A stretch of DNA of 31,226 nucleotides from a virus. Below the pieces are notes generated by a model, which saw nothing but the letters and a program-made list of their open reading frames with translations, had not been told where the DNA came from and made no database searches. The position numbers and the translations under genes are program-made. Location of the stretch: the IMG/VR virus record IMGVR_UViG_3300044733_002188, positions 1-31,226 of that record; one strand, 5' to 3'. Shown here one piece after another: positions 1 to 31,226 of the stretch. Each line of letters begins with the position of its first letter. Position 1 is the first letter of the stretch.

Positions 1-235
1 GCGTCTCGTCGGTGTTGTCGTTCGTGCGAACGTGCAGCCTCCACGAGCGGACGCCGTCGCACAGCTGCACCAGGCGAGCGAGATTGCCCGCCAGCCACTT
101 GTCGCAGTTGCGGGCAAGACCGACGAACGCCACGTCGGCATCACGCCAGGCGTCGACACCTCGCTCGTAATTCGCTCGGAAGTCCTCAACGAACACGTCT
201 AACGGGTACAGCAGGTGATCCGGCGGAGACTCCAT
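1..235 (-). CDS. Glycosyltransferase-like protein, N-terminal part (runs off window)
   Basis: The reading frame is open from an ATG at 235 to the window edge, giving 78 residues. Residues about 34-78 contain AFVGLARNC, then NLARL and RTNDNTDET. This pattern resembles the start of a glycosyltransferase-like fold seen in small capsule or cell-surface glycosyltransferases, with a first beta strand followed by a helix and an acidic/Asn-rich NDNTD segment. The start lies 3 nt after the stop of the upstream radical SAM gene, with GAGGG as a weak ribosome site, so the two are probably co-transcribed and translationally coupled. The donor, acceptor and catalytic residues lie outside the window. Family assignment is by pattern recall only. 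Confidence 0.55.
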   Translation of the reverse strand, partial: MESPPDHLLYPLDVFVEDFRANYERGVDAWRDADVAFVGLARNCDKWLAGNLARLVQLCDGVRSWRLHVRTNDNTDET

Positions 236-238
236 CAC

Positions 239-1087
239 TCAGCCCTCGTGCTTCACGTGGTCACAGCAGGCAAAGCAGACAGCGTCGCACCACTCGACGC
301 GACGCTCCAATTCGTCCAGTCGCACGCTGCCGTCGACTTTGCAGATTGCCTCGATGTCCTGATACGCAAACGTCACGCACTGATACAGCGAGCCGTCCGC
401 TCCGACTGCCATGAGCTTGTCGTGCCGATTGCAGAGCTTCCCCTGCGGCGGCGGTCCAGCGAGGTAGACGTTGCCCGGCCCGAGGATCTGCTCCGCCGCC
501 GCCTTGAGGTGCGACACGTCCGCCGGGCCATGCGTGTCAAGGTGCCAGTTGATTCCCGCCAGCGGCAGCGAGCGGAGGTACGCGAGCGTCTCGGCGAGCT
601 TCTCAATCGTCGAGTCGGCAATCACGACCGTTGCCCGAGCAGGACAACCGCACTCCGCGAGCATACGGATGCTGCGGCTGTACGAGTCCTCCATGCCGCT
701 GCACGGATGCCACGACGCAGTCCAGGCAACGCATCGCTCGAGGGCACCCGTGGCGATGAGCCGCTGAATCGCCGTGCTCATCAGCGTGTTGCTCGTGATC
801 GCCCAGCGGTGCGGAATCGCCGCGAGGATCTCGGGCAGGTCAAGACGCATCAGCGCCTCGCCGCCGCTGATCTCCAGGTGCCCGCCCATCGCGTCGTAGT
901 TGGCGGCGAAGAACGCGACGAGGTCCGCAGCTGGGGCACGCTCGTCGGACGACGTGATCTTGCTGTCAAAGATCAGGCGGTTCGTTTGCTTGTCGATTGA
1001 GTATGGACAGTAGGGGCATTTTCGGCCGTAGCTCTGACCTGGCGAGTAGGACTGACAATTCCACGATGGGAACCAGACGAGCTTCAT
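239..1087 (-). CDS. Radical SAM protein with SPASM-like C-terminal cysteines
   Basis: This 282-residue protein probably binds a [4Fe-4S] cluster and S-adenosylmethionine and performs radical chemistry on an unknown substrate. The cluster motif appears to be Cys11, Cys24 and Cys27 (CX12CX2C, ending CPYC), an expanded form of the usual CX3CX2C. SGGEAL at about residues 74-79 matches the GGE motif of the SAM-binding barrel. The last 70 residues hold many cysteines (GKLCNRH, YQCV, AICK and a final CX3CX2CC), suggesting an auxiliary cluster like a SPASM or twitch domain. No other in-frame ATG, GTG or TTG is available nearby, so the start is ATG 1087. It is followed directly by a glycosyltransferase-like gene. 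Modification of a peptide, a sugar or a DNA base are all possible. Confidence 0.8.
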   Translation of the reverse strand: MKLVWFPSWNCQSYSPGQSYGRKCPYCPYSIDKQTNRLIFDSKITSSDERAPAADLVAFFAANYDAMGGHLEISGGEALMRLDLPEILAAIPHRWAITSNTLMSTAIQRLIATGALERCVAWTASWHPCSGMEDSYSRSIRMLAECGCPARATVVIADSTIEKLAETLAYLRSLPLAGINWHLDTHGPADVSHLKAAAEQILGPGNVYLAGPPPQGKLCNRHDKLMAVGADGSLYQCVTFAYQDIEAICKVDGSVRLDELERRVEWCDAVCFACCDHVKHEG

Positions 1088-1116
1088 TGGGTCCGCACGG
1101 TAGTCCGTGCCTCCTC
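1085..1116 (-). promoter_or_regulatory. Ribosome site separated from its start codon by a hairpin
   Basis: A strong AGGAGG (1111-1116) lies 23 nt from the radical SAM ATG, too far for normal initiation. The gap holds a perfect hairpin: GCACGG, loop ACTA, CCGTGC (1095-1110), followed by 7 nt to the ATG. Folding the hairpin would bring AGGAG to a normal distance of about 7 nt. The same trick is known for phage T4 gene 38. Functional use here is inferred. Confidence 0.5.
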
Positions 1117-1118
1117 TA

Positions 1119-2075
1119 TCACTCTGACTCCCAACCTTGAATCACTGACGAGAGCGTTTTTTCTATTGAGCGATACGCCTTCTGATCAATCACGACCAAC
1201 TTGTGCTGCGGATAGAACTTAGCAAAACGCTTGAGCTTTCCCTTGCTTGCGGAGTCCATCCACCCCTTAACTTCGTGGAACGCAACAGTCCCGTCTTTCT
1301 CGACAACCTTGAAGTCAGGTTTGTACGTGTATGGCCCTCGCCCAACACCATCAAAACGAAAAGTGGTTGGCTCATACTCCCATGCCGCTATATCACCACG
1401 CTGCTCAAGCCACTTGAGGTATCTGGCGTAGTTGGCTTCCCATCTGCTCCTGACGAAGAATCCAAGGTCTTCTCGAATGCCTCTTCGGCAACGGCTGTAG
1501 ACGTTTTGGCCTTTGTTGAATGCCTGGGCAGCACACCCAGTGCCGTAACGCGCAATGTTTGTTGCGGCCTGTTTTTGCCTGCGAAGCTCAAGAAGAACAG
1601 GCTTGCCCTTAAGATCATCCCAATGCTTCGCAGATTTCTTGCCGATTCTCTTTTTGGTATTTGCTGAGTGCTTTAGGCCAAGAGATCCTCGCGGGTGTCC
1701 ATGCTGCTTAATCGCTTCTGAGGTTCTTTCGGACATGACTTGACGAAATGACTTCGTAACCACTGGCCTTGCCTTGTTGGTCAAGCCAAGTGCCTTTGCC
1801 TTGCGGCTGATATTTGACTTCAGCCTTCCAAGATCCGCTGCAAGGCAATCCAAGCCCAGCGTGTCCTTGCCTTTCGCTTCAGGTCGCAAGTACCACGCGA
1901 TCAGTTTTGAAAGTTCTTCGTCCGACCACGAGTCATCGCGTTTAGTCCAGCCGCGAGCGCTGCAAGCGTTACGCACTGCGTGATGGCTTTTGCCAAGCAT
2001 GTCGGCAATCTGTTTGTGCGTGTGCGTCTTGTAATGCTGCTTGATTATTTCCAGCTCTTTTTTTGTCATCGCCAT
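1119..2075 (-). CDS. Free-standing PD-(D/E)XK endonuclease, probably homing-type
   Basis: This 318-residue protein has an N-terminal segment like a helix-turn-helix (KQIADMLGKSHHAVRNACSARGW). The middle is basic, with SLGLKHSANTKKRIGKKSAKHW, resembling the NUMOD DNA-binding segments of homing endonucleases. The C-terminal nuclease core has the order WEYEP, KPDF (Asp254), then FHEVKGW (Glu268, Lys270), the E-x-K signature of PD-(D/E)XK enzymes such as TnsA- and Vsr-like nucleases. The gene looks visibly less GC-rich than its neighbours and sits directly on a truncated rusA, both signs of transfer. ATG 2075 has GGAA about 9 nt upstream. ATG 2069 forms an ATGA overlap with the rusA remnant and is the alternative start. 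The frame is open further upstream, but that part overlaps other genes and reads as an arginine/alanine-rich shadow. Confidence 0.75.
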   Translation of the reverse strand: MAMTKKELEIIKQHYKTHTHKQIADMLGKSHHAVRNACSARGWTKRDDSWSDEELSKLIAWYLRPEAKGKDTLGLDCLAADLGRLKSNISRKAKALGLTNKARPVVTKSFRQVMSERTSEAIKQHGHPRGSLGLKHSANTKKRIGKKSAKHWDDLKGKPVLLELRRQKQAATNIARYGTGCAAQAFNKGQNVYSRCRRGIREDLGFFVRSRWEANYARYLKWLEQRGDIAAWEYEPTTFRFDGVGRGPYTYKPDFKVVEKDGTVAFHEVKGWMDSASKGKLKRFAKFYPQHKLVVIDQKAYRSIEKTLSSVIQGWESE

Positions 2076-2197
2076 ACGCACAGTTTCCAGCATGAGTGAA
2101 TAAGCAAACCCGGCCGAGCGAACCCGCCCCGCGTCGAGACTCGCGGCCTCGGCTGCGGGACGGGCTCGCCGGCAACGGTGAACGTCACAGGACGCAT
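2066..2197 (-). pseudogene. rusA: RusA-type Holliday junction resolvase, truncated to its N-terminus
   Basis: An ATG at 2197, 2 nt after the stop of the upstream gene, starts a frame reading VTFTVAGEPVPQPRPRVSTR and then GGFARP. This is typical of the first 30 residues of RusA endonucleases (beta strand, G-x-P-x-P-x-x-R-P-R). After GGFARP the frame continues with unrelated sequence (GLLIHSCWKLCVWR) and stops at 2066, overlapping the first codons of the endonuclease gene. RusA is normally about 120-130 residues with catalytic aspartates further downstream, all missing here. No RusA C-terminus is seen beyond the endonuclease, so the 3' part was replaced rather than simply interrupted. The 43-residue product cannot be a working resolvase. 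Confidence 0.7.
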
Positions 2198-2199
2198 GG

Positions 2200-2583
2200 T
2201 CACTCGTACCGCACGACCGCGATCCAGCCGCGACGCGCCGGGCACCACGCGGTGCCGATCTCGCGGACGCGCCTCGTGCCCCAGAAGCACGCCGAGCGGC
2301 ACGCATGGTCAGGGCTCGAGGTGCTGAACCCCAGCCCCTCGTAGCCGCCACCGCGGCGGTTGCAGTGCGAGAACGTGTTGGTGGCTGCAAGATGCGCCGC
2401 ATGGGCATCCGCCGACACGACGGTCACGCTACGCGGCGTGCTGACAACGACGCTGGTGGGTGCGTCACTGTGAACCACGACACGCTGCGGACGCAGCAGG
2501 CTGCATCGTCCGTTGATGCAGACAGTGTCGGCGTGAGCCGCCGAGCAGAGCAGGGCGGCAAGAGCAAGAAGTGCGAAACGCAT
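2200..2583 (-). CDS. Small secreted protein, CAP-like fragment
   Basis: This 127-residue protein starts at ATG 2583 with GGAGG 6-7 nt upstream. Residues 1-19 form a clear signal peptide (MRFALLALAALLCSAAHA). The mature part starts DTVCINGRCSLL, then has a Val/Ser-rich stretch and a C-terminal half with AHLAATNTFSHC, GGGYEGLGFS, ACFWGTRRVREIG and GWIAVVRYE. The spacing of the HC, YEG and GWIAVV elements recalls a shortened CAP/SCP-like fold. This is a pattern impression, not a firm family call. Cysteines in CINGRC and the C-terminal half suggest disulfides outside the cytoplasm. In a prophage it could be a lysogenic-conversion gene. It stops 2 nt before the rusA remnant. Confidence 0.7.
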   Translation of the reverse strand: MRFALLALAALLCSAAHADTVCINGRCSLLRPQRVVVHSDAPTSVVVSTPRSVTVVSADAHAAHLAATNTFSHCNRRGGGYEGLGFSTSSPDHACRSACFWGTRRVREIGTAWCPARRGWIAVVRYE

Positions 2584-2645
2584 GGCAATCCTCCGTGAGC
2601 CAGGCCGCACTGCGCGGCCTCATGCGAATCACGGTAGATGCCGCG

Positions 2646-3161
2646 TCAAGCGGATGGCGGCTCGGGAAGAGGCATCCAGTGGGTGTACCTGCCCTCGCTA
2701 AAAGGCACGGCGAGGTCGCCGCCCTCGTTAACGTGATGCGGGAGGCAAAAGCGACCCGCTGACACTGGCCACCGCTCGTCTGGGCGGAACCACAACACAA
2801 GACAATCCTCTTCCGGCAACCGCTCGCTCACCGGAATCCATCGCAATCCGGCTAGTGAAACGCTGCCGCTGATCTTTTCGTCTTCGAGGATGCAGTCGAT
2901 CGTAGTGTCGGACAGTTCACTGAGGCTCAATCCATCTGGGCCAAACTTGGACATTGATTCGGCATTGAAGCTTTCTCGGCTTACGGCAAAGCCCTCAGCA
3001 AAAAAACAAGCCGCCAACTCTCTGATGGTTTGCATCTCTTTCTTGCTCATAACCCACAACCTTTCTACGTAATCCGGCCCTGCCGCTGCCACGCGACGAA
3101 TGATACCCGACGCCACGGGACAGGGCGGAAGCGTGCTTGGCCAAATGGGATAATCGTTCAC
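2646..3161 (-). CDS. DUF551-domain phage protein
   Basis: This 171-residue protein has a C-terminal domain starting RWIPVSERLPEEDCLVLWF and ending THWMPLPEPP, the hallmark ends of DUF551, a small domain common in phage early regions with no known biochemical role. The N-terminal 100 residues are mostly helical with no recognised motif. The chosen start is GTG 3161, which overlaps the upstream stop as GTGA and would give coupling. ATG 3050, with AGAAAGG about 9 nt upstream, is a strong alternative giving a protein 37 residues shorter. Confidence 0.75.
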   Translation of the reverse strand: MNDYPIWPSTLPPCPVASGIIRRVAAAGPDYVERLWVMSKKEMQTIRELAACFFAEGFAVSRESFNAESMSKFGPDGLSLSELSDTTIDCILEDEKISGSVSLAGLRWIPVSERLPEEDCLVLWFRPDERWPVSAGRFCLPHHVNEGGDLAVPFSEGRYTHWMPLPEPPSA

Positions 3162-3454
3162 GTCAGCCGCTTCAGCAGCTTGCTGAGCGTGACGGCAAAC
3201 TCGTGCGGCGGTTCATCATCGCTGTGAATATCAGCAAAGAACTCCACCGCCTCCCGCTCCTCGGCGGTGAGCGTGTAAGAAACTTCTGCCCGTTTTTCTT
3301 TCGGCATCGGTTCCGTACCACCACGCTCGCGGAGCATGGCGTCGGCCGTCTCGTAGGAGAGACGCGCCCAGTACTCCAACGCACGATCCTTATCGGTCGG
3401 CGCGGCCAGCAGCCCCGTCAAAGCAGCGGCGGCGAACGTGTCGAGGTCAGTCAT
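3158..3454 (-). CDS. Hypothetical phage protein (98 aa)
   Basis: A short, acidic, helical protein with LTAEEREAVEFFADIHSDD near the C-terminus. The start ATG 3454 overlaps the preceding stop as ATGA and its own stop overlaps the next GTG, placing it in a tightly coupled early operon. No domain was recognised. Use of the frame, with GC-ending codons and both flanking overlaps, supports a real gene. Confidence 0.7.
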   Translation of the reverse strand: MTDLDTFAAAALTGLLAAPTDKDRALEYWARLSYETADAMLRERGGTEPMPKEKRAEVSYTLTAEEREAVEFFADIHSDDEPPHEFAVTLSKLLKRLT

Positions 3455-3705
3455 CGCATCGCCCTCATCTCTGCCATGTGGCGTTCCCGAATCTCTGCGG
3501 CCCGCTCTCGGATCTGGTCCGGCGTCGGGTCGTTCTCAAAGATTTCCCTCGTCGGTCGCTGCCTGTTGGGCAGCTTGTGCCTCATCTTGAGGTCATGCAC
3601 GTAGCTCTCGCTGCACCCAAGGGCGGCGGCGATCTCCGTGTAGGAGTCGCCGCGCGCCCACATCTGATGCAGCTGCAACGGGCAGTATTGCACCGGGTAC
3701 GGCAT
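3451..3705 (-). CDS. Small helix-turn-helix DNA-binding protein
   Basis: This 84-residue protein carries a textbook helix-turn-helix at about residues 20-45: SYTEIAAALGCSESYVHDL followed by KMRHKLPNRQR. The rest is a charged helix (DQIRERAAEIRERHMAEM). It resembles small phage regulators with a sigma-region-4-like or GcrA-like HTH. It starts 2 nt after the sliding-clamp stop and overlaps the next gene by ATGA. Its target sites are unknown, and no nearby palindrome is obvious. Confidence 0.75.
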   Translation of the reverse strand: MPYPVQYCPLQLHQMWARGDSYTEIAAALGCSESYVHDLKMRHKLPNRQRPTREIFENDPTPDQIRERAAEIRERHMAEMRAMR

Positions 3706-3707
3706 CG

Positions 3708-4823
3708 TCAGTCCTTCGCCAGCGGCATGATGACGCCCGTGTGGTCACCGCAACGCAGCACGACGGCGGACTGCTCGTCAACGGCCTCGACCTCAACCTC
3801 GGGCTCGGCGTCACCGCTGATGCCGTTCAACCACTCCACGACGAAGGTCGGGTCGAGCTTCACCGAGCACGAGTCTCCAGCCTCCACGACGTCGCAGGTG
3901 ACGCTCGACTCGCCGCACTCGGCCGACTGCCCGTGCAGCCAGATGCCGGTGTTCGCAAACGTGTAGTCGACTCCCTTGCTGTTCTCGCTGGTCACGATGG
4001 CAGCCGCTCGAGTCGCCGCCATGAGCGCCGCCCTGTCAACGGTCGTGGCCTTGGCGTCACGCTCAGGGATGACTTTCCGCCAATCGGGGAACCGCCCATC
4101 GACAAGCCTGGCGGTCACGACTGTGCCGCCGATGGTCGCCACGATCTCGCTGGGCGTGGCCTCAAGCTGCACCGCAGCGTCGCCAGCGTTGCCCGCGAGA
4201 CGCGAGATGATGCCCATCGCACGGGCCGGCACCAGCGTCTGCGAGTCATCCACCGCCAAGTCATGCTCGGCAGCGAACGACGAGAGACGCCGCCCGTCCG
4301 TCGCCACCAGCGTGACGGTGTCGCCCTTCACCTCCACCAGCACAGCCCCCAGCGCGTAGCGGCTGGACTCGTTGTCCGTCGCGAATACGGTGCCACGCAC
4401 GGCACGACAGAACTGGTCAGCCGGCAGGCGGGTCACGCTCCTGGCGTTCGTCGGCATCCACGCCGGATACTCGGCCGCGTCCTCGGTCGGCAGCGTCCAC
4501 TCGCCGTGGCCAGCACGGACGATGCACGTGGTGCCGTTGGGGATCAGCGTCACCTCGTCGCCCGTGGCGTTGGCTACGATGGCCTGCAGCCTGTCCTTCG
4601 GCAGCAGCAGCGCCGGCCCGTCGTAGGCAATGGCTGCGTCGATTCTGACGTCGCCATCACTCCCAGACAGGACCGCGCCCGACAGGAGCACGTTCTGGAG
4701 CACGGGCCGCGGGCTTCTTGCCGGGACAGCCGGTGCCACGGCAGCGAGCGCCGCCTTGAGATCCCTGGTGGACAGGCTGATGCCACCATCCGCTTTCTTT
4801 CGTCGTTCCTTCGTCATCGTCAT
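3708..4823 (-). CDS. dnaN: DNA polymerase III beta subunit-like sliding clamp
   Basis: This 371-residue protein matches the length and three-domain layout of the bacterial beta clamp, the ring that tethers DNA polymerase III to DNA. Recognisable features are the N-terminal LKAALAAVAPAVPARSPRPVLQNV, the domain-2 segment TDNESSRYALGAVLVEV followed by VATDGRRL, DGRFPDWRKVIP at the domain 2/3 region, and the C-terminal VIMPL that corresponds to the VMPMR end of the family. ATG 4823 is chosen because AAAGGA lies about 8 nt upstream; ATG 4832 lies inside that site. The gene follows dcm and a small membrane ORF. Phage clamps of bacterial type are uncommon and imply that the phage loads the host polymerase onto its own DNA. 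Confidence 0.95.
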   Translation of the reverse strand: MTMTKERRKKADGGISLSTRDLKAALAAVAPAVPARSPRPVLQNVLLSGAVLSGSDGDVRIDAAIAYDGPALLLPKDRLQAIVANATGDEVTLIPNGTTCIVRAGHGEWTLPTEDAAEYPAWMPTNARSVTRLPADQFCRAVRGTVFATDNESSRYALGAVLVEVKGDTVTLVATDGRRLSSFAAEHDLAVDDSQTLVPARAMGIISRLAGNAGDAAVQLEATPSEIVATIGGTVVTARLVDGRFPDWRKVIPERDAKATTVDRAALMAATRAAAIVTSENSKGVDYTFANTGIWLHGQSAECGESSVTCDVVEAGDSCSVKLDPTFVVEWLNGISGDAEPEVEVEAVDEQSAVVLRCGDHTGVIMPLAKD

Positions 4824-4929
4824 GCTGCACATCCTTTCGCAGAGAGGTACCCATCAACACGCCGCAGGAAAACGCTCCTGCGGTGAGAATCATTCCCGTC
4901 ACGAGTAGAGCCAGGTCTTCGGTGGTCAC
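4657..4929 (-). CDS. Possible small membrane protein overlapping the clamp gene
   Basis: GTG 4929 overlaps the dcm stop as GTGA. The first 36 residues (DLALLVTGMILTAGAFSCGVL and then MGTSLRKDVQH) form one convincing membrane helix with a basic cytoplasmic flank. The frame then runs on for 55 codons inside the clamp gene in another frame, where it becomes Gly/Arg/Pro-rich and looks like a passive shadow. The N-terminal segment also covers the clamp ribosome site. Its function could be only coupling of clamp translation to dcm. No family was recognised. Confidence 0.35.
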   Translation of the reverse strand: MTTEDLALLVTGMILTAGAFSCGVLMGTSLRKDVQHDDDEGTTKESGWWHQPVHQGSQGGARCRGTGCPGKKPAARAPERAPVGRGPVWE

Positions 4930-6020
4930 GATGTCATCCTCGCTTCCGCTTCAAGAATCGCCCGCCCGATGACTTCGACGACTTGCGGGACGACGGCGTT
5001 TCCGAGGCATCTAAGGCGGTCCACCCGAGAGGGAACCCCATGAGCCACTCGACCCACGTCGGGTTCAGACTCCCACCAGCCACCGCATTGAGCGGCAGGC
5101 TGTTGCGCTCGTACTGACTCGGGCCGCCGTTGTTGCTGGCGTCCTGAGCGGTGGGCGTCGGTAGCATCTGCACTGCGTCGGCAAGATTTGCCCCGCCCAC
5201 AAGCCTCCCTGCCGACAATGCCTTGCTCGGCCGATAGAGCCCGTTCCCTATCTGAACGCAGCCTCGCCCCGCCTGCACGTCCGTCGTTCTGGGCGTCGGC
5301 CACATAGCTGACCGCAAATTCCGGCACGCCACGCCGCGACTCATCATCGACGGGCACATCTGGTTGGCCTTCGTCGTTGGCGTTGGATACATGGTCACAA
5401 ACCGATCTAGCGAGACAGTCTTGTTTGTCTCGTAGTTCAGCGTCTCGGATGACGTTGACTTCCGGCTGATGTGATCGGATGCCGTAGGAGTCGGAACGTG
5501 ATGCGTCGGCTTGTGAACCAAGCCAGCCACGAACGCCGACGATCCACACTCGTTCCCGCCTGTGCGGCGCACCAACGGCTGAAGCTGGAATAACGTGCCA
5601 CTCCGCGTCATACCCGAGCGAGGAAAGGTCACCGAGAACGGTTCCCATCCCCCGAGTAAGGAGCGCTGCGACGTTCTCCACGATGACGTAGCGGGGTCGT
5701 AGCTCGCCAATGATCCGAGCGAACTCGTGCCAAAGACCTGACCGCGCTCCTGCGAGTCCGGCTCCCTTGCCTGCAACGCTGATGTCTTGGCAGGGGAAGC
5801 CGCCGCAGATGAGGTCGACGCTGAAATCCTGTGTGTGTGTGTGTGTGTGTGTTGGCGGGAATGTCCGCACATCGTCGTGTCGTCGCACGTCGGGCCAGTG
5901 CTTGTTGAGGACTGCTCTTGCATACGGGTCAATCTCCACTTGCCACTTGCACGTCATCCCTGCTCGCTCAAGACCGAGCGAAAAGCCACCGATACCTGCG
6001 AACAATTCGCCAAACGTCAC
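4926..6020 (-). CDS. dcm: C5-cytosine DNA methyltransferase
   Basis: This 364-residue enzyme transfers a methyl group from SAM to C5 of cytosine. Motifs appear in order: I, FAGIGGFSLGLERAG at 7-21; II, VEID at about 28; IV, GGFPCQDIS with catalytic Cys77; VI, ENV at 115-117; VIII, RRERVWIVG near 154-162; IX/X, RVDRLRCLGNAVVPQV near 335. The region between VIII and IX is the target-recognition part and is low in recognisable structure. Start GTG 6020 has GGAGG upstream and a GTGA overlap with the previous gene. A (TG)11 tract encodes a His-Thr run just before motif IV, so slippage could switch the gene off. It is a solitary methyltransferase with no restriction partner, which suits self-protection or regulation. 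Confidence 0.95.
   Translation of the reverse strand: MTFGELFAGIGGFSLGLERAGMTCKWQVEIDPYARAVLNKHWPDVRRHDDVRTFPPTHTHTHTQDFSVDLICGGFPCQDISVAGKGAGLAGARSGLWHEFARIIGELRPRYVIVENVAALLTRGMGTVLGDLSSLGYDAEWHVIPASAVGAPHRRERVWIVGVRGWLGSQADASRSDSYGIRSHQPEVNVIRDAELRDKQDCLARSVCDHVSNANDEGQPDVPVDDESRRGVPEFAVSYVADAQNDGRAGGARLRSDRERALSAEQGIVGREACGRGKSCRRSADATDAHRSGRQQQRRPESVRAQQPAAQCGGWWESEPDVGRVAHGVPSRVDRLRCLGNAVVPQVVEVIGRAILEAEARMTS
4934..5923 (-). CDS. Overlapping +1-frame ORF inside dcm (possible overprinted gene)
   Basis: The +1 frame of dcm is open for about 330 codons with a patterned sequence: SLASYDPATSSWRTSQRSLL, then EPFSVTFPRSGMTRSGT, repeated PTPTASD-like units (HVPTPTASD, MYPTPT, MWPTPR, MLPTPTAQD), and near the end LNPTWVEWLMGFPLGWTALD. 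From memory, the same string of motifs is annotated as a phage protein beside or inside methyltransferase genes. Whether it is translated or merely follows from the conserved Dcm codons in GC-rich DNA cannot be decided here. ATG 5923 has GGAG about 10 nt upstream. A gain of one TG unit at 5830-5852 would join the Dcm N-terminus to this frame. Confidence 0.35.
   Translation of the reverse strand: MQEQSSTSTGPTCDDTTMCGHSRQHTHTHTHRISASTSSAAASPAKTSALQAREPDSQERGQVFGTSSLGSLASYDPATSSWRTSQRSLLGGWEPFSVTFPRSGMTRSGTLFQLQPLVRRTGGNECGSSAFVAGLVHKPTHHVPTPTASDHISRKSTSSETLNYETNKTVSLDRFVTMYPTPTTKANQMCPSMMSRGVACRNLRSAMWPTPRTTDVQAGRGCVQIGNGLYRPSKALSAGRLVGGANLADAVQMLPTPTAQDASNNGGPSQYERNSLPLNAVAGGSLNPTWVEWLMGFPLGWTALDASETPSSRKSSKSSGGRFLKRKRG
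5830..5852. repeat. (TG)11T dinucleotide microsatellite inside dcm
   Basis: Twenty-three bases of uninterrupted TG lie in the coding part of dcm, read on the coding strand as CA repeats that give a His-Thr run between motif II and motif IV. Dinucleotide tracts of this length are classic slippage sites for phase variation of methyltransferases. Confidence 0.9.
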
Positions 6021-6211
6021 AGCTCGGCCTCCGTTCGCTCTATGGTCTGTGCCAGCCTGCAGCACCTGTCCAGCGTCACGCTCAGCGTCTTCGCAGCCAC
6101 CTCGAGCAGCAGGCGGTCGTCGTCCGAGACGTCCTCGTCCCAGCTGCGTTGCTCAAGCGCCTGCACGACGTCCAGCGGCGCGGGAAGGTAGATCCACTCG
6201 GGGCGGCTCAT
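6017..6211 (-). CDS. Hypothetical small phage protein (64 aa)
   Basis: An acidic, helical protein with no recognised domain. ATG 6211 overlaps the preceding stop as ATGA, and its TGA overlaps the GTG of dcm, so it probably serves partly to couple dcm translation. GGAGG for dcm lies inside its last codons. Confidence 0.65.
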   Translation of the reverse strand: MSRPEWIYLPAPLDVVQALEQRSWDEDVSDDDRLLLEVAAKTLSVTLDRCCRLAQTIERTEAEL

Positions 6212-6441
6212 GCGTCACCTGGCACGACGCGGATGGTGCGGCTCTGCCCTTCCTGCCAGGTGATGCGGCCTTTTCGGCGTAACGCCTTCAAGTGGCACAC
6301 CATGCCGTTCACGGTGGTTTTGTAGTTGTGCGAAATCTCGCGCACGGTCGGCGAGAAGCCGTGCGTGTCGATCCAGCCCTCGATGAACTCAAGGACGTCC
6401 TGCTGGCGGGGCGTCAGGGTGTTCGTGCTGGTGCTGCTCAT
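6208..6441 (-). CDS. LexA-type winged-helix DNA-binding protein without protease domain
   Basis: This 77-residue protein corresponds to only the DNA-binding domain of LexA: LTPRQQDVLEFIEGWIDTHG, then FSPTVREISHNYKTTVNGMV as the recognition region and LKALRRKGRITW as the wing. The Ser-Lys autoprotease domain is absent, so it cannot self-cleave like a classical SOS repressor. It may act as a constitutive regulator or occupy host LexA boxes. ATG 6441 overlaps the previous stop as ATGA. Confidence 0.8.
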   Translation of the reverse strand: MSSTSTNTLTPRQQDVLEFIEGWIDTHGFSPTVREISHNYKTTVNGMVCHLKALRRKGRITWQEGQSRTIRVVPGDA

Positions 6442-7346
6442 GTGTCCTCGTCCTTGAGTTTGAGTGCCGTGGCAAGCGCCGTGGCGGCGCCGCCTTGCCT
6501 TTGGTCGCGACGCCAAGCCTCGTACTCAATGTCGGACATGGAACGATTAGCGTCGCTTCGGAAATACCTCCGCTTCGCCTGGTCAACTGGCGGCGGGCGC
6601 TCTGGTGGCTGCCCTCGCTTTTGCTTGGCGTTGTCGAACTCGCCAGCAAGGATGCGGTCGACGAACTCGAAGAACTTGGTCACCGCCAAGGGATGCTCAA
6701 AGAACTTGCAGGAAGGCAGCTTGGCGACAGCTTGCAACGCCCTATCGAGCCACCCAGGCGACGCGGCAAGGTCTACCCATCCATCCGGTGCCACGAGAGG
6801 AGTCCACCGTGCGGCCCGCTCTGTGACGTTCCAGACGGCTACGAATCGATTCCACTCGTCACCGGCCCAACCTGGCTTCAGAAATTCGCTGCCGTCCCTG
6901 TGTGTGTGTGTATTTAAGAACGAATCCGAATCAGAAACCGAAACCGAAACCCCCCGGTTTTGCTTGTCGTTTTGCTTGGGTTTTGCTTTCGGTTTGCTTC
7001 CACCTTTGCTTCCGCTTTGCTTGCGTGACTCGCTCAATTCCGCGAGCCTGGCAATGCGGCGGCTGAACAAAACACCGCGTGAATCGCGGGAAAGAACGCC
7101 ACTTTTCTCCAGTTCTGACAGGGCAGCCAGCTTTTCCTCGCGCGAGCCGCCAGAAACCGCGTCGGCAATCTGCTCGTCAGTCCGTGGCGTGCCGTCAGGG
7201 TTGCTTGCGTATCCCTGCTCGCTTGCTTCAAACAAGATGCAAAGCAAATCAACAAGCAAACCTCTAGCAAAAAGCGAGCAAAACCTTAGCTCTGGATCTT
7301 TCATCCAGTCGCCCGTGAAGAACCAGAAGCCTGGGGACTTAGCCAT
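6438..7346 (-). CDS. Phage replication initiator-like protein
   Basis: This 302-residue protein starts at ATG 7346 with AGGAGG 8 nt upstream. Residues 1-110 (FWFFTGDWMKDPELRFCSLF, RGLLVDLLCILFEASEQGY, then EKLAALSELEKSGVLSRD) resemble the winged-helix N-terminal domain of phage replication proteins of the lambda O/DnaD type. A low-complexity linker (KPKAKPKQNDKQNRG, SVSVSDSDS) follows, then a helical C-terminal region with GWLDRALQAVAKLPSCKFF and a basic tail. Its place just before the LexA-like gene and dcm and near recT supports a replication role. The linker is coded by short purine-rich hexamer repeats and a (TG)6 tract. No helicase-loader motif was seen. Confidence 0.65.
   Translation of the reverse strand: MAKSPGFWFFTGDWMKDPELRFCSLFARGLLVDLLCILFEASEQGYASNPDGTPRTDEQIADAVSGGSREEKLAALSELEKSGVLSRDSRGVLFSRRIARLAELSESRKQSGSKGGSKPKAKPKQNDKQNRGVSVSVSDSDSFLNTHTHRDGSEFLKPGWAGDEWNRFVAVWNVTERAARWTPLVAPDGWVDLAASPGWLDRALQAVAKLPSCKFFEHPLAVTKFFEFVDRILAGEFDNAKQKRGQPPERPPPVDQAKRRYFRSDANRSMSDIEYEAWRRDQRQGGAATALATALKLKDEDT
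6899..6911. repeat. (TG)6T tract in the replication gene linker
   Basis: A thirteen-base TG run encodes Thr-His-Thr-His in the linker of the replication protein. A slip of one unit would frameshift the protein after the N-terminal DNA-binding part. It is shorter than the dcm tract, so slippage should be rarer. Confidence 0.8.
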
Positions 7347-7357
7347 CCGTGGCCCTC

Positions 7358-7864
7358 CTACGTTGCCATGCCGCACGTCAACGAGACGCCGCAGTGAGTC
7401 GCTGCGAACATTTCAAGCATGGCCTTGTTGAGTTTTCGCCGCTTTTGCTGGCGTGATTGATTGCCACGAATATCGCTATCGCGTGCTTCCGCTTCAGCGA
7501 ATCGCTGATAAACAAACTCGCTCGGAAGTGATTCAAGCACCTCCAATACCTTTGCTTTTGCCCGAACAGAAATGCGGCCTCGGTGGTAACTCGATATGCG
7601 ACCGAGAATCGGCACTTGCTTGTTCATGTCAGGCTGTAGGAACCAAATGAAATACGACTCAACAAAATCCAGGTCGTGCCTCGCAAACCTCAGAAATGTT
7701 GACCGATCAAAAGACTTGTTGAGACAGTGATCGGCGGCACGCGACAAAACACAGAGCGCTTGGCCGACGTACACAATGCGGTCGTGTTTCCATAAGAAAT
7801 AAACGCCTGAGCGTGATCTTGGGTCTTTGTTCGTGCTACTAAGCCCGAGGTCATTTCCAAACAT
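7358..7864 (-). CDS. GIY-YIG endonuclease
   Basis: This 168-residue protein has a GIY-YIG nuclease core in its first half: SGVYFLW (Gly20-Tyr22), then IVYVGQ (Tyr32-Gly34), a likely catalytic Arg42, Glu69 in VESYFIWFLQP and Asn81 in PDMN. These match the conserved order of the family. The C-terminal half is basic (NQSRQQKRRKLNKAM) and probably binds DNA. It is a free-standing gene, less GC-rich than its neighbours, between the replication gene and a winged-helix gene, which suits a mobile or homing nuclease. ATG 7864 overlaps the previous stop as TGATG, with GGAGG 8 nt upstream. Confidence 0.75.
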   Translation of the reverse strand: MFGNDLGLSSTNKDPRSRSGVYFLWKHDRIVYVGQALCVLSRAADHCLNKSFDRSTFLRFARHDLDFVESYFIWFLQPDMNKQVPILGRISSYHRGRISVRAKAKVLEVLESLPSEFVYQRFAEAEARDSDIRGNQSRQQKRRKLNKAMLEMFAATHCGVSLTCGMAT

Positions 7865-8181
7865 CACACACACCTCCATTCCCTCTCGCCCCGTCCGCTC
7901 GCGCTCTCCACGACGCGGCCCGTGGCGACGATCCTGCCAGCCTTGGCAAGCTCGGGCAGCCGCTTGTTGATCTGATGCGCCAGCAGCCCGCACCGCGCCG
8001 CGATGCCGCTGGCTCCCGCCGGGCCGTGCGCCAGCGCCTCGAGGATCGCTTGGTGGTGCTCGCCCGCGAACGATCGCGCCGAGCGTGCCGCCTCGTGCGA
8101 TGTCTGCGGGTCAGACTTGCGTGCCGCCGGCTGGGCGAACAGCGGTAGCGAATCAACGGCCGTAGAAAAATAATCGCTCAC
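7864..8181 (-). CDS. Winged-helix DNA-binding phage protein
   Basis: This 105-residue protein starts at GTG 8181 with AAAGGAGA just upstream and a GTGA overlap with the previous stop. The central part, SDPQTSHEAARSARSFAGEH, matches the opening of a common phage family in which it is followed by a winged helix (HQAILEALAHGPAGASGIAA, HQINKRLPELAKAGRIVATG). It likely binds DNA as a small regulator or replication accessory. The wing ends with a charged REWRCV tail encoded by the CA run. Confidence 0.75.
   Translation of the reverse strand: MSDYFSTAVDSLPLFAQPAARKSDPQTSHEAARSARSFAGEHHQAILEALAHGPAGASGIAARCGLLAHQINKRLPELAKAGRIVATGRVVESASGRGEREWRCV
7865..7873. repeat. Short CA/TG run in the GIY-YIG ribosome-site spacer
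   Basis: Nine bases of alternating CA fill the space between GGAGG and the ATG of the GIY-YIG gene and also encode the last residues (Cys-Val) of the upstream gene. A change of one unit would alter ribosome-site spacing from about 8 to 6 or 10 nt. Confidence 0.5.
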
Positions 8182-8396
8182 AGCCCATCTCCTTTCCGTG
8201 CCTCGATCAGCTCCAGCGTCCGCGACAACGCGATGCACCGTTCACGCAGCTCCTCGTTCTCGCAGTCGATCTTGAGCAGCACCGACAGCACGCCGTCGGC
8301 GTTGCGGGCCAGGTCGCCGTCAGAAAACCGTGCAAAGAACGACAGCCAGGTGCAGGCGTCGTCTAGGTCGCGGACGGGGCGGGGGCGTCTGCTCAT
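8178..8396 (-). CDS. Hypothetical phage protein (72 aa)
   Basis: A small helical protein (LARNADGVLSVLLKIDCENE, RERCIALSRTLELIEARKG) with no recognised domain. It overlaps the IbrA-like gene by ATGA on one side and the winged-helix gene by GTGA on the other. Its position as a spacer in a coupled chain supports translation. Confidence 0.65.
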   Translation of the reverse strand: MSRRPRPVRDLDDACTWLSFFARFSDGDLARNADGVLSVLLKIDCENEELRERCIALSRTLELIEARKGDGL

Positions 8397-9670
8397 GCCA
8401 CGGCCTCCGTGTCGAATAGCGTGCGTGCAGGCTTCGCGGGCTTCTTCTTGGCAGCCTTTTCAGCCTTCTCGGCTGCCCTGCGTGTGTCGCGAATGCGGAT
8501 GTATTCGCCGTAGGCGTCGCTCTTCGGCTGTGCCTGCCCCAGCCCCTTGCACCAGTAGTCATTCCGCAGAAGCACCTTGCACATGCGACGCCACGACGGA
8601 GCCCAGCACTTGGCCTCAAGCTCTGGCGGCGCTTCGTCAGGGATCGCCGAGTAGCCCCGCTGATGCCAGCCCCAAATAAACTTCTTGAACCTGGCCAGAT
8701 AGTGATCTCGCGTCTTTCTCGGCATGGTCTGCAACAGCAGGTTGCAGAACGAACGCCATGTGTGCCCGTCTGGCTTTGTGATCTTGTGATAGCCAGTGAC
8801 GTTGCCACGCTCCTCGACGTAGAGCGCCCCACTGTTGGCACCGTTCACGCGGGCGACGAGCTTGAACCACGTCTGCGGTTCCAGAATGTGGTACAGCCAC
8901 AGCCCGCGGCGCTGGTCGTCGCCGAACGGCTGGCAGAGTCGCTGCTGCGACAGCTTCACGCCGGCCTGGTGCATCCGGTCGTAGATAGCGTTGTGCGGCT
9001 TGTCGGGATACTTGGCATGAAACCGCCAAATGTCCTCGGTCAGCCAATCGTAGATCGGGTAGACGTTGTAGACCTTGTCAACGATGTTCGTCGTCCAGCG
9101 GCGTCCGCCAAGCGTCTTGCCACGCTTCTCCCACGTTGCAATCGCACAGTAGCGGTGCAGGCTTTCTTGAGCGCGAATGCCAATGAATCCGGCAGTGAGC
9201 TCGCCCTGCCCATACCACTCTCCGAAAAGCACGATGAACTCCTCAAACTCCATGCCAGCGACGGCGAACGGATAGTCGGCCTCGGTCTTGCAGCCCCACG
9301 GCTTGTCGCGAATCCACGCCTCTCGCTTGTCAACGTCCCAGCACTTCCACCGCGGCTCGTAGTTCGTCACGGCGTTGCGGAGCAGCATGGGCATACAGAT
9401 CCAGTGCGGATCGATGTGCCTCTGGTACATGGTGAACATCTCGTCAATGTGTTCGATCGTGTCGGCGTACTGGGCCTCAAAGTCGATGAACATCACCGCT
9501 ACCTTGCGGTCGCGGCGGACTGCCTCCTCCATTACGAGGTGCATCATCACGCTGGAATCCTTGCCGCCACTGAAGGCGACGTAGATGCGCTGGAAGTTAT
9601 CGAACGTCTCGGCAATGCGACGGCGTGCAGCCGTCAGCACATCAACGTCCCGATATCGCTTGACTCCCAT
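8393..9670 (-). CDS. IbrA-like phosphoadenosine phosphosulfate reductase-family protein (DUF3440)
   Basis: This 425-residue protein is an ATP-pyrophosphatase of the PAPS reductase/DndC superfamily. The nucleotide-binding loop is AFSGGKDSSVMMHLV at 32-46. FIDFEAQYADTIEHI and the region GFIGIRAQESLHRY followed by YPIYDWLTEDIWRF match the DUF3440 type found in E. coli IbrA. Several cysteines occur, but no reductase-type ECGLH tail. The last 35 residues are Lys/Ala-rich. Its start overlaps the stop of the ParB-like gene as TGATG, and the two belong together in known ibrAB pairs. In E. coli, ibrAB affect expression of immunoglobulin-binding surface proteins. The biochemical reaction is unknown. 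Confidence 0.85.
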   Translation of the reverse strand: MGVKRYRDVDVLTAARRRIAETFDNFQRIYVAFSGGKDSSVMMHLVMEEAVRRDRKVAVMFIDFEAQYADTIEHIDEMFTMYQRHIDPHWICMPMLLRNAVTNYEPRWKCWDVDKREAWIRDKPWGCKTEADYPFAVAGMEFEEFIVLFGEWYGQGELTAGFIGIRAQESLHRYCAIATWEKRGKTLGGRRWTTNIVDKVYNVYPIYDWLTEDIWRFHAKYPDKPHNAIYDRMHQAGVKLSQQRLCQPFGDDQRRGLWLYHILEPQTWFKLVARVNGANSGALYVEERGNVTGYHKITKPDGHTWRSFCNLLLQTMPRKTRDHYLARFKKFIWGWHQRGYSAIPDEAPPELEAKCWAPSWRRMCKVLLRNDYWCKGLGQAQPKSDAYGEYIRIRDTRRAAEKAEKAAKKKPAKPARTLFDTEAVA

Positions 9671-10806
9671 CAGTAAATCTCCATCTCGCGGTCTGGTGCT
9701 GCCGTGTCCATGTCAACCGGCTTCCGTCCGTTCGACTTCAGCCACTTGTTGAGTGCCTGCAACGCAGCCTTGTTGGCTGCCTCCTGCTGCTCCTGCGTCA
9801 GAAGGTAGAAGCCGCCTCGATAGACAGCCGGAATCCCGAGCGAGTAGCAGGTAGCAGCCTGTCCGAGCCACGCAATGCGATTCATCGCTGCATTGGTGAG
9901 GTAGTGCTCGCAGCTGTGCTTCCACTCTGACACGACGCCGGCAAGTGCCTTCTTGAACTTCGGAATGTCGGCCAGGAGGTCACGCATGGCTTCCTCGCAG
10001 TCGGCCTTGGTCATGCCGTCCTTGGTCGTGGCGTAGAAACCAGCCTTGTGGCACTCCCACTTTTCGTAGGTGTGAAACACTCGCCCATCGTCGGACGTGT
10101 TTACGGTGCGGAAGTTTTCCGTCTCCTCGCCATAGGTTTGGATGTCGTCGGTCAACTCTCGGAAGTCAGCCTCGGTGACACTGCCCTCGACGTCCCATGA
10201 CTTGCTGAACTCCTGATCGCTGAACAGTTCTGCCAGGCCGCTGATCTGGCAAAGCCGCAGGATTTCGTCCTGATCCATGCCAAGCTCGCGGGCGATCTTC
10301 TCGTCGGACCAGTTGCGGCGCTTCAGCTCTACAACGATCTCGCTCATCGCGGCTACGGCGTGCTTTCCTCGAGCGCGGTTGTGGCGAATCGTTGACGCAA
10401 TGCGGTCGCCGCGGTCCTGCCGGTCAGAGTTGATGACCGCCAGGGGGAGATATCCGCGGATGCGTGACCGCACCTCAATGCACTCGCGACCGATACGGTT
10501 GCGGTGAAAGCCGTCAACCACCTCGTGCATGGTCTCGCGACGCCACGCCACGACAGGCTGCGTATAGCCGTCCTCGAGGATCGACAGTCGCAGCAGCTCC
10601 ATCTCTGGCGGCGCGACGCTGTTGGGGTTGTAGTCGTTGGCTTGAATGTTCTCGGTGTGTACCCACTGGATGCAGTCAACGGGCTCGCGGGCAAAAGGCC
10701 CAGCATCGTGCATCATCCGCCTGGCGGCATTCAGTTCTTCAATCTGCTGGGCAAGCGGCAGAGCTCGCAGCTTGTCGCACCACTGGGCAATTAGGTCGAG
10801 CATCAT
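9670..10806 (-). CDS. IbrB-like ParB-domain protein
   Basis: This 378-residue protein has a ParB/sulfiredoxin-fold domain at about 50-140: VHTENIQANDYNPNSVAPPE, then RLSILEDGYTQPVVAWR and HEVVDGFHRNRIG, the GxHR-type signature. An HTH-like segment follows (WSDEKIARELGMDQDEILRL). The C-terminal half is a helical region (EKWECHKAGFYATT) seen in longer IbrB-type proteins. It is adjacent to and coupled with the IbrA-like gene. ParB-fold proteins in this class may have nuclease or nucleotide-binding activity rather than a partition role; no ParA gene is nearby. The start is ATG 10806, with AAAGGA about 10 nt upstream. Confidence 0.85.
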   Translation of the reverse strand: MMLDLIAQWCDKLRALPLAQQIEELNAARRMMHDAGPFAREPVDCIQWVHTENIQANDYNPNSVAPPEMELLRLSILEDGYTQPVVAWRRETMHEVVDGFHRNRIGRECIEVRSRIRGYLPLAVINSDRQDRGDRIASTIRHNRARGKHAVAAMSEIVVELKRRNWSDEKIARELGMDQDEILRLCQISGLAELFSDQEFSKSWDVEGSVTEADFRELTDDIQTYGEETENFRTVNTSDDGRVFHTYEKWECHKAGFYATTKDGMTKADCEEAMRDLLADIPKFKKALAGVVSEWKHSCEHYLTNAAMNRIAWLGQAATCYSLGIPAVYRGGFYLLTQEQQEAANKAALQALNKWLKSNGRKPVDMDTAAPDREMEIY

Positions 10807-10850
10807 GTGTCACGCTTCCTTTCGTGTGTATTTGCCCGGTTACGCCGGGC
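10807..10850 (-). promoter_or_regulatory. Hairpin plus AAAGGA leader of the IbrB-like gene
   Basis: A perfect 6-bp hairpin (GCCCGG, 5-nt loop, CCGGGC; 10834-10850) is followed by an A/T-rich stretch and then CACGAAAGGA, the ribosome site of the ParB-like gene. A similar hairpin plus CACGAAAGGA lies before the gene ending at 12057, and CACGAAAGGACGC also precedes recT. The lack of a U run argues against a terminator; mRNA protection or processing is possible. Confidence 0.4.
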
Positions 10851-10859
10851 GCGGTCGCA

Positions 10860-10952
10860 TCACCCGTTGGAGTCAGGCTGCGGCTGGGCGGTTACTCGCC
10901 ACCATTCCCTTGGCGACCACTGCGGCCCGCGTGATGCAGCCGCTACGGGCAA
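10860..10952 (-). CDS. Very small possible ORF (30 aa)
   Basis: In the gap before the IbrB-like gene a frame from TTG 10952, with GAGG 7 nt upstream, reads PVAAASRGPQWSPREWWRV and then TAQPQPDSNG before a stop. The Trp-rich PQWSPREWWRV segment looks protein-like, but the evidence is thin. It may be an untranslated leader instead. Confidence 0.2.
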   Translation of the reverse strand: MPVAAASRGPQWSPREWWRVTAQPQPDSNG

Positions 10953-10971
10953 TGGCGTGCCTCGGCGAATG

Positions 10972-11196
10972 TCAGTCTCCTGTCCAGACGACGTCAGGCT
11001 GCCGCTGCGGCGGCGGCTCGTACTGGTGCAACCTCTTCGCCAGGGCGTCAACCTTGTCCTTCAGAGCCTCCTCGCGGAGGTACGCATCTCGCGACCTTGA
11101 ATCCAGCGAACGAATGAACGACGCCATGTCGGGCCTGGCCTGCCGCTCGAGGTACTCCGCGATGACGCTGGCGTCGATGGTCAGGGGCTCAGGCAT
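10972..11196 (-). CDS. Hypothetical phage protein (74 aa)
   Basis: A helical, charged protein (TIDASVIAEYLERQARPDMA, LKDKVDALAKRLHQYEPPP) with coiled-coil character in its second half. ATG 11196 has GGAGGTGA a few bases upstream and lies 8 nt inside the end of the RecT-like gene. No domain was recognised. It may be an accessory to RecT, by position only. Confidence 0.7.
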   Translation of the reverse strand: MPEPLTIDASVIAEYLERQARPDMASFIRSLDSRSRDAYLREEALKDKVDALAKRLHQYEPPPQRQPDVVWTGD

Positions 11197-12028
11197 TCGT
11201 CACCTCCTCGGGCTCGCTCATCAGGATCTCGACGCGGCCCATCAGCAGCTTCGTCAGCTCGGCAAACTCGTCGTCGCTGATCTCGCCGCCGTCGTGGTAG
11301 ACGTCGAGCTTGCTGCGGAGCGCCTCGCACGCCTCAATCGTCGCGGCGGAACCGATGGCTAGGCGGCCCGCGTCGGCGCGAGACCGCTTGATCTCGGGCG
11401 CGTGCTTGGGCTTGAGCGGCACAACCGTCTCGGTCGTGTCGAACTTGGGCCGCACAACCACGGGCTCGCGGACGGGCTCGGGCGTGGGGTAGTCCTGGGC
11501 CTCCTCCGCAGTCACGAGTCCCTTCAGCACGTCAGGGAAGGCGTCACGCAGGGCGAAACCACGAGCCCGCAGTTGCAGCATCCTCTTGGGGTACTGCGTC
11601 CACGGGCCAGCCTTACCCCACAGGCCTGCTTTCTTGGCGTCGGCAACGCTGAATCGCACAACGGTCGGCTTTGGGTAGCCTCGACGCTTGGCGGTGCAGG
11701 TCGCAACCAGCGTTTCGCCTTCCTTGCCTTCCTCAATCTCCTCAACCACGTACTCGCAGACCGGGCTGCTCTGCACCAAGGCAAGGGCAGCGTCACCCCA
11801 GATGCTCGGTCGTCCGTTGATAACGGCAATGCACTGAAGGCTCTGCATCGGGCCGAGGCCCAATTCCGCACCGTGCTGGATCGCCAGAAGGCACGACTCA
11901 GGCTTGCCCTTGAAATCCTTGGGCGCGAAATCCGATGCCGCCACCATCTTGGCGAACCGGAAAGCGTCGTCGAACGATTGCAGCGCCAATCCTGTTGCAG
12001 CACGCTGCGTGCTGATTTCCGTGCTCAT
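11189..12028 (-). CDS. RecT-like single-strand annealing recombinase
   Basis: This 279-residue protein shows the sequence order of phage RecT-family annealases: AFRFAKMVAASDFAPKDFKG, CLLAIQHGAELGLGPMQSLQ, then CIAVINGRPSIWGDAALALV, and near 150-185 GPWTQYPKRMLQLRARGFAL followed by RDAFPDVLKGL. These proteins coat and anneal complementary single strands during phage recombination and replication. An exonuclease partner (RecE/lambda Exo type) was not recognised in the window. The C-terminal 90 residues are acidic and variable. The start ATG 12028 has GAAAGGACGCAGAG upstream, part of a leader motif shared with two other genes. Confidence 0.85.
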   Translation of the reverse strand: MSTEISTQRAATGLALQSFDDAFRFAKMVAASDFAPKDFKGKPESCLLAIQHGAELGLGPMQSLQCIAVINGRPSIWGDAALALVQSSPVCEYVVEEIEEGKEGETLVATCTAKRRGYPKPTVVRFSVADAKKAGLWGKAGPWTQYPKRMLQLRARGFALRDAFPDVLKGLVTAEEAQDYPTPEPVREPVVVRPKFDTTETVVPLKPKHAPEIKRSRADAGRLAIGSAATIEACEALRSKLDVYHDGGEISDDEFAELTKLLMGRVEILMSEPEEVTNA

Positions 12029-12056
12029 CTCTGCGTCCTTTCGTGAAGTGGTGTGG

Positions 12057-12488
12057 TTAGTGGGCTTCGCCGTTCATATCCCGCCACGTGCCAGCCGGGT
12101 CGGCCTTTGGCTGTGTGGCAATGCTCTCGACTGCGGCGGTCAGACGCTCAAGCGTGGCCTGCATAAACGAGATGCCGTTGTTGATCTCGCACAGGGCGAC
12201 AACGGCACCTTCAAGGCGGCGGTCAGCGGCGTGCGAATCGACAGCCGCTGGCCTCGTTGATGGCTTGTCGTTTGCCAGCACCTTTCTGGCTGCATCGGCA
12301 TCAACCCACACGGGGCCAGTGCGGTCGTCGGTGCTCCGCATCAACTTCACAGCCTCAATCATGCCGTCGGTGTGAGCGTCACTCAGCTTCTTCTGGTCTG
12401 TGAGCGAGTCCGCCAGCACGGAGATTCGCTTGAATCCAGCCGGCACCTGCGACTCATCGGTGATGACCTTAGTTCGATACTTCCTCAT
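12057..12488 (-). CDS. Hypothetical early phage protein (143 aa)
   Basis: It starts at ATG 12488 with GAAAGGACGCGAGAG upstream. The N-terminus (MRKYRTKVITDESQVPAGFK) is followed by acidic/helical segments, and the C-terminus (GAVVALCEINNGISFMQATL, ERLTAAVESI) suggests a short coiled coil. The position directly before recT, with the same type of leader, suggests co-expression with recombination genes. No family was recognised. A frame extending to 12653 exists but its extra N-terminus is Arg/Gly-rich and covers hairpins, so it is not used. Confidence 0.65.
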   Translation of the reverse strand: MRKYRTKVITDESQVPAGFKRISVLADSLTDQKKLSDAHTDGMIEAVKLMRSTDDRTGPVWVDADAARKVLANDKPSTRPAAVDSHAADRRLEGAVVALCEINNGISFMQATLERLTAAVESIATQPKADPAGTWRDMNGEAH

Positions 12489-12513
12489 CTCTCGCGTCCT
12501 TTCGTGAATGAAT

Positions 12514-12541
12514 GCCCGGCTCCGCGTCCTGCTCGCCGGGT
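12514..12541 (-). promoter_or_regulatory. Leader hairpin upstream of the 143-aa gene
   Basis: CCCGGC (12515-12520) pairs with GCCGGG (12535-12540), followed on the coding strand by ATTCATT and CACGAAAGGA. A second small hairpin (CGGGC TCC GCCCG) lies a little upstream. The arrangement matches the leader of the IbrB-like gene. No T run follows, so it is not a standard terminator. Confidence 0.35.
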
Positions 12542-12616
12542 GGTATTGCGTCCCTGCTGCTCGGGCTCCGCCCGACTCCTTCCGCCCGCTGCGTCCTGCT
12601 CGCAGGCGGTCCTTCC

Positions 12617-12841
12617 TCAAAACGTGATGTCTCTCACGGGCACCGACAGCCACGCCCCGCCGACGTCAATGCAGGCGTCGCCGTTGTCGAAAAACCAATC
12701 GATCCTGCCGCTCCAGGGCTTGCCGCAAGACACGCCTGACACGTAGTCGCCGACGGCGTAGGTGCGGGTGAGGGCCGACGGCATCGTGTGGTCGGCCATT
12801 CCGGCCACGGCAGCGAGGTATTCCGATCTGTGCGGGTCCAT
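12617..12841 (-). CDS. Hypothetical small protein (74 aa) under an operator-controlled promoter
   Basis: This 74-residue protein starts at ATG 12841 with GGAG about 10 nt upstream. It contains RTYAVGDYVSGVSCGKPWSG and RIDWFFDNGDACIDVGGAWL, a beta-rich pattern like a small SH3-type or KOW-type barrel. This is an impression, not a family call. Its promoter, at 12994-13021, holds the palindromic operator. The leader of about 145 nt (12842-12987) has no other gene. Confidence 0.65.
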   Translation of the reverse strand: MDPHRSEYLAAVAGMADHTMPSALTRTYAVGDYVSGVSCGKPWSGRIDWFFDNGDACIDVGGAWLSVPVRDITF

Positions 12842-12966
12842 GGGGGCGGTCTCCGTTTGTGGTGGGGCAAGCCTATACAGCCGTACACTAGAGTCAAGCG
12901 TCAGAAAACACTGGAAAACAAGGTGTGGAGCGGTTTGTGTTTGTTGGATTTCTGTCTACTGGTTTG

Positions 12967-12982
12967 CTAACGCCTGCGTTAG
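12967..12982. promoter_or_regulatory. Operator palindrome copy 1 (CTAACG-CCTG-CGTTAG)
   Basis: A perfect inverted repeat of CTAACG. It lies in a 22-bp direct repeat with copy 2 (21 of 22 bases identical, 30 bp apart, about three helical turns). Here the -35 and -10 equivalents (TCGACG, TAGCAA) are degenerate, so this copy is probably an auxiliary binding site. Confidence 0.65.
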
Positions 12983-12993
12983 TTGCGTCGAGC

Positions 12994-13021
12994 AAGATAA
13001 CGCCTGCGTTAGTTCCGTCAA
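12994..13021 (-). promoter_or_regulatory. Promoter with operator copy 2 in its spacer
   Basis: The minus strand reads TTGACG (13016-13021), a 16-nt spacer, then TATCTT (12994-12999). The spacer contains GAA and the operator CTAACG-CAGG-CGTTA. The -35 overlaps the TGA stop of the 47-aa gene. It drives the 74-aa gene at 12617-12841. A bound repressor would block sigma factor contact with both hexamers. Confidence 0.6.
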
Positions 13022-13161
13022 GAGAAGAATCTGCCGATTGTCGAAACCAGCAGGTCAATGCCGTGGGCTATTGCCTGCGCCGTGCTCGAGTCCGTGCCAA
13101 GTTCCTGGCCGAGGCGGACAAGGACGAGCGATTGAATCAGCGAGTCGATGCGGCGTTTCAT
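13018..13161 (-). CDS. Hypothetical very small protein (47 aa)
   Basis: ATG 13161 has an excellent AAGGAGGG 5-6 nt upstream. The product (MKRRIDSLIQSLVLVRLGQE, LGTDSSTAQAIAHGIDLLVS, TIGRFFS) is helical with amphipathic segments. A much longer frame exists upstream but reads as Arg/Cys-rich shadow. No family was recognised. It lies in the operator-controlled early block. Confidence 0.6.
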   Translation of the reverse strand: MKRRIDSLIQSLVLVRLGQELGTDSSTAQAIAHGIDLLVSTIGRFFS

Positions 13162-13205
13162 GCTGGCCCTCCTTGGCCGAAAGAATCCTGTGTGCGCAAA
13201 GCAAT

Positions 13206-13478
13206 TTATTTCGTGCGATTGAGCAAGCCTTGAAGCGTGGCGACTATGCCTTGAACATCGTTCTGGTGGGATACGCAATATTCTTCCGCCCACTCCTGAT
13301 AGACGCCGACAACACACTCCACTGCAGCAAGTTCTTGTGCAGTAAGCGGAGATTTTAGGTGCTTCCACTGACTGACCTTCACTGCCAGCAAGTCACGCTC
13401 ATCAAGAGCACGCCTCAAAGCAAACTTGAGGTCAGCAATCTGTTGACAAAAGCCTTCCCGCTCAAGTTGGTCAGCCAT
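13206..13478 (-). CDS. Hypothetical early protein (90 aa)
   Basis: A helical protein with a coiled-coil-like start (REGFCQQIADLKFALRRALD, ERDLLAVKVSQWKHL) and a C-terminal helix (VQGIVATLQGLLNRTK). ATG 13478 has TGAGG about 10 nt upstream. No domain was recognised. It is followed by the 47-aa gene after about 45 nt. Confidence 0.6.
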   Translation of the reverse strand: MADQLEREGFCQQIADLKFALRRALDERDLLAVKVSQWKHLKSPLTAQELAAVECVVGVYQEWAEEYCVSHQNDVQGIVATLQGLLNRTK

Positions 13479-13547
13479 TTCAGCGTGCCTCAGTTTTGTG
13501 TTTTCTCAAGTTTTTGCCGCCGTGCATTGCAATCATTGAAGATTTTG

Positions 13548-13571
13548 CCATCCGGCCCAATTGCCGGATGG
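13548..13571. terminator. Strong hairpin between two early genes (terminator uncertain)
   Basis: CCATCCGGC and GCCGGATGG form a perfect 9-bp stem with a 6-nt loop, located after the 74-aa gene ending at 13584 and before the start at 13478. No T run follows on the minus strand (CAAAATC), so it may be an attenuating or mRNA-stabilising structure rather than a classic terminator. Confidence 0.4.
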
Positions 13572-13583
13572 CTGGGTTCGCTT

Positions 13584-13808
13584 TCAGAGTTGACGGCCAA
13601 GGTAGCAGCCGGAAGCCTTCATCGCCGCAACACTTCCCCAGTGGATGCACTGGTTGCGAACGCAGAGTGCTGTGTTGTGCCAGCTGCCGTAGCAGTCAGG
13701 CCACCGATAGGCCGCCTTCGCCATCGCGTCGAATTGCTGGCGGGTAAATCCAAGGCTGATGACTTCGTTGCGAAGGGCTTGGCACTTGTTCTTGGTTGCG
13801 GTCGTCAT
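13584..13808 (-). CDS. Hypothetical early protein (74 aa), operator-controlled
   Basis: It starts at ATG 13808 with GGAG about 9 nt upstream. The protein (TKNKCQALRNEVISLGFTRQ, QFDAMAKAAYRWPDCYGSWH, NTALCVRNQCIHWG) has several Cys, His and Trp residues. CVRNQC could bind metal, but no family was recognised. The promoter with the operator variant lies directly upstream (13860-13887), giving a leader of about 45 nt. Confidence 0.65.
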   Translation of the reverse strand: MTTATKNKCQALRNEVISLGFTRQQFDAMAKAAYRWPDCYGSWHNTALCVRNQCIHWGSVAAMKASGCYLGRQL

Positions 13809-13859
13809 TGTTTCGTCTCCGGCTGGCGTTGCGTCAGGTCTCAATCGCCTGACACCCAC

Positions 13860-13887
13860 ATACTAGCGTTATCGTTAGTTCTTGCAA
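13860..13887 (-). promoter_or_regulatory. Promoter with operator copy 3 in its spacer
   Basis: The minus strand reads TTGCAA (13882-13887), a 16-nt spacer, then TAGTAT (13860-13865). The spacer and -10 include CTAACG-ATAA-CGCTAG (13863-13878), one mismatch from the perfect palindrome. Geometry is the same as the other two promoters: -35, GAA, operator, TAT. Confidence 0.6.
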
Positions 13888-13931
13888 GGGGGAAACAGGA
13901 ATTTTTTTCGGATTTTTCAAAACCCTGCGTT

Positions 13932-14180
13932 TCAGCGGGTTTTCTTGCGTTTGGCTGGCTTTTTCGGAGCGTCGCGCCGCCCGACAGACCGGACAGTCAG
14001 GGTGCCCTTGAGGGCTTCCGCGTCGGATCGGCGAATCAGCCAGGCTCGAGCGCCGGCCTTCCAACCGTCCAACCTGCCATCGCCAAGCAGCAGACGCACC
14101 CAGCCTTGGGTGCAGCCAGCCAATGCGGCTGCCTCGGCAACGGTAATCCACTCACGATCTGGTGATGCCACAGCAACCAT
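13932..14180 (-). CDS. MerR/excisionase-type helix-turn-helix protein
   Basis: This 82-residue protein begins MVAVASPDREWITVAEAAAL with AGCTQGWVRLLLGDGRLDGW next, the start of a MerR-like winged helix of the excisionase/AlpA (HTH_17) type, followed by ARAWLIRRSDAEAL and a very basic tail (PKKPAKRKKTR). It lies next to and divergent from the integrase, which suits an excisionase/recombination directionality factor or a phage regulator. Its promoter contains an operator, so it may be the repressor's own or a target gene. The -10 box ends only 6 nt before the ATG and there is no ribosome site, so the mRNA is probably leaderless. Confidence 0.75.
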   Translation of the reverse strand: MVAVASPDREWITVAEAAALAGCTQGWVRLLLGDGRLDGWKAGARAWLIRRSDAEALKGTLTVRSVGRRDAPKKPAKRKKTR

Positions 14181-14186
14181 GCCCCG

Positions 14187-14214
14187 ATACTAACGGCTGC
14201 GTTAGCCAAGTCAA
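14187..14214 (-). promoter_or_regulatory. Promoter with operator copy 4 in its spacer; leaderless start
   Basis: The minus strand reads TTGACT (14209-14214), a 16-nt spacer, then TAGTAT (14187-14192). The spacer holds the perfect operator CTAACG-CAGC-CGTTAG (14190-14205). Transcription should start at or within a base of the A of ATG 14180. It is the best promoter match in the window. Confidence 0.65.
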
Positions 14215-14358
14215 GCAAATCAGCCGTAAAAAAGCCTAATTTGCCAGCCGCAGGTTCCCGCCCGTATCGTGCAGTAGTGAACAGAACCTAAGTGGAGGAT
14301 AGGGTCTTGAACATCCGTACACTATCATGGCACGGACGCCAAAGAGAGGAGCCATGCC

Positions 14359-15264
14359 ATGACAGAGTCCAGACTACTCAGAGAAATCTACGAGAACGAG
14401 TACGCCGTCCTGCGAGCCCATAACGCAGGGTGCCGGCACCAATACCGCATGACTTTGCAGCGGTGGGCCGAGCAGCTCGGCCGGGAGCCGACCGTGGATG
14501 ACCTAGATGACTTGACCGTCCAGCGGTACATCGCCAGCCGCAGAGCCGTGGTCAAGGCTGCGACTGCCCGCAAAGATCGCAATCAGATAGCCGCATTGCA
14601 CCGCTACTGTGCCGCGCGTCGCTACACGGAGCAGTTCCCGACGTACCCGCAGATCAGAGCACCTGGACGCATACCGCGTGCGTACACGGTCGACGACGTC
14701 TCTGCCCTGCTCCGAGAGGCTTTGCGGAAGCGACCGCCTATACGCGGCACCACGCTGCAGCCGCACATGTTCCTGTCAACGCTGGTCCGGTGTTGTTGGG
14801 AGACAGCCGAGCGGATCGGTGCTCACCTGGCACTGGAGTGGCAGGACGTTGACCTAGCTGGGCGGTACGTGGTGTTTCGTGCCGAGGGCCGCAAAGGAGC
14901 CACGCGGGACATCATGCGGCCCATCTCGCATGACCTTGCCGGATGGATGGAGCAGATCCGTGCGGCAGAGAGCGAAAGCGTCTGGCCGTGGCACGCCGAC
15001 AAGAGCACGCTGTGGCATCACTTCAAGGGTCTTTGCAAGCGGGCTGGCGTCGTGAACCGAGGCTTCCACGGCCTGCGTAAGTCCGCTGCCAGCTACATCG
15101 CAGCCGCCGGTGGCGATGCCACCCAGCTGCTCGACCACAGCAACCCGGCAATCACCAAGCGCCACTACCTAGACGAGACGATTGCCAAGCCCAAGCAGAC
15201 GGCGATAGACCTCCTGCCCACGCTCGACCTCACCGACAAACCGCCGGAAAACCCGGCGGCGTGA
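14359..15264 (+). CDS. int: Tyrosine recombinase / phage integrase
   Basis: This 301-residue integrase catalyses site-specific recombination between phage and host attachment sites. Residues 1-100 form a SAM-like core-binding domain. The catalytic domain shows Arg152 (ETAERIG), Lys179 (EGRKG), the H-x-x-R box His237/Arg240 (HGLRKSAAS), His260 (LLDHSNP) and the nucleophile Tyr270 (RHYLDE). GAGAGGAGC lies about 8 nt before ATG 14359. The 150 nt upstream shows no clear sigma-70 promoter; TATCAT at about 14326 could be a -10 with a poor -35. A short arm-type DNA-binding domain is not evident. The attachment site could not be located. Confidence 0.95.
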   Translation: MTESRLLREIYENEYAVLRAHNAGCRHQYRMTLQRWAEQLGREPTVDDLDDLTVQRYIASRRAVVKAATARKDRNQIAALHRYCAARRYTEQFPTYPQIRAPGRIPRAYTVDDVSALLREALRKRPPIRGTTLQPHMFLSTLVRCCWETAERIGAHLALEWQDVDLAGRYVVFRAEGRKGATRDIMRPISHDLAGWMEQIRAAESESVWPWHADKSTLWHHFKGLCKRAGVVNRGFHGLRKSAASYIAAAGGDATQLLDHSNPAITKRHYLDETIAKPKQTAIDLLPTLDLTDKPPENPAA

Positions 15265-15305
15265 ATCATTGCTAGACTTTCAAACCACAGAAAAGGAGCG
15301 AACCG

Positions 15306-15662
15306 ATGGCGAAAAAGAAAAAGTCCGCGAAAGTCAAGGTACCGAGCATGGGCATGGCTGTCGTCCCTGCTGGCTGGAGCCTTGGCACTGATTGGCAAGT
15401 AGTGCAGATCATTCCCGCCACAGGCTATTGGGCGACGTACAAGGATGGCGGGAGGGAGCCAGTTGTGGCGTGGGCGATGCAGTGTCGCGTACTTAGAGAA
15501 GAAGAGCGTGGAGATTGGGGCGATGACGAAGTCGCGCCAGGATTTATCAGCCGCGTAATAGGGATTGTCGCGTGCGGTAGATCCCCCTGTCTGTACGAAG
15601 CAGACAGCGACTTTTTAGTCGACAGCGACGACGACTTCACTGGCTACGAGTATGACCGTTGA
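15306..15662 (+). CDS. Hypothetical protein downstream of int (118 aa)
   Basis: ATG 15306 has AAAAGGAGCG 6-7 nt upstream. The product begins with a lysine run (MAKKKKSAKVKVPSMG), has a middle with VVPAGWSLGTDWQVVQIIPA and ATYKDGGREPVVAWAMQCRV, and ends very acidic (DSDFLVDSDDDFTGYEYDR). Beta-rich, no recognised family. It is co-directional with int, separated by 41 nt, and probably expressed with it in lysogeny. Confidence 0.7.
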   Translation: MAKKKKSAKVKVPSMGMAVVPAGWSLGTDWQVVQIIPATGYWATYKDGGREPVVAWAMQCRVLREEERGDWGDDEVAPGFISRVIGIVACGRSPCLYEADSDFLVDSDDDFTGYEYDR

Positions 15663-15670
15663 GCTAGAGC

Positions 15671-15712
15671 TCGTGCGACGACAGAAGCCATCGCGGCTGG
15701 CCTATCGCACGA
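15671..15712. terminator. Inverted repeat between convergent genes, possible bidirectional terminator
   Basis: TCGTGCGA (15671-15678) and TCGCACGA (15705-15712) pair perfectly, with an inner AGCC/GGCT stem (15686-15689, 15695-15698). It sits exactly where the plus-strand int unit and the minus-strand protease gene converge and includes the protease stop. No T run is present on either strand. Confidence 0.4.
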
Positions 15713-16430
15713 GGCCCAGAATCCACTCCCGGTACAGGCTGACGCGGGTGTGAGCGGTCTCTTCGCCTTGGCGGCTCTTCAGCGTCGAACCCTTCGGGGC
15801 CATCGTGAAGCTGTTCACGCCGGCCAGCTTGCCGTTGGCGAACAGCGGGCCGCCGGAGTCGCCGGGAGAAATGCAGAATTCAAGCGTGCTTGTGCCGCAC
15901 GCCGCATGGCACACGATGAGGCTCCTGTCGAACCTCTCGATCGTCTGTGTCCCGGCTCGCAGCCTGCCGTCGTGGTCCGTGTGCCCCTCGGTCAGCCGTC
16001 CGTGCAGCCCGTAGCCGGCGATGCTGACCACCTGGCCGACGTGCTCGTCGCCGTTCGACAGGGCAGGGAAGAAGTCCAGCTCGAGCGGCTCGTCGCAGCG
16101 GACCAGAGCGAGGTCGTGCAGCCCGTGCACGTCACGCTGCCAATCGGGATGGATCACGACCGTCGCCGCAGCCCGCGGCAGCGTCCCCGACGTCACGATG
16201 ACATCGGTGCAGCCATGCACTACATGAGCCGCGGTGATGGCCCAGTGCGGCGACAGTAGCGTACAGGACGCAGAGGCCCGCCTGCCGTCCCCGCCGACGC
16301 CGCTGATGCGAGCCGTATACGTTGAGAACGACCGCCCGTACTCGACATACCGGGCGTCGGGCACGGCATCGTCGGTCGTGCCGGCCACCAGCGGCGAGCA
16401 CAGCACAGCGATGATGATGGCGGCACGCAT
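15702..16430 (-). CDS. Secreted trypsin-like serine protease
   Basis: This 242-residue protein has a signal peptide (MRAAIIIAVLCSPLVAG) and the chymotrypsin-fold triad: His69 in AITAAHVVHG, Asp106 in LHDLALVRC, and Ser192 in SPGDSGGPLF. Six cysteines (Cys57, 74 and 112 among them) could form disulfides. The protein should act outside the cytoplasm. Trypsin-like proteases are rare in phages. As the last gene before int it is a candidate lysogenic-conversion or host-surface-processing gene, or it could help release virions. The start at 16430 is fixed by the signal peptide but lacks a clear ribosome site. Confidence 0.9.
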   Translation of the reverse strand: MRAAIIIAVLCSPLVAGTTDDAVPDARYVEYGRSFSTYTARISGVGGDGRRASASCTLLSPHWAITAAHVVHGCTDVIVTSGTLPRAAATVVIHPDWQRDVHGLHDLALVRCDEPLELDFFPALSNGDEHVGQVVSIAGYGLHGRLTEGHTDHDGRLRAGTQTIERFDRSLIVCHAACGTSTLEFCISPGDSGGPLFANGKLAGVNSFTMAPKGSTLKSRQGEETAHTRVSLYREWILGLVR

Positions 16431-16454
16431 TGCCGCAGCATCGCGAAAGTGTCA

Positions 16455-16515
16455 AGCCGGGCGGGGGCGACCAGGGTGGAAAGGAGGGCACCCCGGCCGC
16501 CGCGCCCGCCCGGCT
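16455..16515. other. Long inverted repeat ahead of the protease gene
   Basis: AGCCGGGCGGG (16455-16465) and CCCGCCCGGCT (16505-16515) are perfect 11-bp arms around a 39-nt loop, including the stop codon of the 74-aa gene. On the minus strand this would form a very stable stem before the protease start. It may separate the protease from upstream transcription or shape its leader. No T run follows. Confidence 0.45.
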
Positions 16516-16739
16516 CACTCAGGCACGCCCGCCAACGCTGGCAGCGGCCTACGAATCTCGTCACGTCTCGCCAGCTCTACCGTGAGGTGATTCACCTCCG
16601 CGAGCAGCCGCTTCCGCTCGGCTAGGCATCGCAGCACCATGCCGGCGAGAGTACCGCTCGTGCCCGTAAACGCACCGCAGAATCGACGAGCAGCGTGCTC
16701 CATCGACTGCACCTCGTCGTCGCTGAGAGTCACGCTCAC
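16515..16739 (-). CDS. Hypothetical phage protein (74 aa)
   Basis: GTG 16739 overlaps the previous stop as GTGA and has AAGGA 6-7 nt upstream; an in-frame ATG at 16754 lacks a ribosome site. The product (VTLSDDEVQSMEHAARRFCG, AFTGTSGTLAGMVLRCLAER, KRLLAEVNHLTVELARRDE) is helical with a coiled-coil-like second half. No domain was recognised. Confidence 0.6.
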   Translation of the reverse strand: MSVTLSDDEVQSMEHAARRFCGAFTGTSGTLAGMVLRCLAERKRLLAEVNHLTVELARRDEIRRPLPALAGVPE

Positions 16740-16933
16740 GAGAAATCCTTCCACTCGTCGTCATCATCGTCGAGGTCGGCCCGCATCGCCTTGACCTCGG
16801 CGGAGATGCCCTGCAGGTGAGCAACAGCCGCCGTCGCGAATAGCGTATGCGTCGTGGCAATCTCGCTCACCGCCCTGGCGATCGCCAGCACGTCCTGCTC
16901 GAGAGCGGACACGCGAGCCTCTAGGTCGGTCAT
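16736..16933 (-). CDS. Small coiled-coil protein (65 aa)
   Basis: The product (MTDLEARVSALEQDVLAIAR, AVSEIATTHTLFATAAVAHL, QGISAEVKAMRADLDDDDDE) is a heptad-repeat helix ending in an Asp-rich tail. ATG 16933 overlaps the HNH gene stop as ATGA. It is a likely short homodimeric phage protein of unknown role. Confidence 0.6.
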   Translation of the reverse strand: MTDLEARVSALEQDVLAIARAVSEIATTHTLFATAAVAHLQGISAEVKAMRADLDDDDDEWKDFS

Positions 16934-17739
16934 GGCAACTTGACCGCTATCTTGTTGATGTTGCGTTTAGCTTTTAGCACGTCCGATTCAGACCAAAACA
17001 ACCTCATCTGCCCTCCGGGGATTTTGTCTTGCTTTCGCTGATTTTCTTCAGCCCACACTGGCCTTAGATTTGTGTAGTGGAACGCAACCGATTGCTGTTC
17101 GGGGTCAGTCAGGTCAAATGCCGCGCACGGAACAATGTGGTCGATGTGCCATTTACGGCGATTGGCCCAAGTCATGCCAGGAAGAAACTGTCTTTCAATG
17201 TGTGAAGCAAGCTGAACAGCGGTGCATCCAGAAACCTGCACAAGCCCTGCGCTTTTATGCGCACCGTGCGATTTCAGCACGGCATTGATTCTTCTTCTCA
17301 GCCTATCTGCAACAAGAAACGCAGGGTCCGAGTTCCTTTTGTTTCGCATGTACGCGGCAATCTCTTTACGCCTTTCAACACGGCGTTGCTTGTCTCGTTC
17401 TCTATAAGCCAAATATTGCCGCCTGCTAATCTCTTTATGTTTCTGTGGATTCAATTGCCGGCGTCGACGGATTCGTGCATTGATCTTTTCCCTGTTGCGC
17501 CTGGAATACTCGCAGACGGCAGCAATGAAATGCTGGCGGTTTTTGGCATACCGTTCCCTTCCTTTTTGCCGAATTTTTTCTCTGTTTTTCTCTAGATATC
17601 GCCTGTTTGCCTCAACGGCCTTCTCGGGGTGCTTTAGGCGAAACTGCCGCATCCACTCTCGGTGATATGCCAGGCGCTTTTCGCGTTGCTCTGGCGTTTC
17701 GTTTGCGTGCTTCTTGGACAAGCGAGTAGAGTCGCTCAT
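16930..17739 (-). CDS. HNH endonuclease with basic repeat region
   Basis: This 269-residue protein starts at ATG 17739 with AGGAGAG about 8 nt upstream. Residues 10-140 are an Arg/Lys/Glu-rich series of imperfect repeats (RYLEKNREKIRQKGRERYAK, SRRNREKINARIRRRRQLNP), typical of phage HNH proteins with a basic DNA-binding arm. The nuclease core at about 198-235 reads WHIDHIVPCAAFDLTD, then HYTNLRPVWAEENQRKQDK, matching the D-H, N and final N/K positions of the HNH fold. Base composition looks less GC-rich than the flanks. A homing or mobile role is likely; terminase-associated cutting is less likely because no terminase is adjacent. Confidence 0.8.
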   Translation of the reverse strand: MSDSTRLSKKHANETPEQREKRLAYHREWMRQFRLKHPEKAVEANRRYLEKNREKIRQKGRERYAKNRQHFIAAVCEYSRRNREKINARIRRRRQLNPQKHKEISRRQYLAYRERDKQRRVERRKEIAAYMRNKRNSDPAFLVADRLRRRINAVLKSHGAHKSAGLVQVSGCTAVQLASHIERQFLPGMTWANRRKWHIDHIVPCAAFDLTDPEQQSVAFHYTNLRPVWAEENQRKQDKIPGGQMRLFWSESDVLKAKRNINKIAVKLP

Positions 17740-17777
17740 AGCCAACTCTCCTATTTGCGTAGGCGTGGTGGTAAGAG

Positions 17778-17807
17778 CCCGGGCGGTCGTTACAGCGACT
17801 GTCCGGG
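17778..17807 (+). other. 12-bp stem-loop upstream of the HNH gene
   Basis: CCCGGGCGGTCG and CGACTGTCCGGG pair over 12 bp (two G-U) with a 6-nt loop when read on the plus strand. On the minus strand two A-C mismatches appear. It lies in the 98-nt gap between the dNTP-diphosphohydrolase-like gene and the HNH gene. The role is unknown; it could mark the HNH insertion boundary. Confidence 0.35.
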
Positions 17808-17837
17808 TTCGTTATTTATACACCCCCACGAGGAGGA

Positions 17838-18383
17838 TCACAAGCGTTCAGGTGCCGGGGGCTGGCAATCCTTGTCTCGCAACGTGCCTTCGTTTAGCTG
17901 CGGCCACAGTTCTTGCGAATGAATCGCGGCGAGCAGATTCCACGCCGCGTGTCCGAGGTGCGGCTCGCTTCTGTCACCAGACAGAAATCCGTAGATGTGT
18001 GCGATGGCGTGATTCAGCAAATCATGCACCGGCATTCCCTTCTCCCAGTTCCAGTCTCCGTACTTCTGAGCGCCTTCAGCGCAGGCTCTTGCAACCTCGC
18101 GAAGCCCTATGGGCGATACAAGGTCGTAGCGAAACTCCTCAAATGTGTCAGAGCGAACAGCACCAGTGCCGAACTTTGCTGTCACCCCAGACGCCCGGCT
18201 GTGATCCGCAGACGCAAACGCTGGCGGCGTCCATTCGGCGTAGGTCTCTGGGCTGGCGTTGAGGATGCCGTCACCGGGCAGGCGATAGCCCGTCATCTTT
18301 GGATCATCGGCTGGCGTGCCTGCGAGTCGAGCTTCGACGGCAGAGCGGAGTGCGGATACGGATTCGTCGAGCGTGGTGGTCAT
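17838..18383 (-). CDS. dATP/dGTP diphosphohydrolase-like protein (DUF5664 type)
   Basis: This 181-residue protein has a C-terminal helical domain with FRYDLVSPIGLREVARACAE, GAQKYGDWNWEKGMPVHDLL, then NHAIAHIYGFLSGDRSEPHL and GHAAWNLLAAI. This matches the MazG-like family annotated as dATP/dGTP diphosphohydrolase, related to MazZ of phages that replace adenine with 2-aminoadenine (Z). Conserved acidic and His residues (E-K-G, D-L-L-N-H, E-x-H-x-x-H-A-x-W-N) are present. The N-terminal 70 residues are variable. No PurZ or DatZ gene was recognised in the window, so Z-DNA synthesis cannot be claimed. Start ATG 18383 overlaps the previous stop as ATGA, with AAAGGG upstream. Confidence 0.7.
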   Translation of the reverse strand: MTTTLDESVSALRSAVEARLAGTPADDPKMTGYRLPGDGILNASPETYAEWTPPAFASADHSRASGVTAKFGTGAVRSDTFEEFRYDLVSPIGLREVARACAEGAQKYGDWNWEKGMPVHDLLNHAIAHIYGFLSGDRSEPHLGHAAWNLLAAIHSQELWPQLNEGTLRDKDCQPPAPERL

Positions 18384-19579
18384 CGTGTCCCTTTCGGAGT
18401 CGAAACGTGCATGGCTGTGAGTCCGCCCTCGGCGGCGTAGATGAAAGTCTCCATGCACTGTCTAGTGTTCAGGAATCCGTGACTGGCGTGCCAATCGTCA
18501 GGAGCACAGAGCGACGGGCTGACCCGCGTCAGAACGCCGTCGAGCGTCTCAATCGGCCGCGACCACTCCGCAGCCGACGAGTGATAGTGCCCGGTGTGCC
18601 ACTCGCGGTACGGGCATCGTGCCCACTCTTCCGCAGCCTCCAGTGCCATCAGCTGCGGGAGCCGACGCTTTGCCTTGTGGCCGTGGCAGAAGCCGAGCAG
18701 CGTCTTGCCTTGCGTCAAATACTTGCGGCCCGTGTACCGCTCGTCGATCTTCACGCGGCGATCGTTGCGGAATCGCTCAATCAGGATGCGATGGAATGCC
18801 CACGACAGCATTTCATCGTGGTTGCCTTGCACGAGCACGACGTCCGTCGGGCAGGTTTCGGCGGATCGCTCAACGATGCCAAGCAAAACGTCCGCACCAA
18901 CCTGGATCATCTTCTGCAGCCGCCCGTCTCGCTCTAGCGGAGTGCCGCTCGATGTCTCGGCACGCTCGGCTCGGTCGTAGTGGAAGAGGTCGCCGAGGAA
19001 CGCAATCGTCCTGCGGGCCGGCTTGTGCGTGTCCCCCACCGCGAGCAACTCGCCGGCGGCCTGGCCGATGACCCGCTCCGCAATAGAGAGATCCCAATCG
19101 CCCGCTCCGGTCGTCTGGCTCCAGGCGTAGTTTCCGAGGTGCGTGTCGCTCACCGGCAGGACTTGCCACAGACCATCCCGCTTCGGCGCTTTGACAGCTT
19201 TGGTCAAGGGCCGGCGAATGCCGCCCGACGCACCAGCAATCATCGCCTCGACGATCTCTTTCGTCGTCGGGCCGCCGCGTGGCTTGAGCCGCACGAACAC
19301 GCGATGCAGCTCGGTGACAGTCGTGCCACCGTCGCCGTCGCTGCTCGCACACTCCCACTTCGTAGCCTCGCTGGCGGCGACCTCGTAGCGTTCCAGGTCC
19401 GCCTCAATGTGGGCAAGCAGATCCTCAACGGTCTTGATCCGCCGCGACGTGGACCGGGCCTCAAGCACGTCTCCATCACGCCGCTGCGTGACCTGCTCGG
19501 CATCCGGTGCTGGCTTCGGCGAGGAACCAGCGGACGCAGCCGCCAGGATCTCTACGGCGCGTCGGCGTGGAGCAGCCAT
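18380..19579 (-). CDS. Metallophosphoesterase-family phage protein
   Basis: This 399-residue protein has the calcineurin-like metallophosphoesterase signature in order: SDTHLGNY (Asp145, His147), GDLFHYD (196-202), GNHDEM (252-257), GFCHGH (296-301) and HTGHYHS (328-334). These coordinate a di-metal centre. Enzymes of this kind act as nucleases (SbcD/Mre11 type) or phosphodiesterases. The first 130 residues carry a charged extension without a known domain. It sits between a small regulator-like gene and the diphosphohydrolase-like gene with overlapping reading frames, suggesting a nucleic-acid or nucleotide role. ATG 19579 lies 28 nt inside the previous gene. Confidence 0.85.
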   Translation of the reverse strand: MAAPRRRAVEILAAASAGSSPKPAPDAEQVTQRRDGDVLEARSTSRRIKTVEDLLAHIEADLERYEVAASEATKWECASSDGDGGTTVTELHRVFVRLKPRGGPTTKEIVEAMIAGASGGIRRPLTKAVKAPKRDGLWQVLPVSDTHLGNYAWSQTTGAGDWDLSIAERVIGQAAGELLAVGDTHKPARRTIAFLGDLFHYDRAERAETSSGTPLERDGRLQKMIQVGADVLLGIVERSAETCPTDVVLVQGNHDEMLSWAFHRILIERFRNDRRVKIDERYTGRKYLTQGKTLLGFCHGHKAKRRLPQLMALEAAEEWARCPYREWHTGHYHSSAAEWSRPIETLDGVLTRVSPSLCAPDDWHASHGFLNTRQCMETFIYAAEGGLTAMHVSTPKGTR

Positions 19580-19918
19580 TCCGAGAGTCCCTTCTTGCAG
19601 GGGAATCGTGTCTCTGGCATCTGGGCGATCAGCGTCTTCGCCAGCGATGCGGCCGACACGCCCGTCATCTCGCGCGTTGCACGCCAGCGGTCACGAATCT
19701 CGACGAGGAGTTCTTTTTCGCTTGGCGGCAGGGCGGTGAGCCAATTCGTCTGGCCCGACGCCTGTGCCAGCGCCAGAATCTCCGCTGCCCTGCTTGAGGG
19801 TGATCCAGCCGTCATCGTCGGGGATGACGGAACCGCCTTCTTCGTCGTCATCGTCGAGCTCCGGGGGCAGGATGACGGCGTCAGGCTTGGGCTTCGGCTG
19901 CTTCCGTGGCCGTGGCAT
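19552..19918 (-). pseudogene. Small gene with an apparent +1 frameshift (122 codons if corrected)
   Basis: The first frame, from ATG 19918 with AGGAG upstream, reads MPRPRKQPKPKPDAVILPPE, an acidic run, then DDDGWITLKQG, with GC-ending codons. After about 19790 coding character switches to the +1 frame: AAEILALAQASGQTNWLTAL, PPSEKELLVEIRDRWRATRE, ending near 19552. Removing one C from the CCC at 19788-19790 gives a continuous protein with GWITLKQAAEILALAQ, which reads naturally. The C-terminal half resembles a helical DNA-binding or regulator segment. A sequencing error, a true mutation or programmed frameshifting are all possible; read-through of the first frame would stop at 19691. Confidence 0.6.
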
Positions 19919-19971
19919 GGGCGTCGCTCCTGTGACGCCGTAGATTGTGGACAACCTGTCAAGTCATCAGA

Positions 19972-21771
19972 CTACTGGAGCGTTCTGTAGTAGCTGTCTG
20001 GATAGTATTCCATCGGCTGGTCGATTTCGCGGCAGATGGCATCCTTGCGGATCGCAACGCATACAGGGTTGAATCCTGCATAGCAGTAGACGTCCACCCA
20101 CCTGGCCTCTGGCGCGATCTGCTGCATCGCTCTTCTAGATGCCGTCAGGTCAACGCTGTCGCCTAGCAGGCCGTTGTCGTTCTTTCCGGCAGACCACATG
20201 GTTCCATCTGTCTTTATGCCTACAAGATAATTCCGAAAGAGCGACGAGTTGTAGTCCCAGCTCGTAAACGTAGCGCCTGACGCATAGCCATCTCCAATGC
20301 ACGACAACGCAAATCCGTTTCCCTCAACCCGATTTGCGGCGATAGAGTCAATCTCTAGCGTGCTATCCAAACTAGGATTGGCAACGTACAGCCTGCCTCC
20401 AGATGAAATGACGACTCCGCTCCTGGCAAAGCGATATGGCCCGGCAGAATGGAAGAGTATCCGGTCGTGGAAGGCATCGGTTGCGTTGGCAACATCCCAG
20501 TACGCCGACAAACCAAATGAGTAAAGCCCGCCATTGTTGTCAATCAGGAAGTCGTCGCCGACTGCATCGCTTGATACAAACGAATGGCTGTCATCAAACA
20601 TCTCGCAAGAAAACTGAGCGCCGCTTCCACTGCGAATGTCGTTTGGGCCGCCAGGCGGTTCAACCACAGGACTAGGTGCAGAAGAGTAGCCGCGACCAGA
20701 CTTCACCAAAGTCGCTGAAACAACGACTCCATTCTGCACCTGACAGTTTGCTATTGCTTTGACTCCAGATGCTGGCTCGCTGAATACAAGCGGAGCTGGG
20801 CCGAAGGTAGTCGCTCCCTGCGAGCCTTGCGAATAGCCGCTGCCACCGCTCGTCACACTTATTCGCTTCACAAAACCAGTGAGCTTTTCCGGTGCGTTCA
20901 TCACGCTGTTTTGGTAGTCATACCACCAGAAATACATCTGGTCGTCGTCTGCGATGACGCAGTTGCTTAGTCCAGCAGGAATTGAGACGGCTTTGATGCC
21001 CGCCGGAAGATTTACCTCCGTAACTATGGGAGCGAACGGCGGGTGGATGGAAGCGTAAACCGACACAGACCTTCCTTGTCCTCCGTAAAGCCTGGCGTCC
21101 GGCCTGCTTGTGTTTGGAGAAACGCCATGCGCACCGCCATTGAGCATTCCCGCGACAAACACTCTTCCGCTGCGCGTAACGACGGTCACGCTGTATGCGT
21201 TTCCGTTTCGCGGCGACCTTGCAGCGACATCAACAATTGGCTCGTCTATCGCGGGAAAGAAAATCCTTCGCGGCCTTGCGCAGTAATCTGCGGGGAAGAA
21301 AATCGGCGACAATGAGTCGCGGAACGGAAGGTACACGCGAGCGTTAGCACTCAGCGTGTTTGCCGCGTCTCCAATAAACGCGCTGAATATGTCACATTGC
21401 CGGCCAGGCTGCCCCCATGCGTAGAGCTCGCCGTGAATGGTTAGGCCGACCAAGCCGTAAATTGTTGAGCCGCCACCACCGTGAACAAGCTGTATCTTTT
21501 TCCAAGGGAACTGCTTTTCGCAGGGGACGTCATGAATCTCGCCGCTCTGGGCGGTATTCTGGCTGGCCCCTAGCGGCCACCTTTTGAAAAGGACTCTGCG
21601 TGGCCCGGATTCTCTAGTCGGGACAATCGGTGATATGGCTTGGCTGATGTTGAATCCTGCTTGAGAATTCACATAGCCAGACACGCCATTTGGGTAGAAG
21701 CTGAATGGCGTGTTGTCATTGCAGTGTCCCCAGATATGGACGGGCAGCCTGCCGTCGTAGAAGAAGCTCAT
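19972..21771 (-). CDS. RCC1-like beta-propeller virion protein
   Basis: This 599-residue protein repeats RCC1-like blades, each with a pattern of Leu-Tyr-x-Trp/Phe-Gly: GELYAWGQPG, GRVFVAGMLNG, DQMYFWW, GGLYSFGLSAY, TMWSAGKNDNGLLGD. Inserted between blades is ISVTSGGSGYSQGSQG and later VKSGRGYSSAPSP, a motif often seen in phage tail appendages. RCC1 propellers bind proteins or polymers, so it may be a receptor-binding or host-interaction protein at the tail tip. It is the last gene of the structural operon, where fibres and adhesins usually lie. The start at ATG 21771 is 3 nt after the preceding stop. No membrane helix or signal peptide was seen. Confidence 0.75.
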   Translation of the reverse strand: MSFFYDGRLPVHIWGHCNDNTPFSFYPNGVSGYVNSQAGFNISQAISPIVPTRESGPRRVLFKRWPLGASQNTAQSGEIHDVPCEKQFPWKKIQLVHGGGGSTIYGLVGLTIHGELYAWGQPGRQCDIFSAFIGDAANTLSANARVYLPFRDSLSPIFFPADYCARPRRIFFPAIDEPIVDVAARSPRNGNAYSVTVVTRSGRVFVAGMLNGGAHGVSPNTSRPDARLYGGQGRSVSVYASIHPPFAPIVTEVNLPAGIKAVSIPAGLSNCVIADDDQMYFWWYDYQNSVMNAPEKLTGFVKRISVTSGGSGYSQGSQGATTFGPAPLVFSEPASGVKAIANCQVQNGVVVSATLVKSGRGYSSAPSPVVEPPGGPNDIRSGSGAQFSCEMFDDSHSFVSSDAVGDDFLIDNNGGLYSFGLSAYWDVANATDAFHDRILFHSAGPYRFARSGVVISSGGRLYVANPSLDSTLEIDSIAANRVEGNGFALSCIGDGYASGATFTSWDYNSSLFRNYLVGIKTDGTMWSAGKNDNGLLGDSVDLTASRRAMQQIAPEARWVDVYCYAGFNPVCVAIRKDAICREIDQPMEYYPDSYYRTLQ

Positions 21772-21774
21772 GCT

Positions 21775-22161
21775 CTACGCCCCGCCAGCGGCAGCCTGCA
21801 CGTGCCAGATGCCGTCAATCTTGGCAACGGTCACGAGAGCGGTGGCCATGTAGGCCGAACTGGTCACGCCAGGGATTGAGAACATACTTGCCACCGCAGT
21901 GGCTGTCTTGTTCGTGGCGATCTTGATTGGCAGGATTGAGACAGACGCTGTGTCCTTCTCGAAGAAGTAGACTTGTCGAGCGGACATCCGTACCCAGACG
22001 GACGTTCCAGTAAATGCAGCTAGTCGCAGCTGCTTCCCGCTAGGAATTGTTGGAGTGATTCCAAGCTCAAGCGGCTGCCCGCCAGGACGTGTATTCTCAA
22101 CAGTCCTAACAACGCGAGCGATCCTCGCCGCGGCAGGCCGTGTGAATGAGATCCGCTCCAT
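21775..22161 (-). CDS. Hypothetical tail-region protein (128 aa)
   Basis: A beta-rich protein (MERISFTRPAAARIARVVRT, SVWVRMSARQVYFFEKDTAS, SSAYMATALVTVAKIDGIWH) with AGGTGA a few nt before ATG 22161. No domain was recognised. The position between fibre and propeller genes suggests a small virion or fibre-associated protein. Confidence 0.65.
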   Translation of the reverse strand: MERISFTRPAAARIARVVRTVENTRPGGQPLELGITPTIPSGKQLRLAAFTGTSVWVRMSARQVYFFEKDTASVSILPIKIATNKTATAVASMFSIPGVTSSAYMATALVTVAKIDGIWHVQAAAGGA

Positions 22162-22176
22162 GCGTCACCTGCGGCG

Positions 22177-22551
22177 TCACTTGTATTCGACGTAGGCCAC
22201 ATCGACCGTCAGGTCGCCGGTAGCGTTTGCGAAGACGCGAATCGTGTGATCCTCGGGCAGCACCAGCTTCGCCGTGCCGTCGACCACGCGGAGCGAGGCG
22301 TCGGCCGGCACCGAGATTGTCGTATACAGCTGCGTGGAGTTCGTGCCGACGAATCGCAGCACGCTCACGTCGGCAGAGTTCACTCCGTCGATGTTGTTGA
22401 CCGTGAGCGAGTTGATCTCGAGGACGGCGGAACTAGCGGACCCGTTGGCGAGTACGAGCGTGGCGCTCGACCCGGTGGCGGTGCCGACAGGGATCGTCAC
22501 TGTCCGCAGATACACCTCGGTCGCGGTACCGGCAACATTCGGAGCAGCCAT
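22177..22551 (-). CDS. Hypothetical tail-region protein (124 aa)
   Basis: A Ser/Thr/Val-rich beta protein (VAGTATEVYLRTVTIPVGTA, DVSVLRFVGTNSTQLYTTIS, DLTVDVAYVEYK), typical of small virion or fibre-associated proteins. ATG 22551 has GAGGTGA upstream and follows the fibre gene by 8 nt. No family name can be given. Confidence 0.65.
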   Translation of the reverse strand: MAAPNVAGTATEVYLRTVTIPVGTATGSSATLVLANGSASSAVLEINSLTVNNIDGVNSADVSVLRFVGTNSTQLYTTISVPADASLRVVDGTAKLVLPEDHTIRVFANATGDLTVDVAYVEYK

Positions 22552-22559
22552 CGTTCACC

Positions 22560-24005
22560 TCAAGTACGGAAGACAAAATGCAGAGAACGTGCAGCCGGGG
22601 CGGCAGAGCCACCGCTTCCACCACCCGACGCAATCGTGATCGTCGAGCCGGCGGTGCTCACCGTCACATTACTGCCCGCTGCAATAGTCAGCGTTCCCGT
22701 GAGCCCGTTGAGAATGCTCACGTGGCTCGGCATCCGAGCGACGTCGAGCGTCCCGCTCGTGATGTCGGCGGCGGCATGGGTGTGAACCGCGGCAGCGGCA
22801 GTGATGTCCCCGACCGTCGGAAGCGTGTGGACGTGATCCTCGCGGCTGGCGTTTGCGGACGAACCGGCCGCCGCCGTACCGAGCGGCTGCGGCGTTGCCG
22901 AGCCAACCGCCAGGCCGGACGTGCCGCCAGCGAAAGCAATCGTGATAGAGCCGGCAGACGTGTCGCGGGTGAACGCCATGCCCGCGCCCTGCACGAGCAC
23001 GGGATTCACGATGGAATACCGACTCGTCCACGTCGCACTCGTGCCGTCCGTCACCAGCGGCCCTGCGTAGCCTGCCTGTGGCGGCAGCCCGGCATACCCG
23101 GAGATGTCGCTGGTGGAGTGCGTGTGCGTGGCCGGTGCGAACGTCACCGGCACGTTGCCTAGGCTCGTGTAGGAGCCGCTGGTGGCCACGTCCGCCAGAC
23201 CCGAGACGTCAGCCGCGGCCAGGCTGATCGCCCCCGTGCGGCCCGCCACGGACTGCACAGGGGCTGCTGCCGACGCCGCCGCAGTGAACGACACGATGTC
23301 TGTCGTGCTGTGCGTATGTGCCGAGGGGGAGAACGACGACGGCACCCCAGACAGGGCGGTGTACCCGATGGTCGGGATGCGGGCGATGTCGAGCGTCCCG
23401 CTCGTGATGTCGGCGGCCGCGTGCGTGTGGCCCGCCTGGGAGAACGACGCCGTGAGCCCGACGATGTCGCTGGTCGAGTGCGTGTGCACCTCAGCGGCGG
23501 CGGTGAGGTCTGCCCGTGTGATGACGACGGCCCCCGTCCTCGACTGCACCGCCTGCACGGGTGCCGCGGCAGACGCCGCCGCCGTGAATGCCACCACGTC
23601 CGTGGTCGAATGCGTGTGAGCCGACGGGGCAAACGTCGTCGGAACGCCGCTCAACGCCGTGTACGAGATCGTCGGAATGCGGGCGATCGCGAACGTGCCA
23701 GCCGTGACGTCACTCGCCTGTAGGACGATTGCCCCGACTCTCCCGGCCACGGACTGCACCGGCGAGAACCCCGCCACGACCGCCGTGTCGTAGCTCGCAA
23801 TCGTGAACTGTCCGCTCGTCGTGCTGACCGTGATGCCAGGTCCGGGCACCAGCTGGAACGTGCCGAACGCATTCGTCGCCGTGCCTGGCACGGTCAGGAA
23901 TCCAGCGGGTCCGATGCCGCCGCTGGCGACCACGGAGATACCCGTGTTGCCGCTGACGGACACACTGACGCCCGTCTCGCCAAGGATCGAGACGCTGATG
24001 GCCAT
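22560..24005 (-). CDS. Repetitive tail fibre protein with His-x-His motifs
   Basis: This 481-residue Ala/Ser/Thr/Gly-rich protein has seven HxH motifs at 130, 174, 193, 230, 294, 392 and 408 (mostly His-Thr-His). Such motifs bind metal ions along the shaft of trimeric tail fibres such as T4 gp37. A 60-residue module (DIARIPTIGYTALSGVPSSF, then SPSAHTHSTTDIV) occurs at 101-160 and again at 201-260, a period of exactly 100 residues. A third partial unit HTHAAADITSGTLDVARMP lies near 408. The N-terminal 75 residues are non-repetitive and may attach to the tail. Start ATG 24005 overlaps the previous stop as TGATG. No intramolecular chaperone was identified. Confidence 0.85.
   Translation of the reverse strand: MAISVSILGETGVSVSVSGNTGISVVASGGIGPAGFLTVPGTATNAFGTFQLVPGPGITVSTTSGQFTIASYDTAVVAGFSPVQSVAGRVGAIVLQASDVTAGTFAIARIPTISYTALSGVPTTFAPSAHTHSTTDVVAFTAAASAAAPVQAVQSRTGAVVITRADLTAAAEVHTHSTSDIVGLTASFSQAGHTHAAADITSGTLDIARIPTIGYTALSGVPSSFSPSAHTHSTTDIVSFTAAASAAAPVQSVAGRTGAISLAAADVSGLADVATSGSYTSLGNVPVTFAPATHTHSTSDISGYAGLPPQAGYAGPLVTDGTSATWTSRYSIVNPVLVQGAGMAFTRDTSAGSITIAFAGGTSGLAVGSATPQPLGTAAAGSSANASREDHVHTLPTVGDITAAAAVHTHAAADITSGTLDVARMPSHVSILNGLTGTLTIAAGSNVTVSTAGSTITIASGGGSGGSAAPAARSLHFVFRT
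23226..23405 (-). repeat. Fibre-module repeat, copy B
   Basis: It encodes residues 201-260 of the fibre. It pairs with copy A at 23526-23705, exactly 300 bp away, with most residues identical between copies. Confidence 0.7.
23526..23705 (-). repeat. Fibre-module repeat, copy A
   Basis: It encodes residues 101-160 of the fibre. Recombination between A and B would remove or add a 100-residue segment without shifting the frame. Confidence 0.7.
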
Positions 24006-24385
24006 CAGGGAACCCTCACGCTCACGTCACCTGCCAGGTATGTGCGAGTCACGTTGCCGGGCGTGATCGTCTTGAACCACCAGCGGTACACGCCCGTCGC
24101 CGCCAGCTGGTCCGTCTGCACCTCGGAGAGTGAGACGTTGACCTGGCCGGCGGTGAGATTGACCGGCGTGACGGTGAACGCCACGACCGTGCCACCAGCG
24201 GCAACCGTCATCCCGGCTCCGAGCCCGCCGCCAGCAGCGACGCTCGTGAGTGAGTAGATGCGGCTGTCGTAGGTGTGGCCGGTCAAGTCCGTGCCGTCCA
24301 TCGAGATGACCATCCCGAATTCGTCACCTTTGACGAACGCGAGATCAAGCTCGGCCGGCAACTGTTCGTAGGTCGTGTCTGCCAT
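24005..24385 (-). CDS. Hypothetical virion protein (126 aa)
   Basis: A beta-rich protein (AELDLAFVKGDEFGMVISMD, then GTDLTGHTYDSRIYS; near the end GVYRWWFKTITPGNVTRTYL and AGDVSVRVP). The overall pattern resembles the BppU-like N-terminal domain of phage baseplate or fibre-attachment proteins. Its location directly before the fibre, with TGATG overlap, supports a fibre-connector role. Confidence 0.65.
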   Translation of the reverse strand: MADTTYEQLPAELDLAFVKGDEFGMVISMDGTDLTGHTYDSRIYSLTSVAAGGGLGAGMTVAAGGTVVAFTVTPVNLTAGQVNVSLSEVQTDQLAATGVYRWWFKTITPGNVTRTYLAGDVSVRVP

Positions 24386-24429
24386 GATTCTGTTTTACGC
24401 CTCGCGGGTACGATTCTTGCAGACGCTAT

Positions 24430-25302
24430 TCAGCCCGGCGGCGAGCCGAAAAGGCCGGTAAAGCTCGCCTCTGGAAGCACTCGCCGCTCCAGAATCGCCG
24501 GGTAGCTCCCCGTCTGTGCGCCGCTGCCGTTGAGTCCGACGGGGTTGGCACTGGGAATCCATTCGCCGTTCTCAAAGTCGAACACCATCGCACGACGCTT
24601 CTGGTTGCCCGAGAGGAAATTGAACCCCACGTCAGGCAGCTGGAGGTTCCAGCCTGTCGGGCGGAACAGCACCTGCGACTCCGCCTTCCAGTACGGGACG
24701 ATGGCGTTACCCCACAGTTCTTCAATACGCTCGATCGTGCTTCCTTCGTGCTTGCACTGATACGGATTCGTGCCAACAAACGAGTCCGAATTCACGTAGC
24801 CGAACGATCCGATGATTGCATCGGGACGAGCTGCAAAGTTTTGCGTAATCGTCGCCCGCGTCAGGGATTCTTCAACGGTCAGTCCCTCAAAATAATCGTT
24901 TGCACTGTTCGTGAGCGGTCGCCTGTCCGTGCCGTCGTAGTAGGAAAGCGCCGGAATCTGCTCGCCCGACACGACCTCAAATTTCCACTCTGGGATTCTG
25001 TCAAGCGGCCCGAGTGCCTGATTCGTCGTCAGCACCGCGTACTCAAGGATGACCTCGACGTGGTACGGATTCTCCCCGAACGTCTCGTTCATCACGATTT
25101 TGCGGAGCTTCAGAAATGAAAACTCCGGGTGGGCGACGCCCCACAGTCCGCCGCCGACGGCGTTGACGACATCCAGGTTCGCCGTGGGCGAGACCGTGGC
25201 GTTGTCGTCAAGGATGACAACGAACCGTCGCTTTGCCACGGTCGACTCGCCAATTGCGCCTTCGATCGTGCGGCCCAGCTCGCGGTAGGATGCGACTGCC
25301 AT
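24430..25302 (-). CDS. Distal tail / minor structural protein (290 aa)
   Basis: The product (VAKRRFVVILDDNATVSPTA, PYHVEVILEYAVLTTNQALG, FGYVNSDSFVGTNPYQCKHE, NFLSGNQKRRAMVFDFENGE) has no named domain, but its site immediately after the tape measure gene is that of distal tail or baseplate hub proteins. ATG 25302 overlaps the tape-measure stop as TGATG. Between its end and the next start is a 44-nt gap with no obvious terminator. Confidence 0.6.
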   Translation of the reverse strand: MAVASYRELGRTIEGAIGESTVAKRRFVVILDDNATVSPTANLDVVNAVGGGLWGVAHPEFSFLKLRKIVMNETFGENPYHVEVILEYAVLTTNQALGPLDRIPEWKFEVVSGEQIPALSYYDGTDRRPLTNSANDYFEGLTVEESLTRATITQNFAARPDAIIGSFGYVNSDSFVGTNPYQCKHEGSTIERIEELWGNAIVPYWKAESQVLFRPTGWNLQLPDVGFNFLSGNQKRRAMVFDFENGEWIPSANPVGLNGSGAQTGSYPAILERRVLPEASFTGLFGSPPG

Positions 25303-28300
25303 CAGAAAATCTCCGCTGGCGTGTTCATGTAGTTAGCCGTCGCGTTGGTGATCGCGGTGCGGATGCCCTGCAGCTGCTTCGTCTGCAGCCTCGCCTCGAT
25401 CAGCTGCGGGTCTTGAGCCTGAGCGCCGAGCCCGAGGACGAGCTTCGCCCCCTCGGCGGTGCGAATGTCGGCAGTCGCCACCGGCCCCTGCACGGGACGG
25501 GCAAGCTCCGCTCGGCGGGCAAGCTCTGCACCGGCTCTCGCAGTCGCCGCGATAGCGTCGTTCGCTGACGCCAGCATCCGCTGCTGTGTCTGTGCGGCCC
25601 TCTGCTGCTGGGCAATCGCCGCACCGAACTGCTGATTGCCGCCGGCGGCCTGCTGCTGCGAGCTTATCCGGCCCGCAGCGATGTTTTTCTCGATCTTCTC
25701 TGCCTGCCGAAGCTGCTTGATCCTGGCCGTGCCTTCCTTTGCGGCCTTGAGGTTGCCGGCATCGCGAGCCACTTCGACGGCCTGCTCTTCCGCGTCGATC
25801 CTATCCTGCAGCGCTTGGATGTTGAGTGCCGCCTGCTTCTTGCGCTCCTCCACCTGTGCCGCGAAATCAAGCTCCGCACGCTGCCGCTCGTCGAGCTGGC
25901 CACGCAGGAACTCTTCGACACGCTGCGCACCTTGCAACCGCTGGTTGAAGATGTCCTGCTGCCGCGCGACTTCTCGGTCGTATGACTCTTTGGTCAGGAT
26001 GCCGTCCCGGACTTGCGATTGGGCTGCCGCAACGCCATTGCGAAGCCCTTCTGCAGCAATGGCACCAACGCGCCCGAAATCCTGCGTTTTTGCTATGAGG
26101 TCCGAGACGCTCTTGCCCGTGGCGTCAAAGGCTTTCGTGAACCCGTCCGAAAAACCTTGCTCCGAGGCAGCCTGCGTGTCTTGCAGTTTTGCTTGCAGCT
26201 GGTCAAGCTGTGCCAGCCTCGCAGTGGCAGCGTCTGCGGAGGCCGTATCTTGGGCAGCACGTGCTGCCGCTTGCTGCTCCTGTACGCGAGCCTGCTCGCG
26301 CTCGACTGCGGCGATGTCCTCGGCGAGCTTCGACTGAGCGTCGCTCACTTTCGTCAGAGCTTCAATCCGTTTTGTGTCCGCGTCGGCCTGGGCGATAGCA
26401 GCATCCTTCACGGCCTGCCGCGTCTGTAGCTCTTGATCGACTGCACGGTTGACCTTGTCCTGCTCTACCTTGATGCGGGCAATCTCGTCCGCCGTGATGT
26501 TGAGCGGATCGGCAACAGATGCAGCAGCCGCTTCAAAGCCACGCATCGCGTCGGTGACGGCACTGCTCTGATCGACAACGCCGTTGAAGAACGAATCGAA
26601 TCGCTCGCGAGTTGCCTCGATGTCAGTCTCGATCTTGAACTGCGGCGATCGCTCGCTATCAATCTGCGCTCGCAATCCTTCCAGATACGTTGTCGCTGCC
26701 CCAGCGGCAGCGGAACGCTGATCGGCCGCGTTGCCAAACACAGCCTGCGTCGTTCCGTTGATGATCTGCTGGCCCGCCGACTCAAGCTCGGCAAGGTTCT
26801 GCTGTAGTTGTGCGTTCGCGTCTATCTGCAAACCACGCCCAAAGTTTTCGAGGTCGGTACTGACGTAGCTGCCAATCGCCTCAAGAGCCTTGCCAAGTGC
26901 CACCGCTATGCCGTTGCCGATGATTTCAAACGTGTTGAAGATGCTTCTAAACACACCGCTGAGAACTTCCAGCACGCCCGTGATCTGGTTGAATGTTTCG
27001 CCCGCTGTGTTCAACGCACCAGTGAAGCCGCCGAAGTATTCGACGTACTCGTCGAAGATGCCAGCGAAATACTCCGCCCCTCGCAGCAGCGTGTCTGTGA
27101 TCGCGTTGGCGATGCCAGTGCCGCCCTGGCCGTCAATCCCGGCGAACTCTTCTACAAACTTTAGAAACTGATTCGTCACGTCAGTGACCGCCGGGGCAAG
27201 GTTGCCAAGCACCTGCCCTGTGATGCCTTGCACCGTAGCGGCCACAAGGTCGAAAGCGTCGTTCATGCTCGTGACGTTGTTGACCTGCGTCTCATCGACG
27301 ATCACTCCGAGCCTTTCGGCACGGGCTTGCAGTTCCTCGATACTGTCTGCACCGGCACGAAACAGCGGCGCGAGTGCGGCACCCTGCTTGCCGAACACCT
27401 CGACCGCAGCGGCGGCACGATCCGCGACGGTGGGCAGCGTCGAGATAGCATTGCCGATAGCTGAGAACTGCTCCTCTGGCGACAACGCACGCAGTTCACC
27501 GACAGACAGGTTGATCGCTCGCAGCGACTTGTCGAGTGCGTCACCGGGAGCGGCCTTGCCGATGCTCACCGCGAGCCGCTGGACGGCGGTTCCGAACTGT
27601 TCCGTATCGACGCCAGCCAGGTTCGCGGCGAGTGAGTAGCCTTGCAAAGCCTCCACGCCGATGCCAGTGCGCTGGGCAAAATCGTCAAGCTGGTTGATCG
27701 AAGCGTTGGCGGACGTCACCAGCCCAGCGATCTGATTCTGCACGCTCGCGAACGCATTGCCGAGGGCACGCACGCCGTCGAATACCAGCCTGCCGATTTC
27801 GATATTCTTCAAGAAGTTGACGTTCTTGTTGAGTTGCTCGATGTTCTTGTCAGCCTTGCTTGCTTCTTTGCCGATCCCGTCGAGGTCAATCTTTGCCTTC
27901 TGGGCAGCACGGTTGAACTGATCCTGCGAGAGCCGCCCCGCATCGAGGTGCCCTGTCAACTCCTGCATCTGCTGCGAGTACCGCTCTTGTGGGCTCAGGT
28001 TCGCGGCGATGATGCGAGCCGCCGACGCGGCAGCGTCAGCACGCTCCTTCTCGACGCCAGTGGCACGCTCTGACGCACGGACGAATGTCTCTTGCGAGAT
28101 GGCCCCACGCTCTAGGAGGTCTTGCAACCTGCCAAGCTCCTCGGCCCTCCGCTCCTCTTCGCTGCGAACCTCGCGGGTGACACGCAGCCCCTCCTCGAAC
28201 GCAGCCGCAGACGCCTTGGCTTCCTCGGAGAGCTTCCCGAATGCCGCTGCGTATTGTTCCGGCGCAACAACGCCGTCTCGCAACTGCTCGGCAAGCGACT

Positions 28301-28493
28301 CAAACTTCGCAGCGAACTCCTCTTGAGCCTTGCCTGCGGCAGCCGTCTTGTCGGCAAACGGCTGGAACACAGCCGTGGCCTTTTCGGCCTGCTTGCCGAG
28401 ATTGTCGAGCGCACGCTCGACAGGCGTGAGTGACTTCGCCAGCCCGCTGGCGTCACCAGTGACCTTGAGCGCGAGTCCGAGAATGTTCGCCAT
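25302..28493 (-). CDS. Tail tape measure protein
   Basis: This 1063-residue protein sets tail length. It has long coiled-coil stretches of Gln/Ala/Glu/Lys (for example 90-240 and 700-1000), and a central hydrophobic region (GGFTGALNTAGETFNQITGV, LEVLSGVFRSIFNTFEIIGN) with membrane-active helices, typical of the family. At about 0.15 nm per residue it suggests a tail near 160 nm. The N-terminal ILGLALKVTGDASGLAKSL matches the opening of many tape measures. It directly follows the G/GT chaperone genes with TGATG overlap, the usual order. No peptidoglycan-hydrolase domain was seen. Confidence 0.95.
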   Translation of the reverse strand: MANILGLALKVTGDASGLAKSLTPVERALDNLGKQAEKATAVFQPFADKTAAAGKAQEEFAAKFESLAEQLRDGVVAPEQYAAAFGKLSEEAKASAAAFEEGLRVTREVRSEEERRAEELGRLQDLLERGAISQETFVRASERATGVEKERADAAASAARIIAANLSPQERYSQQMQELTGHLDAGRLSQDQFNRAAQKAKIDLDGIGKEASKADKNIEQLNKNVNFLKNIEIGRLVFDGVRALGNAFASVQNQIAGLVTSANASINQLDDFAQRTGIGVEALQGYSLAANLAGVDTEQFGTAVQRLAVSIGKAAPGDALDKSLRAINLSVGELRALSPEEQFSAIGNAISTLPTVADRAAAAVEVFGKQGAALAPLFRAGADSIEELQARAERLGVIVDETQVNNVTSMNDAFDLVAATVQGITGQVLGNLAPAVTDVTNQFLKFVEEFAGIDGQGGTGIANAITDTLLRGAEYFAGIFDEYVEYFGGFTGALNTAGETFNQITGVLEVLSGVFRSIFNTFEIIGNGIAVALGKALEAIGSYVSTDLENFGRGLQIDANAQLQQNLAELESAGQQIINGTTQAVFGNAADQRSAAAGAATTYLEGLRAQIDSERSPQFKIETDIEATRERFDSFFNGVVDQSSAVTDAMRGFEAAAASVADPLNITADEIARIKVEQDKVNRAVDQELQTRQAVKDAAIAQADADTKRIEALTKVSDAQSKLAEDIAAVEREQARVQEQQAAARAAQDTASADAATARLAQLDQLQAKLQDTQAASEQGFSDGFTKAFDATGKSVSDLIAKTQDFGRVGAIAAEGLRNGVAAAQSQVRDGILTKESYDREVARQQDIFNQRLQGAQRVEEFLRGQLDERQRAELDFAAQVEERKKQAALNIQALQDRIDAEEQAVEVARDAGNLKAAKEGTARIKQLRQAEKIEKNIAAGRISSQQQAAGGNQQFGAAIAQQQRAAQTQQRMLASANDAIAATARAGAELARRAELARPVQGPVATADIRTAEGAKLVLGLGAQAQDPQLIEARLQTKQLQGIRTAITNATANYMNTPAEIF

Positions 28494-28815
28494 CAGCCAC
28501 CACCTAGCGCCGACTGAAGCATCCGAATCTGTGCGAGCATCTGATCCTCGTGCTGCGGTGGATGCTCAATCGGATTGAAGTCCTCGGCACTCGGTGCCTT
28601 GCCTTTTGCGGAGTACGGTGCCAGCATCGCACTCACCTCGAGCCCTGTCTGTCTCCACGGATCTGGCAACGCCTGGAAGTACCGCGTGTAAGCCATCCAC
28701 TCGGACAACTCGCGAGAATCCATTCGCTCGCACAGTTCGCCGACCGTCATCTTCAAGTGCCCCGCCAAAGCGAAGAGAAACCTCCGCGTCGGCGAGACAC
28801 TCAGGTTTTCCCCAG
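28493..28815 (-). CDS. Tail assembly chaperone T extension (made by frameshift from G)
   Basis: The frame without a good start codon reads GENLSVSPTRRFLFALAGHL, then KMTVGELCERMDSRELSEWM, the usual pattern of phage T-type or DUF4035 tail assembly proteins. It joins the G frame at a run of four G and four A (28806-28813) just before the G stop. The fusion GT would be about 217 residues. GT binds and folds the tape measure during tail assembly. Longer upstream reading in this frame is an Arg-rich shadow. Confidence 0.8.
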
Positions 28816-29145
28816 CTGCTCGACGTCCGCCTCCGTCATGTTGTTGTGTTGGAGCGCCTCGTCGAAGAGCCTGCCCATGACGGCCCCGCTCTTGTTCGCG
28901 AGCGCGGCGACCTGCTCGCGGGTAAAGAGCAGCTCGCCCTTCTCGTTGCAAAGCACCCTGCACAGGTACTCGGTGCGGAAGTTTTCGACGCCGGTCTCCC
29001 GCTTGCCCATCCACAGCCGCTCGTAGGAGTCACGCTCGCCGACGCTCATCACTCGGATATAAACGTCATCGCCCCACTCCCTGACGTGAATCTTCTTCAA
29101 CCCCAGGTCGTCGCTCGCCAGAATCTGCTCTGCCGTCAGTGCCAT
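28801..29145 (-). CDS. Tail assembly chaperone G
   Basis: This 114-residue acidic protein (MALTAEQILASDDLGLKKIH, VREWGDDVYIRVMSVGERDS, then LFTREQVAALANKSG) matches phage tail chaperones of the lambda gpG type. ATG 29145 has TAGGAGA upstream. It ends GLU-rich then LGKT at 28801, where the slippery run lies. Most ribosomes would stop here; a fraction would continue into T. Confidence 0.85.
   Translation of the reverse strand: MALTAEQILASDDLGLKKIHVREWGDDVYIRVMSVGERDSYERLWMGKRETGVENFRTEYLCRVLCNEKGELLFTREQVAALANKSGAVMGRLFDEALQHNNMTEADVEQLGKT
28806..28813 (-). promoter_or_regulatory. Candidate -1 frameshift site
   Basis: The coding strand reads CTG GGG AAA ACC TGA in the G frame. A -1 shift on the GGGG AAAA run leads to GGG GAA AAC CTG, the T frame. 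Lambda uses GGGAAAG at the same place. Here the heptamer phase is not the ideal X-XXY-YYZ, so slippage of the Gly-tRNA in the P site is more likely. No downstream pseudoknot was checked. Confidence 0.6.
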
Positions 29146-29154
29146 GCTCTTCTC

Positions 29155-29487
29155 CTAGATGGGTGCTAATCGCAGCGTCACCGTGTGTCGTTGCACATCA
29201 TTGAGCTTCTTCTCGACGGCCAGTCGCTCGAAGATAGCCTTGTGAGTGAACACGACGCCCGGCCCCGAGACTTGAAACGTGGCACGCTTGCCGTAATTGG
29301 CAACGCTACAGTTCGCGGTCCCGAGGCACGCTATCTCTATAGTGCCAAGGTCAAGCGCGAACGCACTGCCGGCTGGCGCTGCACGCGAGATCGGCAGATT
29401 GCCGCCGAGCGTCACTTTGAAGTCAGTGACCTCGGTGAACGCAACGCTGTTCCAGGTGACGGTAACGCCGGCAGCATAGACAGCCAT
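29155..29487 (-). CDS. Hypothetical structural protein (110 aa)
   Basis: A beta-rich protein (VTVTWNSVAFTEVTDFKVTL, AFALDLGTIEIACLGTANCS, QRHTVTLRLAPI) resembling minor tail proteins or a second tube-like protein. ATG 29487 has GGAGG about 9 nt upstream. Its stop overlaps the ribosome site of gene G. No domain name can be given. Confidence 0.65.
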   Translation of the reverse strand: MAVYAAGVTVTWNSVAFTEVTDFKVTLGGNLPISRAAPAGSAFALDLGTIEIACLGTANCSVANYGKRATFQVSGPGVVFTHKAIFERLAVEKKLNDVQRHTVTLRLAPI

Positions 29488-29511
29488 GACGGGATGCCTC
29501 CGTCACGGCAA

Positions 29512-29892
29512 CTAGCGAGCGACCTTGAAGACCGCCTGGCCCTTGATGACGTCGTTCGTGGCAAGCGTCACGGATGAGCTCACAACCGTGGCGTTCTTTG
29601 AGAGGAACGATGCACCGGCGTGCGTAATCACAAGGGCCGCGCTGGAGGCATCGGCCACGACAGCCTTGCCGAGATAGTCAATCGTGACCTGCCGCCCCGT
29701 GTCGGTGGCGTTGCCGGTCAGCGGGCGGTCCATCGTCTCGACGGAGTTGCCAGCGGTGAGCCCGAGGTGCGACACGTCGATCGTGTTGTCGGTTGCCGGG
29801 TCGGCCAGGTTGTAAACGATGTTCGTCACGGTAAAAGCCGTGCCGCCAAACGTGAACACTGTTCCCGCACCGTCATGGGGCGTGATCGCCAT
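29512..29892 (-). CDS. Major tail tube protein (probable)
   Basis: This 126-residue beta protein (AGTVFTFGGTAFTVTNIVYN, TIDVSHLGLTAGNSVETMDR, GRQVTIDYLGKAVVADASSA) has the size, small-residue composition and genome position (after completion proteins, before the chaperone G) of a short phage tail tube protein. AGGAGAG lies before ATG 29892. Its immediate neighbour at 29155-29487 could instead be the tube, but the stronger VSHLG tube-like segment favours this one. Confidence 0.65.
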   Translation of the reverse strand: MAITPHDGAGTVFTFGGTAFTVTNIVYNLADPATDNTIDVSHLGLTAGNSVETMDRPLTGNATDTGRQVTIDYLGKAVVADASSAALVITHAGASFLSKNATVVSSSVTLATNDVIKGQAVFKVAR

Positions 29893-29895
29893 GTC

Positions 29896-30312
29896 TCAAC
29901 TCTCCTGCCAGAGGATGCCGTAGATCTGTTGCACGGTGTAAACCGGCGGGAGGTCGCCGCCGGCCAACTGGGCGAATCCGTCGCTCTCGTTGTCGAGCGA
30001 CACACGCGCCACAGTCACATTTTCCAATGTGCCCCCCCAGCCATCCAGAGACTGCCGGCACTGGTCTGCGATATCTCTCGCGGATTCGTAGGTCTCTGCG
30101 AAGATGTCGACCGAGAGGCTTACTGTCGGCGCGCCGATCGGTCCCTTGAGGGACTGTGCTCGCTCGACCGCCACACGCCGCCACGTCACGAACGGCAGGG
30201 CCGCCGTGGCCGGTGCAATCACGGGGTAGATGCGGGTGCCGATGAGGGCGGTCACACCGGCTGTCGCGACGAGGCGGCTGCGAACGGCAGCCTCTGGTGA
30301 TTTCAAAGGCAT
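29896..30312 (-). CDS. DUF3168-family tail completion protein
   Basis: This 138-residue protein begins PEAAVRSRLVATAGVTALIG, then TRIYPVIAPATAALPFVTWR, with SLSVDIFAETYESARDIADQ and YTVQQIYGILWQES at the end. The R-I-Y-P-x-x-A-P and P-F-V-T-W-R motifs with the alpha/beta pattern match DUF3168 (gp17/TCP-like) proteins that complete the tail-connector. GGAG lies 8 nt before ATG 30312. Confidence 0.8.
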   Translation of the reverse strand: MPLKSPEAAVRSRLVATAGVTALIGTRIYPVIAPATAALPFVTWRRVAVERAQSLKGPIGAPTVSLSVDIFAETYESARDIADQCRQSLDGWGGTLENVTVARVSLDNESDGFAQLAGGDLPPVYTVQQIYGILWQES

Positions 30313-30314
30313 CG

Positions 30315-31115
30315 TCAGACTCCGGAGAGGGTGCCTTCGCCGCGGAACGTGAGCGTGCTCAGTGCTCGCTCCAGGCTGATCCGCAGCTCCTGCTGCAGGA
30401 TGAACGCCACCTGGCCCTGCGACTGCTCAAACGCAGTGCGAACCGGCGGGCGTCCTGCACGACCGCCGACGGGCGTCGGTGCGATCACGATGGGCGTTTT
30501 CGACTTGCGGAAAAATGCCCCCGGATACGGCGGGTCAGTCTGGACGCGGCCGTTTCGCTGGCGGATCGTGTCGAATGGCCCGAGGGTCTTGAAGCTCGAC
30601 GCGATGTAGGCGTTCTGTCCCTTGACCGTATGGACGACGCCCTTGCCGCGGACGGTCTCTTGTATGCCCATGCGGGTTCGCACAAACGGCACCGTCGGGC
30701 TTTTCCGCTGGTACGGCGTGTTTGAGAACTTGCCGACCACACGCTGCCGCGTGCCGTACTCAATGAGCCACTGGTGATAGGCCCGGTCGCCAGAAGACGC
30801 ACGCGAGGAGCGGACCTTTCCGCCGGCAGCACTGGTGGAGTCGAGCTTTCCGGCACGCTTGTAACCGATCAAGGCTACGGCGTTGCCATCCCTTGAGTAC
30901 GCGATGACTTTTGTGGAAATCGCAGCACGCAGATTGCCGGTCGGCCCGACGGGCGTGAGTTCACGCAGGCGAAGCCTGGCTGGCTCAATGGCTTTTTCCA
31001 GTGCTTCCTTCAGCGATTGTGCAGTGAAGTTCGTGTCGCCCAGCCCGCGGATAGCGTCCCCGACCCGCTTGAGGTCGGGAAAGTCTGCCGAGATGACGAT
31101 GCCGGCTGTCGCCAT
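30315..31115 (-). CDS. HK97 gp10-like tail completion protein (long form)
   Basis: This 266-residue protein carries the HK97-gp10 pattern in its outer parts: LKRVGDAIRGLGDTNFTAQS, EALEKAIEPARLRLRELTPV, GPTGNLRAAISTKV, then HQWLIEYGTRQRV and a C-terminal PVRTAFEQSQGQVAFILQQE. Classic gp10 proteins are about 120-180 residues, so the middle basic insertion (about 100-220) is unusual. ATG 31115 follows the previous stop directly (TAGATG). It should link head and tail. Confidence 0.8.
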   Translation of the reverse strand: MATAGIVISADFPDLKRVGDAIRGLGDTNFTAQSLKEALEKAIEPARLRLRELTPVGPTGNLRAAISTKVIAYSRDGNAVALIGYKRAGKLDSTSAAGGKVRSSRASSGDRAYHQWLIEYGTRQRVVGKFSNTPYQRKSPTVPFVRTRMGIQETVRGKGVVHTVKGQNAYIASSFKTLGPFDTIRQRNGRVQTDPPYPGAFFRKSKTPIVIAPTPVGGRAGRPPVRTAFEQSQGQVAFILQQELRISLERALSTLTFRGEGTLSGV

Positions 31116-31226
31116 CTAGGTGTTCTCCTGGCAGATAGCCTCGTGCTCTTGGCGGTTGCCGTGCTCGAGCAGGCTGACAATCTCCAGCGTGCGAGACCGC
31201 CACGAGAAGCGATGCGACTGCGTCAG
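31116..31226 (-). CDS. Head-tail joining protein, C-terminal end (partial)
   Basis: The last 36 codons read LTQSHRFSWRSRTLEIVSLL, then EHGNRQEHEAICQENT. The R-x-L-E-I-V-x-x-x-E pattern resembles the beta-barrel end of SPP1 gp16-like head-tail adaptors. The start lies outside the window. Position before gp10-like and DUF3168 genes fits the adaptor. Confidence 0.7.
   Translation of the reverse strand: MTQSHRFSWRSRTLEIVSLLEHGNRQEHEAICQENT

Follow-up and report, generated by a model that had tools for sequence, protein, structure and literature searches.

A candidate immunity switch in uncultured phages: a small excisionase-like winged-HTH protein and its putative operators are exchanged together

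An 82-aa winged-HTH (wHTH) protein, encoded next to the integrase gene (int) in an uncultured, temperate-type, int-carrying phage family, is very probably an autorepressor that binds a set of dyad operators nested in promoters, as judged from the sequences of many relatives. With less assurance, we consider it probable that this protein is an autoregulated repressor of leftward early transcription, most likely the immunity (lysogeny-maintenance) repressor. The stretch of DNA analysed (hereafter the window) is an IMG/VR record of 31,226 bases, which was taken whole and is possibly a fragment.

Operators, promoters and genes beside int

Scanning the whole record for CTAACG-N4-CGTTAG, a check that the earlier note had proposed, returned exactly four sites with at most one mismatch, against 0.01 expected, and none of the shuffled sequences reached four. 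All of them lie within 1.25 kb and three are in promoter spacers: O1 (14190-14205), an exact dyad, inside promoter P1, O2 (13863-13878, one mismatch) in P2 and O3 (12997-13012, one mismatch) in the spacer of P3, and O4 (12967-12982, exact) follows 30 bp beyond O3 as a second operator, just past the predicted P3 start. When three mismatches were allowed, the motif was not enriched in the record (12 found versus 8.5 expected), and the signal thus consists of these four sites only. The promoters were predicted by consensus match and are supported by conservation; all three are on the minus strand. P1 (14187-14214, TTGACT-16-TAGTAT), the putative promoter of the wHTH gene, ends 6 nt before its ATG, P2 (13860-13887, TTGCAA-16-TAGTAT) lies just after the gene, and P3 (12994-13021, TTGACG-16-TATCTT) is an early promoter directed towards recT. 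The composite TTG-N6-CTAACG-N4-CG-N-TA-N3-T occurs in three copies (13021-12994, 13887-13860 and 14214-14187; expected, 0), each in the same register on the minus strand, with the dyad at the same offset after the -35 box and a 16-nt spacer, bearing out the single layout that the earlier note had described for three promoters. The fourth copy that it had placed 30 bp from one of the promoter sites is also present, in a 22-bp direct repeat (12968-12989 and 12998-13019, 30-bp offset) with one mismatch.

The wHTH gene (13932-14180, minus strand) encodes the proposed operator-binding autorepressor, and because the P1 -10 box ends so close to the ATG, the mRNA is predicted to start at the A of the ATG and to be leaderless. 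The 82-aa protein matches the excisionase family TIGR01764 with 30.5 bits (cut-off 28.8) and excisionase entries in PHROG, as well as Pfam HTH_17 with 26 bits, one below the cut-off of 27; no second domain was recognised. The AlphaFold2 model (mean pLDDT 72) has the order strand-helix-helix-strand-strand-helix, consistent with an Xis-like fold and a winged-HTH domain of the Xis type. Pukovnik Xis (PDB 4j2n) is the closest solved structure by sequence (7.9e-6) and also the best fold match of the model, with a Foldseek E-value of only 0.04, and the fold matches include a DNA-binding protein of phage P2 (4lhf).

Divergent from the wHTH gene lies int (14359-15264, plus strand), encoding a tyrosine integrase (Pfam Phage_integrase, 4.7e-12; phrog_1 integrase, 3.3e-28); downstream of it, an ORF on the minus strand (15702-16430) has a PHROG protease match (phrog_9683). 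The small ORFs that follow the wHTH gene are all on the minus strand as well: a 75-aa ORF behind P2 (13584-13811; its start ATG at 13811 is preceded by GGAG) and a 90-aa ORF (13206-13478), both with no family match, and a 47-aa ORF (MKRRIDSL..., 13018-13161) whose stop codon overlaps the -35 box of P3. The early genes read from P3 and from a second early promoter, P4 (12870-12897, minus strand), begin with a 74-aa ORF (12617-12841, minus strand) and continue with the RecT recombinase (11189-12028, minus strand; Pfam RecT, 3.9e-11) and then ParB-like and PAPS-reductase-like proteins; at 8393-10806 the PAPS-reductase-like/DUF3440 protein directly adjoins the ParB-like protein in this operon. P4 has no O-type operator and carries a different palindrome. 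Its consensus is common to different wHTH types, across which the palindrome-like motif TGNACGGGCGTACANT is kept, and this motif may reflect a second regulator or a promoter class. An exact match to TGNACNNNCGTACA is found upstream of int (14308-14321), and the P4 spacer of the window seems 2 nt shorter than that of a close relative, L005 (see below).

Conservation and exchange of protein and operators

Relatives were collected by scanning viral contigs for int, the wHTH protein, RecT and the motif. A pattern scan of the whole collection gave 55 contigs, many probably by chance, and weight was therefore placed on loci with a wHTH homologue. The set assembled comprises 57 distinct viral loci that have a wHTH gene, match the promoter and extend far enough downstream, and their wHTH proteins form 16 types at 70% identity. 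The operator sites are conserved in these relatives, one of the points on which the earlier note had made its reading depend, the layout being present in 57 distinct loci. The P1 spacer with its operator measures 16 nt in 55 of the 57, the start codon is 6 or 7 nt past the P1 -10 box in 56, and int lies immediately before the wHTH gene in divergent orientation in 53, while the remaining four sequences end too early to show it. P2, identified independently of P1 by taking the best promoter match past the wHTH stop codon, lies 15-125 nt beyond that codon in 45 of the 57 loci, and P3, defined by its tandem operator copy, was found in 26, belonging to five types. Its two operators are 22-37 bp apart across loci, mostly 30 bp in types 0, 7 and 43; in type 21 the spacing is 22 bp. 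Close relatives (L018, L024, L007, L022 and L021) differ in how far P3 lies from the wHTH stop codon, with distances of about 0.5 to 1.8 kb, so the intervening small genes appear to be freely gained and lost. In three relatives (L040, L110 and L115), runs of at least nine C lie 3' of the wHTH gene between -35-like and -10-like boxes, where a change in run length could alter promoter spacing.

The association holds when approached from the early operon: RecT loci with at least 4.4 kb of upstream sequence carry int in 41 of 41 cases and this wHTH family in 38, and no int-free relative was found among these 41. The remaining three, L108 together with L073 and L092 (from reading frames), encode another kind of small HTH-like protein in that position. 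This other class, upstream of RecT, has the sequence MTVRQVM.EIGARA.STVTRL..., and the P1-like promoter of its gene in L108 has a AACGATCGTT palindrome in the spacer.

Operator sequences differ between wHTH types and agree within a genome. The similarity of P1 and P2 operators within a genome was 8.70 of 12, versus 7.22 (sd 0.28) with deranged types (14 types; maximum 8.07, none of 2000 derangements being as high as observed), and that of P2 and P3 operators, compared in the 23 of the 26 P3 loci that also have P2, was 10.20 versus 7.19 (sd 0.64, maximum 9.40; five types), values to be taken as guides and not as exact probabilities, because the permutation tests treat types as independent, which is only roughly true. 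In the negative control, P4 did not match the P2 operators (5.51 versus 5.54). These independently defined promoters replaced an unrestricted 2.6-kb search for operator copies, which was too noisy. The two arms of the operators covary as inverted repeats, both at P1 (2.79 versus 1.83, sd 0.22; 0 of 3000 shuffles) and at P2 (2.79 versus 1.95, sd 0.20; 0 of 3000), and they do so outside the fixed TA, which points to dimer binding; types 21 and 34 depart from this, their dyad symmetry being weak or lacking. In the wHTH alignment a single residue is invariant, R29 in the second (recognition) helix. Read by eye, the sequence of this helix appears to go with the operator half-site across types: GW-R with CTAACG (type 0), GLIRLRL with TACCG, (R/S)(Y/W)IR with GTTCCG, Q(Y/F)IR with GTTGCG and GR(V/M/I)RQL with TCTAACGCCG.

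The best evidence that the wHTH protein and the operators belong together is, in our judgement, a natural swap between the window and L005 (IMGVR_UViG_3300042554_000932). The integrases of the two are 100% identical, and the DNA is 98% identical both at 14263-17012 and at 13163-13848, where the middle genes lie and the 90-aa protein is the same. The wHTH proteins are 23% identical and all four operators have changed: the block with the wHTH gene, O1 and O2 (13849-14263) is only 46% identical and the block with the 47-aa ORF, O3 and O4 (12954-13162) 59%. The sites of L005 are of the TTCTAACGCCG type and at the same positions, with the P1 site in the opposite orientation. On these alignments, the protein and its four sites have been replaced together although they lie in two blocks apart from each other; the 47-aa ORF has diverged along with the operators and so may contribute to the switch. 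Three other pairs combine near relatives of int with distant wHTH proteins (L096/L051, int 99% and wHTH 24% identical; L086/L088, 100% and 32%; L071/L091, 93% and 30%), and L039/L040 is a milder case (96% and 43%). Since the protein was exchanged with its sites in L005 and pairs with them type by type, the 82-aa protein, which the earlier note had listed among several possible binders, is the one we favour, and the small repressor regulon next to int that it had proposed gains strong support from 57 loci in which int is divergent wherever the sequence suffices and the operators covary with the wHTH protein.

Neither the wHTH protein nor the integrase nor the DNA matched a cultured phage. RecT relatives occur in a few MAG contigs and in 2 of 392 planctomycete genomes, and a profile search gave no wHTH gene in the RecT-bearing MAG loci. 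Matches to the P1 pattern in the planctomycete genomes were judged to be chance, the pattern had no matches in 398 genomes of a second phylum, and no integrated prophage or host was found in these 392 and 398 genomes. LexA of the host was discarded as a candidate operator binder, given that operator sequence varies with the wHTH type of the phage; the regions upstream of lexA inspected in planctomycete genomes were uninformative on LexA binding.

An immunity repressor and the alternatives

In the mechanism that we propose, the Xis-fold wHTH protein would bind the dyad operators, probably as a dimer, and cover P1, P2 and P3 from just after the -35 box into the -10 box; since the operators overlap these promoters, the bound protein would block RNA polymerase at all three. 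O4, located shortly after the P3 start, may contribute cooperativity or act as a roadblock, and the expected outcome is a steady low expression of the wHTH protein together with silencing of P3. A role in immunity is the best reading of the swaps and of the int neighbourhood, because the gene is divergent beside int and is exchanged with its operators between near-identical phages. The operators overlap the early promoter P3, the putative repressor's own promoter P1 and also P2, and related phages that differ in the specificity of the protein also differ in that of the operators. Against this reading stand the fold and family label, which are those of an excisionase, the restriction of the tandem-operator P3 to 26 of the 57 loci, the poor dyad symmetry of types 21 and 34, the failure to find an integrated prophage or host in the genomes searched, and the predicted autorepression of P1, the gene having no other visible promoter for expression in the lysogen. 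As P4 leads into the recT operon and has no O-type operator, silencing of the early operon may take more than the wHTH protein. The observation of the earlier note that no large CI-type repressor was seen holds for 14 records of 31-45 kb, which gave no match to the S24 peptidase that often accompanies the HTH_3-type domain of lambda-type CI and none above cut-off to HTH_3 itself, an absence that is not proof because the records may be incomplete fragments.

The main rival arises from the fold: because this is an excisionase's, the protein might be a dual excisionase-regulator akin to P2 Cox and 186 Apl, serving primarily as the recombination directionality factor (RDF, or Xis) of the adjoining integrase and only secondarily as a regulator, another factor keeping lysogeny. 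We regard this as unlikely. The above-cut-off TIGR01764 match, the PHROG excisionase matches, the proximity to Pukovnik Xis in sequence and fold and the constant adjacency of the gene to int all favour an RDF, but RDFs bind at att to directly repeated sites spaced by 10-11 bp (PMC7498355), and the sites described here are inverted dyads inside promoters, with arms that covary as inverted repeats and tandem copies 22-37 bp apart. There is no further operator site around int, nor any other with at most one mismatch in the record, in which att was not located. It would moreover be hard to square the identical integrases of the window and L005, paired with such different wHTH proteins, with a shared att-specific RDF.

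We find it less probable still that the wHTH protein is a Cro-like damper of early transcription in lytic growth and that a different, unrecognised immunity repressor acts at the same or other operators, such as the P4 palindrome. The gene does point in the direction of the early genes, its own promoter would be repressed by the layout and the second palindrome at P4 is independent of type, but repeated swaps of protein and operators with int and neighbours unchanged are the pattern expected of immunity specificity, and no other repressor family was recognised in the 14 records. Hardly credible, finally, is binding of the dyads by a host regulator, or their being merely part of a promoter class: the right arm overlaps the -10 box, making the pattern partly promoter sequence, but operator sequence tracks the phage wHTH protein, inside a single phage family and at multiple promoters simultaneously, the arms covary outside the fixed TA, and P4 promoters are without the dyad.

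If the wHTH protein is indeed the immunity repressor, a fold that steers excision can act as a minimal lysogeny repressor, and a ready set of matched repressor-operator pairs would be at hand for reading DNA choice by a small winged-HTH protein. The signature of a leaderless P1, an operator in the spacer and a divergent int alongside could then be used to type the immunity group of temperate-type phages without recognisable repressor. On the broadest form of the proposal we are evenly divided: that in a large int-carrying uncultured phage family the main immunity repressor is a protein of excisionase fold, with at least 16 protein types that have different operators and are swapped as matched protein-plus-operator sets, giving a natural code from recognition helix to half-site.

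Comparison with known systems

In lambda, the CI repressor gene and its operators are exchanged as a module (immI), several operators lie at the early promoter, and the repressor mRNA from PRM is leaderless. Unlike in lambda, no CI or S24 domains were recognised here, the small putative repressor appears to be self-negative, P1 and P2 have single dyads in place of the OL/OR arrays, and P1, unlike PRM, would be autorepressed with no other lysogenic promoter in sight. MerR-type activators have an effector domain and bind a dyad placed in an unusually long promoter spacer (19-20 bp); the present spacer is 16 nt in nearly all loci, and no second domain was recognised in the 82 aa. BldC of Streptomyces is a cellular developmental regulator that is not known to be linked to phage immunity. 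Its minimal wHTH fold (PDB 6ama and 6amk) is similar and is used as a transcription factor. Pukovnik Xis is described as an excisionase, with no operator-swapping repressor role claimed in those parts of its description considered here.

The Apl protein of phage 186 and the Cox protein of phage P2 recognise direct repeats spaced by one turn, both at att and between promoters that face each other, and a separate immunity repressor exists alongside them (PMC7498355). They resemble the wHTH protein in being small, excisionase-type and regulators of early promoters (a role predicted in our case), and differ from it in that the dyads of the present phages lie inside promoters and no additional repressor was recognised. 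A similar evolutionary pattern is known in the Cluster A mycobacteriophages (L5, Bxb1), in which repressor specificity and binding sites co-diverge, giving heteroimmunity, and in which the stoperators are asymmetric, numerous, genome-wide and mostly outside promoters, with some within the early promoter (PMC6550527). The phages described here share with them the joint divergence of repressor and site sequence and the presence of sites in an early promoter. Unlike the many asymmetric, one-orientation stoperators spread over those genomes, the sites of the window number four, are mostly dyadic and cluster close together, largely in promoter spacers, and their putative binder is an 82-aa Xis-fold wHTH protein. 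Co-divergence of repressor and sites is thus already known from Cluster A (PMC6550527), and what differs here, as far as sequence comparison and modelling indicate, is that the protein is a minimal one of Xis fold, that dyads sit within promoter spacers, that the gene is predicted to be leaderless and that so many types exist.
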